The notes under the pieces were generated by a model. That model did no database searches, was not told the origin of the DNA, and saw only the letters and a list, made by a program, of their open reading frames with translations. Below are positions 1 to 64,000 of a DNA stretch of 64,000 bases, in pieces. The stretch's first letter is position 1. Each line of letters starts with the position of its first letter. The position numbers and the translations under genes are program-made. The DNA comes from Agromyces cerinus subsp. cerinus. Lineage in GTDB: Bacteria > Actinomycetota > Actinomycetes > Actinomycetales > Microbacteriaceae. The DNA lies in assembly GCF_900142065.1 (NCBI RefSeq), contig NZ_FSRJ01000001.1, positions 992,001 through 1,056,000 on the forward strand, given 5' to 3'.

Positions 1-137
1 ACAAGGGCATCTACTACTACACGACCTACGAGAACAGCCAAGTGAGCGGTGTCGACATGCACAAGGAGGACCTCGACGGAAACGCGCTTGCTTCATACCC
101 GCTGATCAAAGGCCAGCAGGTGCACATGCAGAACTGA
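1..137 (+). CDS. C-terminal end of an unidentified protein (partial)
   Basis: The window opens inside a reading frame that ends in TGA at 135-137; codons start at position 3, so about 44 residues are visible. The fragment begins KGIYYYTTYENSQ, contains a Tyr-rich stretch (GIYYYTTY), is polar and ends in HMQN. There is no membrane segment and no motif I recognise. Codon use (third-position G/C) is somewhat less extreme than in neighbours, for example CTT, GCT, TCA and AAA. It could also be an open frame of no meaning, since the gene start is outside the window. Function is unknown. Confidence 0.5.
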   Translation, partial: KGIYYYTTYENSQVSGVDMHKEDLDGNALASYPLIKGQQVHMQN

Positions 138-193
138 GCTCGGCGGAGCCCGAGACGGGCCGATCCGCACAGTGGCGTTGAGCGCCTTGGGGT

Positions 194-233
194 GATACCT
201 TGCAGCTCTAGGTATCTAGATGTTCAAGGTATC
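194..233. promoter_or_regulatory. Inverted-repeat operator upstream of the PadR gene
   Basis: Three copies of a 7-mer occur within 40 bases: GATACCT (194-200), AGGTATC (210-216) and AGGTATC (227-233). The outer pair extends to the 9-base arms GATACCTTG (194-202) and CAAGGTATC (225-233). The inner pair forms a palindrome with a 9-base spacer. PadR-family regulators bind dyad elements at their own promoters, so this is the likely autoregulatory operator of the gene starting at 258. Confidence 0.6.
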
Positions 234-257
234 CCCTGAGCCGCGATCGGAGCACGC

Positions 258-626
258 GTGCGTATCGGCAAAGACCTGGTGGCCGCAGCCGCCACCCCGG
301 TGGTCCTCGGGATCCTCGCCGAGGGCGAGTCGTACGGGTACGCCATCCTGCAGCGGATCACCGAGCTTTCGGCCGGTGAGCTCGAGTGGAGCGACGGCAT
401 GCTCTATCCCCTGCTGCATCGGCTCGAGCGACTCGGGCACGTCGAATCCGAGTGGCGTCAGTCATCCGGCGGCCGGCCGCGCAAGCACTATCGCCTGAGC
501 GCCCAGGGCGCGTCGACGCTGGCCGACCATCGTCGGCAGTGGTCGATCGTCGGTGGCGTGCTCGACCAGGTCTGGCCCGGCGACGGCGACAACCGACAGC
601 CGCGCCTCGCACTCGGGTTGGGCTGA
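258..626 (+). CDS. PadR family transcriptional regulator
   Basis: A 122-residue winged-helix repressor. The PadR core is clear: LGILAEGESYGYAI near residue 18, a recognition-helix region with DGMLYPLLHRLERLG around 46-60, and a basic wing GGRPRKHYRLS around 71-81. The short C-terminal helix is typical of the small PadR class that dimerises through it. The start is GTG at 258; the upstream palindrome ends 24 bases before it. The gene is followed after 3 bases by a membrane protein with an N-terminal signalling domain, the usual partner of such PadR genes. It probably represses that pair and senses an unknown ligand or envelope stress. Family assignment is firm; the ligand is unknown. Confidence 0.92.
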   Translation: MRIGKDLVAAAATPVVLGILAEGESYGYAILQRITELSAGELEWSDGMLYPLLHRLERLGHVESEWRQSSGGRPRKHYRLSAQGASTLADHRRQWSIVGGVLDQVWPGDGDNRQPRLALGLG

Positions 627-629
627 ACG

Positions 630-2042
630 ATGACCACCGAAGACGCCCCGCACCTCGACGAGCTCATCGCCTCGTGGCGCGACTGGATCGAGCGGCGCGA
701 CGCCCTGAGCATCCGTGACGTCGACGAACTCGAATCGCACCTGCGCGATCGCGTCGACGCCCTCTCAGCAGCAGGGCTCACCGACGACGAGGCGTTCCTC
801 ATCGCGGTCAAGCGCCTCGGCAGCATGGACGAGCTCTCGCGCGAGTATGCAGCCGAGCATTCGGGTCGGCTGTGGAAGCAGCTCGTGCTCCACGACTCGT
901 CGGACTCCGAGGGCACGGATGCCTCGGACGGCACGATGCCGTTCGTGCGGCGCGCAAACGGGCTCACGATCGCCCTCCTGCTCGGTGTCGGCGCCGGGAT
1001 CGCGGTGAAGGCGACCGAGCTGCTCACCGGCGATCCGGAACTCGTCTTCCGGAACATCGCCGTCCTCGTACTGCCATTCCTGGCCGCATGGTTCGCCTGG
1101 CGGCGGCGACCGCCGATCGGCACGCTGCTCGGCGTCGCCGCGACCTTCGCGCTCGTGGCGCTCGCACTGAACCTCTACCCGTTCGACGGAGGATCCTCGA
1201 CCGTCACGGTCGCGACGCAGAACTCCGCCACCGCGGTGCTCGCGACCATCGGCTCGATCGTCGCACTCTGGCTCGTCACGGGCATCGTCGACGCAGGCGG
1301 TGCCTGGCGGAGCGACCGTACTCGGATGGACTTCCTGCGTTTCAGCGGTGAGTGGCTCGTCTACTACGTGCTCATCGCGATCGTGGGCGGCGCCCTGAGC
1401 GGGCTCACCGTCGCGGTGTTCGCGTCGATCCAGGTCGACATCGCGCCGTTCATCGTCGAGTGGGTGCTGCCGTGCGGGGCTGCGGGCGCGGTGCTCGTCT
1501 CCGCCTGGCTCGTCGGCGCGAAGCAACGCGTCATCGAGAACATCGCCCCGGTGCTCACGAAGGTGTTCACTCCGCTCTTCACGCTCATGATGCTTGCACT
1601 CATCGTGGCATCCGTCATGCAGTGGAACCTCGTCGGCGGCAGCCGTGAGCTGCTCATCGCCTTCGACCTCGTGCTCGTCGTGGTCGTCGCGCTCCTCGTG
1701 TACGCGATCTCGGCGCGCGACCCCGCGCTTGCCCCCGGCTGGTTCGATCGCCTGCAGGTGCTCATGCTCGTGGCAGCGCTCGTCGTCGATGTCATCGTGC
1801 TCGTCGCGATGATCGCCCGCACGGGCGAGTTCGGATTCAGCGCGAACAAGACGGCGTCACTCGGGCTGAACCTCATCCTTCTCGCCAACCTCGCGTGGGC
1901 CACTTGGCTGCAGATCGGCTTCGTGCGTCGGCGCGTGCCATTCGGTCGTGTCGAGTCGTGGCAGACCGCGTACCTCCCGGTCTACCTCGCCTGGGCGGCG
2001 ATCCTGGTGTTCGCCTTCCCGCCGATGTTCGACTTCGCGTGA
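630..2042 (+). CDS. Multi-pass membrane protein with permease prefix/HAAS-type N-terminal domain
   Basis: A 470-residue protein. Residues 1-95 form a soluble helical domain (IRDVDELESHLRDRVDALSA, then LTDDEAFLIAVKRLGSMDEL) matching the HAAS/permease prefix domain that accompanies PadR regulators. From about residue 110 to the end there are roughly ten hydrophobic segments with short polar loops, so it is an integral membrane protein. No transport motif, ATPase motif or catalytic residues were recognised. It starts 3 bases after the PadR stop and must be co-transcribed with it. The likely role is as an envelope sensor or effector controlled by that repressor; this is inferred from gene pairing only. 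Confidence 0.8.
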   Translation: MTTEDAPHLDELIASWRDWIERRDALSIRDVDELESHLRDRVDALSAAGLTDDEAFLIAVKRLGSMDELSREYAAEHSGRLWKQLVLHDSSDSEGTDASDGTMPFVRRANGLTIALLLGVGAGIAVKATELLTGDPELVFRNIAVLVLPFLAAWFAWRRRPPIGTLLGVAATFALVALALNLYPFDGGSSTVTVATQNSATAVLATIGSIVALWLVTGIVDAGGAWRSDRTRMDFLRFSGEWLVYYVLIAIVGGALSGLTVAVFASIQVDIAPFIVEWVLPCGAAGAVLVSAWLVGAKQRVIENIAPVLTKVFTPLFTLMMLALIVASVMQWNLVGGSRELLIAFDLVLVVVVALLVYAISARDPALAPGWFDRLQVLMLVAALVVDVIVLVAMIARTGEFGFSANKTASLGLNLILLANLAWATWLQIGFVRRRVPFGRVESWQTAYLPVYLAWAAILVFAFPPMFDFA

Positions 2043-2093
2043 CCCCCCTCGGCCGCAGCCTGCTCGAGCGACGGCATAGGCGATGATTGGTGC

Positions 2094-2627
2094 ATGGCAG
2101 CCGAGCGCGAAAGTGCGATCGTTGTCGAGCTCTCGGAGTTCGACGAGGTCCTCGATGACCACCGGAAGGCGCTCGACCCCTCCCGGGCGTGGGGAATGCC
2201 GGCGCATCTCACCATGCTCTACCCGTTCGTGCGACCGGCTGAGGTGAATCACACCACGCTGTCGAGGCTCGAAGACCTGGCGATGAAGGTGAGCCCGTTC
2301 GATGCCGTCTTCGACGATTTCGGTTGGTTCGCCGATCAGGTGGTCTGGCTCGCACCGTCGCAACCGGAGAAGTTCGAGCGCCTTATCCGCCAGGTGGTCG
2401 ACGCGTTTCCCGAGTGCTCCCCATACGGCGGGGCACACGACGACGTGATCCCTCATGTGACCATCGGCGATGGAGGCGATCCGGAACTCATGCGTGCTGC
2501 GGCGAATGCGATTCGTCCTCGGCTTCCGCTCACGACGAGAGTCGCGTCTCTCAGCCTCATGGCGGGATCGAGGGAACCAGGATCTTGGCAGGTCGTCGAA
2601 CGAGTGAGTCTCGGTCGCACCCGATAG
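2094..2627 (+). CDS. 2H phosphoesterase / 2'-5' RNA ligase family protein
   Basis: A 177-residue soluble protein with the two His-x-Thr signatures of the 2H superfamily: PAHLTMLYPF near residues 37-46 and IPHVTIG near 120-126. Family members (LigT/ThpR, AKAP7-like) hydrolyse cyclic phosphates or 2'-5' linkages in RNA or nucleotides. The spacing between the two HxT motifs fits the family. The gene stands alone on the plus strand. A GATGAT element 6 bases before the ATG suggests a leaderless transcript, but this hexamer lacks the first T of TANNNT. The substrate cannot be told from sequence. Confidence 0.8.
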   Translation: MAAERESAIVVELSEFDEVLDDHRKALDPSRAWGMPAHLTMLYPFVRPAEVNHTTLSRLEDLAMKVSPFDAVFDDFGWFADQVVWLAPSQPEKFERLIRQVVDAFPECSPYGGAHDDVIPHVTIGDGGDPELMRAAANAIRPRLPLTTRVASLSLMAGSREPGSWQVVERVSLGRTR

Positions 2628-2750
2628 CGATGCGGTGCGGCTCGGTCGCCACCGGTCGATGAAGCAGCCGCGAAATGTCGGGACCGACTCAGGCGACGGC
2701 CCTCGTAGCGCGGAAGAACACCAGGCCCCGCCAGCGCTCCCCGCACGAGG

Positions 2751-3365
2751 TCAGTCCCGATACGCCGCCAAGAAGACGCGGACGCCGGATTCCAACCCTG
2801 ACTCGACCTCAGCTTCGGTGATCGCGTCGAACCGCCCGGTCATCATGATGCGGTTGCTCGGGATCCAGAGCAGCAGACCGGCCAGGTGATTCGCCGCGAT
2901 TCGCGGATCGTCGACGTGCAGCCAGCCGCGCTCGCTCGCGCTGGCGAGCAGATCGGCCATGTGGCCGAGGGTGAGCTCGAACGCCCCTTCGTAGTAGGCG
3001 CGGCCGATGTCGGGGAAGCGTGCAGCTTCGGCGATGACGAGTCGGCGGAATCGTTGCACCCGACGATCGAGCACCGAGGCGCTCAGGAGTCGGGCAAGTG
3101 CCCGCACGACCGCTTCCCCGTCGTCGTAGGCGTCGATGTCGAGGCGCACGATCGAGTCGTGCACCCGGTCGACGACATCGGAGATCAGCGCCCGGAACAG
3201 CCCCTCCTTGTCGCCGAAGTACTTGTAGACGGTCTGCTTCGATGCTGCTGCCGTTGCGGCGATCACATCGGTGCTCGCGCCCGTGTATCCGTCGAGGACG
3301 AATGCGTCCAACGCGGCGTTCAAGATGCGAGCGCGAGTCGCCTCGACCCGTGGATTGGTGTTCAT
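2751..3365 (-). CDS. TetR/AcrR family transcriptional regulator
   Basis: A 204-residue repressor. The N-terminal TetR helix-turn-helix is intact: RARILNAALDAFVLDGYTG (about residues 9-27) and AATAAASKQTVYKYFGDKEGLFRALI (about 33-58). The C-terminal domain resembles the AcrR/TetR_C dimerisation fold. The frame is open further upstream, but the ATG at 3365 is preceded by GGAGGAG and begins in the usual MNTNPRVEATRARI style, so that start is chosen. It diverges from an alpha/beta hydrolase across an 81-base region packed with dyads, so it very likely controls both directions. The inducer is unknown. Confidence 0.9.
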   Translation of the reverse strand: MNTNPRVEATRARILNAALDAFVLDGYTGASTDVIAATAAASKQTVYKYFGDKEGLFRALISDVVDRVHDSIVRLDIDAYDDGEAVVRALARLLSASVLDRRVQRFRRLVIAEAARFPDIGRAYYEGAFELTLGHMADLLASASERGWLHVDDPRIAANHLAGLLLWIPSNRIMMTGRFDAITEAEVESGLESGVRVFLAAYRD

Positions 3366-3379
3366 GGCTTGACTCCTCC

Positions 3380-3430
3380 GGTACCTGTCAGTACTGTACC
3401 ACTCAGTACCGTACTGAACGGTACCGTTCA
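3380..3430. promoter_or_regulatory. Nested palindromic operators in the TetR/hydrolase divergent region
   Basis: Positions 3415-3430 form a perfect 16-base palindrome, TGAACGGTACCGTTCA. Next to it, 3404-3416 reads CAGTAC-C-GTACTG, and 3389-3396 is the 8-base palindrome CAGTACTG; 3380-3400 begins and ends with GGTACC/GTACC. All share the GTAC core. This is the kind of dyad TetR repressors bind, and its place between two divergent starts allows one repressor to control both genes. Confidence 0.7.
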
Positions 3431-3446
3431 CAGGAGGAAGATTCTC

Positions 3447-4253
3447 ATGACCCAGTTCGTCCACTCGGCAGATGGCACGCAGATCGCATTCGACGACCTC
3501 GGCCCGACCGATGCCCCGGCGGTGATCCTCGTGCACGGTGCGACCGCGTACCGCGCCATCTCCCCCAGCGCCGCAGCCCTCGCCGCGACCGGCGGGCTTC
3601 GCGTCATCACCTACGACCGTCGCGGTCGTGGCGAAAGCGGCGACGCCCACACATATGCCGTCCAACGTGAGATCGACGACATCGCCGCGCTCCTCGAGCA
3701 TGCCGGCGGCACCGCGATCCTGCTCGGCGAGTCCTCTGGCGCCGTCCTCGCCCTCGAGGCCGCCCTCGCCGGTGTGCCGGTAGCTGCGGTCGCCGCCTTC
3801 GAGCCGCCGTTCATCGTCGACGACGCCCGTCCGCCGATCCCGGCCGACTACATCGCGAGGCTCGATGCCTTCGCCGCGGACGGCGATCGACTCGGCGCGC
3901 TCCGCTACTTCTCCCTGAAGGCGGTCGGGCTGCCCTCGGAGATGGTCGATCAGATGATGGCATCACCGTTCATCGCGGCGGTGGAGCCGTTCGCCGGTAC
4001 GCTTCGATACGACGCGCGCATCATGGGCGGCACCATGGCCGGCGATCTCGCCGCACTCGACCGCTTCGTGCCGATCCCGGTTCCCGTCACGGTCCTGGTC
4101 GGCGAATCGACGTTCCCGTCCATCAGGACCGGCGCTGCAGCCTTCGCCGATGTCGTGCCCGGCAGTGAGCTCGTCATCGTGCCCGGGGGCGACCACCAGC
4201 TTCCTGCAGATGCGGTCGCTCCCGTGCTCCGCGCCATGGCTGTGAGTGCGTGA
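3447..4253 (+). CDS. Alpha/beta fold hydrolase
   Basis: A 268-residue soluble hydrolase. The oxyanion region VILVHGATAYR is near residue 27-37, a YDRRGRGESG strand near 57-66, the nucleophile elbow GESSG near 93-97, and the catalytic His in GGDHQLP near 251-257. This is the standard Ser-Asp-His layout of HGEST-type esterases and related enzymes. The chosen ATG at 3447 has AGGAGG 9 bases upstream. The gene is divergent from the TetR regulator and overlaps or abuts the next gene, so hydrolase and reductase form a two-gene TetR-controlled operon. The substrate is unknown. Confidence 0.88.
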   Translation: MTQFVHSADGTQIAFDDLGPTDAPAVILVHGATAYRAISPSAAALAATGGLRVITYDRRGRGESGDAHTYAVQREIDDIAALLEHAGGTAILLGESSGAVLALEAALAGVPVAAVAAFEPPFIVDDARPPIPADYIARLDAFAADGDRLGALRYFSLKAVGLPSEMVDQMMASPFIAAVEPFAGTLRYDARIMGGTMAGDLAALDRFVPIPVPVTVLVGESTFPSIRTGAAAFADVVPGSELVIVPGGDHQLPADAVAPVLRAMAVSA

Positions 4254-4254
4254 C

Positions 4255-4803
4255 ATGAACAGGATGATCACCGCCGAACTCTTCGCGAGCCTCGACCTCG
4301 TCGTCGAAGCGCCGGAGACCTGGCACTTCCCCTGGGTGGGTGAGGAGATGCTCGCCGAGGTGCAACGCGAACAGGGCGAGGCAACCGCTCTGCTGCTCGG
4401 GCGCCGCACGTACGAGGTGTTCGCCGACTCGTGGCCGAATCGCAGCGACGACGTGCCACTCGCCCGCCAGCTGAACGCGATGCCGAAGGTCGTCGTCTCG
4501 AGCACGCTCGACTCGCCGACCTGGCGCAACACCGAGGTGACCCGGTTCGACGAGCTCGCAGCGCTGAAGGCGACTGGTGAAGGGCGCATCACCGTGGCCG
4601 GGAGCATCCGCCTCGTCGAATCCCTGATCGCCCACGGCCTGCTCGACGAGCTTCGCCTGCTCACCCACCCGGTGGTGCTCGGCGAGGGTCGACGACTGTT
4701 CGACACCTACGACGGGCCACGTGCCGACCTCGAGCTCGTCGAATCCCGCACCCTCGAACGCGGCGTGCAGCTCAGCGTGCACCGCCCGAGCGCGCGGCAC
4801 TGA
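4255..4803 (+). CDS. Dihydrofolate reductase family protein (RibD C-terminal-like)
   Basis: A 182-residue protein of the RibD_C/DHFR-like fold: ITAELFASLD at the N-terminus, LLLGRRTYEVFADSWP near residues 46-61 and GSIRLVESLIAHGLLDELRL followed by THPVVLGEGRRLF in the C-terminal half. These positions bind NAD(P)H in the family. Small single-domain copies are usually oxidoreductases of unknown substrate rather than riboflavin enzymes. The ATG at 4255 lies 1 base after the hydrolase stop; an in-frame GTG at 4246 would overlap it. It belongs to the TetR-controlled operon. Confidence 0.85.
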   Translation: MNRMITAELFASLDLVVEAPETWHFPWVGEEMLAEVQREQGEATALLLGRRTYEVFADSWPNRSDDVPLARQLNAMPKVVVSSTLDSPTWRNTEVTRFDELAALKATGEGRITVAGSIRLVESLIAHGLLDELRLLTHPVVLGEGRRLFDTYDGPRADLELVESRTLERGVQLSVHRPSARH

Positions 4804-4871
4804 AGCACCGAACACGAAGCACGAATACGAAGCACGAACACTGAGCACGAAACACTGACAAGGAGCACGAG
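4802..4871 (+). repeat. Imperfect 13-14 bp tandem repeats (GAAGCACGAA core)
   Basis: Between the reductase stop and the DUF4287 start there are about five degenerate units built on GAAGCACGAA(C/T)AC, at about 4803, 4816 and 4829, then shortened GAGCACGA units near 4843 and 4863. The last unit supplies the AAGGAG ribosome binding site of the next gene. It looks like slippage duplication of a spacer. Confidence 0.65.
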
Positions 4872-4872
4872 C

Positions 4873-5166
4873 ATGTCGCAAGGGCAGACCTATCTCGACA
4901 ACGTGGAGACCTCGACGGGCCTCACGCCTCGCCGATTCATCGAGCTTGCCGACGAACGCGGATTCGGAGCCGCCGGCACCAAGACCGGCGAGGTCGTCGC
5001 ATGGCTGAAGACCGAGTACGCACTCGGGCACGGCCACGCGATGGCGATCGCCCAAGTCATCAAGCACCGGGAGACCGTCGACATCAAGAACATCGAGACG
5101 ACATCCGAGCCGCCGATCAGCATCGGCCGGCTCTGGCTCGACGGCAAGGACACCCGGCCCTGGTGA
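4873..5166 (+). CDS. DUF4287 domain-containing protein
   Basis: A 97-residue soluble protein. It follows the DUF4287 pattern: YLDNVETSTGLTPRRFIEL, then a Lys-Thr-Gly-Glu-Val-Val-Ala-Trp-Leu-Lys segment, and GHGHAMAIAQVIK around residue 55-67. The His-rich GHGHAMA motif is typical of the family, whose function is not known. The C-terminal 20 residues are poorly ordered in appearance. The ATG has AAGGAGC upstream. The gene follows the reductase by 69 bases of tandem repeat and may be in the same transcript. Confidence 0.85.
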   Translation: MSQGQTYLDNVETSTGLTPRRFIELADERGFGAAGTKTGEVVAWLKTEYALGHGHAMAIAQVIKHRETVDIKNIETTSEPPISIGRLWLDGKDTRPW

Positions 5167-5319
5167 CGGCGGACGCCGTGGGCGATCAGGCGCCCTGCGG
5201 TTTGGCCTCCTCACCGACCTTCGAGCGCGCATCCGAGTACGAACCGCTCCGCCAGTCCCTTCGGCGACACGTGGAACCGCAACAGGTGGCGTTCAGGCCT
5301 TGGATGCCGCTGCGTGCAC

Positions 5320-5652
5320 CTACTCGTTCGCGTGACGCTCGGCGTACTTCTCGAGCCGGCGGCCGGTGGCCGGCATGCCGAGCTCGTTGTAGGGCCCGTC
5401 GACCTCGTGTTCGGGCAATCGCTCGGCGGTCGGGCAGACCAGCACCGTGTTGGGCGTCGAATGATCGATGAAGTGCTCGAACATGGGATGGCCGCAGATC
5501 GGACACGCCTTCCCGTCGGTCGGCTCGAGCGGCGCCTCATCCGCTGGAGTCGGCGGGTTGCTGAACACGGGCTCCAGCACCCGGTCGACCTTGTCGAAGA
5601 AGTGGGTGAATGCGTTGCCGTCATCTCGGCTCGCGTCGTCACGTGCCATCAT
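5320..5652 (-). CDS. Small hypothetical protein with a CPxCGH cluster
   Basis: A 110-residue acidic protein that I do not recognise. An N-terminal stretch (FTHFFDKVDRVLEPVF) is followed by a Pro/Glu linker, then a possible metal site: CPICGHPMFEHFIDH and, 10 residues further, VCP. This Cys/His pattern (C-x2-C-x-H, His, Cys) suggests a small zinc-binding domain. Two consecutive ATG codons (5652 and 5649) could start it; longer in-frame readings exist but look like noise. It stands between DUF4287 (plus) and the SDR gene (plus), so it is transcribed alone. Confidence 0.6.
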   Translation of the reverse strand: MMARDDASRDDGNAFTHFFDKVDRVLEPVFSNPPTPADEAPLEPTDGKACPICGHPMFEHFIDHSTPNTVLVCPTAERLPEHEVDGPYNELGMPATGRRLEKYAERHANE

Positions 5653-5748
5653 GCGCCTGATGGTACGCCCGCTGCGCACCGCTCCGCCAGTGCCCGCCCG
5701 AGGCTTGCCAGTGCGCCGATTCCCGGCATCCGGCACGGCAACCGCGAA

Positions 5749-5754
5749 TAGGCT
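5749..5754 (+). promoter_or_regulatory. Leaderless-type -10 element of the SDR gene
   Basis: TAGGCT lies exactly 6 bases before the ATG at 5761, so transcription should begin at the start codon. No ribosome binding site is visible. Confidence 0.6.
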
Positions 5755-5760
5755 TGGCAC

Positions 5761-6525
5761 ATGACGGATGCCACTGACACACGCCAGGTCACGATCATCA
5801 CGGGCGCGAGCCGCGGAATCGGCGCAGCGATCGCCGAACGCCTCGCGGCCGACGGGCACGACCTCGTGCTCACCTACCGCGAGCGACGTGACGAAGCCGA
5901 TGCGATCGCGCGCCGGTGCGCGTCATCCGGTGCTCGGGTGCTGCTGCTGCAGGTCGACCTCGCCGACCTCGAGGCGACGGCCACGGTCGTTCCCGCGGCG
6001 ATCGCCGAGTTCGGGCGGATCACCGGCCTCGTCAACAACGCCGGCATCACGGGGCGCATCGGGAGCTTCCTCGACGCGAGTCTCGAAGAGAGCGATGGGC
6101 TCTTCCGCGTGAACGTGCTCGCACCCATCGTGCTCACGCGGGCCGCGATCGCGCACATGGCGACCGACCGAGGCGGTGCAGGCGGCAGTATCGTGAACAT
6201 CTCCTCGGGTGCGGCCCGCAGCGGCGCACCGAACACGTACATCCCCTACGCCATGAGCAAGGCTGCGCTGAACGCGCTCACGACGGGCGCGTCGAAGGAG
6301 TTCGGCCCCGTCGGCGTGCGGGTCAACACGGTCTCCCCCGGTACGACGCACACCGAGATCCATGCGGCGGCCGGTCGGCCGAACGCTCCTGAAGAGCGCG
6401 CTCCGAACATCCCGATGCGTCGTGCAGGCGAGCCGCACGAGATCGCCGGTGCAGTCGCCTACCTCTTCTCAGCGGATGCCTCGTACACCTCGGGCGCCGA
6501 CATCCGCGTCGCCGGGGGCAACTGA
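5761..6525 (+). CDS. SDR family NAD(P)-dependent oxidoreductase
   Basis: A 254-residue classical short-chain dehydrogenase. The cofactor motif GASRGIG is near residue 15-21, NNAG near 92-95, the catalytic Ser in IVNISSGA near 142-149, and Tyr-x3-Lys in YAMSK near 161-165. The C-terminal ADIRVAGGN ending is typical of FabG-like enzymes. It most resembles 3-oxoacyl-ACP reductase/glucose dehydrogenase-like members; the substrate is not predictable. It is expressed from its own leaderless promoter and converges on the dha operon, whose last stop lies 10 bases away. Confidence 0.93.
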   Translation: MTDATDTRQVTIITGASRGIGAAIAERLAADGHDLVLTYRERRDEADAIARRCASSGARVLLLQVDLADLEATATVVPAAIAEFGRITGLVNNAGITGRIGSFLDASLEESDGLFRVNVLAPIVLTRAAIAHMATDRGGAGGSIVNISSGAARSGAPNTYIPYAMSKAALNALTTGASKEFGPVGVRVNTVSPGTTHTEIHAAAGRPNAPEERAPNIPMRRAGEPHEIAGAVAYLFSADASYTSGADIRVAGGN

Positions 6526-6535
6526 CCGACGGCGT

Positions 6536-7258
6536 TCAGGCTTCGCCGAAGCCCGACTCCGCGAGTGCCGCCAAGGCGTCGACCGCTTCGCGCCCGCTCA
6601 GGTCCCTGCTCGTGATGTCGACCTGTGCGCCTTTCGTGAGGCCGAGCGACATGATGCCGAGCAGGCTCTTCGCATCGGTGCCGTTCACGGTGACCTTCTG
6701 CGGGAACGTGCTCGCGAGTTTCACGAGCTCGGCGGCGGGCCGAGCGTGCAGCCCGTCGGAGTTCACCAGACGAATGCTCCGGGTGTAGCCGGGTGCCGCC
6801 GCGGCGGTCGGCGCCACATCCGCCGGCGCTGCTCCGGTGGTCGCACCCGCGCTCGCCGCGATCGCCGGCCCTCGTGCCGATTCGGCGGCCGCCACGACCA
6901 CGTCCAGCGGATCCCCCGCTTCGGCCGCGACCGCAGCGGCGACCCCGCCTTCGACGAGCGGCGCGTCGACGATGCGCACCCGCTCGCGCACCTCGTCGTC
7001 GAGGAAGTCGAGGGCCGTCTCGGCCGTGAGGATCGCAGAGCCGAGATCGCACAGCACCACCACGCCACGTCCTGAGTCGGCCTCGGCGATGCCGGCGGTC
7101 ACGAGATCGAAGCTCGTGCCGATGCGGCCGTCATCGGTGCCGCCCGCGGCGACGAGCGCAGCCGTCGGCGCCATCTGCCTCGCCAGCTCGACGAGCCCTG
7201 CAGCGATCGCCGCCGAGTGCGAGACGAAGAGCACGCCGACCTTCTCCGGAGTGGCCAT
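6536..7258 (-). CDS. dhaM: DhaM-HPr fusion, phosphoryl carrier for dihydroxyacetone kinase
   Basis: A 240-residue phosphocarrier. Residues 1-130 are the EIIA-Man-like DhaM domain with the phosphorylated His in VLFVSHSAAIA (His13) and LCDLGSAILTAETAL. An Ala/Pro linker (about 131-155) leads to a complete HPr domain with GLHARPAAELVKLAS and KSLLGIMSLGL. HPr takes phosphate from PTS enzyme I, passes it to DhaM, and DhaM recharges ADP bound in DhaL. The frame is open upstream to 7480, but the ATG at 7258 gives the canonical MATPEKVGVLFVSHS start and lies 1 base past the dhaL stop. It is the third gene of dhaK-dhaL-dhaM. Confidence 0.93.
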   Translation of the reverse strand: MATPEKVGVLFVSHSAAIAAGLVELARQMAPTAALVAAGGTDDGRIGTSFDLVTAGIAEADSGRGVVVLCDLGSAILTAETALDFLDDEVRERVRIVDAPLVEGGVAAAVAAEAGDPLDVVVAAAESARGPAIAASAGATTGAAPADVAPTAAAAPGYTRSIRLVNSDGLHARPAAELVKLASTFPQKVTVNGTDAKSLLGIMSLGLTKGAQVDITSRDLSGREAVDALAALAESGFGEA

Positions 7259-7259
7259 G

Positions 7260-7907
7260 TCACGCACCTGCTGATGCCGCCGCCGCATCAGCGGCCGCTC
7301 GGAGCAGCAAGGCACTCGACTCAGCCCCCGGGTCGCGATGCCCGGCCGATCGTTCGCCGAGATAGCTCGCGCGGCCCTTGCGCGCCACGAGCGGCTCGGT
7401 GGCGAGGGCACCGGCCTCGGCCGCATCGGCGGCCGCGGCGAAGACGCCTGCAGCGTCGACTCCCGCGGCGGCCGCGGCATCCGCTGCGTCGACGGCGGGA
7501 GTCAACGCGTCGATCATCGTCTTGTCGCCGGTCTCCGCCTTCCCGCGCGCCACGACGCCGTCGCGCGCGGCCGTGAGGATCGCGGCGATCGCCGGGCCGT
7601 CGAGCGACACCGCGCTGCCTGCGGCGGCGGCGGCCTTCAGGTATGCGGTTCCGTAGAGCGGACCGGCCGCGCCGCCGACCGTGGAGATGAGCGTCGTCGC
7701 GACGAGTTTCAGCACATCGCCGGGCGTCGAACCAGCAGCGAGGTCGTCGAGCTTCGGCAGCACGGCCTGGAATCCCCGGTCCATGTTCTCGCCATGGTCG
7801 CCGTCGCCGATCTCACGATCGAGCGTGATCAACTCGACTCGGTGCTCCGAGATCACCTGTGCGCTCCGTCTGACCCAGTCCACTGCCCAGGTGATGTCCA
7901 ATCCCAC
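7260..7907 (-). CDS. dhaL: Dihydroxyacetone kinase subunit DhaL (ADP-binding)
   Basis: A 215-residue all-helical protein. The nucleotide and Mg binding motif DREIGDGDHGENM (about residues 30-42) and TVGGAAGPLYGTAY (about 75-88) define DhaL; the C-terminal PLVARKGRASYLGERSAGHRDPGA region is also diagnostic. It holds ADP, which DhaM phosphorylates, and transfers the phosphate to dihydroxyacetone bound on DhaK. Translation starts with GTG at 7907, preceded by a GGGGGAA ribosome binding site. It lies 24 bases downstream of dhaK. The internal Ala-rich stretch near 140-165 is common in actinobacterial copies. Confidence 0.94.
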   Translation of the reverse strand: MGLDITWAVDWVRRSAQVISEHRVELITLDREIGDGDHGENMDRGFQAVLPKLDDLAAGSTPGDVLKLVATTLISTVGGAAGPLYGTAYLKAAAAAGSAVSLDGPAIAAILTAARDGVVARGKAETGDKTMIDALTPAVDAADAAAAAGVDAAGVFAAAADAAEAGALATEPLVARKGRASYLGERSAGHRDPGAESSALLLRAAADAAAASAGA

Positions 7908-7931
7908 CGAGATTCCCCCTTCGATCCTTCT

Positions 7932-8933
<1,002 letters not shown>

Positions 8934-9141
8934 GACATCCCTTTCCCTCAGCCACCGGGCGCCGTGCAGCTGTGCAGCGACGTCGACGCAGCATTTCCCT
9001 CGCCAACCTACGCCCGACAGGCTGCCAACCGTAAGGGGCAGCACGAAATCTCACTCACCCCATTCCCCGCTGTACCCGGTCTGAGTATCGTGGGCAGTGT
9101 TCCGCCCCTGGGCGAAGCCCTCGGGCTAGCGAAAAGGATGG

Positions 9142-9927
9142 ATGGTCAACGTGGACAATCTCGGAGTGTTGTTCCTCAGCGAGCTCGTCGGTACCGCGAT
9201 GCTCGTGCTCCTCGGCTGTGGTGTCGTGGCCAACGTGGCCCTCGCCAAGACGAAGGGCTTCAACGGCGGATTCCTCATGGTGACGATCGGCTGGGGCCTC
9301 GCGGTCTTCGCCGGTGTGATCGTCGCCTACGCGTCGGGCGCGCACATCAACCCGGCCGTCACCCTCGGTCTCGTCGCCAACGGCGCCACCGAGTTCGGCA
9401 ACGCTGCGCTCGGCCTCACCGTGCCGGTCGACCCCGTCTCCGTGAGCGCCTACATCGGCGCGCAGTTCATCGGAGCGATCATCGGCGCCGTGATCGTGTG
9501 GCTCGCCTACAAGCAGCACTTCGATCAGGAGCCCCAGGCAGCCTCGAAGCTCGGCGTCTTCTCGACGGGCCCCGGCATCCGCAACTACGCCTGGAACCTC
9601 GTGACCGAGATCATCGGCACCTTCGTGCTGGTGTTCGTCGTGATCGGCTTCGGCGGCGGCAGGCAGGGCGACGGCGGCCTCGCGGCCCTCGGTGCGCTGC
9701 CCGTTGCGCTGCTGGTGATCGGTATCGGCGTCTCGCTGGGTGGCCCGACGGGCTATGCGATCAACCCGGCCCGTGACCTCGGTCCGCGCATCGCCCATGC
9801 GATCCTGCCGATCCACGGCAAGGGCGGCAGCGACTGGTCGTACTCGTGGGTGCCGGTGGTCGGCCCGGTCATCGGCGGCTTGCTCGCCGGGTGGCTGGCG
9901 ATCCCGCTGCTGCCCATCATCACCTGA
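9142..9927 (+). CDS. glpF: Glycerol facilitator, MIP/aquaporin family
   Basis: A 261-residue membrane channel with six helices and both half-helix signatures: SGAHINPAVTLG (about residue 66-77) and YAINPARDLGPR (about 206-217). Asp after the second NPAR is characteristic of glycerol-conducting aquaglyceroporins rather than water channels. The ATG at 9142 is preceded by AAAAGGATGG; a GTG at 9151 is an alternative. It is followed after 92 bases by glpK and diverges from dhaK, so glycerol entry, phosphorylation and dihydroxyacetone use are adjacent. Confidence 0.94.
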   Translation: MVNVDNLGVLFLSELVGTAMLVLLGCGVVANVALAKTKGFNGGFLMVTIGWGLAVFAGVIVAYASGAHINPAVTLGLVANGATEFGNAALGLTVPVDPVSVSAYIGAQFIGAIIGAVIVWLAYKQHFDQEPQAASKLGVFSTGPGIRNYAWNLVTEIIGTFVLVFVVIGFGGGRQGDGGLAALGALPVALLVIGIGVSLGGPTGYAINPARDLGPRIAHAILPIHGKGGSDWSYSWVPVVGPVIGGLLAGWLAIPLLPIIT

Positions 9928-9967
9928 TGACGTCGGGGCCGGTCCGTCGGGCCGGCCCCGCGTCATC
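9926..9967 (+). terminator. Strong hairpin between glpF and glpK without a T-tract
   Basis: Outer arms GATGACG (9926-9932) and CGTCATC (9961-9967) flank inner arms GGGGCCGG and CCGGCCCC. The stem is very stable but no T-run follows, and glpK lies only 53 bases downstream. It may act as a partial terminator or as an mRNA-stability element giving more glpF than glpK. Confidence 0.5.
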
Positions 9968-10019
9968 CGCAGCACGACCGCCGGTCTCGGCCGGCTGAGC
10001 AGATTGAGAGAGAAACCGA

Positions 10020-11534
10020 ATGGCCGACTACATCCTCGCGATCGACCAGGGCACGACCTCGTCGCGCGCGATCATCTTCGACAAGGCCGGATCGATCATC
10101 TCGACCGGACAACTCGAGCACGAGCAGATCTTCCCGCAGGCCGGCTGGGTCGAACACAACGCCACCCAGATCTGGGACAACACGCGTGAGGTGATCGGCC
10201 AGGCCCTCGGCAAGGCCAATCTCACCCGGCACGACATCGCCGCGGTGGGCATCACCAACCAGCGCGAGACCGCCGTCGTCTGGGACAAGAACACCGGGCG
10301 CCCCGTCTACAACGCGATCGTCTGGCAGGACACCCGCACGCAGCCGATCGTCGACCGCCTCGCTGCCGACGGCGGCGTCGAGCGGTTCAAGCAGCAGGTC
10401 GGCCTGCCACTCGCGACCTACTTCTCGGGCACGAAGATCGTCTGGATCCTCGAGAACGTGCCCGGCGCACGCGAGAAGGCCGAGGCCGGCGACCTGCTGT
10501 TCGGCACGACCGACACCTGGGTGCTGTGGAACCTCACGGGCGGTGTCGACGGCGGCGTGCACGCGACCGACGTCACCAATGCCAGCCGCACGATGTTCAT
10601 GGACCTCGAGACCCTCGCCTGGGACGACGACATCCTCGCCGCCTTCGGCGTGCCGAAGTCGATGCTCCCCGAGATCAAGTCCTCCTCCGAGGTCTACGGC
10701 ACCGCCCACTCGTCGAGCCTGCTCCGCGAGGTCCCGGTCGCCGGCATCCTCGGCGACCAGCAGGCCGCCACGTTCGGCCAGGCCGCGTTCGACGCCGGCG
10801 AATCGAAGAACACCTACGGCACGGGCAACTTCCTGATCTTCAACACGGGCGAGGAGATCGTCCACTCGAAGAACGGACTGCTCACGACGCTCGGGTACAA
10901 GCTCGGCGACGCCGCTCCCCATTACGCGCTCGAGGGTTCGATCGCCGTCACGGGTTCGCTCATCCAGTGGCTCCGCGACAACCTCGGCCTGTTCTCGAGC
11001 GCTCCCGAAGTCGAGGCGCTCGCCAAGACGGTGGAGGACAACGGCGGGGCGTACTTCGTGCCCGCGTTCTCAGGTCTGTTCGCACCGTACTGGCGTCCTG
11101 ACGCCCGCGGTGCGCTCGTCGGCCTCACGAGGTTCGTGAACAAGGGCCACATCGCCCGCGCGGCCCTCGAGGCGACGGCGTTCCAGACGCGCGAGGTGCT
11201 CGACGCCGTCAACGCCGACTCGGGCGTCGACCTGACGGAGCTCAAGGTGGACGGCGGCATGATCGCCAACAACACCCTCATGCAGTTCCAGGCCGACATC
11301 CTCGGCGTGCCCGTCGTGCGCCCGGTCGTCGCAGAGACCACCGCACTCGGTGCGGCCTACGCGGCGGGCCTCGCGGTCGGGTTCTGGTCGAGCCTCGACG
11401 AGCTGCGGGCGAACTGGCAGGAGGACTCCCGCTGGGTGCCGTCGATGGATCCCGCCGAGCGAGACCGTCAGCTCCGGCTCTGGAAGAAGGCCGTCACGAA
11501 GACCTTCGACTGGGTCGACGCCGACGTGAAGTGA
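10020..11534 (+). CDS. glpK: Glycerol kinase
   Basis: A 504-residue FGGY kinase converting glycerol and ATP to sn-glycerol 3-phosphate. Typical blocks are present: [13 protein letters not shown] (about residue 8-20), [47 protein letters not shown] and [13 protein letters not shown]. The C-terminal half has [21 protein letters not shown] and [13 protein letters not shown]. Length equals the family norm. It follows glpF in one operon; GAGAGAGAAA before the ATG is a modest ribosome binding site. A REP-like hairpin ends the operon. Confidence 0.97.
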
Positions 11535-11548
11535 CGTTCTGTGCTCGC

Positions 11549-11588
11549 TGAGCCTGTCGAAGCGGGAAGGCCCCCTTCGACAGGCTCA
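11549..11588. terminator. Palindromic intergenic element / bidirectional terminator
   Basis: Perfect 14-base arms TGAGCCTGTCGAAG (11549-11562) and CTTCGACAGGCTCA (11575-11588) enclose a 12-base loop between the convergent glpK and trpD ends. The arm sequence is a known recurrent intergenic palindrome in actinobacteria. A degenerate arm (one mismatch in 15) recurs at 54341-54355. Confidence 0.7.
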
Positions 11589-11602
11589 GGGCGCAGGAGT
11601 CA

Positions 11603-12655
11603 TCAGGCCTTCGTGGCCGCGATCCACTGCTCGAGCTTGCGCGCGGCCGCACCGCTGTCGATCGCGGACTCGGCGATGGCGATCTTCTCGGTGAACCGAT
11701 CGAGGATGGCGCGCTGGAACTGGCTCGGGTCCTTCGCCAGCTCGAAGGAGACGAGACCGGCCGCGGCGTTCAGCACGACGATGTCGCGCACCGGGCCGCG
11801 GGCGCCCGCGAGCACGTCGTGCACGACGGCGGCGTTGTGCTGCGCGTCGCCGCCCGCGAGCTGATCGATCGTCGCGCGCGCGATCCCGAGGTCGCGCGGG
11901 TCGAGGTCGTGCTCTTTGACGGTGCCGAGGGACACCTCCCAGACGTGGCTGTGGCCGGTGGTCGTGAGCTCGTCGAGGCCGTCGTCGCCACGGAAGACCA
12001 GCGCGGTCGCGCCGCGGGTCTGGAAGACGCCGACGATGAGCGGCACCCGGTCGAGCTGGGCCACGCCGACCGCGGATGCCTCGGGGCGGGCGGGGTTCAC
12101 GAGCGGGCCGAGGAAGTTGAAGACGGTGGGCACACCGAGCTCGGAGCGCACGCGACCGGCGTGACGGAATCCCGGGTGGAACGCCGCCGCGTACGCGAAG
12201 GTGATGCCGGCCCGGCCGAGCACCTCGGCGACACGCTCGGCCGGCAGCTCGAGGTCGAGCCCGAGTGCGGCGAGCACGTCCGACGAGCCCGACGACGAGC
12301 TCGCGGCACGATTGCCGTGCTTGATCACGGGCACACCGGATGCCGCGGCGACGATCGAGGCCATCGTCGAGACGTTGACGGTGCCGAAGCGATCGCCACC
12401 GGTGCCGACGATGTCGAGCGCCATCGGATCGACCGGGAGGGCGACGGCGTGGTCGAGGATCGCGTCGCGGAAGCCCACGATCTCGTCGACGGTCTCCCCC
12501 TTCACGCGGAGGGCGATGAGGAATCCGGCGAGCTGGGCCTCGCTGATCGCGCCCGTCATGACCTGTTCCATGCACCACGCGGCATCCGAAACACTCAGAT
12601 CGGACCCTTCGAGAAGGGAATTCAAGATGTCTGGCCAGTTCTGTCCTGCGGGCAT
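11603..12655 (-). CDS. trpD: Anthranilate phosphoribosyltransferase
   Basis: A 350-residue enzyme of tryptophan synthesis that joins anthranilate to PRPP. Signatures: DIVGTGGDRFGTVNVST (about residue 82-98), VIKHGNRAASSSSGSSDVL (about 110-128), and FNFLGPLVNPARP (about 178-190). The length is normal. No other trp genes are in the window, so it is a detached trpD. A TAGGAT box 6 bases before the ATG implies a leaderless transcript. It diverges from ctaE. Confidence 0.95.
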   Translation of the reverse strand: MPAGQNWPDILNSLLEGSDLSVSDAAWCMEQVMTGAISEAQLAGFLIALRVKGETVDEIVGFRDAILDHAVALPVDPMALDIVGTGGDRFGTVNVSTMASIVAAASGVPVIKHGNRAASSSSGSSDVLAALGLDLELPAERVAEVLGRAGITFAYAAAFHPGFRHAGRVRSELGVPTVFNFLGPLVNPARPEASAVGVAQLDRVPLIVGVFQTRGATALVFRGDDGLDELTTTGHSHVWEVSLGTVKEHDLDPRDLGIARATIDQLAGGDAQHNAAVVHDVLAGARGPVRDIVVLNAAAGLVSFELAKDPSQFQRAILDRFTEKIAIAESAIDSGAAARKLEQWIAATKA

Positions 12656-12661
12656 GCGTCG

Positions 12662-12667
12662 ATCCTA
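12662..12667 (-). promoter_or_regulatory. Leaderless-type -10 element of trpD
   Basis: TAGGAT on the minus strand ends 6 bases before the trpD ATG (12655), with no ribosome binding site between. Confidence 0.6.
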
Positions 12668-12711
12668 TCTGCGGGATTCACGGCGGATTCGCGGCCTTTG
12701 CACAGCGCAAC

Positions 12712-12730
12712 TTAGGTTCGCCTTACCCGA
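12712..12730. promoter_or_regulatory. DtxR/IdeR-like iron box in the trpD-ctaE divergent region
   Basis: TTAGGTTCGCCTTACCCGA matches the 19-base DtxR/IdeR consensus TWAGGTTAGSCTAACCTWA at 15 positions, including the full left half-site TTAGGTT and ACC of the right one. It lies 64 bases before the ctaE start and 57 bases before that of trpD. Iron control of the heme- and Fe-S-rich bc1-aa3 operon would make sense, but binding is inferred. Confidence 0.5.
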
Positions 12731-12781
12731 CAGGAGCGACACGACTCCTCCGGATGACGAAAACTCAGCCCTCGTTTCAGC

Positions 12782-12787
12782 CATAAT
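12782..12787 (+). promoter_or_regulatory. -10 element of the ctaE-qcrCAB operon
   Basis: CATAAT ends 6 bases before the ctaE GTG (12794). The spacing fits a leaderless transcript, although GGGAGG just before the GTG could also serve as a ribosome binding site. Confidence 0.5.
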
Positions 12788-12793
12788 GGGAGG

Positions 12794-13423
12794 GTGACGA
12801 GCACCTCAATCACTTATCAGGCGAGCGCGCCCCTGATCAAACGACCGAACACCGTAGCGGTGGGAACGATCGTCTGGCTCGGCAGCGAGGTCATGTTCTT
12901 CGCGGGACTCTTCGCGATCTACTTCACGCTGCGGTCGACATCACCCGAGCTCTGGACCTTCGAGGCCGGGCGGCTGAACGTACCGTTCGCGGCGGTGAAC
13001 ACGCTGATCCTCGTGCTGTCGTCGGTCACGTGCCAGTTCGGCGTCTTCGCAGCGGAGCGCCTGCAGCCGTACGCGACCGGATGGAAGCCGACCCAGTGGG
13101 GCGTGGTGGAGTGGTTCTTCCTCACCTACGCCATGGGTGGCGTCTTCGTCGCCGGCCAGGTCTGGGAGTACGCGACGCTGGTGTCCGAGGGCATCGCGCT
13201 CGACTCCAACGCCTACGGCTCGGCCTTCTACCTCACGACGGGCTTCCACGCCCTGCACGTCACCGGTGGTCTGATCGCGTTCCTCTTCGTGATCGGCCGC
13301 GTCTTCGCGGTCAAGAACTTCGGTCACCGTGAGGCGACCAGCGCGATCGCCATCTCGTACTACTGGCACTTCGTCGACGTGGTCTGGATCGGACTGTTCT
13401 TCGTCATCTACGTCCTCAAGTAA
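12794..13423 (+). CDS. ctaE: Cytochrome c oxidase subunit III
   Basis: A 209-residue membrane protein with five predicted helices, the short actinobacterial form of subunit III. Diagnostic segments are [22 protein letters not shown] (split over the first helix), [30 protein letters not shown] and the C-terminal [19 protein letters not shown]. It stabilises the aa3 oxidase in the bc1-aa3 supercomplex. GTG start at 12794. It heads ctaE-qcrC-qcrA-qcrB, a gene order typical of Actinobacteria; the other oxidase subunits lie 5 kb away on the opposite strand. Confidence 0.96.
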
Positions 13424-13472
13424 GTCGCATCAGGAGCGTCACCACAGCATGTCCGTGAACAGGAAGATACCC

Positions 13473-14267
13473 ATGACTCGCCAGAAGCGACGCACCGGAC
13501 GCCGGCACCCGCTCGCCACCGTCGCGCTCCTCGCGCTCGGCCTCGTCTTCACCGGCGGTGCATACGCCGCGCTGAGCAACGGCACCACCGCGCAGGCCGA
13601 AGTGGACCCGAACTCGCAGCAGACCATCGAAGAGGGCAAGAAGCTCTTCCAGGCGAACTGCGCCACGTGCCACGGGCTTTCGGCCCAGGGCACGGACGAG
13701 GGTCCCAGCCTCATCGGCGTCGGCGCAGCGGCCGTCGACTTCCAGGTCGGCACCGGCCGCATGCCGATGCAGATGCAGGGCCCCCAGGCGCAGCAGAAGC
13801 CCGTCCAGTTCACCGACGAGCAGATCCAGCAGCTGGCTTACTACGTCGCCTCGCTCGGCCCCGGCCCCGACATCCCCAGCGACCACCTCGTCAACGGCGG
13901 CGGAGACGCCGCGAACGGCGCGGAGCTCTTCCGCATCAACTGCGCGATGTGCCACAACGTGGCCGGCGCCGGCGGCGCGCTCACCGAGGGCAAGTTCGCT
14001 CCCCCGCTGACGGATGTCTCGGGCGTGCACATCTACGAGGCCATGGTCACGGGCCCGCAGAACATGCCCGTCTTCAACGACCTCAACATCTCGCCCGAAG
14101 ACAAGCGCGACGTCATCACGTACCTCAAGTATCTGCAGGACAACCGCTCGCCCGGCGGCATCGAACTCGGCTCCCTCGGGCCGGTCGCAGAGGGTCTGTT
14201 CATCTGGATCTTCGGTCTCGGCGCAATCGTCGCGATCACCGTGTGGATCACGGCGAAGTCCAACTAG
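13473..14267 (+). CDS. qcrC: Cytochrome bc1 complex diheme cytochrome c subunit
   Basis: A 264-residue membrane-anchored cytochrome with two heme c attachment sites: CATCH in the N-terminal half and CAMCH in the second domain, each followed by the expected axial Met regions. An N-terminal signal/anchor helix (HPLATVALLALGLVFTGGAYAA) precedes the domains and a C-terminal helix (LFIWIFGLGAIVAITVWI) anchors the protein. It carries electrons from the bc1 complex directly to aa3 oxidase without a soluble cytochrome c. The ATG at 13473 has AGGAAG 6 bases upstream; an in-frame ATG at 13449 is possible. Lies 49 bases after ctaE. Confidence 0.95.
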   Translation: MTRQKRRTGRRHPLATVALLALGLVFTGGAYAALSNGTTAQAEVDPNSQQTIEEGKKLFQANCATCHGLSAQGTDEGPSLIGVGAAAVDFQVGTGRMPMQMQGPQAQQKPVQFTDEQIQQLAYYVASLGPGPDIPSDHLVNGGGDAANGAELFRINCAMCHNVAGAGGALTEGKFAPPLTDVSGVHIYEAMVTGPQNMPVFNDLNISPEDKRDVITYLKYLQDNRSPGGIELGSLGPVAEGLFIWIFGLGAIVAITVWITAKSN

Positions 14268-14306
14268 CGCACGCCCCGGCACAGAAGTAGCTGAAGAAGG
14301 AGAACC

Positions 14307-15383
14307 ATGGCACAGGACGACCACAGCGGCGCAGAGCTCGCCGCTGCCGACTCGTCGCACGCCGCGCACGACACTGCCGTCTCGCCGGGAACCGCGGTCA
14401 TCACCGCCGACTCGTTCGAGAACCCCGGCTTCCCGCCGCACCGGCCTCGGGTCACCGACGAGAACCCCAAGCGTGAGAAGCGTGCCCAGCGCACCGTCTA
14501 CACCCTGTTCTACCTGTCGATCCTCGGAAGCGTCTGGGCGATCGCTGCGTACATGCTGTTCCCGATGGAGTCGAACGACGTCGGGGCGGTCCGCCTGAAC
14601 AACATGTTCTTCGGTCTCGGTGCGACCCTGGCCCTGCTCGCCATCGGCTTCGGCGTGGTGCACTGGGGCAAGGCGATCATGGCCGACGTCGAACTCGTCG
14701 ACGAGCGCCACCCCATCGGCGGCTCCCCCGAGACGCAGGCGGCGGCCGTCAAGGTGTTCGCCGACGCCGACCGCGAGTCGGGCTTCACCCGCCGCGCGGC
14801 GATCCGCAACAGCCTCATCGGTGCGCTGCTCGTCTTCCCGCTTCCCGCCATCGTGCTCTTCCGAGGTTTCGCTCCTCAAGACCAGATGCCCGTCGAGCTG
14901 CTCAGCCACACGATGTGGAAGAAGGGAACGCGCCTCGCGCTCGACCCTTCGGGCGTGCCGATCAAGGCCGCCGACGTCACCATCGGCAGTGCGTTCCACG
15001 TCATCCCCGAGGGTCTGCAGGACCTCGAGCACGGCAAGCTCGAAGAGAAGGCCAAGGCAGCGGTGCTGCTCATGCGCCTCGAGCCGAGTGAGCTCAACCC
15101 TGCGCCCGGCAAGGAGAACTGGGCGTACGAGGGCATCGTCGCCTACTCCAAGATCTGTACGCACGTCGGATGCCCCGTGGCACTGTACGAGCAGCACACG
15201 CATCACCTGCTGTGCCCGTGCCACCAGTCGCAGTTCGACGTCGCGAACAACTGCGAAGTCATCTTCGGCCCGGCAGCGCGTCCCCTGCCGCAGCTTGCGA
15301 TCGAGGTTGACGACGAGGGCTACCTCGTCGCGCAGCACGACTTCACCGAACCCGTCGGCCCGAGCTTCTGGGAGCGCAATTGA
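14307..15383 (+). CDS. qcrA: Cytochrome bc1 complex Rieske iron-sulfur subunit
   Basis: A 358-residue protein with three N-terminal membrane helices (about residues 65-190), the actinobacterial Rieske design, followed by the [2Fe-2S] domain. The cluster ligands are in CTHVGCP and CPCHQSQFD (about residues 285-315). It passes electrons from menaquinol to QcrC. The first 55 residues are polar and acidic. The ATG has GAAGGAGAACC upstream. Its TGA overlaps the TTG start of qcrB by 3 bases, implying coupled translation. Confidence 0.96.
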   Translation: MAQDDHSGAELAAADSSHAAHDTAVSPGTAVITADSFENPGFPPHRPRVTDENPKREKRAQRTVYTLFYLSILGSVWAIAAYMLFPMESNDVGAVRLNNMFFGLGATLALLAIGFGVVHWGKAIMADVELVDERHPIGGSPETQAAAVKVFADADRESGFTRRAAIRNSLIGALLVFPLPAIVLFRGFAPQDQMPVELLSHTMWKKGTRLALDPSGVPIKAADVTIGSAFHVIPEGLQDLEHGKLEEKAKAAVLLMRLEPSELNPAPGKENWAYEGIVAYSKICTHVGCPVALYEQHTHHLLCPCHQSQFDVANNCEVIFGPAARPLPQLAIEVDDEGYLVAQHDFTEPVGPSFWERN

Positions 15384-16987
15384 CCACCGCACCGTCCGCA
15401 ACCGCGCCGCAGAAGCGGTCGTTCACGTCAGCTGCGTCCGTGTACGTCAACGAGCGCACGAGTATCGCGGGATTCGTCAAGGAACTCGGCCGTAAGGCCT
15501 TCCCCGACCACTGGTCGTTCCTGCTCGGCGAGGTCGCGCTCTTCAGCTTCGTCGTCGTGCTCATCTCGGGCACCTTCCTGACGTTCTTCTTCCAGGCCTC
15601 GATGGTCGAGGTGCACTACGACGGCTCGTACGTGCCGCTCAAGGGCGTCGAGATGTCGGTCGCCATGGCGTCCACGCTCGACATCTCCTTCGACATCCGT
15701 GGCGGCCTGTTCGTGCGCCAGATGCACCACTGGGCTGCGCTGCTCTTCGTCGCCGCCATCGGCCTGCACATGCTGCGCATCTTCTTCACGGGTGCGTTCC
15801 GCAAGCCGCGCGAGCTGAACTGGGTGATCGGCTTCATCCTCTTCATCCTCGCGATGGCAGAGGGCTTCACCGGCTACTCGCTCCCCGACGACCTGCTCTC
15901 GGGCAACGGCCTCCGCATCATCGACGGCATGGTCAAGGGCATCCCGCTGATCGGAACCTGGACCTCGTTCCTGCTCTTCGGCGGCGAGTTCCCCGGCACC
16001 CAGATCGTGGGCCGTCTCTACACGCTGCACATCCTGCTGCTGCCGGCTCTCGTCGTCGCGCTCGTCGCGCTCCACCTCGTGTTCGTCGTGGTGCACAAGC
16101 ACACGCAGTACGCCGGTCCGGGCAAGACCCAGCAGAATGCGGTCGGCCCGCCCATCCTCCCGATCTACGCGGCAAAGGCCGGCGGGTTCTTCTTCATCGT
16201 CTTCGGTGTGCTCGCGCTCATCGCGTCGATGTTCACGATCAACCCGATCTGGAACTACGGTCCGTACGACCCCTCCCCCGTCTCCGCCGGTACCCAGCCC
16301 GACTGGTACATCGGCTTCGCCGACGGCGCCCTGCGACTGATCCCGCCGGGCTGGGAGTTCGTCTGGCTCGACCGCACGTGGTCGTTCAACATCCTCGTGC
16401 CGCTGATCGTGATCGGCATCTTCATCGTGACCGTGCTGATCTACCCGTTCATCGAGGCCTGGGTCAAGGGCGACAAGCGCGAGCACCACATCGCCGACCG
16501 TCCTCGCAACGCTCCGACCCGCACGGCGATCGGTGCAGCAGGTGTCACGTTCTACGCCGGCCTCTGGGCGGCAGCGAGCTCCGACATCCTGGCGACGCAC
16601 TTCTCGCTCACCATGGAGGGCGTCATCCACGCACTCCAGGCGGTCGTCATCCTCGGCCCGTTCGTCGCGTACTTCATCACGAAGCGCGTCTGCATCGCAC
16701 TGCAGAAGAAGGACCGCGAGATCGTGCTGCACGGCTACGAGTCCGGGCGCATCGTGAAGCTGCCCGGCGGCGAGTTCATCGAGGTGCACCAGCCCCTCGA
16801 CGAGTATGACCGCTGGAAGCTCGTCAGCTACGAGAGCTACGCACCGCTCATGATCCGTCCGAACGCGCGTGGCAAGATCACCGTCGGACAGCGTCTGCGC
16901 GCATCGTTCTCGCGTTGGTTCTTCGAAGACCGCATCGCGCCGGTCTCGAAGGGCGAGCTCGAGTCCGGCCACGACACCCACCACTGA
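15380..16987 (+). CDS. qcrB: Cytochrome bc1 complex cytochrome b subunit
   Basis: A 535-residue cytochrome b with about nine membrane helices. Heme-ligand His regions are visible in RQMHHWAALLFVAAIGLHMLR and in RLYTLHILLLPALVVALVALHL (split here as motif regions near residues 113-133 and 212-233). The Qo motif corresponding to PEWY is changed to QPDWYIGF (about residue 305), as is usual in Actinobacteria. A long C-terminal cytoplasmic tail (about 440-535) is typical too. It begins with TTG overlapping the qcrA stop; no better start exists. Menaquinol is oxidised here. Confidence 0.95.
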   Translation: MTTAPSATAPQKRSFTSAASVYVNERTSIAGFVKELGRKAFPDHWSFLLGEVALFSFVVVLISGTFLTFFFQASMVEVHYDGSYVPLKGVEMSVAMASTLDISFDIRGGLFVRQMHHWAALLFVAAIGLHMLRIFFTGAFRKPRELNWVIGFILFILAMAEGFTGYSLPDDLLSGNGLRIIDGMVKGIPLIGTWTSFLLFGGEFPGTQIVGRLYTLHILLLPALVVALVALHLVFVVVHKHTQYAGPGKTQQNAVGPPILPIYAAKAGGFFFIVFGVLALIASMFTINPIWNYGPYDPSPVSAGTQPDWYIGFADGALRLIPPGWEFVWLDRTWSFNILVPLIVIGIFIVTVLIYPFIEAWVKGDKREHHIADRPRNAPTRTAIGAAGVTFYAGLWAAASSDILATHFSLTMEGVIHALQAVVILGPFVAYFITKRVCIALQKKDREIVLHGYESGRIVKLPGGEFIEVHQPLDEYDRWKLVSYESYAPLMIRPNARGKITVGQRLRASFSRWFFEDRIAPVSKGELESGHDTHH

Positions 16988-17019
16988 CGATCCCGTCAGA
17001 CGGATTCGGGCACCGCGCC

Positions 17020-17940
17020 ATGTCGATCGATTCGACGTGGTTGCGGTGCCCGAACTGCTTTCACGACCTCGAACCGGTCACCGACCGCGTGCTCGGCTGC
17101 GCGGTGGGTCATCGGTTCGACCTGGCCAAGCACGGCAGCGTCACGCTGCTCCCCCCGAAAGCGCCTCGCACCGTCGGCGATGATCGGCAGATGCTCGAGG
17201 CGCGCTCCCAACTCCTCGACTCCGGAGCGTACGCCCCGATCGTCGACGCCCTCGCCGCATCCGTGCGCGGCTCGACGCAGCTCGGCGTACCGGGCGCTCC
17301 TCCCCCGCACCTCCCGTCGCCCGGTGATGTTCCCGGCGACCGACTCGGGCTGAGGATCGCGGATCTCGGCTGCGGCACCGGCTACTACGCCCGCAGGCTG
17401 TCGGCATCGGTGGATGGCGACTCGGTCCTCCTCGCCGACCGGTCACCGACGGCCGTCCGGATGGCCATGCGAGGCGTGCCCGAATCCACCGGTGTCGTGC
17501 TCGACCTCTGGAGACCGCTCCCGATCCGCGACGCCAGCGCAGACGTCGCCATCAACGTCTTCGCGCCGCGCAATCCTCCAGAATTCGCTCGCATCGTGCG
17601 CACAGGCGGGCTCCTGCTCGTCGTCGTGCCGAGCGGCGATCACTTCCTCGAGCTTCGACGCCTGGGGGCGGCGCTCGACGTTCCCGAGGGCAAGGCCGAG
17701 CTCGTCACCGCCCAGTTCACGGCCGAGGGCTTCACGGCGGCAGGTTCGACGCGGGTGGAGTACCCCCTCGTCACCGATGCCCGGATGCGCGAGCTGCTCG
17801 TGGACATGGGGCCGGCCGCGCATCACCGTGCTGCCGCGGTGGATGCCGATGCATCCGGCGAGCTCTCCGTGACCGTCTCGGTCGATGTCGTCGCGTTCGT
17901 CCGCACGGCGGCGTCGAACGGCTCCGCGCCGTCGCGCTGA
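17020..17940 (+). CDS. RlmA-type 23S rRNA (guanine-N1) methyltransferase family protein
   Basis: A 306-residue class I methyltransferase. The N-terminus has the RlmA zinc ribbon: RCPNC near residue 9-13 and LGCAVGHRFDLAKHGSVTLL near 25-44. The SAM site IADLGCGTGYYARRL is near 108-122. RlmA/TlrB enzymes methylate G745/G748 of 23S rRNA and can give macrolide tolerance. The frame is open upstream, but the ATG at 17020 places the ribbon correctly. A Pro-rich insertion (about 88-105) before motif I is unusual. Convergent with ctaF. Confidence 0.85.
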   Translation: MSIDSTWLRCPNCFHDLEPVTDRVLGCAVGHRFDLAKHGSVTLLPPKAPRTVGDDRQMLEARSQLLDSGAYAPIVDALAASVRGSTQLGVPGAPPPHLPSPGDVPGDRLGLRIADLGCGTGYYARRLSASVDGDSVLLADRSPTAVRMAMRGVPESTGVVLDLWRPLPIRDASADVAINVFAPRNPPEFARIVRTGGLLLVVVPSGDHFLELRRLGAALDVPEGKAELVTAQFTAEGFTAAGSTRVEYPLVTDARMRELLVDMGPAAHHRAAAVDADASGELSVTVSVDVVAFVRTAASNGSAPSR

Positions 17941-18080
17941 CCGGCCCTGCGCGGGCGTCGTCGGTCCGTCCGTCCCCCGCGCGCGCTTCGCCGTTCCCGT
18001 CTGTCGGAATGGACACTGACTGACCTGGGCTTCCGGCCATCGGCCTTCCTACCCGGGCCCGCCGCATCCGAGACACGAAA

Positions 18081-18109
18081 CGGCCCCGTGCGCGAGGCGC
18101 ACGGGGCCG
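18081..18109. terminator. Terminator of the ctaCDF group, possibly bidirectional
   Basis: A perfect 13-base stem CGGCCCCGTGCGC / GCGCACGGGGCCG with a 3-base loop. Read on the minus strand the stem is followed by TTTCGTGT, so it terminates ctaC-ctaD-ctaF; on the plus strand it may also stop the methyltransferase transcript. The remaining bases of 17941-18128 show nothing else. Confidence 0.8.
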
Positions 18110-18128
18110 TTCAGTCGACCAGCTGAGA

Positions 18129-18560
18129 TCAGCGGGCGAAGTTTCCGCGGTAGTACTCGTAGACCCAGCCGACGAGGGCGATCACGCCGAGTCCGACGGC
18201 GATGAAGGAGATCCAGAACCCGACCGCGAGCCCGAGGAACATCAGCGCTGCCGCAGCGGCGAGCACGATCGGCCACCAGCTCCACGGGCTGAAGAACCCG
18301 AGCTCGGCGTCGCCGTCGTCGATGTTCGCGTCGAGACGGTCCTCGGGCAGCTCAGCACCCTGCGCCTTGTGCACACGACCGAGGTAGAACGCGATGAACG
18401 CGCTCAGCACGGCCGTCAGCGTGATCGCAACCGTGCCTGCCCACTCGGGGTGATCGAGGCCGTGCGACGCGTTGTCGGCCCAGCTCCAGCCGATGTAGAC
18501 GCCGGCGACGATCGCGAGGAAGACCGTCAGGATCCAGAAGAGGTTGACGTTGGCGCGCAT
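18129..18560 (-). CDS. ctaF: Actinobacterial cytochrome c oxidase subunit IV
   Basis: A 143-residue membrane protein with four helices, matching the Cox4 family found only in Actinobacteria. [20 protein letters not shown] at the N-terminus and GFFSPWSWWPIVLA in the middle are diagnostic. It is a structural subunit of aa3 oxidase. Its ATG overlaps the ctaD stop by one base (TAATG), so the two are translationally coupled. It is the last gene of ctaC-ctaD-ctaF. Confidence 0.95.
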   Translation of the reverse strand: MRANVNLFWILTVFLAIVAGVYIGWSWADNASHGLDHPEWAGTVAITLTAVLSAFIAFYLGRVHKAQGAELPEDRLDANIDDGDAELGFFSPWSWWPIVLAAAAALMFLGLAVGFWISFIAVGLGVIALVGWVYEYYRGNFAR

Positions 18561-20296
18561 TACTTGATCTCCTCCGAAGCGGCGTCATACGTTGGCGACT
18601 GCGGTGCGTCCTTCGCCGGACCGATGCCGACCGGGATGCCGGCCTCGGGGTGGTTGAGGTCGAACGCGGGACGCTCCGAACGGATGCGCGGAATCGACGT
18701 GAAGTTGTGGCGCGGCGGCGGGCAGCTGGTCGCCCACTCGAGCGATCCGCCGTAGCCCCACGGGTCGTTGACCGTGACCTTGGGAGCCCGACGAGCGGTG
18801 ATGTACACGTTCAGGAAGAACGGGATCATCGAGATCGCCAGGATGCCGGCACCGATGGTGGACAGCTGGTTCATCCACGTGATATTGTCTTCAGGCAGGT
18901 ACGAGTAGTACCGGCGAGGCATCGCCACGACTCCGAGCCAGTGCTGGATGAGGAATGTCGTGTGGAAGCCGATGAAGAGCAGCCAGAAGTGCCACTTGCC
19001 GAGCGTCTCGTTCAGCATCTTGCCGGTCCACTTCGGCCACCAGAAGTAGAAGCCGGCGAACATCGCGAAGACGACGGTGCCGAACACCACGTAGTGGAAG
19101 TGCGCGACGACGAAGTACGTGTCGGACACGTGGAAGTCGAGGGGCGGCGACGCGAGGATGACGCCCGTGAGGCCACCGAACACGAAGGTGATGAGGAAGC
19201 CGAGCGACCAGATCAGCGGCGTCTCGAAGGTGATCGAGCCTCGCCACATCGTGCCGATCCAGTTGAAGATCTTCACGCCCGTCGGCACGGCGATGAGCAT
19301 CGTCATGAGGGCGAAGAACGGCAGCAGCACGGAACCGGTGACGTACATGTGGTGAGCCCACACCGTGACCGAGAGCGCGGCGATCGCGATGGTCGCGTAG
19401 ATCAGCGTCTTGTAGCCGAAGATCGGCTTACGGCTGAACACCGGGAAGATCTCGGAGACGATGCCGAAGAACGGCAGCGCGATGATGTACACCTCGGGGT
19501 GGCCGAAGAACCAGAAGAGGTGCTGCCACAGGATGACGCCGCCGTTTGCGGGGTCGAACACATGGGCACCGAAGATGCGGTCTGCGGCTGCAGCGAGGAT
19601 CGCCGCGGCGAGTACCGGGAAGGCCATGAGCACGAGGATCGAGGTCACGAGGGTGTTCCACGTGAAGATCGGCATGCGGAACATGGTCATGCCGGGCGCC
19701 CGCATCGTGATGATCGTGGTGATGAAGTTCACCGCGCCGAGAATGGTACCGAAGCCGGAGAGGCCGAGGCCGACCATCCAGAGGTTTCCGCCGACACCCG
19801 GCGAGAACGTCGTCGATGCGAGTGGCTGATAGGCGAACCATCCGAACGACGCCGCACCCTGCGGGGTGAAGAAGCCGGCGACGGCGATCAGCGAGCCGAA
19901 GTTGAAGAGCCAGTACGCGAAGGCGTTCAGACGCGGGAACGCCACGTCGGGCGCGCCGATCTGGAGCGGCATGAGCACGTTCGCGAAACCCGCGAACAGC
20001 GGGGTCGCGAACATCAGCAGCATGATCGTGCCGTGCATCGTGAAGAGCTGGTTGTACTGCTCACGCGTCTGGATGATCTCGAGGCCCGGCTCGAAGAGCT
20101 GCGCCCGGATGATCAGCGCCATGACGCCGCCGATGCAGAAGTAGATGAACGCGGTGATCAGGTACATGTACCCGATGACCTTGTGGTCGGTGGACGTGAT
20201 CCACCGGACGAGGATGTTGCCCTTGCGTTCGACCTTGGAGGCGCCGAACGGAAGCGTGCTCGCAGAGGGGCGAGCCGGTGCGGTCGTAGTGCTCAT
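18560..20296 (-). CDS. ctaD: Cytochrome c oxidase subunit I
   Basis: A 578-residue heme-copper oxidase subunit with about twelve helices. The CuB/heme a3 site is seen in [15 protein letters not shown] (His-Tyr crosslink pair), WAHHMYVTG, and heme ligands in [29 protein letters not shown] is also diagnostic. It reduces O2 to water and pumps protons. N-terminal 30 residues and C-terminal 60 are extra-membrane, as in actinobacteria. ATG start at 20296; 6 bases separate it from ctaC. Confidence 0.98.
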
Positions 20297-20302
20297 CGCG
20301 GC

Positions 20303-21196
20303 TTAGTGCTCCTCTTTCAATTCGGGCGCGCCCGTCCCGGGCAGGTTCTGGTTGCGGTCGTACTCGTTCGACAGCTGGCCTTCCTGGCCGGCGTCGCGAA
20401 GCGACTCGATGTAGTCGTCGTACTCGGCCTGCGAGACGACCTCGACGTTGAAGAGCATGAGCGAGTGGTACTCACCGCAGAGCTCGGCGCACTTGCCGGC
20501 GTACGTGCCTTCGCGCTCGGGCACGAACGACATGTAGTTGGTCTTACCCGGGTACATGTCCTTCTTGTAGAGGAAGTCCACGACCCAGAACGAGTGGATG
20601 ACGTCGCGAGATTCGAGCTCGATCTCGACGTTGGCGCCGACGGGCAGGTACAGGGTCGGCAGCTCCTCCTGGACGAGCGAGCCCTTGGGCCCCTCTTCGG
20701 AGAGCTGGCCCTGGATGCCGGGCGAGTAGACGTCTTCATTGACGTAGTTGAAGTCCCACGCCCACTGCTTGGCGATGACCTCGACCTTGACGTCGATGTC
20801 CTCTTCGGCGAAGCGCTGCTCGATCGCGGCCTGATCGCGTGCGGTGAAGGCGAAGAAGCCCAGCACCAGGATCAGCGGGATGACCGTGTAGAAGATCTCG
20901 ATCGGCATGTTGTATCGCAGCTGCACCGGGAGGCCGGTCTGGCCCTTGCGGCGACGGTAGGCGATGACGGCCCAGATCGTCAGACCCCAGGTGATGACAC
21001 CCACGATCAGCAGCACGATCCACGAGGTGACCCAGAGGCCTGAGACACGCTCGGTGTGGTTCGTTACCGGCGCCTCACCCTCGACGAATCCGGGGAGGAA
21101 TCCGTTCAGCTGGGCTTGCGTGCACCCTGCGAGGACGAGACTGAGCGACGCTGCGATCGGGATTGCAGCCCATCGGAGACGGCGGTTGTTGCGCAC
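20303..21196 (-). CDS. ctaC: Cytochrome c oxidase subunit II (lipoprotein)
   Basis: A 297-residue subunit that receives electrons from QcrC. The N-terminus is a lipoprotein signal with LVLAGC (Cys near residue 25). Two membrane helices follow (about 55-80 and 100-122; MPIEIFYTVIPLILVLGFF). The CuA site is in the C-terminal cupredoxin domain: DVIHSFWV, then GKCAELCGEYHSLM (two Cys, His, Met). Translation begins with GTG at 21196, with GAAAGG upstream. First gene of ctaC-ctaD-ctaF. Confidence 0.97.
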   Translation of the reverse strand: MRNNRRLRWAAIPIAASLSLVLAGCTQAQLNGFLPGFVEGEAPVTNHTERVSGLWVTSWIVLLIVGVITWGLTIWAVIAYRRRKGQTGLPVQLRYNMPIEIFYTVIPLILVLGFFAFTARDQAAIEQRFAEEDIDVKVEVIAKQWAWDFNYVNEDVYSPGIQGQLSEEGPKGSLVQEELPTLYLPVGANVEIELESRDVIHSFWVVDFLYKKDMYPGKTNYMSFVPEREGTYAGKCAELCGEYHSLMLFNVEVVSQAEYDDYIESLRDAGQEGQLSNEYDRNQNLPGTGAPELKEEH

Positions 21197-21344
21197 CGGT
21201 GACCTTTCGGGAGACTCGAAGGCGCTTCACAGTGAAGCGCGGTGATCGTTGTCTAGCCTACTCCGACTCGACCCCCGGGGTGTGCACTCAGGCGTGGTGT
21301 CGGGCGCGTCGAACCACGGATTTCGGGCTCCACCTGTGAAAACA

Positions 21345-21379
21345 CCGAAGGGAGGTCGCTTTCCGCGACCTCCCTTCGG
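21345..21379 (-). terminator. Rho-independent terminator of erpA
   Basis: Perfect 15-base arms CCGAAGGGAGGTCGC (21345-21359) and GCGACCTCCCTTCGG (21365-21379) with a 5-base loop. On the minus strand TGTTTTCAC follows directly, giving a T-tract. It ends 17 bases after the erpA stop. Confidence 0.88.
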
Positions 21380-21395
21380 AGCAGTTCAGAGTGCG

Positions 21396-21746
21396 TCAGT
21401 GGAACGAGTCACCGCACGCGCAGCTGCCTTCGGCGTTCGGATTGTCGATCGTGAAGCCCTGCTTCTGGATCGTGTCCTCGAAGTCGATCGACGCGCCATC
21501 GAGGTACGGCACGCTCATCTTGTCGACGACGACCTCGACGCCCTCGTAGTCGACGACGGCATCGCCGTCGAGCAGGCGCTCGTCGAAGTAGAGCTGGTAG
21601 ATGAGGCCCGAGCAGCCGCCCGGCTGCACCGCGACGCGCAGTCGAAGGTCGTCGCGACCCTCCTGCTCGAGGAGGCTGCGCACCTTGTCGGCGGCGGGGT
21701 CGCTCAGCTTCACGCCGTGCGCGGTCTCGGTGATCGTGTCGCTCAT
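21396..21746 (-). CDS. erpA: Iron-sulfur cluster insertion protein, A-type carrier
   Basis: A 116-residue HesB/IscA family protein. The three conserved cysteines are present: one in QPGGCSGLIYQL and two in SCACGDSFH at the C-terminus. Such carriers hand [4Fe-4S] or [2Fe-2S] clusters to apo-proteins. GAGGAGAGAC precedes the ATG at 21746; an upstream in-frame ATG at 21788 gives an untypical extension and is rejected. Its place beside the respiratory genes, lipA and a SufR-like regulator in the window fits a housekeeping Fe-S role. It has its own terminator. Confidence 0.93.
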   Translation of the reverse strand: MSDTITETAHGVKLSDPAADKVRSLLEQEGRDDLRLRVAVQPGGCSGLIYQLYFDERLLDGDAVVDYEGVEVVVDKMSVPYLDGASIDFEDTIQKQGFTIDNPNAEGSCACGDSFH

Positions 21747-21822
21747 GTCTCTCCTCGGTGCGTCAGGGAACGCGGAACCTGCTTCCATGGTAACCGCAGG
21801 AACGGCACCCGGGGGCGGCCCG

Positions 21823-21874
21823 CTCTCAGGAATCCTCGTTCTCTCAGGAATCCCGGCTCCGCTCTCAGGAATCC
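21823..21874. repeat. Triplicated 13-mer spanning the M20 peptidase stop codon
   Basis: CTCTCAGGAATCC occurs at 21823-21835, 21841-21853 and 21862-21874. The third copy contains the TGA of the peptidase gene (minus strand). The two other copies lie downstream, as if the last codons and stop had been duplicated twice. Confidence 0.75.
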
Positions 21875-23319
21875 TCGCTCCGCGCGTCGAGACGCGCGAG
21901 GAAGAGGGCCTCGCTCAGCAGCGCGCGCTGGAAGACGCCGAGGTGCAGCGACTCGTTCGGGCTGTGCGCACGCGAGTCGGGGTCCTCGACGCCGGTCACG
22001 AGGATCTGCGCGGCGGGGAACTCCGCGACGAGCTCGGCGATGAAGGGGATCGAGCCGCCCACGCCGATCTCGACGGGCTCCTTGCCCCAGGCCTCGGCCA
22101 TGGCCGCGTTCGACTCCGCGACCGCCCAGCCCGAGGTGTCGACGAGGAAGGGATTGCCGAGTTCGACCGCGTCGAACTCGAGCTTCGCGCCGAACGGAAC
22201 GTGCGCCTCGAGGTGGGAGCGGATCGCCGCGAGGGCGTCGACGTCGCGCTGACCCGGCGCGACGCGGGCGCTCACGCGCACGGCGACGCTCGGAACGAGC
22301 GTGTTCGAGGCGTTGGCCACCGTGGGCGCATCGATGCCCGTCACCGTGATCGCCGGCTGCGCCCAGATGCGCGAGAGGATCTCACCGCGACCGATCGGCG
22401 TGACGCCGTCGAGGAGGCCGGTCTCCGCCCGGAGCTTCGCCTCGTCGTAGGCGGGCGTCTCGAGGTCGGCCGAGGTCAGCCCGTCGACCGCGACGGAACC
22501 GTCGGCGTCGTGGAGGGTCGCGAGCAGCTGGATCGCGGCGAGCATGGCATCGGGGACCGCTCCCCCGAACATGCCCGAGTGCGAGGCGTGCCCGAGCGTC
22601 GACACCCGCATGCGGAAGGCCACCGCGCCGCGAAGTGCGACGGTCAGCGCCGGCGTCTCGAGGTCCCAGTTGCCGGAGTCGGCGACGACGATCGCGTCCG
22701 CTTCGAGCAGTTCGCGGTTCTCGTGCAGGAAGTTGGCGAACGAGAGCGAGCCGGACTCCTCCTCGCCCTCGATGAAGAGCGCGATGCCGAGGTCGAAGTC
22801 GGCGCCGAGCACCTCGGTGAGTGCACGGATGGCGCCGATGTGCGCCATGACCCCGGCCTTGTCGTCGGCGGCGCCGCGGCCGTACAGGCGATCGCCGCGG
22901 AGGGTCGGCTCGAACGGCGCCGACTCCCAGTCGGAGTCCTCCCCGGGCGGCTGCACGTCGTGGTGCGCGTAAAGGAGGACCGTGGGCCGGCCGTTCCGCG
23001 CAGCACGGCGCGCCACGACGGCCGGCTTGCCGAGCGGGGCATCCTCGCCCTCGCCCTCGCCCTCGCCCTCGCCGATCGCAGCGCGACGGATCTCGACGAG
23101 GTCGAAGACGCCGAGGCCGCGCACGAGTTCGGCGACCGCCTCGGCACTCGCCTCGACGTGGGCGTCGTCGAACGCGGCCCAGGACACCGAGGGGATCTTC
23201 ACGAGGCGCGTGAGATCGGCGATCGTGGCGGGGAAGGCGGCTTCGACGGCGCTGCGCAGCGCATCGCTCGTGGAGGTGGGGTCGGAAGTTCCGCCGGCGG
23301 CGGGAAGAGACTCGGTCAT
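21865..23319 (-). CDS. M20 family dipeptidase / metallopeptidase
   Basis: A 484-residue zinc exopeptidase. Metal-binding regions: LLYAHHDVQP (about residue 115-124), GRGAADDKAGVMAH with the catalytic neighbourhood, FIEGEEESGS and the C-terminal AHSPNESLHLGVF. The lid/dimerisation domain lies between about 215 and 345. The sequence groups with CNDP-type dipeptidases that cut small peptides in the cytoplasm. The ATG at 23319 (MTESLPAAGG) is chosen over an upstream extension. Residues around 82-91 are a (Gly-Glu)5 tract encoded by a 6-base tandem repeat, at a surface loop. Confidence 0.92.
   Translation of the reverse strand: MTESLPAAGGTSDPTSTSDALRSAVEAAFPATIADLTRLVKIPSVSWAAFDDAHVEASAEAVAELVRGLGVFDLVEIRRAAIGEGEGEGEGEDAPLGKPAVVARRAARNGRPTVLLYAHHDVQPPGEDSDWESAPFEPTLRGDRLYGRGAADDKAGVMAHIGAIRALTEVLGADFDLGIALFIEGEEESGSLSFANFLHENRELLEADAIVVADSGNWDLETPALTVALRGAVAFRMRVSTLGHASHSGMFGGAVPDAMLAAIQLLATLHDADGSVAVDGLTSADLETPAYDEAKLRAETGLLDGVTPIGRGEILSRIWAQPAITVTGIDAPTVANASNTLVPSVAVRVSARVAPGQRDVDALAAIRSHLEAHVPFGAKLEFDAVELGNPFLVDTSGWAVAESNAAMAEAWGKEPVEIGVGGSIPFIAELVAEFPAAQILVTGVEDPDSRAHSPNESLHLGVFQRALLSEALFLARLDARSEDS
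23044..23073. repeat. Five tandem copies of CTCGCC inside the M20 peptidase
   Basis: Positions 23044-23073 are five exact CTCGCC units, encoding Gly-Glu pairs on the minus strand. The unit keeps frame on gain or loss, so copy number can vary without breaking the gene. Confidence 0.85.
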
Positions 23320-23356
23320 GCCGGTAATCTTAAGGGGAACCGATTCGAGGAATCCC

Positions 23357-23941
23357 GTGGCCAAGAACCCGAACAACACCGAAGAACCGAGCGCCGAGAC
23401 GCTCGAAGAGACCCAGGCTCGCCTGAAGGCCGGCAAGGGTGCGCCCACGCCGAGCCGGGCGCAGCAGGAGGCGGCACGCAAGCGGCCGCTCGTGCCGAAC
23501 GACCGCAAGGAGGCGGCGAAGCAGGCACGCGCCAAGGCTGCGGAGTCGCGCGAGCGCGCCCGCATCGGCATGGCGGTCGGCGACGAGCGCTACTTGCCCG
23601 CCCGCGACCGCGGCCCCCAGAAGAAGTACGTGCGCGACTACGTCGACGCGCGGTTCAGCATCGGCGAGATCCTCATCCCCGTGATGTTCGCGGTCATCCT
23701 GCTGACGTTCGTGCCGAGCGCCCAGGTGCAGTCAATCGGCATCCTGGCGCTGTGGGCGTTCTTCCTCGTCGCGGTCATCGACGTCATCGTGCTGGGCTTC
23801 ATCCTCACGAAGAAGCTCGCCGCGAAGTTCGGCGCCGACAAGGTCGAGCGCGTGCGCTGGTACGCCGCGATGCGCGCACTGCAGCTGCGCCCGCTGCGCC
23901 TGCCGAAGCCGCAGGTCAAGCGCTGGAACTACCCCGAGTGA
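23357..23941 (+). CDS. DUF3043 domain-containing membrane protein
   Basis: A 194-residue protein of the actinobacterial DUF3043 family. The first 95 residues are charged and Lys/Arg/Ala-rich (KAGKGAPTPSRAQQEAARKRP and ESRERARIGMAVGDERYLPARDRGPQKKYVRDYVDAR, split over the region). Two membrane helices follow near 105-125 and 130-155, then a basic tail. Function is unknown; conservation across the phylum suggests a housekeeping envelope role. GTG start at 23357 gives VAKNPNN; it diverges from the peptidase by 37 bases. Confidence 0.88.
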   Translation: MAKNPNNTEEPSAETLEETQARLKAGKGAPTPSRAQQEAARKRPLVPNDRKEAAKQARAKAAESRERARIGMAVGDERYLPARDRGPQKKYVRDYVDARFSIGEILIPVMFAVILLTFVPSAQVQSIGILALWAFFLVAVIDVIVLGFILTKKLAAKFGADKVERVRWYAAMRALQLRPLRLPKPQVKRWNYPE

Positions 23942-24019
23942 TCCGGCAGCACCTCCAGTGAACGGATGCCTCGGGGCGTCGCGATCGCCCGCCCCGAGGT
24001 TCCGTGAACCGCCGCTGCA

Positions 24020-25168
24020 TCAGTCGCGGCTGAACACTCCCCCGCGGATGAGCGGAACCCTGGTCTCCTCGTCGCTGAGCGACCCGTGCTGGCCGATCAT
24101 CGCCTCGGCCTGACGGTTCGGCTCCCTGCGGTCGTAGTACGCGATGCCGGCGCGCGCCGCGATGATGATGTCGCCGATGCGATCGCGCACCTCGTCGGCG
24201 ACCTCGCCGTACAGTCCGGCCTCGATCGCCTCGTCACGGCTCACCACCCACGAGCGGTGTCCCTCGGCGGCGCGCCACCCCTCGACCAGGGCGGTGCGAG
24301 CGGATGCCTCGAGCCCCGGTTCGAAGTACAGCGCGACGCATCGCGGCTCTCCCCCGACGTGACGCACCCCGACGAGGAGTTCGGGCCGGTCGTCGATGAA
24401 GACGTGGCGATGCGCGGGCACATCGACCACGCCGTGGTCGGCGGTGACGAGGAGGCCGGCGCCACGGGGCATCCGTCGTTCGAATGCCGCCAGTTCGGCG
24501 TCGAGCGTCTCGAGCTGGCCGAGCCACCTGTCGGATTCCCAGCCATGCGCGTGCGCGGCCTGGTCGAGCTCGGGCACGTACAGGTAGACGACCGCGCGCT
24601 CGCCGGTCGCGAGGATGCGGTCGGCTTCCGCGAAGCGGTCGGCGATGGAACCTCCGGGCCGGTACTCGGCCCCGCGGAGCACCGCGTGGGTGAAGCCCGA
24701 GTCGGAGTATCGGGCGGCGCCGATCGCGTAGCTCGGGATGCCGGCATCGCGCATCGTCTCGAAGAGCGTCGGCAGGCGTTGCCAGGTCTCGGGCGGCATG
24801 CCCGCGTCCCATCCGCTCAGCTGGTTGACGACGCGATCGTGGGCTGCGTCGAGCACGCGGTATCCCACGAGGCCGTGCTCACCGGGAGACCGGCCCGTCG
24901 CGAACGTCGCGATCGAGGCCGCCGTCGTCGACGGGAACACGGTGCGGAGCACGTCGCGCTTGGCCATGCGGGAGGCGAGGAACCTGGCGTGCCCGGCTCG
25001 CGACTGGATGTTCGATGCGCCGAGCCCGTCGACGAGCACGACGACGACGGCTGTCGCCCGCGGAAGGCCGAGATCGTTCGGGAGGCCCTGCAGGGCCGAC
25101 ATCGAACTGCCGAGCACCCCGGCAAGGCGCGGGGCGGTGTCGGCGGGCACCGGTAGCATGGCAGACAT
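24020..25168 (-). CDS. Alkaline phosphatase superfamily nucleotide pyrophosphatase/phosphodiesterase
   Basis: A 382-residue metalloenzyme. The metal/nucleophile segment [14 protein letters not shown] is near residue 37-50, [17 protein letters not shown] (nucleophile Thr region) near 75-91, and [11 protein letters not shown] near 245-255 with the second-site Asp-His. This is the NPP/phosphodiesterase layout. There is no signal peptide, so it is cytoplasmic. ATG at 25168 is preceded at 7 bases by CAGACT (leaderless-like); ATG 25159 is an alternative. Substrate unknown. Divergent from parC by 74 bases. Confidence 0.87.
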
Positions 25169-25242
25169 CGCGCCCAGTCTGGCACAGGCCGGGCGCTCCC
25201 CTGTTTCCCGCGTGCATGCCACGCCCGCCCCAGAGACGACGG

Positions 25243-27717
25243 ATGACCCGAGCAAAGAATCAGCCCGCCGAAGACCCGATCGTCGAGCGCATCGAAGACG
25301 TCGACGTCGCCGCTGAGATGCAGGGCTCGTTCCTCGAGTACGCGTATTCCGTCATCTACTCGCGAGCGCTTCCCGACGCCCGCGACGGTCTGAAGCCCGT
25401 GCAGCGGCGCATCCTGTACCAGATGACCGAGATGGGCCTGCGGCCCGATCGCGGCCACGTGAAGTCGGCGCGCGTCGTCGGCGAGGTCATGGGAAAGCTC
25501 CACCCGCACGGCGACACGGCGATCTACGACACCCTCGTGCGCATGGCGCAGGCCTTCACCCTGCGCGTGCCGCTCATCGACGGTCACGGCAACTTCGGCT
25601 CGCTCGACGACGGTCCCGCCGCATCGCGCTACACCGAGGCACGCCTCGCCTCCCCCGCCCTCGCGATGACCGAGGGTCTCGACGAGAACGTCGTCGACTT
25701 CGTGCCGAACTACGACAATCAGCTCACCCAGCCCGAGGTGCTTCCTGCGGCGTACCCGAACCTGCTCGTCAACGGCGCGAGCGGCATCGCGGTCGGCATG
25801 GCCACCAACATGGCCCCCCACAACCTCATCGAGGTCGTCGGCGCCGCGCGGCACCTCATCGCGCACCCGAACGCCACGCTCGACGAGCTCATGGAGTACG
25901 TGCCCGGCCCCGACCTGCCCACGGGCGGCACCATCGTGGGTCTCTCGGGCATCAAAGACGCGTACGCCACCGGTCGCGGCAGCTTCAAGACCCGCGCCAA
26001 GGTCAGCGTCGAGTCGATCACGGCCCGCAAGACCGGCCTCGTCGTCACCGAGCTGCCCTATCTCGTCGGCCCCGAGAAGGTCATCGAGAAGATCAAGGAC
26101 GGCGTCAACGCCAAGAAGATCAACGGCATCTCCGATGTCACGGACCTCACCGACCGCACCAACGGGCTGCGACTGGTCATCGGCATCAAGACGGGCTTCA
26201 GCCCCGACGCGGTGCTCGAGCAGCTCTACCGGCTCACGCCGCTCGAGGACTCGTTCAACATCAACAACGTCGCCCTCGTCGACGGCGGCCCCCAGACGCT
26301 GGGCCTGCGCGAACTCCTCCAGGTCTACGTGGCGCACCGCATCTCGGTCGTCACCCGCCGCTCCGAATACCGCCTCGCCCGCCGGCGCGAACGCCTGCAC
26401 CTCGTCGACGGCCTGCTCATCGCGATCCTCGACATCGACGAGGTCATCCAGCTCATCCGCGGCAGCGATGACACCGCCGCCGCCCGTGCCCGCCTGATCG
26501 AGGTCTTCGATCTCAGCCAGGTGCAGGCCGACTACATCCTCGAACTGCAGCTGCGCCGGCTCACGAAGTTCTCGCGCATCGAGCTCGAGGCCGAGCGCGA
26601 CAAGCTCCGCGCCGAGATCGCCGAGCTCGAGGCGCTGCTCTCGAGCCGGCACCGCATCGAGGCGCTCGTCTCCGACGAGCTCGCCGAGATCGCCGAGCGC
26701 TTCGGCACTCCGCGCCGCACCCTCCTCACGGACGCCCGCCCGAGCATCGCCGGCGCTGCCGCAAAGCGCGCCGCTGCGATCCTCGAGGTCGCCGACGTGC
26801 CCTGCCGGGTCTTCCTCTCGGCCACGGGTCGCATCGCGCGCGTCGACCTGCCCGTCGGCGACGAGGGGGCGCCGGTCATCACCGTGCCCGCTCGCCGCAG
26901 CAAGCACGACGCCATCCGCTCGACGCTCGACACGACGAGCCGGGCCGAGATCGGCGCCGTCACGAGCCTCGGCCGGCTCATCCGGTTCACGCCGGTCGAC
27001 CTGCCGATGCTGCCGCCGACCTCGGTGCAGCTCGGTGCCGGCGTCAAGATCGGCGACTACCTCGCGCTGCCGAACCGCGACGAGAAGGTGCTCGCGATCG
27101 TCTCGCTCGACGCCGATCGATCGATCGCCCTCGGCACGAAGCAGGGTGTGGTCAAGCGCGTCGCCACCGGCGCCTACCCGAACAAGCCCGAGTTCGAGGT
27201 CATCGGACTGAAGGCCGGCGATGAGGTCGTCGGGGCCGTGCAGGGCGATGAGACCGACGAACTCGTGTTCGTGGCGAGCGATGCCCAGCTGCTGCGGTTC
27301 CCCGCTGCGACGGTGCGCCCCCAGGGCTGCCCCGCCGGCGGCATGGCCGGTATCAACCTCGGCAGCGGTGCGCATGTCGTGCACTTCACCAGCATCGCCG
27401 CAGACGACGTGCCCGAGGCGGTCGTCGTCACGATCGCCGCGACGACCGACACCCTGCTCGGCACCGACCCCGGCAGCGCCAAGGTCAGCGATTTCGCGGA
27501 GTTCCCCGCGAAGGGCCGCGCGACCGGCGGTGTGCGCGCACAACGCTTCCTGAAGGGCGAAGACGCATTGCACCTCGCCTGGGTCGGTCGCTCCCCCGCC
27601 CTCGCCGTCGGGCCGGACGGCACGGCTCGCATCCTGCCCGACAGCGGCGCCAAGCGCGACGCCTCGGGCCAGCCGCTCGAGGCCGTCGTCGGCGCGATCG
27701 GCACGCGCATCGGCTGA
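25243..27717 (+). CDS. parC: DNA topoisomerase IV subunit A (second GyrA-type protein)
   Basis: An 824-residue type IIA topoisomerase cleavage subunit. The N-terminal DNA-gate has [39 protein letters not shown] and the catalytic Tyr130 in [12 protein letters not shown] coiled-coil/C-gate occupies about 370-470, then six beta-propeller blades. The canonical GyrA-box QRRGGKG is not seen; a vestige reads [16 protein letters not shown]. This supports decatenase-type ParC over GyrA. It pairs with the ParE-type gene on the opposite strand 2.7 kb downstream. The start is uncertain: ATG 25243 is used, ATG 25216 is 9 codons longer. Confidence 0.92.
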
Positions 27718-27827
27718 CCGCGCTCGTCGGGGTTGACGCGGGCACCGTCGAGGGGCATATTCGGCCGTGCCGGCCGATGAACCTCGCACTCGTTCGCGCC
27801 GGCTCTCGGGCGAACGGGAGGGCCCTC

Positions 27828-29177
27828 ATGGCGCGCGCGACGCTGCACGACATCGCCGGCACGGTGATGGAACCGGGTGACGACGGCTACGACGAGGCCC
27901 GCACGGTCTGGAACGGCATGATCGACCGGCATCCGCGCTACGTCGTGCGCTGTGCCGACGCGACCGACGTCGCGACAGCCATTCGGTTCGGCACGCAGAA
28001 CGATCTCGACATCGGCGTGCGCTGCGGTGGACACGGCATCGTCGGACACGCGGTTCCCGACGACGGGCTCATGCTCGATCTGCGCCCGATGGGCGACGTG
28101 CAGGTCGATGCGATCGGGCGCCGAGCACGGGTGCAGGGCGGCGCCCTCCTCGGCGCGCTCGACCGGGCGACGCAGCGGCACGGCCTCGCCACGACGGCCG
28201 GGAACGTCTCGCACACCGGCGTCGGCGGGCTCACCCTCGGTGGCGGAATGGGCTGGCTCGCGAGGCGGCTCGGGCTCGCCTGCGACAACGTGCTCGCGTT
28301 CGAGCTCGTCACGGCCGATGGTGAGCTGCTGCGGGTCGACCGCGACTCCCACCGCGAACTCGACTGGGCGCTGCGCGGCGGCGGCGGCAACTTCGGCGTC
28401 GTCACCGCGTTCGAGTTCGCGCTTCACCCAGAACCCGGCGACGCGATCGCCGTCGAGTTCCACTATCCGATCGAGGATGTCGCGGACGCTGAGGCGGCCG
28501 CGACGGCGATGCGCGCCTGGCGCGACCTCAGCATCGACGCGCCACGCGAATCGACCTTCACTGCGACGATCTCAGGCGGAACGGTGGCGCTCGGGTTCGT
28601 GTGGGTCGGTGACACGCTCGACGCGCGTGCACGCATCGTCGAGCTCGAGCAGCGCCTCGACCAGGCGGCCTCCCCCGCTTCGAGCTCGGTCGATCCGCTC
28701 AGCTACCTGGAGTTGCAGACGCGCGAAGACGACGTCGAGGGCCACGCATGGCGTCGGTACTGGAAGGGACACTACTTCCGTGAGCTGGGCGACGACCTGA
28801 TCGATGCGCTGCTCGAACGCGATGACGAACTCTCGCCCGACGTGAGTCTGCAGGCATACGGCGGGGCCATCGCAGACGTACCCGGCGACGCCACCGCGTT
28901 CTCGAGACGCGACACGGCGTTCGAATTCGTGGCCGCCTCCCGCTGGCGCTCGCCCGACGAGGATACGGCACGGATGGCGGCCGCACGACGCTACGCCAGC
29001 ACGATGGACGACTACTCGAGCGGCGCGTACGTCAACGTGCTCGGCGACGATGGAGACGCCGGGCTCCGGCGCGCGTACTCGGCCGATCAGCTGACACGAT
29101 TGACCGCCGTCAAGGACACGTACGATCCCGGCAATGTCTTCCACCTGAACCAGAACATCCGACCGACGACTCGGTGA
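27828..29177 (+). CDS. FAD-binding oxidoreductase of the BBE family, probably bicovalent
   Basis: A 449-residue flavoenzyme. The PCMH FAD domain includes DIGVRCGGHGIVGHA with His69 and GLACDNV with Cys152, which match the two residues that attach FAD covalently in berberine-bridge-type oxidases. VGGLTLGGGMGWLARRL is the pyrophosphate loop. The C-terminal BBE motif reads YDPGNVFHLNQNI. No signal peptide. Start: ATG 27828 with GGGAGG 6 bases upstream; a longer ATG at 27777 lacks a site. Likely oxidises an alcohol or sugar; substrate unknown. It lies in a block inserted between parC and parE. Confidence 0.9.
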   Translation: MARATLHDIAGTVMEPGDDGYDEARTVWNGMIDRHPRYVVRCADATDVATAIRFGTQNDLDIGVRCGGHGIVGHAVPDDGLMLDLRPMGDVQVDAIGRRARVQGGALLGALDRATQRHGLATTAGNVSHTGVGGLTLGGGMGWLARRLGLACDNVLAFELVTADGELLRVDRDSHRELDWALRGGGGNFGVVTAFEFALHPEPGDAIAVEFHYPIEDVADAEAAATAMRAWRDLSIDAPRESTFTATISGGTVALGFVWVGDTLDARARIVELEQRLDQAASPASSSVDPLSYLELQTREDDVEGHAWRRYWKGHYFRELGDDLIDALLERDDELSPDVSLQAYGGAIADVPGDATAFSRRDTAFEFVAASRWRSPDEDTARMAAARRYASTMDDYSSGAYVNVLGDDGDAGLRRAYSADQLTRLTAVKDTYDPGNVFHLNQNIRPTTR

Positions 29178-29182
29178 TACGA

Positions 29183-29245
29183 CACGCGTCCATGCGGTCG
29201 CGCTGCTGCGAGTCGGAGCGCTCGATGATGAACTCCTGGCGCGGC
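29183..29245 (-). pseudogene. Relic copy of the parE 3' end
   Basis: The 63 bases here are about 88 percent identical by eye to 30376-30438, the last 20 codons of parE. The minus strand reads QEFIIERSDSQQRDRMDAC against KEFIIESSDSLERDRIDA-stop in the real gene. The stop TGA has become TGT. No start or further parE sequence is present, so it cannot be a gene. Similarity seems to extend weakly past the stop (CATCCGACCGAC near 29157 against CATCCGGCCGAC near 30350). It marks a duplication that flanks the protease gene. Confidence 0.85.
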
Positions 29246-29313
29246 TGCGGAGCGGCGCATCCCTGCGGCGTCCGATGTCCGCCGCGCCGGACGCACGGCG
29301 CGCCCGGAAATCC

Positions 29314-29343
29314 TTGACACGCTCGAATCGCAGAGGATACGTT
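29314..29343 (+). promoter_or_regulatory. Promoter of the secreted metalloprotease
   Basis: TTGACA (29314-29319), an 18-base spacer and TACGTT (29338-29343) form one of the few consensus -35/-10 pairs in the window. A short hairpin (CCCC-ACTTC-GGGG) and about 95 bases of leader follow before the ATG. Confidence 0.6.
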
Positions 29344-29443
29344 GACCCCACTTCGGGGGGCAGGCAACGACGCCGGCCATGGATCCGAAGCCGCTCGCCG
29401 ACCAGGCGAACGGAGATCGCTCATTTCAGAAGGAGCACACTGC

Positions 29444-30259
29444 ATGCGAATCACGAGAACACTCGCGCTGGCCGCCACCGCGGCCGCCGCGCTCGCTGTC
29501 GGCACGGCAATCCCGGCCGCCGGTGCAACCCCGCTCGATGACTCCGACGTTCCCTCCTACCAGGAGTTCGCGTCATCGACCTTCCGAGACGTCGATGGCA
29601 GCTACATCGTCAACGGAGACGAGGTGATCTCGGACAAGGGCGACCTGCGGAAGTTCTACGACCTGCTCGTCGGTCCCGAGACGCCGACCGACGGTCTCAT
29701 CGTCAACACGGTCAACGGCGCCGACGACAAGTGGTCGGCCTCGCAGATCGGCAACCTCACCTATTGCGTCAGCACGAAGTTCGGCACGCGTCACGCCGAC
29801 GTCGTCAACGCGATGGCGAGCGGCGCGGCCCTCTGGGAGTCCGCGTCATCGAAGATCGACTTCGTGTACGTGAGCAGCGCCGACGGCCAGTGCACGACGC
29901 GCAACAAGTCGGTCCTGTTCTCGGTCGAGCCGGTGCAGACCTCGCAGTACATCGCCCGTGCGTTCTTCCCGAGCACGCCCGACCGTCAGCAGAACGTGCT
30001 CATCGACGACTCGATCTGGAGCTCGGGCTCCTGGACGCCGGCCAACATCCTCGGTCACGAACTCGGCCACACCCTCGGGTTCCGGCACGAGCACACGCGC
30101 CCCGAATCGGGCACCTGCTTCGAAGACAACAACTGGCGCCCGCTGACGCCGTACGACTCGTCATCGATCATGCACTACCCGCAGTGCAACGGTTCGTCCG
30201 ACGACCTGTCGATGACGAACGCTGACCGTACGGGGGCCGTCGCCCTCTACGGCAACTGA
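29444..30259 (+). CDS. Secreted astacin/M12A-like zinc metalloprotease
   Basis: A 271-residue exported protease. Residues 1-28 form a Sec signal peptide (LALAATAAAALAVGTAIPAAGA). The zinc site HELGHTLGFRHEHTRPE fits HExxHxxGxxHE of metzincins, and SSIMHYPQCNG is the Met-turn expected for astacins. Cys residues in LTYC, GQC, GTC and PQC could form two disulfides. The region 29-95 looks like a propeptide. AGAAGGAGC precedes the ATG. Unlike the surrounding housekeeping genes it has a consensus promoter and lies between the two copies of the parE 3' end, so it may have been acquired. Confidence 0.9.
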   Translation: MRITRTLALAATAAAALAVGTAIPAAGATPLDDSDVPSYQEFASSTFRDVDGSYIVNGDEVISDKGDLRKFYDLLVGPETPTDGLIVNTVNGADDKWSASQIGNLTYCVSTKFGTRHADVVNAMASGAALWESASSKIDFVYVSSADGQCTTRNKSVLFSVEPVQTSQYIARAFFPSTPDRQQNVLIDDSIWSSGSWTPANILGHELGHTLGFRHEHTRPESGTCFEDNNWRPLTPYDSSSIMHYPQCNGSSDDLSMTNADRTGAVALYGN

Positions 30260-30290
30260 GTCACCGCTCTCGTCTGAGCATCATCAGTGT

Positions 30291-30326
30291 CCGCTGGGCT
30301 CGGTCGTATTCGACTGGGCCCAGCGG
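30291..30326. terminator. Convergent-region hairpin between the protease and parE
   Basis: Arms CCGCTGGGC (30291-30299) and GCCCAGCGG (30318-30326) enclose an 18-base loop in the 115-base gap between two convergent genes. No clear T-tract. Confidence 0.5.
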
Positions 30327-30374
30327 TTCGTCATGAAGCGGGGCGAGAGCATCCGGCCGACCGCCGGCCGAAGG

Positions 30375-32453
30375 TCACGCGTCGATGCGGTCGCGCTCGA
30401 GCGAGTCGGAACTCTCGATGATGAACTCCTTGCGCGGCGCGACATCCGTGCCCATGAGCAGCTCGAACACGCGCCCGGCGTTCTCGGCATCGCCGATGCC
30501 GACCCGGCGCAGTGTGCGGTGCCGGCGATCCATGGTCGTGGTCGCGAGCTGATCGGCATCCATCTCGCCGAGGCCCTTGTATCGCTGGATCGGGTCCTGG
30601 TAGCGCTTCTTCTGCCGGTCGAGCGTCGCGAGGACCCCCTTGAGCTCGGCCTCCGAATAGGTGTAGATCGTCTCGTTCGGCTTCGAACCGGGGTTGATCA
30701 CGACGACCCGGTGCAGCGGCGGCACGGCGGCGAACACCCGGCCGTGCTCGATCATCGGCCGCATGTAGCGGAAGAACAGGGTGAGCAGCAGTGTGCGGAT
30801 GTGCGCGCCGTCGACGTCGGCGTCGGCCATGAGGATGACCTTGCCGTAGCGAGCGGCCTCGAGGTCGAAGCTCCGGCCCGAGCCGGCACCGATCACCTGG
30901 ATGATCGACGCGCACTCGGCGTTCGCGAGCATGTCGGCGACGCTGGCCTTCTGCACGTTGAGGATCTTGCCGCGAATCGGCAGCAGCGCCTGGTGCTCGC
31001 TGTCGCGCGCGAGCTTGGCGGTGCCGAGCGCGGAGTCGCCCTCGACGATGAACAGCTCACTGTGCGAGACGTCGTTCGAGCGGCAGTCGACGAGCTTCGC
31101 AGGCAGCGACGAGCTCTCGAGCGCGTTCTTGCGCCGCTGCGTCTCTTTGTGCGCACGGGCGGAGATCCGCGACTTCATCTCGGCGACGACCTTGTCGAGC
31201 AGCAGGGCCGCCTGGTTCTTGTCGTCGCGCTTCGTGGAGGTGAAGCGGGCTCCGAGCTCCTTCGTCAGCACGGTCGAGACGATGGAGCGCGCCGCGGGCG
31301 TGCCGAGCACCTCTTTCGTCTGGCCCTCGAACTGCGGCTCGGGCAGGCGCACCGTGACCACCGCGGTGAGTCCCGCGAGCACGTCGTCCTTCTCGAGCTT
31401 GTCGTTGCCGGCCTTGAGGCGTCGAGCGTTCAGCTCGACCTGCTGGCGCAGGAACTTGAGGAGCCCCTGGTCGAAGCCGGCCTGGTGCGTGCCGCCCTTG
31501 GGCGTCGCGATGATGTTCACGAACGAGCGGATGACCGTGTCATAGCCGGTGCCCCAACGCAGGGCGATGTCGACCACGCACTCGCGCTTCAGTTCCGTCG
31601 GCACCATCGCACCGCCCTCGGTGAGCACGGGCACGGTCTCGGTGAAGTGGCCGGTGCCGGTCAGACGCCACACATCGGTGAGCGGGGCGTCGGTCGCGAG
31701 GTGCTCGACGAACTCGGAGATGCCGCCATCGAACTGGAACGAGGTCGTGTGCGGGGTCTCGCCGCGCTCGTCGTTGACGTCGATTGCGAGCCCGGGAACG
31801 AGGAACGCCGTCTGCCGCGCGCGACCCAGCAGCTCTTCGGTCTGGAACTCGGCGCCCTTCGTGAAGATCTGGCGATCGGCCCAGTAGCGGATGCGCGTGC
31901 CGGTGACGCCCTTGGCCACCTTGCCGACGACCCGGAGCTCGCTGCGCTGCTCGAACGGCGTGAACGGCGCGTCGGGAGACGGCGCGCCCGAATCGGCGAA
32001 GTTGCCGGGCTCGCCCCGGTGGAACGACATGGCCCACGTCTTGCCGTCGCGGTCGACCTCGACGTCGAGACGTTCGGAGAGCGCATTGACGACGGATGCG
32101 CCGACACCGTGGAGGCCGCCGGAGGCCGCGTAGGAGCCGGAACCGAACTTGCCGCCCGCGTGCAGCTTGGTGAACACGACCTCGACGCCCGACAGGCCGG
32201 TCTTCGGCTCGATGTCGACCGGGATGCCGCGCGCACGGTCGCGCACCTCGACGCTGCCGTCGGGGTGGAGGGTCACGCCGATCTCGGTGCCATGGCCCGC
32301 GAGCGACTCGTCGACCGAGTTGTCGATGATCTCCCAGAGGCAGTGCATGAGGCCCCGGGAGTCGGTCGAACCGATGTACATGCCGGGTCGCTTGCGCACG
32401 GCCTCGAGGCCCTCGAGCACGGAGAGATGGCGGGCGGAATAGTCGGAGCTCAC
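30375..32453 (-). CDS. parE: DNA topoisomerase IV subunit B (GyrB/ParE type)
   Basis: A 692-residue ATPase subunit. The GHKL ATP site has YSARHLSVLEGLEAVRKRP, IIDNSVDESLAG and GLHGVGASVVNALS. TOPRIM metal motifs are LFIVEGDSALG and MADADVDGAHIRTLLL, and the tail QRYKGLGEMDADQL is conserved. It works with ParC in decatenation. An in-frame upstream extension exists, but the GTG at 32453 gives the usual SSDYSARHLSVLEGLEAVRK start. It is transcribed toward parC, from which it is separated by a flavoenzyme and protease block. Confidence 0.94.
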   Translation of the reverse strand: MSSDYSARHLSVLEGLEAVRKRPGMYIGSTDSRGLMHCLWEIIDNSVDESLAGHGTEIGVTLHPDGSVEVRDRARGIPVDIEPKTGLSGVEVVFTKLHAGGKFGSGSYAASGGLHGVGASVVNALSERLDVEVDRDGKTWAMSFHRGEPGNFADSGAPSPDAPFTPFEQRSELRVVGKVAKGVTGTRIRYWADRQIFTKGAEFQTEELLGRARQTAFLVPGLAIDVNDERGETPHTTSFQFDGGISEFVEHLATDAPLTDVWRLTGTGHFTETVPVLTEGGAMVPTELKRECVVDIALRWGTGYDTVIRSFVNIIATPKGGTHQAGFDQGLLKFLRQQVELNARRLKAGNDKLEKDDVLAGLTAVVTVRLPEPQFEGQTKEVLGTPAARSIVSTVLTKELGARFTSTKRDDKNQAALLLDKVVAEMKSRISARAHKETQRRKNALESSSLPAKLVDCRSNDVSHSELFIVEGDSALGTAKLARDSEHQALLPIRGKILNVQKASVADMLANAECASIIQVIGAGSGRSFDLEAARYGKVILMADADVDGAHIRTLLLTLFFRYMRPMIEHGRVFAAVPPLHRVVVINPGSKPNETIYTYSEAELKGVLATLDRQKKRYQDPIQRYKGLGEMDADQLATTTMDRRHRTLRRVGIGDAENAGRVFELLMGTDVAPRKEFIIESSDSLERDRIDA

Positions 32454-32599
32454 GTCGATCAAGCCTACTGAGCTGCACCGACACATCCGGTCAGCCACTA
32501 CGCGCTGAGCGAAATGCCCGGCCCAACGGAAGGAACCTGCCCGGAGTCGTGTTTTCATTGATGAACGGAACACCACGCATGAGCGACGAAGGAGGAGCC

Positions 32600-32833
32600 A
32601 TGACCCAGTACACCGAGACCACCGGTGCGGTCGATGAACTCGAGACCCCTTACGAGCTCACCGCGCTCGATCGATGCGATGCCTGCGGCGCGCAGGCGTA
32701 CATCCGCGTCGTCGTCGCGAGCGGCGAACTGCTGTTCTGCGCCCACCACGGCCGCAAGCACCAGGAGAAGCTCTCGCAGATCGCGCACAGCTGGCACGAC
32801 GAGTCGAGCAAGCTGCTCGCCGACCGCAGCTGA
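32600..32833 (+). CDS. DUF7455-type small zinc-ribbon protein
   Basis: A 77-residue actinobacterial protein. CDACGAQAYIRVVVASGELLFC-x-HH is a C-x2-C...C-x2-H ribbon in the middle; the ends are polar. This family is found next to sigA/parE-type genes in Actinobacteria; its role is not known. The ATG at 32600 has a near-perfect AAGGAGG six bases upstream, which decides the start over in-frame ATGs at 32549 and 32579. Followed by a strong bidirectional terminator. Confidence 0.88.
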   Translation: MTQYTETTGAVDELETPYELTALDRCDACGAQAYIRVVVASGELLFCAHHGRKHQEKLSQIAHSWHDESSKLLADRS

Positions 32834-32846
32834 CCGACCGACTTCG

Positions 32847-32875
32847 CGAACGCCCCGGCTCGTCCGGGGCGTTCG
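32847..32875. terminator. Bidirectional terminator
   Basis: Perfect 12-base stem CGAACGCCCCGG / CCGGGGCGTTCG with a 5-base loop, 14 bases after the DUF7455 stop and downstream of gatD on the other strand. Confidence 0.75.
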
Positions 32876-32968
32876 TCGTCTCCGGGCGCTGAGCCGGCGC
32901 GGGCCGAGCGGATGCCGCGGCTCGCCGTCGTCGATCTGCCGGCTCGCGCGTCGACCTCGTCGGGTCGG

Positions 32969-33700
32969 TCAGGACTCGGAGACGCCTGCGGCGGCCAGCT
33001 GCGCGGCACGAGCGGCCGACGCGTAGGCATCGACGGTCTGCGCACGCTCGCCGACGACGTACTCGAGCCCGGCACGAGCGGCCATGGTCTCGAGCAGGCG
33101 ATCGGCGAACACGGGGTTCTTGGCGAGCACCGGGCCGTGGAGGTGGGTGCCGTGGACGTCGCCCATGACCGCGCCCTCCTGACCGGAGTCGCGGCCGTTG
33201 CCGTGCCCGGCACGGATGCGGCCGAGCGGGGATGCCTCGGCGCCCACGTAGTCGCGGGCGTGGTTCTCGAATCCGACGAGCATGCCGAAGCGCGGACTCT
33301 TCACGACGACGTCGCCGGTCACGCGGTTCGCGCGAGGCACCGAGCGGCCGGGCAGGATGCCGAGGCCCTCGATGCTCCGGCCGCTTGCGAGTTCGATGCC
33401 CCAGCTGAGCAGTTCCCAGCCGGTGCCGATGGAGAGGATCGGAACGCCCTCGGTGCCCCAACGGCGGAACTCGTCGTGCATCGTGAGGAGCAGTTCGCGG
33501 CTCTCGTCGAGCGACGAGTCGCTGCCCGAGCCGAGCACGATCGCGTCGACGCGGGGCGGCAGTTGCGCGGCCGTCTCCGCCTCCACGACCGTGGCGTCGA
33601 GGCCGGCCCATCGTGCACGCGTCGCGAGCACCCGGGCGTTCTCGGCGTCGCCGTTCGTGTTCTGGAGTCGGGGAAGCAACGAGACGATCGTGAGGGTCAT
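32969..33700 (-). CDS. gatD: GatD-like amidotransferase subunit lacking the catalytic cysteine
   Basis: A 243-residue class I glutamine amidotransferase-like protein, the partner of MurT. GatD landmarks are present: IEGLGILPGRS, ANRVTGDVVV, FGMLVGFENHARD and THLHGPVLAKNP with the catalytic-type His. But the nucleophile elbow, normally ICGGYQ in GatD (Cys94 in S. aureus, from memory), reads IGTGWE here (Gly92 at the Cys position, Glu for Gln). Glutamine hydrolysis should be impossible. The rest of the fold is well conserved, so it is not a decayed gene. ATG overlaps the murT stop (ATGA). See findings for the proposed meaning. Confidence 0.88.
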   Translation of the reverse strand: MTLTIVSLLPRLQNTNGDAENARVLATRARWAGLDATVVEAETAAQLPPRVDAIVLGSGSDSSLDESRELLLTMHDEFRRWGTEGVPILSIGTGWELLSWGIELASGRSIEGLGILPGRSVPRANRVTGDVVVKSPRFGMLVGFENHARDYVGAEASPLGRIRAGHGNGRDSGQEGAVMGDVHGTHLHGPVLAKNPVFADRLLETMAARAGLEYVVGERAQTVDAYASAARAAQLAAAGVSES

Positions 33701-34953
33701 TCTGCTCCAGCGAGTCCGAGGTGGGCACGTGTGCGGCGCATGGCGTCGGCGGTGAAGACGATCGTCTTGACGCCGGAGGCGGGCGCCGGCATCGCCAGGA
33801 ACGCGTCGACGGCGGTGCCGAGGTCGGGCTCGACGCGGTCGATCTCGACGCCGTCGTAGGCGAGCATGAGCGCGGCCTCGGCCGACTTCGAGCCGCTCAC
33901 GATCGAGACGCGGCCGAGTGAACCGGCATCCGTCGGCCAGAAATAGGAGGGGTCGCGCACGTCGGAACCGATCGCGAACATGATCTGCTCGGTGCCCGGC
34001 GCGATGCTGTCGACGTTGAGCTGGTAGCTCGCCGGGTTCTGCACGAGCACGAACTCGACGTCATGGCCGCGAACGGTGGTGCGCTCGCCACGACCGAACA
34101 CGGCGGGGATCGCGCTCAGCGCGTCGGCCGCGGTCGAGCTCGAGAAGCGGTCGCCGAGCACCGCCTTCGCGGTGGCGTACGCGGCCGCCGCGTCCACGGC
34201 GTAGTGCACGCCGCGTGCCGGCAGGCCGATCGAGACGGATGCCCCGGCATCGTCGAGCACCGCGGAGGCGCCGTCGACCGTCTCGACGAGCACGTCGGTG
34301 CCGCTCGAGAGGCGGACGTCGCTCGTCTCGGTGTACCCGAGGCCTCGCGGGGATGCCGCGAGCACCGCGTCGGTGACGCCGAACCGGTGCACGGCGACTC
34401 CGGGCTGCACCCGGGCGGCGAGCCGCTCGAGGTAGGCGTCGTCGGCGTTCACGACGATCGACTCGCCGGCGCGCGCCGCGATGCGCGCGAGCATGGAGGC
34501 GACCATCTCGGAGTCGTGGAATCGGTCGATCTGGTCGACCATGACGTTCGTCAGGCACACGACGCGCGCATCGACGCCCTGCATGACGAGGGCGCCGTGG
34601 CCCTCGTCCATCTCGAGCACCGCGACGTCGCCGGGCACGCGACCCTGCCAATCGGCCTGCTCGAGCAGTGCCGAGGTCAGACCCTGGCTGATGTTCGCCG
34701 TCGACGGGTTGGTGAACACGTCGACGCCGTGGGCGCGAAGGATCGCGACGAGCATCTTGGTCGTCGTCGACTTGCCGCTCGATCCGGAGACGACGACGAG
34801 TCCCTGCGGGAAGCCCGAGAGCGTGCGCTTCAGGTATTTCGGGGCGATTCGGTTGACGACGAGGCCGGGAACAGCCGATCCGCCGCCGGGCTTGCGCAGC
34901 CGGGCGGCGAATCGGGTGAGCCTGCCGACGAGGATCGCCGGCGCGTAGCGCAC
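33697..34953 (-). CDS. murT: MurT-like Mur ligase family protein (zinc ribbon absent)
   Basis: A 418-residue Mur-ligase fold protein with the C-terminal DUF1727 domain. The P-loop reads VSGSSGKSTTTK (about 55-66) in place of GTNGKTTT; NPSTANISQGLTSALL, LEMDEGHGALVMQ and VCLTNVMVDQIDRFHD follow the MurT pattern. The Cys4 zinc ribbon of known MurT proteins is missing: the central region (about 200-260) has no Cys. The DUF1727 motif around SWIWD reads DPSYFWP. It normally activates the D-Glu alpha-carboxyl of lipid II for GatD-supplied ammonia. GTG at 34953, 7 bases after the sigA stop, with AGTAGG upstream. Confidence 0.88.
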   Translation of the reverse strand: MRYAPAILVGRLTRFAARLRKPGGGSAVPGLVVNRIAPKYLKRTLSGFPQGLVVVSGSSGKSTTTKMLVAILRAHGVDVFTNPSTANISQGLTSALLEQADWQGRVPGDVAVLEMDEGHGALVMQGVDARVVCLTNVMVDQIDRFHDSEMVASMLARIAARAGESIVVNADDAYLERLAARVQPGVAVHRFGVTDAVLAASPRGLGYTETSDVRLSSGTDVLVETVDGASAVLDDAGASVSIGLPARGVHYAVDAAAAYATAKAVLGDRFSSSTAADALSAIPAVFGRGERTTVRGHDVEFVLVQNPASYQLNVDSIAPGTEQIMFAIGSDVRDPSYFWPTDAGSLGRVSIVSGSKSAEAALMLAYDGVEIDRVEPDLGTAVDAFLAMPAPASGVKTIVFTADAMRRTRAHLGLAGAE

Positions 34954-34960
34954 TCGCGGC

Positions 34961-36250
34961 CTACTCGAGGTAGTCGCGGAGCGACTGCGAACGCGAGGGG
35001 TGACGCAGCTTCGCCATCGTCTTCGACTCGATCTGGCGGATGCGCTCACGCGTGACCCCGAAGGTGTCGCCGATCTGATCGAGGGTCTTCGGCATGCCGT
35101 CGCCGAGGCCGAAGCGCATGCGGATCACGCCCGCCTCGCGCTCGCTCAGCGAGTCGAGGAGCGACTCGAGCTGCTTCTGCAGCATCGTGAAGCCCACCGC
35201 GTCGGCCGGTACGACCGCCTCGGTGTCCTCGATGAGGTCGCCGAACTCGCTGTCGCCGTCTTCACCGAGGGGCGTGTGCAGCGAGATGGGCTCGCGGCCG
35301 TACTTCTGCACCTCGATGACCTTCTCGGGGGTCATGTCGAGCTCGCGGCTCAGCTCTTCGGGCGTGGGCTCGCGGCCCAGGTCCTGCAGCATCTGACGCT
35401 GCACGCGGGCGAGCTTGTTGATGACCTCGACCATGTGCACCGGGATGCGGATGGTGCGCGCCTGGTCGGCCATGGCGCGGGTGATCGCCTGACGGATCCA
35501 CCACGTCGCGTACGTCGAGAACTTGAAGCCCTTGGTGTAGTCGAACTTCTCGACGGCGCGGATGAGACCGAGGTTGCCCTCTTGGATGAGGTCGAGGAAC
35601 TGCATGCCGCGACCCGTGTAGCGCTTGGCGAGCGAGACCACGAGGCGGAGGTTGGCGCCGAGCAGGTGGCTCTTGGCGCGCTGGCCGTCTTTCGCGACCC
35701 ACTGCAGCTCACGACCGAGCTGCGAGCGCTTCTCGGCGTCGGTCATGTGCGAGAGCTTCTCTTCGGCGAACAGGCCCGCCTCGATGCGCATCGCGAGCTC
35801 GACCTCTTCGGCCGCGTTCAGGAGCGCGACCTTTCCGATCTGCTTCAGGTAGTCCTTGACGGGGTCGGCCGTCGCGCCGGTGATGGCGCTCGAGTAGACC
35901 GGAACCTCGTCTTCGTCGTCGACGGCGCGCAGCACGAGGGCACCGGTGGGGTGCGGCTCGACTGCGACGGTCTTCGTGTCGTCGTCATCGCCGTCGGCAG
36001 CCGAGTCCTCGGCACCCTCGGCGATCTCGAGGTCGACGACCTCTTCGCCTTCATCGTCGTCGCTCTTCGCCTTCGCCTTGGCTCGGGGCTTGGTCGCGGT
36101 CTTCGCGGTGGTAGCGCGAGGCGTCTTCGCCGCGGGGGTGGCCGCGGCCTTCGCCGGCGTCTTCGCGGCGGCCGACTTCGCGGCGGTCGCGCGCTTCGCA
36201 GCGGGCTTCTCCGCCTCGCTCGCAGCCGTCGCGGCTTTCGTCGTTGCCAT
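34961..36250 (-). CDS. sigA: Principal RNA polymerase sigma factor
   Basis: A 429-residue group 1 sigma-70. After a Lys/Ala/Pro-rich, histone-like N-terminus (about 1-70) and an acidic stretch (about 70-100) come region 1.2 ([21 protein letters not shown]), region 2 ([30 protein letters not shown], split over 2.1-2.3; [16 protein letters not shown]), region 3 and region 4 ([26 protein letters not shown]). It recognises the TANNNT boxes seen throughout this window. ATG 36250 with GGAGAGG upstream; longer in-frame readings are rejected. Confidence 0.96.
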
Positions 36251-36407
36251 TCGTTGAACCTCTCCTACCGTTGTGCCCGCGTGCCCTCGCGGACTCGGCT
36301 CATGCACTCGGTCCGGTCGTTTTCGGACACTATGAGGACCCATGTCAAGTCCGCTGCATCGGCATGGTCTTTCACCACGCCAGCGGGCCAGAACGGGTCC
36401 TGCCCCC

Positions 36408-36413
36408 ATTATA
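36408..36413 (-). promoter_or_regulatory. Putative sigA -10 box
   Basis: A perfect TATAAT on the minus strand (GTCTGTATAATGGG), about 158 bases before the sigA ATG. No -35 match at 17 or 18 bases. It is the only consensus -10 in the 250-base region before sigA; the leader would be about 150 bases. Confidence 0.45.
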
Positions 36414-36504
36414 CAGACCTGTGCACCGCATCACGCCCGTTCGAGGCCGACTCCGCTCTCCCGTTGCTACAACATCGAGGCGACCGGGGGCATTCCCCGC
36501 CTGC

Positions 36505-37431
36505 TCAGAGTCCGCGCGGCGTGTCGTCGTCGTTCGAGCGGCGGAACGCGAGGAACTTCTCGAGCTCGGCTGCGATCTCGTCGGCCGACGGCAGCTCGCC
36601 GTCTTCGTCGGTCAGGGGCGACCGGAGCGTGGTGCCCTCCATGTAGGAGTCGTGCCGCTGCTCGAGCGTGCCGACGAGCTTCGCGAGCTCGGCATTCTCG
36701 GACACCTGCTCGTCGATGCGGGCGATGAAGTCCCGCCCCTGCTCGCGCAGTGCGTCGGTCGGGAAGATGCGACCGGTCGCGGCGCTGATCGCCTCGAGCG
36801 CGGAGATCGCGGCCGAGGGGTACTCGGCGTCGGAGAGGTAGTGCGGGATCAGCAGTACGAAACCCGTCGTCGGGTGGTCGAGCTCCTGCAGCCGGAACTC
36901 GACGAGGTGCAGCACGTTGGCGGGCACCTGCGTCGTCGGACGCCAGATCGACATCGCATCGATGAGCTCGGAGCGGTTGCCGCTCACGGTCACGCCCACG
37001 GGCCGCGTGTGCGGCACGGGCATGGGGATCGAGTTGATCCAGGTGGTCGACGACACCCCGAGTCGATCGATCAGGTCGAGCACGGCCGAACTGAATCGCT
37101 GCCACTGGTAGTCGGGCTCGAATCCGGTGAGGAGCAGGAACTGCTGGCCCAGCTCGTCGACCGCGAGGTCGAGGCTCAGCCTCGGGGGCGTGTAGTCGGC
37201 GAGGTGGTCGCCCTCGAAGAGGATGATCGGTCGGCGCGCTCGGTAGTCGAGCAGCTCGTCGGCCTCGAAGGATGCCACGACCGTGCTGTCGAGGGTCGAG
37301 AGCAGGTATTCGGTGGTCTGAGCGACGGCTCCGCCCGCATCGGCGTAGCCGGTGAGGCCCGCGACCAGCGGAAGCCCGGCGGGAACGATCACGTCGGGGT
37401 TCAGCTCGTACAGGGAGCGGGGGTCTCGCAT
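36505..37431 (-). CDS. PAC2 family protein
   Basis: A 308-residue soluble protein of the PAC2 fold (proteasome-assembly-chaperone-like). Seen: VAGLTGYADAGGAVAQT near residue 22-38, LFEGDHLADYTPPRLSL and LLLTGFEPDYQWQRF in the middle, MPVPHTRPVGVTVSG near 145-160, and VNVL-like VPANVLHLVEFRL. The C-terminal 60 residues are helical and acidic. Actinobacterial members are common but their function is unproven. A TAGGCT box 6 bases before ATG 37431 indicates leaderless expression. Divergent from pepA. Confidence 0.88.
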   Translation of the reverse strand: MRDPRSLYELNPDVIVPAGLPLVAGLTGYADAGGAVAQTTEYLLSTLDSTVVASFEADELLDYRARRPIILFEGDHLADYTPPRLSLDLAVDELGQQFLLLTGFEPDYQWQRFSSAVLDLIDRLGVSSTTWINSIPMPVPHTRPVGVTVSGNRSELIDAMSIWRPTTQVPANVLHLVEFRLQELDHPTTGFVLLIPHYLSDAEYPSAAISALEAISAATGRIFPTDALREQGRDFIARIDEQVSENAELAKLVGTLEQRHDSYMEGTTLRSPLTDEDGELPSADEIAAELEKFLAFRRSNDDDTPRGL

Positions 37432-37437
37432 GCTCCC

Positions 37438-37443
37438 AGCCTA
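37438..37443 (-). promoter_or_regulatory. Leaderless-type -10 element of the PAC2 gene
   Basis: TAGGCT on the minus strand, exactly 6 bases from ATG 37431. Confidence 0.6.
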
Positions 37444-37506
37444 CTGAGGCCGGTTGCACGCTCCTCCGGATCGCCGCCCGTCCACGTGATGCCGAGAGCG
37501 AACACG

Positions 37507-37512
37507 TACGAT
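37507..37512 (+). promoter_or_regulatory. Leaderless-type -10 element of pepA
   Basis: TACGAT, 7 bases from ATG 37520, with no ribosome binding site between. Confidence 0.55.
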
Positions 37513-37519
37513 CGATCGC

Positions 37520-38992
37520 ATGGCTGTTCCCACCCTCTCCGTGACCGACTCCCCCGCTTCCGTCTCCGACGCCGACGTCGTGCTGCTCGCCGTCCGAAAG
37601 GGTGCCGACGGCCCGGAACTCCTGGCCGAGGCCGGCTTCGACTGGGTTGCCCCCGTGCTCGACACGCTCGACGTGAGCGGTGCGGCCGAAGAACTCATCC
37701 GCGTCCCCGGCGTCCCCGGTGGCCCGCGCGTCGTCGCGCTCGTCGGCGTCGGAGAGCGAGCGGATGCCGCGAGCCTCCGCCTCGCTGCGGGCAGCGCGCT
37801 CCGCCAGCTGAAGGGCGAGCTCGCGGTGGCGATCGCCGTTCCGACCGACGACGCCGACGCGGCCGCCGCGCTCCTCGAAGGTGCCGGTCTCGGCGCGTAC
37901 GGCTACGACGGATTCCGTTCCGACCCGAAGCCGCGGCCGTCGAGCATCATGGTGCACTCCGTGTTCGACGGGTCCGCGATCGGCGTCGACCGGGTTCGCG
38001 CGGTCGTCACGGCCGTGGCACGCACCAAGGACCTCGTCAACATGCCGCCCGCCGACCTGTTCCCCGAGCGACTCGCGGAGATCGCGGTCGAGACGGCTGC
38101 TGCCGTCGGCATCGGTTCGAAGGTGTGGGACGAGCAGGCGCTCGCCGCCGACGGCTTCGGCGGCATCCTCGCCGTCGGCCAGGGGTCGAGCCGCGGCCCG
38201 CGCCTCGTGCGCCTCGACTACACGCCGGCCGGGGCATCCGCTCACCTCGCGCTCGTCGGAAAGGGCATCACGTACGACTCGGGCGGAATCTCCCTGAAGC
38301 CCATGACGGCACTCGTCGGCATGAAGACCGACATGGCCGGCGCTGCTGCGGTGCTCTCGGCGATGGTCGCCCTGGCCGAGCTCGAGGTGCCCATCCGAGT
38401 CACCGGATGGCTCTGCATCGCCGAGAACCTGCCCTCCTCGACCGCCGTGCGCCCGAACGACGTGCTGCGGATCCGCGGCGGCAAGACCGTCGAGGTGATC
38501 AACACCGACGCGGAGGGCCGGCTCGTGCTCGCCGACGGCCTGGTCGCGGCGAGCGAGGAGCAGCCCGACGCGATCGTCGACGTCGCGACCCTCACCGGCG
38601 CGCAGATGGTCGCCCTCGGCCACCGCATCGCGGGTCTGATGGGCGATGAGGACCTCGTCGGGCAGGTGCGCGCAGCCGCCGACTCGGTCGACGAGTCGAC
38701 CTGGCCGATGCCGCTCCCCCGCGACCTCATGCCGTACCTGAAGTCGGATGTCGCCGACCTCGCGAACACCAAGCTCGGCATGACCGTGCCCGGCATGCTC
38801 CTCGCGGGCGTCTTCCTGCAGGAGTTCGTCGGCCGCCGCGACGACGCCGAGACGCGCATCCCCTGGGCGCACCTCGACATCGCGGGCCCCTCGCACAACA
38901 CCGCGGCCGGCCACGGCTTCACCGGTTCGGGCGCCACCGGCGTCGCGGTTCGCACGCTCGTCCGCCTGGGCGAGCAGCTCGCCGCAGAGTAG
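37520..38992 (+). CDS. pepA: Leucyl aminopeptidase (M17)
   Basis: A 490-residue cytosolic aminopeptidase. The M17 catalytic block is clear: LALVGKGITYDSGGISLK (about residue 250-267), MKTDMAGAAAVL, AENLPSSTAVRPNDV and NTDAEGRLVLADGL, the family signature with two metal ligands. The N-terminal regulatory domain (1-165) is divergent, as usual. It releases N-terminal amino acids in peptide turnover and can bind DNA in some bacteria. It stands alone, with a stem-loop after the stop. Confidence 0.95.
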   Translation: MAVPTLSVTDSPASVSDADVVLLAVRKGADGPELLAEAGFDWVAPVLDTLDVSGAAEELIRVPGVPGGPRVVALVGVGERADAASLRLAAGSALRQLKGELAVAIAVPTDDADAAAALLEGAGLGAYGYDGFRSDPKPRPSSIMVHSVFDGSAIGVDRVRAVVTAVARTKDLVNMPPADLFPERLAEIAVETAAAVGIGSKVWDEQALAADGFGGILAVGQGSSRGPRLVRLDYTPAGASAHLALVGKGITYDSGGISLKPMTALVGMKTDMAGAAAVLSAMVALAELEVPIRVTGWLCIAENLPSSTAVRPNDVLRIRGGKTVEVINTDAEGRLVLADGLVAASEEQPDAIVDVATLTGAQMVALGHRIAGLMGDEDLVGQVRAAADSVDESTWPMPLPRDLMPYLKSDVADLANTKLGMTVPGMLLAGVFLQEFVGRRDDAETRIPWAHLDIAGPSHNTAAGHGFTGSGATGVAVRTLVRLGEQLAAE

Positions 38993-38999
38993 TAAGGTC

Positions 39000-39024
39000 G
39001 TATGGGCGAGATCCTCGCCCATAC
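39000..39024 (+). terminator. Hairpin after pepA
   Basis: GTATGGGCGAG / CTCGCCCATAC with a 3-base loop begins 8 bases after the pepA stop. No T-run follows; the lpd start is 67 bases on. Confidence 0.65.
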
Positions 39025-39090
39025 ACCCTGCCCCGGCAACGAACCGGGGGCAGTCCGTGTCGCAGATCTGGTGCGCAAGGGAGAGAGCGT

Positions 39091-40464
39091 TTGTCCGAGC
39101 AGAACTTTGACATTGTCGTCCTGGGCGGAGGCAGCGCCGGTTACGCCGCTGCGATCCGCGCCGTCGAACTCGGCATGACCGCCGTGGTGATCGAGAAGGA
39201 CAAGCTCGGCGGCACGTGTCTCCACCGCGGGTGCATCCCCACGAAGGCCCTGCTGCACTCGGCAGAGGTGGCCGAGGTGGCCCGCGAATCTGCGAAGTAC
39301 GGCGTCAAGACCTCCTTCGAGGGCATCGACATCGCGGGCGTCTCGGCGTACCGCGAAGGCATCGTCGCGAGCAAATGGAAGGGCCTGCAGGGCCTGCTGA
39401 AGGCGCGCGGCATCCCCGTGGTCGCCGGTGAGGGCCGACTCGTCGGCGCGAACACCGTGGCCGTCGGCGACGACCGCTACGTCGGCAAGAACGTCGTGCT
39501 CGCGACGGGTTCCTACTCGCGCTCGCTCCCCGGCCTCGAGATCGGCGGCCGCGTCATCACGAGCGAGCAGGCCCTCGAGCTCGACTTCATCCCCAAGAAG
39601 GTCGCCGTGCTCGGCGGCGGCGTCATCGGCGTCGAGTTCGCGAGCGTCTGGAACTCCTTCGGCGCCGACGTCACCATCATCGAGGCACTGCCTCACCTCG
39701 TGCCCAACGAGGAGGAGACGATCTCGAAGCAGCTCGAGCGCGCGTTCCGCAAGCGCGGCATCGAGTACTCGCTCGGCGTGCGCTTCCAGAACGTGACCCA
39801 GAACGACGAGGGCGTCGTGGTGACGCTCGAGAACGGCACCACCTACGAGGCCGAGCTCCTGCTCGTCGCCGTGGGCCGTGGCCCGGTCACGCAGAACCTC
39901 GGCTACGAAGAGGCCGGCATCACGATCGATCGCGGCTTCGTCATCACGAACGACCGCCTCGAGACGAGCGTCCCCGGCGTCTACGCCGCGGGCGACATCG
40001 TTCCCGGCCTGCAGCTCGCGCACCGCAGCTACCAGCAGGGCATCTTCATCGCCGAGGAGATCGCGGGCCTCGCCCCGATCGTCGTCGAAGACGTGAACAT
40101 CCCGAAGATCACCTATTGCGAGCCCGAGGTCGCCTCCGTCGGCTACACCGAGGCGAAGGCCGCCGAGAAGTTCGGCGCCGACCAGGTGTCCTCGTTCGAG
40201 TACAACCTCGCCGGCAACGGCAAGAGCTCGATCCTCGGCACCTCCGGCTCGATCAAGGTGGTCCGCGTGAACGAGGGCCCGATCGTCGGCGTCCACATGA
40301 TCGGCGGCCGTGTCGGCGAACTCATCGCCGAGGCGCAGCTCGCCGTGAACTGGGAGGCGTACCCCGAAGACATCGCCCCGTTCATCCACGCTCACCCGAC
40401 CCAGGGCGAGGCGTTCGGCGAGGCCGTGCTGAAGCTGGCCGGCAAGCCGCTCCACGCCATCTGA
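39091..40464 (+). CDS. lpd: Dihydrolipoamide dehydrogenase (E3)
   Basis: A 457-residue flavoprotein disulfide reductase. FAD motif VVLGGGSAGYAAA (about 9-21), redox-active pair GGTCLHRGCIPTKA (Cys44 and Cys49 region), NAD motif VLGGGVIGVEFAS, YAAGDI and the C-terminal active-site His in HAHPTQGEAFGEA. It reoxidises the lipoyl group of the E2 component encoded next. Translation starts with TTG at 39091, with GGGAGAG upstream. Gene order lpd-E2 fits a shared 2-oxoacid dehydrogenase function. Confidence 0.96.
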   Translation: MSEQNFDIVVLGGGSAGYAAAIRAVELGMTAVVIEKDKLGGTCLHRGCIPTKALLHSAEVAEVARESAKYGVKTSFEGIDIAGVSAYREGIVASKWKGLQGLLKARGIPVVAGEGRLVGANTVAVGDDRYVGKNVVLATGSYSRSLPGLEIGGRVITSEQALELDFIPKKVAVLGGGVIGVEFASVWNSFGADVTIIEALPHLVPNEEETISKQLERAFRKRGIEYSLGVRFQNVTQNDEGVVVTLENGTTYEAELLLVAVGRGPVTQNLGYEEAGITIDRGFVITNDRLETSVPGVYAAGDIVPGLQLAHRSYQQGIFIAEEIAGLAPIVVEDVNIPKITYCEPEVASVGYTEAKAAEKFGADQVSSFEYNLAGNGKSSILGTSGSIKVVRVNEGPIVGVHMIGGRVGELIAEAQLAVNWEAYPEDIAPFIHAHPTQGEAFGEAVLKLAGKPLHAI

Positions 40465-40532
40465 TCCCGGCGTTCCCATCCACGACTGCAATAAGCTAGA
40501 AAGCGTTCCCACGCTGTGAAGGAGACAAGCGC

Positions 40533-42053
40533 ATGAGCGAATCCGTCAGCCTCCCGGCACTCGGAGAGAGTGTCACTGAGGGCACGGTCACCCGCTGGCT
40601 GAAGAATGTCGGCGACCGTGTCGAGGTCGACGAGCCGCTGCTCGAGGTCTCGACCGACAAGGTCGACACCGAGATCCCGTCGCCCGTCGCGGGTGTCATC
40701 GAGGCGATTCTCGTCCAGGAGGACGAGACCGTCGAGGTCGGCACCGCGCTCGTGACGATCGGCGATGGTTCGGGTGCAGCTGCTGCTGCTCCGGCCGCTC
40801 CCGAGGCCGCAGCGCCCGTGGCGGAGGCTGCTCCGGCAGCTCCTGCCGAGCCCGTGGCACCCGCGGCTCCGGTCGCCGAGCCCGTCGTTCAGGCGCCGGC
40901 GGCGCCCGTCGCCGAGCCGGTCGCACCTGCAGCTCCGGTCGCCCCCGCGGCACCGGTCGCCGAGCCGGTCGCCCCGGCGGCCCCGGTTGCTCCGGCGGCT
41001 CCGGTCGCAGAGCCCGTCGCCCCGGCAGCACCGGTCGCTCCCGCAGCACCGGTCGCTCCCGCAGCCCCGGCGGCACCGGCGGCTCCGGTCGCCGAGCCGG
41101 TCGCTCCCGCAGCGCCGGCAGCGCCCTCGGCGCCGACCGGCGGCTCGCACGCCGGCCCCGCGGGCTACGTCACGCCGATCGTCCGCAAGCTGGCGAACGA
41201 GCAGGGCGTCGACCTCGCGAGCGTCACCGGCACCGGTGTCGGCGGTCGCATCCGCAAGCAGGACGTCATCTCGGCCAACGCTGCGCCCGCGGCATCCGCT
41301 GAGGCCGCCCCGGCACGCCAGGAGCTCGAGGTCTCGCCGTTGCGCGGCACCACCGTGCCGATGACGCGCCTGCGCAAGGTCGTCGCCGAGCGCGCCGTCG
41401 TCTCCATGACGTCGACCGCTCAGCTCACGACGGTCGTCGAGGTCGATGTGACCCGGGTTGCGCGTCTGCGCGACAAGGTCAAGGGCGACTTCCTCGCCAA
41501 GACCGGCAACAAGCTCTCGTTCCTGCCGTTCTTCGCGATGGCAGCGGCCGAAGCCCTTCGCGCCTACCCGATCATCAACTCGACCGTCGACGGCGACAGC
41601 ATCGTCTACCCGGCGCAAGAGAACATGAGCATCGCGGTCGACACAGAGCGCGGCCTGCTCACCCCGGTGATCCGCGATTCGGCCGAACTCGACATCGCCG
41701 GCCTCGCCGCGCAGATCGCCGATCTCGCCGAGCGCACGCGCAACAACCAGCTGAAGCCCGACGAGCTGTCGGGGGGCACCTTCACCCTGACGAACACCGG
41801 CTCGCGCGGCGCGCTGTTCGACACCCCGGTCGTGTTCCTGCCCCAGTCGGCGATCCTCGGCACCGGCACCGTCGTGAAGCGGCCCGTGGTCGTCTCGACC
41901 GACGGCGCCGACGCGATCGCCGTGCGCTCGATGGTCTACCTGGCGCTCTCGTACGACCACCGCATCATCGACGGCGCCGACGCCGCCCGCTTCCTCACCG
42001 CCGTCAAGCAGCGGCTCGAAGAGGGTGCGTTCGAGGCGGACCTCGGCATCTAG
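40533..42053 (+). CDS. sucB: 2-oxoglutarate/2-oxoacid dehydrogenase E2, dihydrolipoamide acyltransferase
   Basis: A 506-residue E2 subunit. One lipoyl domain (about 2-78) with the lipoylated Lys43 in VSTDKVDTEIPSP; an Ala/Pro/Val/Glu linker of low complexity (about 81-205); a peripheral subunit-binding domain YVTPIVRKLANEQGVDL through GRIRKQDV; and the catalytic core ending in YDHRIIDGADAARFL (HRxxDG). Having a single lipoyl domain favours SucB/DlaT of the actinobacterial hybrid complex. GAAGGAGA precedes the ATG. It follows lpd by 68 bases; lipB-lipA lie 1.7 kb on. Its stop overlaps the next, convergent gene by 4 bases. Confidence 0.93.
   Translation: MSESVSLPALGESVTEGTVTRWLKNVGDRVEVDEPLLEVSTDKVDTEIPSPVAGVIEAILVQEDETVEVGTALVTIGDGSGAAAAAPAAPEAAAPVAEAAPAAPAEPVAPAAPVAEPVVQAPAAPVAEPVAPAAPVAPAAPVAEPVAPAAPVAPAAPVAEPVAPAAPVAPAAPVAPAAPAAPAAPVAEPVAPAAPAAPSAPTGGSHAGPAGYVTPIVRKLANEQGVDLASVTGTGVGGRIRKQDVISANAAPAASAEAAPARQELEVSPLRGTTVPMTRLRKVVAERAVVSMTSTAQLTTVVEVDVTRVARLRDKVKGDFLAKTGNKLSFLPFFAMAAAEALRAYPIINSTVDGDSIVYPAQENMSIAVDTERGLLTPVIRDSAELDIAGLAAQIADLAERTRNNQLKPDELSGGTFTLTNTGSRGALFDTPVVFLPQSAILGTGTVVKRPVVVSTDGADAIAVRSMVYLALSYDHRIIDGADAARFLTAVKQRLEEGAFEADLGI
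40773..41140 (+). repeat. Ala/Pro/Val/Glu linker repeats in E2
   Basis: The linker DNA consists of repeated GCxCCGGTCGC-type units coding for VAPAAP and VAEP, e.g. GTCGCCGAGCCGGTCGC occurs at least three times. It is a recombination-prone tract that keeps frame. Confidence 0.75.
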
Positions 42054-43600
42054 CCGAAGATCTCTCGAAGTCGCCAACCGGCCTCGCCCCTCATCACGAG
42101 GAGCGAGGCCGGTTCCCGTTCCGCGGTCGCGTAGGGGACGGTGACGAGTACCGCCGAGCCCATCTCGGCCGCCACGGCGATGCCGGCCGGATCGAAGGCC
42201 GGCGGCGCGTCGCCCCCATCGCGTGCGACACCCATCGCCGCGACCTCGCCGGCTTCGGCGGCGGAGCCGGGCTGCACGATCGCCTCCAGACATGCCAGGT
42301 CGAGCCGGTCGAAGCACTCCGTGCGGCGGGCGAGCAGGGCCTGCACTGCGGCCACGACGTCATCGCCTGCAGTCGCATCGTCGGTTGCATCGTCGGGCGC
42401 GGCCGCCGTCTCCGACGGAACCACCTCGGGAACCTCGGTCGTGTTCACAGCGGCCTCGGGCGTGGCATTCGAGGAGACGGCACCGCCGGCCTGAGGAGGC
42501 ACCAGGGTCAGGAGCAGCACGAGCGCTCCCCCGCCGACCAGGGAACCGACGATGAGGGCGGGTCGGCGCCGGCGCAGAACCGAACGCACTCGGTTCCCGA
42601 CGCCGACGGGCGGGTCGGGTGTCGCGGCGGTCGGTGCGCCTTCGGCGCTGCGACGCCCGTCGGCCAGGAACGCGGGCCACTGCGCGAGGTCGAGCAGGGT
42701 GGAGAACCTACTGCGTGCCAGCGGTTCGGGTGCACCGAGTTCGCCTGAGTCGTGGCCGTGCACGGCCTGCGGGACGGCTTCGAGCGGCACGGTCGCCCGT
42801 GAGGGCAGGCCCGTCCGTGGAGCGGCGACGACGACGCCGCGGACGGGTGCGGGCTCTGCCGCGGCGAAGAGTGCTCGTTCGAGCTCGGCGTCGCACGGCG
42901 TGAATGGCCGTGTCGTGAGACGTGACTGCATGAGTTCGTCGACGGCAGCGAACACCGCGGGCCGCTCTGTCGCTGCGATGACCTCGCCGACCAGGTCGGC
43001 GAGGGCGACGTGACCCGTTCGAAGGAGCTGATTGCGCTCGTGCGGCGCCGCGGGAAGCCGCTCGAGTCCGCCGAGGCCGATGAGCCGCGGACGCCCGCGC
43101 CCGTCGAGCAGCACGTCGCCGGGTGACAGCCGGGTGTGCACGAACCCTCGGCGCGCGAGTTCGCCGACTGCGACCGCTATCGGCGCGAGGATCGTGACCG
43201 CTTCGCCAGGGGTGATGCGCCGATCCGCGAGGATCCGCGCGATCGGCCCGCCCGCCAGCCGTTCGACCGCGAGTGCGCATCGCCCGTCGTCGAGGGTCGC
43301 GACGTCGAGGAGCGCAGGCAGCGACCCCGAGGCATCCGTCGACATCGCCGCGATCTCGACGGCGATCGCCGCTCCGTTCGCCGTGGCCTCGTAGACCCGC
43401 ACGACCACGAGCGGCCCCGGGTCGTCGGCCGTGCCGTCGACCGCGGCGAGGAACACGTCGGCACGCTCGCCCGACGCGATGCGCCGGAGCAAGCGGTAGC
43501 CGGCCAGGGTCGATGGGGCTGGCGGCTGCGGGTCGCGAGTCGCAGCCTCCGAGCCGGAGCCGGAGCGATGGTCGGGGCGTCGCCTACTGGATCGAACCAT
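42050..43600 (-). CDS. Membrane pseudokinase (Ser/Thr kinase-like)
   Basis: A 516-residue membrane protein. Residues 33-225 follow a PknB-type kinase fold: YRLLRRIASGERADVFLA, then VVVRVYE where Arg68 replaces the ATP Lys, and GFVHTRLSPGDVLLD where HRD is HTR. The DFG position reads IGLGG. Lys, catalytic Asp and metal Asp are thus all lost. One membrane helix (about 348-368) follows an Arg-rich stretch; the outer domain (371-516) is Thr/Ala-rich, then globular with two Cys. No substrate can be named; it may bind peptidoglycan or a partner. ATG 43600 is the chosen start; upstream in-frame starts would run into lipB. Confidence 0.75.
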   Translation of the reverse strand: MVRSSRRRPDHRSGSGSEAATRDPQPPAPSTLAGYRLLRRIASGERADVFLAAVDGTADDPGPLVVVRVYEATANGAAIAVEIAAMSTDASGSLPALLDVATLDDGRCALAVERLAGGPIARILADRRITPGEAVTILAPIAVAVGELARRGFVHTRLSPGDVLLDGRGRPRLIGLGGLERLPAAPHERNQLLRTGHVALADLVGEVIAATERPAVFAAVDELMQSRLTTRPFTPCDAELERALFAAAEPAPVRGVVVAAPRTGLPSRATVPLEAVPQAVHGHDSGELGAPEPLARSRFSTLLDLAQWPAFLADGRRSAEGAPTAATPDPPVGVGNRVRSVLRRRRPALIVGSLVGGGALVLLLTLVPPQAGGAVSSNATPEAAVNTTEVPEVVPSETAAAPDDATDDATAGDDVVAAVQALLARRTECFDRLDLACLEAIVQPGSAAEAGEVAAMGVARDGGDAPPAFDPAGIAVAAEMGSAVLVTVPYATAEREPASLLVMRGEAGWRLREIFG

Positions 43601-43696
43601 GCCGACCAGCTTGCTCGCGAGGCGTCGCGCCGGCCGGGCCCCACCGGCGGCTGGGGAGCCCAGGCCGTCGACGACCGCTGTCGAGGAGGAGTGACC

Positions 43697-43702
43697 TAAG
43701 CT
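43697..43702 (+). promoter_or_regulatory. Leaderless-type -10 element of lipB
   Basis: TAAGCT, 7 bases from ATG 43710. Confidence 0.55.
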
Positions 43703-43709
43703 GATTCCC

Positions 43710-44345
43710 ATGCTCGACATCGTCGTCACGGGGCTAAGCGCCAACTCCGTGCCGTACATCGAGGGTCTCGACCTTCAGCGCGCCGTCCATCGCGCGGTTG
43801 TCGGGGGCGAACGCCCCGACACCGTACTCCTTCTGGAGCACCCCTCCGTCTACACCGCCGGCAAGCGCACTGCGCCCGAGGAACGGCCGACCGACGGGAC
43901 TCCCGTCATCGACGTCGACCGCGGCGGCAAGATCACCTGGCACGGCCCCGGCCAACTCGTCGGGTATCCGATCCTGCGCCTGCCGGAGCCCATCGACGTC
44001 GTCGGATACGTCCGGCGGCTCGAAGGCATCCTCATCGACGTGCTCGCCGACATCGGCCTCGAGTCGCACCGCGTCGACGGCAGGTCCGGTGTCTGGGTCG
44101 GCCCGCCCGGACGCGAGAACAAGATCGCCGCCATCGGCATCCGCGTCGAGAGCGGCGTCACCATGCACGGCTTCGCCCTGAACGCGAGCAACGAGCTCGA
44201 CGCCTACGACCGCATCGTCGCCTGCGGCATCCGCGATGCCGGAGTGACCACGATCAGCCGCGAACTGGGTCGCACCGTGACCCCGGCCGATCTCGTCGAA
44301 CCGATCTCCGCGCGGTTCCGTGCCGAGGCGGCGATCGCCGCGTGA
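43710..44345 (+). CDS. lipB: Lipoyl(octanoyl) transferase
   Basis: A 211-residue acyltransferase that moves octanoate from acyl carrier protein to E2 lysines. Motifs: [14 protein letters not shown] (about 32-45), [18 protein letters not shown] (about 71-88) with conserved His and Lys-type residues, and [17 protein letters not shown], where family members have the reactive Lys/Cys region. The residue after [26 protein letters not shown] contains the catalytic Cys (VACGI). It overlaps lipA by 4 bases (GTGA), so both are translated together. Confidence 0.95.
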
Positions 44346-45331
44346 GCACGGTACCCGAGGGGCGCAAGATGCTGCGCCTCGAAGTCCGCAACGCCCAGAC
44401 GCCGATCGAACGCAAGCCCGAGTGGATCAAGACGCGAGCGAAGATGGGGCCCGAGTACCGGGCACTGCAGTCGCTCGTGAAGAGCGAGGACCTGCACACC
44501 GTGTGCCAGGAGGCCGGCTGCCCCAACATCTACGAGTGCTGGGAGGACCGTGAAGCGACGTTCCTCATCGGCGGTTCGCAGTGCACCCGGCGCTGCGACT
44601 TCTGCCAGATCGACACGGGCAGGCCGGCCGACTTCGACGCCGACGAACCTCGCCGCGTCGGCGAGTCCGTGGTGCGCATGCAACTGCGGTATTCGACCGT
44701 CACGGGCGTGGCCCGCGACGACCTGCCCGACGGAGGCGCCTGGCTGTACGCCGAGACGATCCGCGAGATCCACCGCCAGTCGCCCGGCACCGGGGTGGAG
44801 ATCCTCGTGCCCGACTTCAACGGAGTGCCCGAACTGCTGCAGCAGGTGTTCGACGCACGCCCCGAGGTCTTCGCGCACAACGTCGAGACGGTGCCGCGCA
44901 TCTTCAAGCGCATCCGGCCTGCCTTCCGCTACGAGCGGTCGCTCGACGTGATCACGCAGGGCCGCGACGCCGGGCTCATCACGAAGTCGAACCTCATCCT
45001 CGGCATGGGCGAGGAACGGGGAGAGATCTCGCAGGCCCTGCAGGACCTGCACGATGCGGGCACCGACATCATCACGGTGACCCAGTACCTGCGGCCGAGC
45101 CCCCGGCATCTACCGGTCGCGCGCTGGGTGCGTCCCGAGGAGTTCGTCGAGATCAAGGAGGAGGCCGAGGCGATCGGCTTCCTCGGCGTGCTCGCCGGTC
45201 CCCTCGTTCGATCCTCGTATCGTGCGGGTCGCCTCTGGGCGCAGTCGATGCATGCGAAGGGGCGGGAACTGCCCGCCGAGCTCTCGCATCTCGCCGACGC
45301 GTCGCTCGGCTTCGCGCAGGCGGTCGGCTAG
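44342..45331 (+). CDS. lipA: Lipoyl synthase
   Basis: A 329-residue radical SAM enzyme inserting two sulfurs into the octanoyl chain. The auxiliary cluster motif [12 protein letters not shown] (C-x4-C-x5-C) is near residue 59-70; the SAM cluster motif CTRRCDFC (C-x3-C-x2-C) near 81-88; the [12 protein letters not shown] motif with the third auxiliary ligand Ser lies near 294-305. It begins with GTG 44342 overlapping lipB. Works on E2 of the neighbouring lpd-sucB genes. A 16-bp stem-loop ends the operon. Confidence 0.97.
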
Positions 45332-45340
45332 CGGCATCCG

Positions 45341-45377
45341 CCGTCTCGGACCGCGAGCAGATCGCGGTCCGAGACGG
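45341..45377 (+). terminator. Terminator of lipB-lipA
   Basis: Perfect 16-base arms CCGTCTCGGACCGCGA (45341-45356) and TCGCGGTCCGAGACGG (45362-45377) with a 5-base loop, 10 bases after the lipA stop; no T-tract. Confidence 0.75.
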
Positions 45378-45390
45378 GCCTCCGCGCCGG

Positions 45391-45396
45391 TATCCT
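45391..45396 (+). promoter_or_regulatory. Leaderless-type -10 element of the DUF4191 gene
   Basis: TATCCT, 7 bases from ATG 45404, with no Shine-Dalgarno. Confidence 0.6.
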
Positions 45397-45403
45397 TGAG
45401 AAC

Positions 45404-46117
45404 ATGGCACGCACCAAGGACGCATCGAAGGCTCAGAAGGAGCCCGGCCGCATGAAGCAGATGTGGCAGGTCTTCCAGATGACCCGCCGCTACGATTCCA
45501 CCGCGCAGTGGCTGATGCTCCTCGGATTCCTCGCCCCCGTGCTGGTGGGCCTGGGCCTGGCGCTCTGGCTGAGCGAGGGCAACGGCTTCACGATCGCCCT
45601 CTGGGTCGTCGCGGGCGTGCTCGCCGGCCTCCTCATCGCGCTCGTCATCCTCGGCCGTCGCGCCGAGCGTGCCGCCTACTCGCAGATCGAGGGCCAGCCC
45701 GGCGCGGTCGGCGCGGTGCTCCGCAGCGGCCTTCGCGGCGGATGGGTCGGCAACGAGATGCCCGTCGCCGTCAACGGCAAGACGCAGGACGCCGTGTACC
45801 GTGCCGTCGGCCGTGGCGGCGTCGCCCTCATCAGCGAGGGTCCCGTCTCGCGCACGAAGCGCATGCTCGACGACGAGCAGCGCAAGGTCACCCGCATCCT
45901 GCCGAACGTTCCCGTCATGCAGATCTCGGTCGGCGATGACGAGGGATCCATCGCCCTTCACAAGCTCCCTGCGGCGCTCCGCAAGACGAAGAAGGCGCTC
46001 ACCAAGCCCGAGGTGCTTGCCGTCTCCAACCGGCTCAACTCGCTCCAGACCTCCCTGCCGATCCCGAAGGGCATCGACCCGATGAAGGCTCGGCCCCAGC
46101 GCGGCAAGATGCGCTGA
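45404..46117 (+). CDS. DUF4191 domain-containing membrane protein
   Basis: A 237-residue actinobacterial protein. A basic N-terminus (MARTKDASKAQKEPGRMKQMW) precedes two membrane helices (about 40-60 and 62-85), then a cytoplasmic domain with the conserved stretch SQIEGQPGAVGAVL, the GRGGVALISEGP segment and a basic C-terminus with LPIPKGIDPMKARP. The family occurs in nearly all Actinobacteria, usually beside lipA as here. Function unknown; its constant neighbourhood hints at a link to lipoate or E2 assembly, which is inference. Confidence 0.9.
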   Translation: MARTKDASKAQKEPGRMKQMWQVFQMTRRYDSTAQWLMLLGFLAPVLVGLGLALWLSEGNGFTIALWVVAGVLAGLLIALVILGRRAERAAYSQIEGQPGAVGAVLRSGLRGGWVGNEMPVAVNGKTQDAVYRAVGRGGVALISEGPVSRTKRMLDDEQRKVTRILPNVPVMQISVGDDEGSIALHKLPAALRKTKKALTKPEVLAVSNRLNSLQTSLPIPKGIDPMKARPQRGKMR

Positions 46118-46138
46118 TCACCCGGCGCTGAACGAAGC

Positions 46139-46172
46139 GAACGCGGCATCCGTCATGACGGATGCCGCGTTC
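46139..46172. terminator. 34-bp perfect palindrome, terminator of DUF4191
   Basis: Each arm begins GAACGCGGCATCCGTC; the second mirrors it exactly from 46156 on. It begins 22 bases after the DUF4191 stop. TCTCGTTCGT follows. It contains a misleading ATG at 46155. Confidence 0.8.
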
Positions 46173-46190
46173 TCGTTCGTGTGGCGGCGG

Positions 46191-46196
46191 TACTCT
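46191..46196 (+). promoter_or_regulatory. Leaderless-type -10 element of the YdcF-like gene
   Basis: TACTCT, 6 bases from GTG 46203. This decides the start. Confidence 0.55.
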
Positions 46197-46202
46197 CGCA
46201 GA

Positions 46203-46781
46203 GTGCGTCTGCTTCCTCTCGCTGTTCCGATCGCTGCCGTCATCGGCCTCGTCGCATGGGCGGAGCTCGTGCATCGGCGGTCGAGCGGCCGGCGACTCGG
46301 CTCCGACGCGCGGTCGGGCACCACGGAGGCGGTCGTCGTGCTCGGCTACCGGAATCGCGGCGGGCGCGCGAACTCCCTGAATCGGTATCGGGTGCGCGCC
46401 GGACTCCGCTCCCAAGACCCGCGCGCCCGAGAAAGCGTCCTCGTGCTGTGCGGCGGTGGGGTCGCCAGCGCCACCCCGGAGGCCGAGCTGATGGCAAGTT
46501 ACGCACGCCGACGCGGATACACGGGTCCAATGCGGCTGGACCGCGACAGCGCCACCACGTGGGAGAACATCCGGAACGCGATCCCGCTGATCGAGGATGC
46601 AGACACGATCAAGATCGTGTCCAACTCGCTCCATGCCGAGAAGGGGCGAGCCTTCCTGTGGAAGCTGCGGCCCGATCTCGCGGGGCGACTCGTCCGCGCC
46701 GAGGACCACCGGTTCGGTGAGCTCGCACTGGTGAAACCACTCGCGGCCGTCCTCGGATTGCGGAGCCCGCGGGGAGCGTAA
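46203..46781 (+). CDS. YdcF/SanA-like (DUF218) membrane-anchored protein
   Basis: A 192-residue protein with one N-terminal helix (LLPLAVPIAAVIGLVAWAEL) followed by a DUF218 domain: EAVVVLGYRNRGGR near residue 43-56, VLCGGGVASATPEAELMASYAR near 81-102, RDSATTWENIRNA and IVSNSLHAEKGRAFLWK. The Ser/Gly-rich GGG loop and His are typical of the ElyC/SanA/YdcF group, linked to envelope polysaccharide metabolism. GTG 46203 is preferred, since ATG 46155 lies inside the preceding terminator. Confidence 0.82.
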   Translation: MRLLPLAVPIAAVIGLVAWAELVHRRSSGRRLGSDARSGTTEAVVVLGYRNRGGRANSLNRYRVRAGLRSQDPRARESVLVLCGGGVASATPEAELMASYARRRGYTGPMRLDRDSATTWENIRNAIPLIEDADTIKIVSNSLHAEKGRAFLWKLRPDLAGRLVRAEDHRFGELALVKPLAAVLGLRSPRGA

Positions 46782-46786
46782 CGCCT

Positions 46787-47221
46787 CTAGTACCGGATGA
46801 GCACCGTGCCCGCGACCTTGTCGTGGAAGCCCCGCTGGTCGGAGTCCCAGACGAGCGCGGGGATGACGAGCAGGAGCAGCGCGGTCCGCACGACCGGGCG
46901 CTTGAGGCCGATCCATCCGCCATCGAGCGGAATGACCCGCATGCCCAGCAGACGGTGCCCGAGGCTGCCCCCGATGGTCGGGATGAAGACGATCTGCAGC
47001 ACGGCGAACACGAGCGGCGTGACCCACGTGTAGGCGGCGGACTCGTAGGGGGTGAAGAGCAGCGAGATCAGCATCGCGCTCGCCCAGTCGACGAGCAATG
47101 CGGCGATGCGGCGACCGGCGCGAGCCACGGAACCGCGGCCCTCGTTCGGCAGTCCGAGCCGCTCCCCCGGCCACCCACTCGGCTCGAGGTCTCCGAAGGT
47201 CTGGGGTTTCGAGTCAGGCAC
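46787..47221 (-). CDS. RDD family membrane protein
   Basis: A 144-residue protein with an RDD domain: RRIAALLVDWASAMLISLLF (Arg and Asp in the first helix), then TIGGSLGHRLLGMRVI, the usual second motif, and FHDKVAGTVLIRY at the end. Three to four membrane helices. Function unknown; some RDD proteins act as Na+/H+ antiporters. GTG start with a TAGACT box 6 bases upstream. It diverges from glnA and its promoter lies next to the GlnR box. Confidence 0.9.
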   Translation of the reverse strand: MPDSKPQTFGDLEPSGWPGERLGLPNEGRGSVARAGRRIAALLVDWASAMLISLLFTPYESAAYTWVTPLVFAVLQIVFIPTIGGSLGHRLLGMRVIPLDGGWIGLKRPVVRTALLLLVIPALVWDSDQRGFHDKVAGTVLIRY

Positions 47222-47227
47222 CAGAAG

Positions 47228-47233
47228 AGTCTA
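47228..47233 (-). promoter_or_regulatory. Leaderless-type -10 element of the RDD gene
   Basis: TAGACT on the minus strand, 6 bases from GTG 47221. Confidence 0.55.
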
Positions 47234-47249
47234 CCGAGCCGAACTGGGC

Positions 47250-47287
47250 GTAACATGGCCGAAACATTCCGGTCACGGCAGGGAAAC
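47250..47287 (+). promoter_or_regulatory. Complete GlnR box upstream of glnA
   Basis: GTAAC (47250-47254), 6 bases, GAAAC (47261-47265), 6 bases, GTCAC (47272-47276), 6 bases, GAAAC (47283-47287). This is exactly the a1-b1-a2-b2 arrangement known for actinobacterial GlnR (gTnAC-n6-GAAAC repeated). It starts 109 bases before the glnA ATG, so glnA is a predicted GlnR target; the regulator itself is not in the window. Confidence 0.85.
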
Positions 47288-47358
47288 GGCACCCGGCTAG
47301 CGTCGCTACCGGCTGTGAAAGTCCGTCCGGTTCTAGTCCTCTTGGAGACTGCGCAAAC

Positions 47359-48783
47359 ATGTTCAGCGATTCGTCCGAAGTTCTCAAGTTCATCAAGGAG
47401 ACGGATGTCAAGTTCCTCGACATCCGCTTCACCGATCTTCCGGGCGTGCAGCAGCACTTCAACATCCCGGCTTCCACCGTCGATGAGGAGTTCTTCACCG
47501 TCGGCCAGCTGTTCGACGGCTCCTCGATCCGCGGCTTCGCGAACATCCACGAGTCCGACATGCAGCTCATCCCCGACGTGACGACCGCGTACATCGACGC
47601 GTTCCGCGCCGAGCGCACGCTCATCATGGTCTTCGACATCTACAACCCGCGCAACGGCGAGATCTACGCCAAGGACCCGCGTCAGGTCGCCAAGAAGGCC
47701 GAGAAGTACCTCGCGTCGACCGGCATCGCCGACACCGCGTTCTTCGCCCCCGAGGCCGAGTTCTACATCTTCGACGACGTGCGCTACGAGGTCAACCAGC
47801 ACTCGAGCTTCTACTCGGTCGACTCCGAAGAGGGCGCCTGGAACTCGGGCCGCGTCGAAGAGGGCGGCAACCTCGGTAACAAGACCCCCTACAAGGGCGG
47901 CTACTTCCCCGTCTCCCCCGTCGACAAGCAGGCCGACCTGCGCGACGACATCTGCCTCAAGCTCATCGACGCCGGCCTCATCCTCGAGCGCTCGCACCAC
48001 GAGGTGGGCACCGGCGGCCAGGCGGAGATCAACTACCGCTTCGACACGATGGTCGCCGCGGCCGACGACATCCTGAAGTTCAAGTACATCGTCAAGAACA
48101 CCGCCGAGCAGTGGGGCAAGACGGCGACGTTCATGCCGAAGCCGATCTTCGGCGACAACGGCTCGGGCATGCACACCCACCAGTCGCTCTGGAGCGAGGG
48201 CAAGCCGCTCTTCTACGACGAGGCCGGCTACGGCGGTCTCTCCGACCTCGCGCGCTGGTACATCGGCGGCCTGCTGAAGCACGCCCCCGCGGTGCTCGCC
48301 TTCACGAACCCGACGGTGAACTCGTACCACCGTCTGGTGCCCGGCTTCGAGGCGCCCGTGAACCTGGTGTACTCGGCGGGCAACCGTTCGGCGTCCATCC
48401 GCATCCCGATCACCGGCACCAACCCGAAGGCCAAGCGCATCGAGTTCCGCGCTCCGGATGCCTCGGGCAACCCCTACCTCGCGTTCGCCGCGCAGCTCAT
48501 GGCCGGCCTCGACGGCATCAAGAACCGCATCGAGCCGCACGAGCCCGTCGACAAGGACCTCTACGAGCTCCCGCCCGAGGAGGCCAAGGCGATCCCGCAG
48601 GTCCCCGGCTCGCTCGGCGAGGCCCTCGCGGCGCTCGAGGCCGACCACGACTTCCTCCTCGAGGGCGGCGTGTTCACCAAGGAGCTCATCGAGACGTGGA
48701 TCGACTTCAAGCGCGAGAAGGAGCTGAAGCCGCTGGCTCTGCGTCCTCACCCGTTCGAGTTCGAGCTCTACTACGGCGTCTGA
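47359..48783 (+). CDS. glnA: Type I glutamine synthetase
   Basis: A 474-residue enzyme making glutamine from glutamate, ATP and ammonia. Typical blocks: [40 protein letters not shown] (metal ligands), [21 protein letters not shown] and [10 protein letters not shown]. The adenylylation site is Tyr402 in [11 protein letters not shown], so it is a substrate for GlnE encoded downstream on the opposite strand. TTGGAGA lies upstream of the ATG, and a complete GlnR box controls transcription. A long terminator follows. Confidence 0.97.
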
Positions 48784-48855
48784 TCCTGCAGCCCCCTCTG
48801 CAGTCCCCAGGATCCGAACCTGCATCCCCCCTGCAATCGTAAGGATCCGGCCTGG

Positions 48856-48889
48856 ATGGGCCCGCACCGCTTCGGCGGGGCGGGCCCAT
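48856..48889. terminator. Terminator between glnA and glnE
   Basis: ATGGGCCCG (48856-48864) / CGGGCCCAT (48881-48889) enclose an inner CCGC-TTCG-GCGG stem. TCGTCGTTT follows on the plus strand. The gap 48784-48962 also has CTGCA-rich short repeats (e.g. CTGCAGCCCC / CTGCAATCG). Confidence 0.8.
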
Positions 48890-48962
48890 TCGTCGTTTCC
48901 CGGCGACGTTGCGACGCGACGACCGGTCGACCATGTCGCCGCTCTCGAGATCCGGGTGCCGC

Positions 48963-51900
48963 TCAGCCGATGGACGGCTCACGCCGGGGCTCGACCCCGT
49001 AGAAGCCGCGATCGAAGACGGCGCGGGCGCGCCGGGTGACATGCAGATAGTCCTGTTCGAGCTGTGTCGCCGATCCAGGCGGGTAGCCCATGATGCGGGC
49101 GACGCCCTCGAGCTGCGATCGCTCGACGGGCAGCACGTCGGTGGTGCGGTCGAGCCAGAGGGTGAGCGCCGAACGGGCGCGCGAGGCGAACACCCACGCG
49201 GCGCGCAGCGTTTCGGCATCGGATGCCTCGACGAGCCCGTGCTCGACCGCTGCGGCGAGGGCGTCGAGCGTCGACGTCGTGCGCAGCGCGGGAACGGCGG
49301 CGGCGTGCTGCAGTTGGATGAGCTGCACGAACCATTCGACATCGGAGAGCGATCCGCGCCCGAGCTTCAGGTGCCGGTTCGGATCGGCTCCCTGCGGCAG
49401 TCGTTCGTTCTCGACGCGAGCCTTGATGCGCTTGACCTCTCGCACGTCGCGTTCGCTGATCGACTCGGGATAGCGCACGGTGTCAGCGAGGTCGGTGAAC
49501 TCCTCGATGAGCGGCAGGTTGCCCGCCACCCCGCGGGCTCGCAGCAGCGCCTGCGCCTCCCACGTCAGCGACCACCTCGCGTAGTACGCACGGTAGGCGT
49601 CGAGCGAGCGGGCGACGACGCCGTTGCGTCCCTCGGGGCGGAGGTCGGCGTCGAGGTCGAAGGGCAGCCGCGCGTCTTCGCTGAGACGCACGAGTTCGGC
49701 GACGATGCGCAGCGCCCGCGAATGTGCGGCGTCAGCCGCGGCATCCGTCGCCCGGTAGACGTAGATGATGTCGGCGTCGGAACCGATGCCGAGCTCGCGG
49801 CCGCCGAAGCGGCCCATGCCGATCACGGCGAACTCGATACCGTCGGGCTCGCCGCCGCGGATCGCGGCGACGAGGGCGGCGATGTGGTTCTCGGTGACGT
49901 CGCTGAGGGCGTGGCCGAGTTCTTCGACGGTGCAGACGTCGAGGATTCCGGAGAGCGCGAGCCGCAGCACCTCGCGGCGGCGGATGGCGCGGAAGATCTT
50001 GGCCGCGACGTCGGGTTCCTCGTGCCGACGGAGCACCGCCCGGCCTTCGTCTTCGAGCGCGGCGATCGATCGCGGCCGCAGCTCGTCGAGGTCTTCGAGC
50101 CAGGCCACCGATTCGGGGCTGCGCTCGAGCAACTCGGCGGCGAAGCGGGAGCCCGAGAGCACCCGCGTGAGCCGCAGCGCCGCGTCGGAGGAGTCGCGGA
50201 GCAGCCGCAGATACCAGTGGGTGGTGCCGAGGGTGTCGCTGAGGCGCCGGAACGACAGCAGCCCGAAGTCGGGGTCGGTGCCGTCGGCGAACCAGGAGAT
50301 GAGCACCGGCATGAGGTTGCGCTGGATCTGCGCGCGCCGCGACACACCGGTGGTGAGCGCCGCGATGTGCGCGAGCGCACCGCGCGGGTCGCGGAACCCG
50401 ATCGCCGCGAGGCGGGCCTCGGCCTGCACGCTCGTGAGTCCGAGACCGGATGCGGGCAGCGATGCCACCGCCGACAGCAGCGGCCGGTAGAAGAGTCGTT
50501 CGTGCAGGCCGCGCACGCGCTGGCGAGTGGCGTGCCACACCGCCATGAGTTCATCGGCCGTGCGGCCGAGCCCCGAGGCACGGGCGAGCACGCGAAGTCG
50601 GTGCTCGTCGCGCGGCATGAGGTGCGTGCGGCGCAACCGCTCGAGCTGCACCCGGTGCTCGAGCACTCGCAGCACCCGGTAGTCGCGCGCGAACTCGGCC
50701 GCCTCCTCGCGGCCCACATAGCCGAGCTCGGCGAGTGCCGCGAGGGCGGGCAGTGTGCCGCGCTGGTGGATGCCGTCGTCGGAGGCGCCGTGCACGAGCT
50801 GCAGCAGCTGCACCGTGAACTCGATGTCGCGGATGCCGCCCGGGCCGAGCTTGATCTGCACGTCGACCTCGTCGGCGGGGATGTGCTCGGTGACGCGCTC
50901 GCGCATCGCCTGAACTGACTCGACGAAGCCCTCTCGGCTCGAACTCGACCACACCTTCGGCGCGACGCCCTCGATGTATCGGCCGCCGAGCTCGAGGTCG
51001 CCGGCGAGCGGGCGGGCCTTGAGGAGTGCCTGGAACTCCCAGCTCTTCGCCCACCGGTCGTAGTACTGCAGGTGCGACTCGAGCGTGCGCACGAGTGCGC
51101 CGTCCTTGCCCTCGGGGCGGAGGTTCGGGTCGACCTCCCACAGCGGCGGCTCGATGCCGGGCTCGCCGATGATGCGCATCGTCAGCATGGCGAGGCGGGT
51201 GGCGATGTCGAGCGCTCGCGCGGTCGAGACCACGTCTTCGTCGGCGGATTCGGCGACGAAGATGACGTCGACGTCGCTCACGTAGTTGAGCTCACGGGCC
51301 CCGGCCTTGCCCATGCCGATGACGGCGAGCCGCGTGGCCTCGACCTCGGCGGCCGGGTACCGTCCAGGTGCTGCGGGCTCCCCCGGTGCCCGCCCGATCA
51401 CGCGACGAGCGGCCGCAAGCGCTGCATCGAGCGTGGCGCCGGCCAGATCGGCGAGGCCGGCTGCCACGACGTCGACCACGTCGACCGCGTCGGCGCGGGT
51501 GAGGTCGTACACCGCGATGTCCGCGAGGAGCCGTCGGTACCGGATGCGGATCGCCCTCGCCGCCGCTTCGGGGAGGTCCGCCGGCGGGGCGGTGACCGCG
51601 TCAAGCGCGGCGAGCAGCGATGCTCGTGCCTCTGCGACGCTCGGCGGAGCGACCGGCACCTGCGCGAACGATGCGAGGTCCGACGGATGCCGCAGCAGGA
51701 AGTCGGCGAATCCGCGCGAGGCTCCGACGAGTCGCACCAGGCGCGCCGCGGCGTTCTCATGATCGAGGACGCCGGCGAGCTCGGTCGGCGCCTGTTCGTG
51801 GAGTCGCGCGACGACCGCGAGCGCCTCGTCGGGGTCGGCGGCCTGCGCGAACACCTCGAGCAGCGAGTCCGCGGCGACACCGGTGGACGCCGACAGCGAT

Positions 51901-51980
51901 TCGAGCGCCGCTGCGGCGCCGCTCAGCTCGACGAAGCCCGCACGAGCGACTCTTCCGAGCGTGGGGGCCTGACGAGACAT
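48963..51980 (-). CDS. glnE: Bifunctional glutamine synthetase adenylyltransferase/deadenylase
   Basis: A 1005-residue protein with two nucleotidyltransferase domains. The deadenylase half has [21 protein letters not shown] (about 205-225) and the adenylylating half [21 protein letters not shown] (split; about 715-735), each with the Gly-x-Asp-x-Asp metal motif. GlnE modifies Tyr of GlnA according to nitrogen status. Frame extends upstream; ATG 51980 ([15 protein letters not shown]) is the natural start, 8 bases after the glnA2 stop, so the two are co-transcribed. Expressed convergently toward glnA. Confidence 0.95.
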
Positions 51981-51988
51981 CCGATGCG

Positions 51989-53344
51989 TCAGAGGATCTC
52001 GAGGTTGCGCTTCAGCTCGAACGGAGTGACCTCCGAGCGGTAGTCGCGCCACTCGGCACGTTTGTTCGCGAGCACGTAGTTGAACACCTGCTCGCCGAGC
52101 GTCTCGGCGACGAGCTCCGACTCCTCCATGAGCTGGACCGCGTGATCGAGGCTTGCGGGCAGCGGGTCGTAGCCGAGGGCCCGTCGCTCGCGATCGGTCA
52201 GCGCCCACACGTCGTCTTCGGCCTCGGGCGGGAGCTCGTAGCCCTCTTCGATGCCCTTCATGCCCGCAGCGAGGAGCAGCGAGAACGCGAGGTAGGGGTT
52301 CGCCGCCGAATCGATCGCTCGATACTCGACGCGAGCGCTCTGCCCCTTGCCGGGCTTGTACAACGGCACGCGCACGAGCGCCGAGCGGTTGTTGTGGCCC
52401 CAGCACACGAAGCTCGGCGCCTCGGCGAGCTTGTCGGGACCGACACCGCCCCACAGTCGCTTGTACGAGTTCACGAACTGGTTGGTGACGGCCGTGATCT
52501 CGGGAGCGTGGGTCAGCAGACCGGCGATGAACTGCCGGCCGACCTTGGAGAGCTGGTACTGCGCGCCGGCCTCGTAGAAGGCGTTGGCATCGCCTTCGAA
52601 GAGCGACATGTGGGTGTGCATGCCGCTACCGGGCTGACCGGAGAAGGGCTTCGGCATGAACGTCGCGTAGACGCCCTGCTCGATCGCGACCTCTTTGATC
52701 ACGGTGCGGAAGGTCATGATGTTGTCGGCCGTCGTCAGCGCGTCGGCGTAGCGCAGGTCGATCTCGTTCTGACCGGGCCCGGCCTCATGGTGGCTGAACT
52801 CGACCGAGATGCCGAGGTCTTCGAGCATGCGCACCGAACGACGACGGAAGTCGTGGGCGGTGCCGCCGGGAACGTTGTCGAAGTAGCCGGCGGAGTCGAC
52901 GGGCTCGGGGCCCGAGGCACCGTACTTCGACGACTTGAGCAGGTAGAACTCGATCTCGGGGTGCGTGTAGAAGGTGAAGCCTCGATCGGCAGCACGCGCG
53001 AGGGTGCGCTTCAGCACGTTGCGCGGATCGGAGACCGCGGGCTCGCCGTCGGGCGTCGTGATGTCGCAGAACATGCGCGCGGTGGGGTCGATGTCTCCGC
53101 GCCACGGCAACGTCTGGAACGTCGTCGGGTCGGGATAGGCGAGCAGATCGGACTCGAAGGTGCGGCTGAGGCCCTCGATCGCCGAGCCGTCGAATCCGAT
53201 GCCCTCGGTGAAGGCGCCCTCGACCTCGGCGGGGGCGATCGCCACCGACTTCAGGGTTCCGACCACGTCGGTGAACCAGAGTCTGACGAACTTGACCCCT
53301 CGCTCCTCGATCGTGCGAAGAACGAAGTCGCGCTGCTTATCCAT
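51989..53344 (-). CDS. glnA2: GlnA2-type glutamine synthetase
   Basis: A 451-residue GS paralogue close in length to mycobacterial GlnA2. It has [50 protein letters not shown] and [19 protein letters not shown]. The adenylylation region reads [12 protein letters not shown], with Trp instead of Tyr, so GlnE cannot modify it there. The role may be glutamine, D-isoglutamine or polyamine/glutamate-related; this is not decided by sequence. ATG 53344 with GAGAGGG upstream. It is co-transcribed with glnE. Confidence 0.93.
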
Positions 53345-53431
53345 CCACACCCTCTCTCGCACTTCTCAGCGTACTGGCTCGCGGTCCTGCCTCGCGCGCG
53401 CCCGCGAGGCGGTGACGGATGTCGCGTGTGC

Positions 53432-53437
53432 CAGACT
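53432..53437 (+). promoter_or_regulatory. Leaderless-type -10 element of panB
   Basis: CAGACT, 6 bases from ATG 53444. Same hexamer at the same distance as before the phosphodiesterase gene (25176-25181); lacks the first T of TANNNT. Confidence 0.4.
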
Positions 53438-53443
53438 TGCCCC

Positions 53444-54328
53444 ATGTCAGGCGAGCCCCAGAACGCAGCATCCGACACGTCGGCCGGCACCGAGCAGAAC
53501 CCCTACGGCGGTGCCGCCGCGACCGGAGGGCCGAAGCGCGTGCGCACCCGGCATTTCCAGAACGCCAAGCGCGACGGCATCAAGATCACGGGGCTCACGA
53601 GCTACGACCAGCTCACCGCTCGCATCTTCGACGAGGCCGGCATCGACTTCCTGCTCGTCGGCGACTCGGCCGGCAACAACGTCTTCGGCTACGAGACCAC
53701 GCTGCCCGTCACGATCGACGAGCTGATCCCCCTCACGCGCGCGGTCGCCGGTGCGGTCAAGCGGGCCTTCGTCGTCGCCGACATGCCGTTCGGCTCGTAC
53801 GAGAACGGCCCTGAAGACGCGCTGCACACCGCGGTGCGCTTCATGAAGGAGACCGGGGCGCACGCCGTGAAGCTCGAGGGCGGTGAGCGCAGCCACAAGC
53901 AGATCCGCCGCATCGTGGGTGCGGGCATCCCGGTCATGGCGCACATCGGCTACACGCCGCAGAGCGAGCACGGCCTCGGCGGCCACGTCATCCAGGGCCG
54001 CGGCGAGGGTGTCAAGCGGTTGCTCGCCGATGCCAAGGCCGTGCAGGACGCCGGTGCGTTCGCCGTCGTGCTCGAGATGGTGCCGGCGGATGCCGCGCGG
54101 CAGGTCACGGAACTCCTCGACATCCCGACGATCAGCGTCGGGGCGGGCCCGCACACCGACGGCCAACTGCTCGTCTGGACCGACTGGGCAGGCCTCACGA
54201 TCGGTCGCGTGCCGAAGTTCGTGAAGCAGTACGCCGATCTCTCGGGCATTCTGAGCGCTGCCGCGAAGGAATGGCGCACCGACGTCGAAGCCGGCGTGTA
54301 CCCGAACTCCGAGCACTCGTACGAGTAG
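53444..54328 (+). CDS. panB: 3-methyl-2-oxobutanoate hydroxymethyltransferase
   Basis: A 294-residue enzyme of pantothenate synthesis, adding a hydroxymethyl group from methylene-tetrahydrofolate to alpha-ketoisovalerate. Motifs: [19 protein letters not shown] (about 48-66), [35 protein letters not shown] and [17 protein letters not shown] (about 230-247). An N-terminal 30 residues rich in Gly/Ala/Thr are extra to the catalytic barrel. Starts at ATG 53444 with a leaderless-type spacing. No other pan genes are in the window. Confidence 0.96.
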
Positions 54329-54378
54329 CCGCGATGCCGGCTGAGCGTGTCGAAGCCTCTGTCTCGACCGGCAGGGGC

Positions 54379-54564
54379 TCAGTCTTCGGCGGCCTCTTCC
54401 TCGGCCCACTTCGCGCTGTTCGCACGCAGGATCTCGAGGGCCCGTTCGGCCTCGGCGCGGGTCTCGAAGGGCCCCACCCGATCGACCGACGGCGACACGA
54501 ATCCCTGCTCCACCTCACCGGTGTTCAGGTTGTACCAGAACATGTGCTCGACATCCTCGGCCAT
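54379..54564 (-). CDS. Small SPOR-like protein
   Basis: A 61-residue acidic protein. The sequence FWYNLNTGEVEQGFVSP through GPFETRAEAERALEIL matches a degenerate SPOR-type fold: a Trp/Tyr strand, then the GPF-x-T-R-A-E-A motif of SPOR repeats. Actinobacteria often carry this small protein beside map. It is divergent from map with only 11 bases between start codons and is predicted leaderless. Soluble; binding partner unknown. Confidence 0.85.
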   Translation of the reverse strand: MAEDVEHMFWYNLNTGEVEQGFVSPSVDRVGPFETRAEAERALEILRANSAKWAEEEAAED

Positions 54565-54578
54565 AGGCTGATCCTATG
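54562..54578. promoter_or_regulatory. 11-bp divergent leaderless promoter shared by the SPOR-like gene and map
   Basis: The 17 bases CATAGGCTGATCCTATG contain both start codons (CAT reversed = ATG of the SPOR gene; ATG of map) and both -10 boxes. Plus strand: TAGGCT (54564-54569), 6 bases, ATG 54576. Minus strand: TAGGAT (54576-54571), 6 bases, ATG 54564. Each -10 uses the first T of the opposite gene's start codon. Confidence 0.7.
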
Positions 54579-55439
54579 CCCAAGGACGCCACAGGCCACC
54601 TGATCCCCGGCCGTCTGTCGCCGCTTCGCGCGGTGCCCGCCTCGATCCCGCGACCGGAGTACGTGGGCAAGCGCGCGCCGGTCGCGTACTCGGGCGGCGA
54701 TCGCTACACGCCCGAAGAAGTCGAGCGCGTCCGTGCGGCCGGGCGTGTCGCGGCGGGCGCGATCGAGGCGGCGTCCGCGGCGATCCGCCCCGGCGTCACG
54801 ACCGATGAGCTCGACCGCATCGCGCACGAGTACGTCGTCGAGCATGGCGCCTACCCGTCGACGCTCGGCTATCGCGGCTTCCCGAAGTCCTCGTGCACCT
54901 CGGTCAACGAGGTCATCTGCCACGGCATCCCCGACGACACCGTGCTCGCCGACGGCGACCTCGTGAACATCGACGTCACGGCCTACCTCGACGGGTACCA
55001 CGGCGACCTCAACCATACCTTCCTGGTGGGCGAGGCGACCGAAGCGGCCGTCCAGCTCGTCGAGCGCACCCGTGAGGCGCTGCGCCGCGGCATCCGCGCC
55101 GTCGCACCCGGCCGCAAGGTCAACGTGATCGGCCGGGCGATCGAGGCGTACGCGAAGCGCTTCGGATACGGGGTCGTGCGCGACTACACGGGCCACGGGG
55201 TCGGCCGCGCGTTCCACTCGGGGCTGATCATCCCCCATTACGACGCCCCCGAGTTCGACACCGTCATGGAGCCGGGAATGATCTTCACGATCGAGCCGAT
55301 GCTCACCCTCGGCGGCATCGAATGGGATGTGTGGGCCGACGACTGGACGGTCGTGACGCGTGATCGTTCGCTCACGGCCCAGTTCGAGCACACGCTGGTG
55401 GTCACCGAGCGAGGCGCCGACATCCTGACCCTTCCCTGA
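54576..55439 (+). CDS. map: Type I methionine aminopeptidase
   Basis: A 287-residue enzyme removing N-terminal Met. The N-terminal actinobacterial extension has [12 protein letters not shown] (a PxxPxxYVGK-type SH3-binding-like motif). Catalytic residues: the metal ligands [29 protein letters not shown] and MIFTIEPML. The length is normal for this extended form. Co-positioned with its divergent SPOR neighbour; promoter is within that neighbour's start codon. Confidence 0.95.
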
Positions 55440-55462
55440 ACGGCACCCGAACGGCCCCGCGA

Positions 55463-55468
55463 TAGTGT
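55463..55468 (+). promoter_or_regulatory. Leaderless-type -10 element of ppgK
   Basis: TAGTGT, 7 bases from ATG 55476. This supports ATG 55476 over the in-frame GTG at 55467, which the box overlaps. Confidence 0.55.
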
Positions 55469-55475
55469 GGCCGCT

Positions 55476-56225
55476 ATGGCGACACAGCACGCGATCGGGA
55501 TCGACATCGGCGGCACGGGCATCAAGGGCGCGGTCGTCGACCTCGGCACCGGGCAGCTCGTCTCCGAACGACGCAAGGTCGCGACGCCCGAAGGCGGCCG
55601 CCCGGCCGACATCCTGACGGCGACCGGTGAACTGCTCGCCGGCCTCTCCGACGAGTTCGGCGACGACCTCCCGCTCGGCGTGTGCTTCCCGGCGATCGTC
55701 AAGCACGGCCGCACGCTCTCGGCGGCCAACATCTCCAAGGAGTGGATCGGCCTGCCCGCCGAGGAGCTCTTCGAAGACGCCTTCGGTCGCGAGATCCACT
55801 TCATCAACGACGCGGATGCCGCCGGCTACGCCGAGGCCCGCTACGGCGCCGCGGTCGACGCCGACGGTCTCGTCATCCTCACGACGCTCGGCACCGGCAT
55901 CGGCTCGGCGTTCCTCTACGACGGTGTGCTCGTACCCAACACCGAGCTCGGGCACATCGAGCTCGACGGGCGCGAAGCCGAGAAGAACGCCGCGTACTCG
56001 GCGATGGAACGGGATTCGCTCGAGTGGCCGGAGTGGGCGGCCAGGCTGCAGCGGTTCTATGCGCACGTCGAGTTCATCTTCTCCCCCGACCTCTTCGTGG
56101 TCGGCGGCGGCGTGTCGAAGCATCACGCGCAGTTCCTGCCCCTGCTCGACCTGAAGACGCCGATCGTGCCGGCGGTGCACCGCAACAACGCCGGCATCCT
56201 CGGGGCGGCATCGCTCGCGGTGTAG
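55476..56225 (+). CDS. ppgK: Polyphosphate glucokinase
   Basis: A 249-residue ROK kinase phosphorylating glucose with polyphosphate or ATP. IGIDIGGTGIKGAVVDLGTG is the phosphate motif; INDADAAGYAEARYG (about 112-126) and TLGTGIGSAFLYDG (about 135-148), then NTELGHIELDGREAEKNA is typical of PpgK. The end FVVGGGVSKHHAQFLPLL fits the family. It is a common actinobacterial glucose entry step. Leaderless promoter; the upstream gene is map. Confidence 0.94.
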   Translation: MATQHAIGIDIGGTGIKGAVVDLGTGQLVSERRKVATPEGGRPADILTATGELLAGLSDEFGDDLPLGVCFPAIVKHGRTLSAANISKEWIGLPAEELFEDAFGREIHFINDADAAGYAEARYGAAVDADGLVILTTLGTGIGSAFLYDGVLVPNTELGHIELDGREAEKNAAYSAMERDSLEWPEWAARLQRFYAHVEFIFSPDLFVVGGGVSKHHAQFLPLLDLKTPIVPAVHRNNAGILGAASLAV

Positions 56226-56299
56226 TCGCGTTCGAGCGGTTCGCCGCTCGCCGTGCTAGCGTGCCGGTGATCGTGATCGACTGATTGGAGGTGAGACCC

Positions 56300-56353
56300 A
56301 TGTACGCAGTATCCGCACGGGTGCTCCCCCGCAGTCCGCGATCGCGCGACTGA
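56300..56353 (+). CDS. 17-codon upstream ORF before the patatin-like gene
   Basis: ATG 56300 follows a perfect GGAGGTGA at 6 bases and reads MYAVSARVLPRSPRSRD, then TGA. No database-like similarity is visible. It is too short for a stable protein, but its ribosome binding site is stronger than that of the next gene. It is followed by a hairpin that covers the patatin start codon, as in translational attenuators. Whether it is translated is untested. Confidence 0.4.
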   Translation: MYAVSARVLPRSPRSRD

Positions 56354-56363
56354 CGTAGTCGCA

Positions 56364-56406
56364 ATGGGAGCGCCCCCGCACGCAATCGCGAAAGGCGACT
56401 CCCATG
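56364..56406 (+). promoter_or_regulatory. Start-codon-masking hairpin before the patatin-like gene
   Basis: ATGGGAG (56364-56370) pairs with CTCCCAT (56399-56405), which includes the first two bases of the patatin ATG (56404). GCC (56372-56374) and GGC (56394-56396) can extend the stem. The loop is about 20 to 28 bases. Confidence 0.4.
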
Positions 56407-57312
56407 AACACGACACCTTCACCGAGCACCACGAACACTCGAGCCCTGGTGCTCGCCGGCGCCGGGGCGGCAGGCAATGCCTGGCAACTCGGGCTCATCG
56501 CAGGCTTTTCCGCGGCCGGCGTCGATCTCACCGATGCCGACCTCATCATCGGCACCTCGGCAGGGTCGACAGTGGCTGCCCAGATCACCAGCGGCGCACG
56601 GCCGAACGAGCTGTATGCCGCCATCCTCGCCGAGACGCCTCCAACACGGGCCGGCGCCGTCGGTTCCGGCGCGAGACGCGCACCGGGCCTCTCGGGTCCG
56701 AGCTACATGGAGTGGTCGGACCAGATCATCGCGTCCTCCGCGGATGCATCCGACATGCGCCGCAGGATGGGCGCTGCGGCGCTCGAACGGGACGCGTCCG
56801 ACGGCTCGGACGCCGCTCGATGGCGCGAGATCGTCGCGGCCCGGCTTCCCATCCATGACTGGCCACGGCAGCCCGTGTTCATCACGGCCGTCGACGCCCG
56901 AACCGGGCAGCCGGTGGTGTTCGACCGTCGCAGCGGGATCGACCTGGTCGACGCCGTCGCCGCCAGCACCTCGGCGATGATCCCGTACCGCATCGGTGAG
57001 CGCCGTTACCTCAACGGCGGCTATCGACGCAGCTCCAACACCGATCTGGCGGCCGGATACGACCGAGTCGTGGTGCTTGAGCCGTTCGGCGGCCGGTCGC
57101 GGACCCCACTCGAGTGGGGCATGGATCTCGCGACGCAGGTCGACGAACTGCGCGCAGGGGGCAGCGAGGTCGAGACCGTCTTCCCCGATGCCGGCGCGGG
57201 TGACGTGTTCAATGCCAATGCGCTGGATCCCGCGACGCGCCTGCCTGCAGCGCGAGGAGGCCACGATCAGGGCCTGGCACTCGCCGCGCGGCTCGCCGAC
57301 TTCTGGCGCTGA
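56404..57312 (+). CDS. Patatin-like phospholipase family protein with Asn at the dyad position
   Basis: A 302-residue patatin-fold protein. The oxyanion glycine-rich loop is ALVLAGAGAAGNAWQLGLI (14-32) and the nucleophile elbow IIGTSAGSTV has Ser52. The second dyad residue, Asp in DGG/DGA motifs, reads LNGG here (Asn204), followed by the usual NTDLAAGYDRVVVLEP. Activity may be altered, or a variant dyad may apply. No signal peptide. A weak GAAAGG precedes ATG 56404. A 17-codon ORF and hairpin precede it. Confidence 0.85.
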   Translation: MNTTPSPSTTNTRALVLAGAGAAGNAWQLGLIAGFSAAGVDLTDADLIIGTSAGSTVAAQITSGARPNELYAAILAETPPTRAGAVGSGARRAPGLSGPSYMEWSDQIIASSADASDMRRRMGAAALERDASDGSDAARWREIVAARLPIHDWPRQPVFITAVDARTGQPVVFDRRSGIDLVDAVAASTSAMIPYRIGERRYLNGGYRRSSNTDLAAGYDRVVVLEPFGGRSRTPLEWGMDLATQVDELRAGGSEVETVFPDAGAGDVFNANALDPATRLPAARGGHDQGLALAARLADFWR

Positions 57313-57367
57313 TCCGGCGAACCCGCTGCACGGGAGGTGGTGCGGCCGGTCGGTGTGCGGAAGGGTG

Positions 57368-57750
<383 letters not shown>

Positions 57751-57756
57751 GGTTCG

Positions 57757-57762
57757 AGTCTA
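57757..57762 (-). promoter_or_regulatory. -10 element of rnpB
   Basis: TAGACT on the minus strand, 6 bases upstream of the predicted RNA 5' end (57750). It supports the boundary set by P1. Confidence 0.6.
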
Positions 57763-57830
57763 CCGTCGCGGCCGAGCCCGGATCGCCGCGGCATCCGGGC
57801 GGGCCGCCGATGGTCGGATCGGAGCGCGGC

Positions 57831-58568
57831 TCAGAGGCCCGACTCGTCGGTGCGCACCAGGATGCGGTCGCACTCGGGGCACAGCACGACCTCGTCGGGG
57901 GCCGCACGGCGCACCGACTCGAGGTCGGAACCCGTGAGCGTGATGCCGCAGCCGCCGCACGTGCGGGCGCGAAGGAGGGCTGCTCCGACTCCCCCGCCGC
58001 GCACACGGCGCTGCTCGTAGAACGCGAGCAGCGGCTCGGCCACACCCTCGGCGACGACGGCGCGATCGCGCTCCGTCTGCTCGCGCTCGACGCCGAGACC
58101 GCCGGCGGCCTCGTCGCGCTCGGCCTCGAGGGCTGCGACCTCGGTGACGATCGCGTCGCGCTGCAGGTCGATGCTGGAGAGGGCCACGTCGGCCTCCTCG
58201 ACGCGCTCCATGACGACGAGCTCCTGCTCTTCGAGGTCGTTCAGCCTGCGCCGGAGTGAGACCAGCTCGGCCTCGAGCGCCGACACGTCCTTCACCGATG
58301 AGGTGTGCTGCAGGCGCTCGCTGTCACGCGCGATGCGCGCTTCGACGACGGCGACATCGGACTCGAGGCGCTTCAGCTCGACGCGTGCGTCTTCAAGGGT
58401 GCCGAGCGCCTCGGCGCGCGTGCCGCGCACGGCCTGGTCACGGGCGGCGAACTCGGCGAGTCGGCCGGCCTGCGGCAGCGACCCGAGCTTGTGCGCGAGC
58501 TGCGCGAGGCGGGTGTCGAGCGACTGGAGCCGCAACAGCTGTTCTTGTTCGGCGGGGCTGGCCTTCAC
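57831..58568 (-). CDS. Coiled-coil protein with C4-type zinc ribbon
   Basis: A 245-residue protein. Residues 8-185 are a long antiparallel-type coiled coil (e.g. VSALEAELVSLRRRLNDLEEQELVVMERVEEAD, a heptad pattern). The C-terminus has a C4 ribbon: CGGCGITLTGSDLESVRR through CPECDRILVR, the family's YxxxCxxCG pattern. Actinobacterial homologues are next to a Nif3-like gene as here. Function unknown, possibly linked to flagellum-independent stress or RNA binding. GTG 58568 with GAGGAGC upstream is chosen over longer readings. Confidence 0.88.
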   Translation of the reverse strand: MKASPAEQEQLLRLQSLDTRLAQLAHKLGSLPQAGRLAEFAARDQAVRGTRAEALGTLEDARVELKRLESDVAVVEARIARDSERLQHTSSVKDVSALEAELVSLRRRLNDLEEQELVVMERVEEADVALSSIDLQRDAIVTEVAALEAERDEAAGGLGVEREQTERDRAVVAEGVAEPLLAFYEQRRVRGGGVGAALLRARTCGGCGITLTGSDLESVRRAAPDEVVLCPECDRILVRTDESGL

Positions 58569-58624
58569 GTGGTGCTCCTCGTGGGATCGGGTCGTCGGTG
58601 AGGACGGTGGTCGGGGGTTGCTGT

Positions 58625-59443
58625 TCACTGCACGATCTGGAAATCCCAGGGATCGGTGCGGAGCTCGGAGACGACGACGGTGAGCTCGGGGTGGGCTGCG
58701 CGCAACTGCGCGGCCGCGACGTCGAGCCAGAGCCATTCGCTCGCCCAATGGGAGACGTCGAGCAGCGCGGGGCCGCCCGTGAGCTTCGCCTGCTCGCGCG
58801 CCTCGGACGCAGGGTGGTGGCGGAGGTCGGCCGTGATGTACGCGTCGGCGACGCGAACCGCGGGGTCGCCGAGCAGCGAGTCTCCGGCGCCGCCGCAGAC
58901 TGCGACCGTCTCGACCGGGTCGTCGAAGCCGCCGGCGACGCGAACGCCGGTCGCGGTCGCGGGGAGGATCTCTGCGAGCACCCGGGCGAGCCGGCCGACG
59001 GTCGTGGGTTCGGGCAGGCGACCGACGCGGCCGAGACCGAGCGAGGGGTCGGTCGACGGCTGGATGGGCTTCGTCTCGACGAGCCCGAGCCGGTCGGCGA
59101 GCACCGCTGAAGTGCCGTCGGCGACGACATCCGCGTTCGTATGGGCGGTGACCAGCGCGCAGTCGGCGCGGATCAACCGAGCGATCAGGGAGCCCTTGTA
59201 GCGGTCCTCGGCGACCGAGGTGACTCCGCGCAGGAGCAACGGGTGGTGGGCGATGACGAGATCAGCGCCCTCGGCGATCGCCTCGTCGACGGTCTCGACG
59301 ACGGTGTCGACCGTGAAGAGCACGCGCCGCACCGGGGCGGCCGGATCGCCGGTCACGAGTCCTGGGGAATCCCACGACTCAGCGCCCGCGATCGGCCAGA
59401 GACGTTCGATCGTCGTCAGGAGGTCGGCGAGGGTTGCGGTCAC
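58625..59443 (-). CDS. Nif3-like dinuclear metal center family protein
   Basis: A 272-residue Nif3/YbgI family protein. Metal ligands appear in DLVIAHHPLLLRG (about 60-72), AHTNADVV (about 99-106) and the C-terminal LLDVSHWASEWLWLDVAA. The function is unresolved; homologues have been called GTP cyclohydrolase I type 2-like hydrolases. Translation starts with GTG; a TAGGCT box 6 bases upstream means leaderless. It precedes the zinc-ribbon gene by 56 bases and they are probably one operon. Confidence 0.92.
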   Translation of the reverse strand: MTATLADLLTTIERLWPIAGAESWDSPGLVTGDPAAPVRRVLFTVDTVVETVDEAIAEGADLVIAHHPLLLRGVTSVAEDRYKGSLIARLIRADCALVTAHTNADVVADGTSAVLADRLGLVETKPIQPSTDPSLGLGRVGRLPEPTTVGRLARVLAEILPATATGVRVAGGFDDPVETVAVCGGAGDSLLGDPAVRVADAYITADLRHHPASEAREQAKLTGGPALLDVSHWASEWLWLDVAAAQLRAAHPELTVVVSELRTDPWDFQIVQ

Positions 59444-59449
59444 CCGCTC

Positions 59450-59455
59450 AGCCTA
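59450..59455 (-). promoter_or_regulatory. Leaderless-type -10 element of the Nif3-like gene
   Basis: TAGGCT on the minus strand, exactly 6 bases from GTG 59443. Confidence 0.6.
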
Positions 59456-59520
59456 CCTTCGCCGTGCGCGGCGCCGCGGCTCGGCGCGGCACGGCACGGC
59501 ACGGCGCGTGCCGGGGTCGC

Positions 59521-60174
59521 TCACGTGTCGGCGGGAATCAGGTGTCCCATGCGGTCGCGCTTCGCCCGGAGGTACGCGAGGTTCGCGGGCGCTGCACCCG
59601 TCACGAGCGGCACGCGCTCGACGACCTCGATGCCGTGACCGGTCAGCTGGGCGATCTTGTCGGGGTTGTTCGTGAGCAGCCGCACGGAGTGGAGGCCGAG
59701 ATCGCCGAGGATCGCCGCGGCGGCCACGTACTCGCGATCGTCGGCCGGCAGGCCGAGTGCGAGGTTCGCGTCGAGCGTGTCGAGGCCCGACTGCTGCAGG
59801 CGATAGGCCTTGAGCTTGGCGACGAGGCCGATGCCCCGACCTTCGTGCCCGCGCAGGTAGACGACGACTCCGCCGTCGGCAATCCGCTCGAGGGCGGCAT
59901 CGAGCTGCGGCCCGCATTCGCACTTCTCGGAGGAGAACACCTCGCCCGTCAGGCACTCGGAGTGCACCCGGACGAGGGCGCCCTGCACCACGGGCGCGAG
60001 CGAGACGATCGCGAGGTGCTCGTCGCCCGTGACGAGGTCGCGATAGGCGCGGAACCGGAAGCGCCCGTGGGCGGTCGGGATCTCGGTCTCGACCTCGAAG
60101 GCGACGCGCTCGGCGACCAGGGCCGCTGCGGCCACGAGCCTCGGCTCCTCGATGGTCTCGGTCTGCTGCGGCAT
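59521..60174 (-). CDS. ribA: GTP cyclohydrolase II
   Basis: A 217-residue single-domain enzyme opening GTP for riboflavin synthesis. The zinc motif CLTGEVFSSEKCECGPQLD (C-x10-C-x-C) is near residue 73-91, the GTP motif VVYLRGHEGRGIGLVAKLKAY near 103-123 and LLTNNPDKIAQLTGHGIEV near 168-186. It lacks the DHBP synthase (RibB) domain that actinobacteria often fuse. No other rib genes are visible here. ATG 60174. Confidence 0.94.
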   Translation of the reverse strand: MPQQTETIEEPRLVAAAALVAERVAFEVETEIPTAHGRFRFRAYRDLVTGDEHLAIVSLAPVVQGALVRVHSECLTGEVFSSEKCECGPQLDAALERIADGGVVVYLRGHEGRGIGLVAKLKAYRLQQSGLDTLDANLALGLPADDREYVAAAAILGDLGLHSVRLLTNNPDKIAQLTGHGIEVVERVPLVTGAAPANLAYLRAKRDRMGHLIPADT

Positions 60175-60221
60175 CCGTCATCGCCTTCCGGTACGTGTGT
60201 GCTCGAGTGCGATCGCGGGAC

Positions 60222-61451
60222 TCACAGCTCCTCCAGCGGAATCCGCTCGTCGGCGAGACGCGCCGGGTCGACCGGGTTGCCGCGCCGGATGACGCCCTGC
60301 ACCGCCTCGTTCACGTCCCACACGTTGACGTTCATTCCCGCGACCACTCGGCCGCCGGAGACCCAGAACGAGATGAACTCCCGGGCGGCCGGGTCGCCGC
60401 GGTACACGATCTCGGCGCCGCGGCTCAGCGGGCCGAAGCCCGAGTACTCCATGCCCAGGTCGTACTGGTCGGTGTAGAAGTACGGGATGTCGTCGTAAGT
60501 GACCGCGAGCCCGAGCATCGAGCGGGCGGCGGCCGCACCGCCGTGCAGCGCGTTGGCCCAGTGCTCGCTCCGCAGCCTCATCTCTGCGAGCGGATGGTAC
60601 GCCTCGGTGATGTCGCCCGCCGCGTACACGTTCGGCAGATCGGTGCGGAGCGCCGCGTCGGTCAGCACGCCCGAGCCGATCGCGGCGCCGGCGTTGCGGG
60701 CCAGGTCGAGGTTCGGAACCGCTCCGACGCCGACCAGCACGAGGTCGGCGTCGAATCGCTCGCCGGTGTCGAGCCGGACACCGGTGGCTCGACCCTGCTC
60801 CCCCGTGATCTCGGTGACGACGACGGAGGTTCGCAGCTCCACGCCGTGCTCGACGTGCAGCTCGGCGAACATGCCGCCGAGCTCGTCGCCCAGCGCGTTC
60901 GCGAGCGGCACCGGGTCGCGCTCGAGGATCGTCACCTCGTTGCCGAGGGTGCGCGCGGTCGCGGCGACCTCCATGCCGATCCAGCCCGAGCCGATCAGCA
61001 CGAGTCGTCGGCCGCCGCCCGCGAGCTCATCGTGCAGCGCTTCGGAGTCATCGAGCGTGCGGAGGGTGCGAACCCCGTGCAGCTCGGCGCCCGGAATCGT
61101 GAGACGTCGGGCGGTCGACCCGGTCGCGAGCAGCAGTGCGTCGTACTCGATCGACCCACCCGAGTCGAGCGACACGCGTTGTGCGCCGGAGTCGAGCGCC
61201 GTCACCGAGGTACCGAGCTGCAGGTCGATGTCGCGCCGGCGGTACCACTCGGGAGTCTCCACGAAGACCGAGTCGCGTTCGGCGGTGCCAGCGAGGTAGT
61301 CCTTCGACAACGGCGGCCGGATGTACGGGTGGTGCGACTCGGCCGCGATCAGGTGGATGCCGCCGCTGAATCCCTCGTCGCGGAGTGTCTTCGCCGCGGT
61401 GGCGCCGGCGAGTCCTCCGCCGACGATGACGAATCTCGGCGCCTTGGTCAC
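60222..61451 (-). CDS. Ferredoxin/rubredoxin reductase-like FAD oxidoreductase
   Basis: A 409-residue flavoprotein of the two-dinucleotide-binding class. FAD motif FVIVGGGLAGATAAKTLR at residues 6-23, ESHHPYIRPPLSKDYL (about 38-53), LLLATGS, NAD motif LVLIGSGWIGMEVAATA, VYAAGDI and the C-terminal reductase domain with YFYTDQYDLGMEYSG. It resembles putidaredoxin/ferredoxin reductases of oxygenase systems. The GTG at 61451 gives the standard start; an ATG at 61484 is 11 codons longer. It diverges from a SufR-like regulator. Confidence 0.93.
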   Translation of the reverse strand: MTKAPRFVIVGGGLAGATAAKTLRDEGFSGGIHLIAAESHHPYIRPPLSKDYLAGTAERDSVFVETPEWYRRRDIDLQLGTSVTALDSGAQRVSLDSGGSIEYDALLLATGSTARRLTIPGAELHGVRTLRTLDDSEALHDELAGGGRRLVLIGSGWIGMEVAATARTLGNEVTILERDPVPLANALGDELGGMFAELHVEHGVELRTSVVVTEITGEQGRATGVRLDTGERFDADLVLVGVGAVPNLDLARNAGAAIGSGVLTDAALRTDLPNVYAAGDITEAYHPLAEMRLRSEHWANALHGGAAAARSMLGLAVTYDDIPYFYTDQYDLGMEYSGFGPLSRGAEIVYRGDPAAREFISFWVSGGRVVAGMNVNVWDVNEAVQGVIRRGNPVDPARLADERIPLEEL

Positions 61452-61532
61452 GATCTCCCGCCTCTCGATGCGACTCGATCGCATCTCATGTTCTCGACTG
61501 TACGAGCGGATATTTCTTAAGTCAACGAATCT

Positions 61533-61574
61533 TGTTTTAGATTGATCTCTTTCGCAGAAGAATGCTGTTTTAGA
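61533..61574. promoter_or_regulatory. AT-rich divergent region with direct repeats TGTTTTAGA
   Basis: TGTTTTAGA occurs at 61533-61541 and 61566-61574, 33 bases apart start to start (about three helical turns). This region is markedly A/T-rich compared with the window and lies between the flavoprotein and the SufR-like gene. Likely operator sequence. Confidence 0.5.
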
Positions 61575-61576
61575 GC

Positions 61577-61582
61577 TACGCT
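61577..61582 (+). promoter_or_regulatory. Leaderless-type -10 element of the SufR-like regulator
   Basis: TACGCT, 7 bases from ATG 61590; no ribosome binding site. Confidence 0.55.
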
Positions 61583-61589
61583 GTCACGT

Positions 61590-62286
61590 ATGGACGACTC
61601 GGCACGCCAGAACGATCTCGCGGCCGTCGCCTCGATCGCAGACCCGCAGCGACGCGCCCTGTACGAGTTCGTGGCGCGTCATCCCGAGTCCGTCGGGCGC
61701 GATGAGGCGGCCCGATCACTCGGCATGGCACGGGGAACCGCGGCCTTCCACCTCGACCGCCTCGTGGAGGCGGGACTGCTCGTCACGGAGTTCCAACGGC
61801 GCAACGGGCGGTCCGGACCCGGCGCCGGTCGCCCCGCGAAGCTCTACAGCACCGTCGCCGGCGAGATCTCGGTGTCGGTCCCCGATCGGCACTACGACCT
61901 CGCAGCGGAACTGTTGAGCCGTGCCGTCGAGGAATCCGACCGCAGCGGCGCCCCCATCCGTCCGACGCTCGAGCGGGTGTCGGCGCGGCTCGGTCGAGCA
62001 CTCGGTAATGCCTCCGACTCGATGACCGAGGTACTGGATCGGCTCGGCTACGCACCCGTCGACGACGGTGCCGACGGCCTGCTGCTCACGAACTGCCCGT
62101 TCCACCGTGTCGCGCAGAACCACACCTCGACGATCTGCGCGGCGAACGCAGCGCTGCTGGGCGGGGCCGTCGAGGGACTCGGAGATTCCGAATGCGAAGC
62201 CGTGCTCGCGCCGCGCGACGGATACTGCTGCGTGCGATTGGTGGCGACCCGACCGGAAGGCCCGGTCAGCTCGCGGGAAGACGGCG

Positions 62287-62300
<14 letters not shown>
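61590..62300 (+). CDS. HTH regulator with a C-terminal Cys cluster (SufR-like)
   Basis: A 236-residue DNA-binding protein. An N-terminal winged helix (SVGRDEAARSLGMARGTAAFHLDRLVEAGLL, about 34-64) is followed by GAGRPAKLYS wing and a C-terminal sensor region with Cys169 (LTNCPFH), Cys183 (STICAAN), Cys202 and Cys213-Cys214 (GYCCVRL). These Cys and the NCPFH motif match regulators of the SufR/Fe-S sensing group. The neighbour it faces is a ferredoxin-reductase-like enzyme, so redox or Fe-S control is plausible. Its end overlaps the arylsulfatase relic. Confidence 0.82.

Positions 62301-64000
<1,700 letters not shown>

Follow-up and report, generated by a model that had tools for sequence, protein, structure and literature searches.

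A MurT/GatD-type protein pair encoded by Agromyces cerinus subsp. cerinus is, together with the other members of its clade (here referred to as class 2), probably a D-Glu α-carboxyl:amino acid ligase of peptidoglycan precursor synthesis. Across this whole clade the catalytic Cys of GatD has been lost and the ligase site of MurT is conserved, and the chromosomal slot in which the pair resides is used in other genomes by a second ligase system, the two being mutually exclusive. The odds that we give to the ligase reading rest on genome counts and on nine genera in which both systems occur. The original prediction envisioned a repurposed D-Glu ligase that accepts an amino acid and thereby starts the type B cross-bridge. 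It is supported in part: the clade-wide Cys loss, the exclusion of a CofE-like ligase at the same locus, nearby racemase genes and a changed amino-acid motif of MurT speak for it, while a repurposing-related loss of the zinc ribbon is not supported and Cys loss does not track type B walls one-to-one.

In the window, i.e., the entire stretch of 64,000 nucleotides that was analyzed, both genes are located on the minus strand. The gatD gene (32969..33700; 243 amino acids) encodes a GATase_3 subunit without the catalytic Cys, a putative pseudo-glutaminase, and murT (about 33697..34953; 418 amino acids from a GTG start codon) encodes a Mur ligase with an intact ATP site; the murT stop and the gatD start codon overlap in an ATGA (33697..33700, minus strand). 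The GATase_3 fold is present in the GatD protein, which aligns nearly end to end with the S. aureus GatD (PDB accession code 5n9m; E-value 8e-27), a comparison that, like our other PDB comparisons, was a second look at a Foldseek match. Here, the segment LSIGTGWELL faces LTICGGYQFL of S. aureus, and Gly92 (codon 33425..33427, minus strand) thus occupies the position of the catalytic Cys94; the segment GTHLHGPVL retains the catalytic His (His188, codon 33137..33139, minus strand; His189 in S. aureus). The MurT protein has the P-loop GSSGKS with Lys61 (codon 34771..34773, minus strand), the motif RDPSYFWP, and no CxxC motif; its Asp334 (codon 33952..33954, minus strand) corresponds to MurT Asp349, the third residue of the catalytic triad. 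Hence, the replacement of Cys by Gly92, the retention of the His, and the lack of the Cys4 ribbon, all three noticed in the original prediction, are confirmed.

Both proteins remain far below the NCBIfam equivalog cut-offs of the MurT/GatD isoglutaminyl synthase (GatD, 112.5 versus 450 bits; MurT, 84.6 versus 800 bits). The Mur_ligase_M domain is recognized in MurT with 51 bits (cut-off 24), and the MurT_C domain scores 22 bits against a cut-off of 25 (25.3 bits in the genome search). MurT_C finds a single match in the window genome, and the remaining matches of PF07685 are three non-GatD proteins, which we take from their sequences to be PdxT, PurQ and HisH; a Cys-bearing GatD that could rescue the pair was therefore not found. 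An intact second gatD gene, which the prediction had named as a finding that would speak against it, was not found in the Agromyces window genome by the PF07685 and MurT_C searches, and neither was a second MurT.

To assess how widely the Cys has been lost, we fetched 78 loci, chosen to span genera, from those 137 of the 199 genomes of the family in which a profile search found MurT_C matches. The pairs fall into three classes. Class 1, the canonical one, possesses both the Cys and the His in all 32 GatD loci (15 within the family, 17 outside of it). Class 2, to which the window pair belongs, has the Cys in none of 95 GatD loci (36 from Agromyces, 59 from other genera); the site is occupied by Gly in all 36 Agromyces loci, and by Gly (41), Ala (14), Ser (2), Asn (1) or Thr (1) in the others. 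The catalytic His is kept in 36 of 36 Agromyces loci and in 39 of the 59 loci from other genera, and is lost in the remaining 20. In class 3, the Cys site carries His (8) or Gly (1), the catalytic His is present in none of the nine loci, and the MurT proteins contain CxxC motifs. Four short or unclear loci, none with the Cys, were set apart, and gatD was not found in one further locus (L125). A GatD match was present in 85 of 120 relatives and, within the same genus, in 57 of 59 (the misses being G021 and G051 (77% complete)). Class-3 loci were seen at L195:4470-6577, L062 and L083-L090, the first of these in the chromosomal slot described below; several of these genomes also have an ATP-grasp gene.

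The database relatives agree with this division. Among the 120 relatives of the window GatD that were listed, 116 have Gly at the site and four were not read by the pattern, and the Cys is present in 120 of 120 class-1 GatD relatives among the matches listed, including proteins named Leucobacter, Lysinibacter and Canibacter. The Cys in the GatD proteins read from these three genera counts against the ligase reading. A Cys-less GatD cannot serve as a universal mark of the family, which also holds Cys-bearing GatDs and genomes without MurT. When 297 sampled genomes of the order were searched with the class-2 MurT profile, scores above 430 bits were reached in genomes of the family only (best score outside, 419.9 bits); judged by this score, class 2 was not seen outside the family, which bears on a wide occurrence of Cys-less GatDs in organisms with amidated type A peptidoglycan, likewise named as a potential objection. 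Classes 1 and 2 are present together in four genomes (G160, G172, G229, G267), another observation that counts against the ligase reading.

In a MurT tree of 111 rows, built by a quick method, with some long branches and with six of the 36 Agromyces loci, the 69 class-2 rows are set apart by a single branch with a support of 100. Next to them stand ribbonless, Cys-bearing rows, and class 3 is placed elsewhere, among ribbon-bearing rows, so that the Cys has probably been lost twice; class 3 apparently represents an independent loss of the glutaminase. The tree also bears on the zinc ribbon, the loss of which had been regarded as part of the repurposing. This part of the prediction was rejected: CxxC is absent from the matched stretch in Cys-bearing MurTs of four other families of the same order (f3, f4, f6, f18) and in 13 of 15 Cys-bearing loci of the family itself. 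In keeping with this, the ribbon has been found in only a subset of bacteria, as stated in an excerpt of PMC6113224.

The same source, as far as its excerpted text goes, reports that the C94S and C94G variants of the S. aureus GatD abolish lipid II amidation and that the MurT variant D349N severely reduces it (PMC6113224). Because the two Cys variants are inactive, the class-2 GatD can be viewed as the equivalent of a dead mutant. That another residue replaces the Cys and allows the pair to amidate from glutamine after all is an idea to which we give almost no credence; the GatD fold, the His and the Asp are intact in Agromyces, but the occupant of the Cys site varies between five amino acids across the clade, the His has disappeared as well from a third of the loci outside Agromyces, and two of the replacements found there, Ser and Gly, are those that inactivate the S. 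aureus enzyme. The kept equivalent of Asp349 and, in Agromyces, the kept His nevertheless sit awkwardly with a dead glutaminase.

The catalytic center of MurT is strictly conserved. Lys61, Glu114, Asp116, Arg144 and Asp334 are identical in 65 of 65 class-2 and 21 of 21 class-1 rows, in a comparison from which 28 of the listed loci (partial, duplicate, long-branch, ribbon-bearing or of class 3) were excluded and in which Agromyces was represented by six loci; the invariance thus includes the Asp of the triad, despite the loss of the Cys. Ten columns switch between the two classes, each being conserved to at least 85% within either class. Two of these, Ser309 and Gln311 in class 2, lie within a motif that changes from NPAG..R to NPAS.Q; in addition, Asn313 is found in 65 of 65 class-2 rows and is variable in class 1. 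This NPA motif may correspond to the amino-acid motif D(D,N)P(N,A) of MurE, which is mentioned in connection with conservation mapping in an excerpt of PMC6113224.

Judged from the conserved residues and the family to which it belongs, MurT would bind ATP and activate the α-carboxyl group of D-Glu, residue 2 of the stem peptide, as an acyl phosphate in the same manner as the amidating MurT/GatD enzymes. GatD, lacking the Cys whose replacement inactivates the S. aureus protein, would no longer hydrolyze glutamine and may have been retained for a structural purpose, covering the active site of MurT like a lid. The vacant position of the nucleophile could then be taken by an amino acid; a D-diamino acid is the most likely candidate (in Agromyces, D-2,4-diaminobutyrate), and the predicted product carries the first residue of the type B bridge on the D-Glu α-carboxyl group, a residue that would be the only one of the bridge in B2-γ walls.

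The genomic surroundings of the pair are well defined. Upstream, murT is bordered by a gene on the minus strand (34961..36409) whose product we take from its sequence to be a sigA-like sigma factor; downstream, gatD is followed by a gene for a small DUF7455 protein (32549..32833, plus strand) and by a parE/gyrB-like topoisomerase subunit gene (30375..32576, minus strand), a match for which is present in 28 of 28 chosen genomes of the family. When 20 class-2 genomes were read over about 19-19.5 kb, sigA adjoined murT in all 20, and DUF7455 and parE were found in 19 and 18, respectively; G070 and G183 carry the parE-DUF7455 block in inverted orientation. The slot was also read in 20 further genomes, mostly without a MurT match. 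Thirteen of these (L177, L178, L180-L182, L185-L192) contain in its place a gene for a CofE-like protein of about 233 residues, accompanied by an ATP-grasp protein in 11 and by Alr-like genes in eight; one genome (G216; L195) has class 3 in the slot, and six (L179, L183, L184, L193, L194, L196) possess neither system there. In L183 (G155, a genome without a MurT or CofE-like match), an insert of about 2.5 kb is present in the slot (about 700-3240). Four loci from genomes without MurT may be given as examples of the alternative gene content: L178:3861-7396, L177:6206-8005, L188:5479-7265 and L190:869-4516 all contain the CofE-like and ATP-grasp genes, and L178 and L190 also the Alr-like pair. 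The 80 best-matching CofE-like loci out of 402 relatives almost all bear the name Microbacterium; sigA is present in 79 of them, and parE lies within the stretch covered in 72. Agromyces seonyuensis, too, has the CofE-like genotype. A locus titled Stenotrophomonas maltophilia P13 (L199) has a slot of the Microbacterium type and probably reflects contamination.

CofE, the F420-0:L-glutamate ligase (PF01996), is an amide ligase with an amino acid as the nucleophile and is unrelated to MurT. The slot protein is a relative of this enzyme (45.6 and 56.7 bits with PF01996 in the two proteins scanned; cut-off 25) and falls far short of the CofE equivalog cut-off (35.8 versus 180.65 bits in one protein). 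Across the 199 genomes of the family, the class-2 MurT profile detects a MurT of any class in 163 (123 at 430 bits or more), and the CofE-like profile yields 27 strong (323-464 bits) and three weak (126-141 bits) matches. A strong CofE-like match and a MurT are never present in the same genome (0 of 199; Fisher p 5.5e-26, ignoring kinship). Neither system is found in nine genomes, and this counts against the ligase reading. The exclusion is not absolute, since it breaks down at weak CofE-like scores: such matches occur beside MurT in G159 and G228 (class 3; the CofE-like gene is located nearby) and in G251 (class 2). Cys loss, although clade-wide, does not track type B walls one-to-one, given the 27 strong CofE-like genomes without a MurT match (a genotype mostly found under the name Microbacterium) and the Cys-bearing GatDs of Leucobacter, Lysinibacter and Canibacter.

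The exclusion also holds at the genus level. Of the 179 genomes of genus g115, 34 possess class 2 and 144 the CofE-like gene, with both in none and neither in one; we infer that g115 is Microbacterium, as the genus is large and the named best-matching CofE-like loci are nearly all Microbacterium. Both states occur in different species within nine genera (g1, g7, g9, g13, g88, g105, g107, g114, g115), which indicates that the slot has switched recurrently, and at least 12 switches are needed on a parE tree of 113 rows. A sign test on this tree (six independent supported pairs; CofE-like changing in the opposite direction in 5-6 and in the same direction in none; p 0.03-0.06) was set aside because a single slot label per row made the outcome 'same way' impossible and the named loci had been read at the slot and not genome-wide; all that can be taken from it is that a slot without class 2 tends to hold a CofE-like gene rather than nothing.

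ATP-grasp profile matches are present in 36 of the 199 family genomes, 34 of them strong. The latter comprise 25 of the 27 strong CofE-like genomes (the exceptions, G142 and G164, carry Alr-like genes), seven genomes of the class-3 type (G068, G138, G212, G223, G232, G277, G284; class 3 was read in L062, L085, L088 and L083 and deduced from MurT_C scores for G138, G232 and G277), and G124 and G204 of genus g49, the former with class 2. This distribution implies that class 2 is normally not accompanied by a second ligase. Ten of the 20 class-2 regions contain Alr-like genes in the vicinity of the pair, nine with both ALRc and ALRfull and one (G668) with ALRfull only; they are about 4.7 kb away in G674 and on the opposite strand in G161 and G134, and putative Leifsonia and Diaminobutyricibacter are among their carriers. 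In Pfam, one protein of the Alr-like pair is recognized by the C-terminal Alr domain alone and its partner by both the N- and the C-terminal domain; the two may thus form a heterodimeric racemase that has a single active site. A further point against the ligase reading is that a slot-type racemase was not found in the window genome, whose two Alr matches score 379 and 239 bits versus 514-555 bits for five slot genes (430 bits in G161). Three other Agromyces genomes are similar; together with the window genome, their Alr matches range from 239 to 388 bits, below all slot genes (430-555 bits).

Since the 1970s, peptidoglycan of type B has served taxonomists as a hallmark. In such walls, as Schleifer and Kandler reportedly described in 1972, the α-carboxyl group of D-Glu sits in the bridge, the B2-γ bridge being a single D-2,4-diaminobutyrate (Dab) and the bridges of Microbacterium beginning with Gly. 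On these bridge structures, the single ligase of class 2 would match a bridge of one residue, and the CofE-like protein together with the ATP-grasp ligase a bridge of two. One could imagine instead that MurT amidates D-Glu with free ammonium and that GatD is a mere scaffold. The conserved MurT site, the Asp349 equivalent and the often retained His would suit such an enzyme, but we consider it unlikely, as it leaves unexplained the exclusion of the CofE-like amide ligase at the same locus, the racemase genes near some pairs and the co-existence with a Cys-bearing pair in four genomes, quite apart from the involvement of the α-carboxyl group in the bridge.

Under the preferred reading, an amino acid ligase, the chemotypes would be expected to follow gene content. 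Leucobacter, whose GatDs read here bear the Cys, is usually placed in group B. Dab walls are not known to be as frequent in Microbacterium as class 2 is in g115, so that Dab is probably not the only substrate, and a one-to-one link between class 2 and Dab walls is not upheld. Genera with a named class-2 MurT or GatD include some with B2-γ Dab walls, i.e., Herbiconiux, Agromyces, Leifsonia and Rathayibacter. The following wall types are taken from excerpts of the cited papers: B2-γ for Agromyces aureus (PMC5217419), B2-γ with D- and L-Dab for Herbiconiux (PMC10011130), B2-γ with 3-hydroxyglutamate for Subtercola (PMC5945732), B2-γ with Dab for Clavibacter, including species later moved to Rathayibacter and Leifsonia, the latter being a Dab genus in a title cited there (PMC5882085), L-Lys, D-Orn or Dab for Microbacterium (PMC10757982), Dab or D-Orn for Gulosibacter (PMC6113628), and B2-β for Rhodoluna (PMC4156110); wall types by genus are tabulated in PMC7033078.

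The racemase pair was considered as a predictor of D-Orn or L-Lys within Microbacterium, with evidence on both sides. In favor, it is present in five of five loci of M. testaceum, three of three of M. oxydans, and one each of M. algeriense and M. maritypicum, and it is absent from the M. lacticum locus L260. The wall of M. maritypicum contains D-Orn, and that of M. lacticum contains L-Lys. Two conflicts were noted with wall types given in literature excerpts: M. radiodurans L203 lacks the pair despite a reported D-Orn, and the pair is found in M. enclense L212 despite a reported L-Lys (a second M. enclense locus, L237, was left unscored since the DNA beyond the CofE-like gene is another region). 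D-Orn is reported for M. testaceum, M. oxydans and M. algeriense in an excerpt of PMC10757982. These data bear on the proposal that the slot serves the amidation of another glutamate-containing molecule, the type B link being a coincidence of family membership. Its appeal lies in the facts that the slot-wall link rests on comparison, that CofE proper acts on coenzyme F420, and that chemotypes were matched mostly by genus (most species of the wall papers differ from the genomes searched), with exceptions in M. radiodurans and one strain of M. enclense. We nevertheless deem it improbable: both its fold and its family mark MurT as a ligase of the peptidoglycan type, bridge synthesis would account for a slot with two ligases and amino-acid racemases, and the racemase pair accompanies nine of nine loci of the three D-Orn species M. 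testaceum, M. oxydans and M. algeriense and the M. maritypicum locus.

If the ligase reading is extended to the whole slot, the sigA-parE region would be the type B cross-bridge locus of the Microbacteriaceae, a broader proposal for which we see the chances as evenly balanced. The first ligase would have arisen there three times independently, as class 2, as class 3 (these two having lost the glutaminase separately) and as the CofE-like protein; the three would be interchangeable, each attaching the initial amino acid of the bridge to the D-Glu α-carboxyl group; ATP-grasp enzymes would add residues, one ligase per residue, the Alr-like pair with its one degenerate subunit would supply the D-diamino acid, and gene content would predict the chemotype.

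The closest described system, the MurT/GatD lipid II isoglutaminyl synthase (S. aureus 6gs2/6h5e, S. pneumoniae 6fqb, S. pyogenes 9sqj), shares with class 2 the two folds, the paired genes, the ATP site and the Asp349 equivalent, and with the Agromyces proteins also the His; class 2 differs from it by the clade-wide lack of the catalytic Cys, the changed residues of the amino-acid motif, the racemase genes near some pairs, and the exclusivity with the CofE-like ligase. The MurC/D/E/F and pseudomurein pMur ligases, which to our knowledge have no GatD partner, build the main stem, unlike the bridge role proposed here. We found no description in the open-access literature of the enzyme that joins the type B bridge to D-Glu. 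The pair thus provides a testable two-gene candidate for this ligase, along with an unrelated replacement at the same locus; if correct, an amidotransferase can turn into an amino acid ligase by losing its glutaminase, and wall chemistry would become predictable from gene content. Seven Microbacterium loci (L198, L200, L203, L246, L263, L268, L274) carry two ATP-grasp genes beside the CofE-like gene and no racemase match, and possibly form longer bridges.
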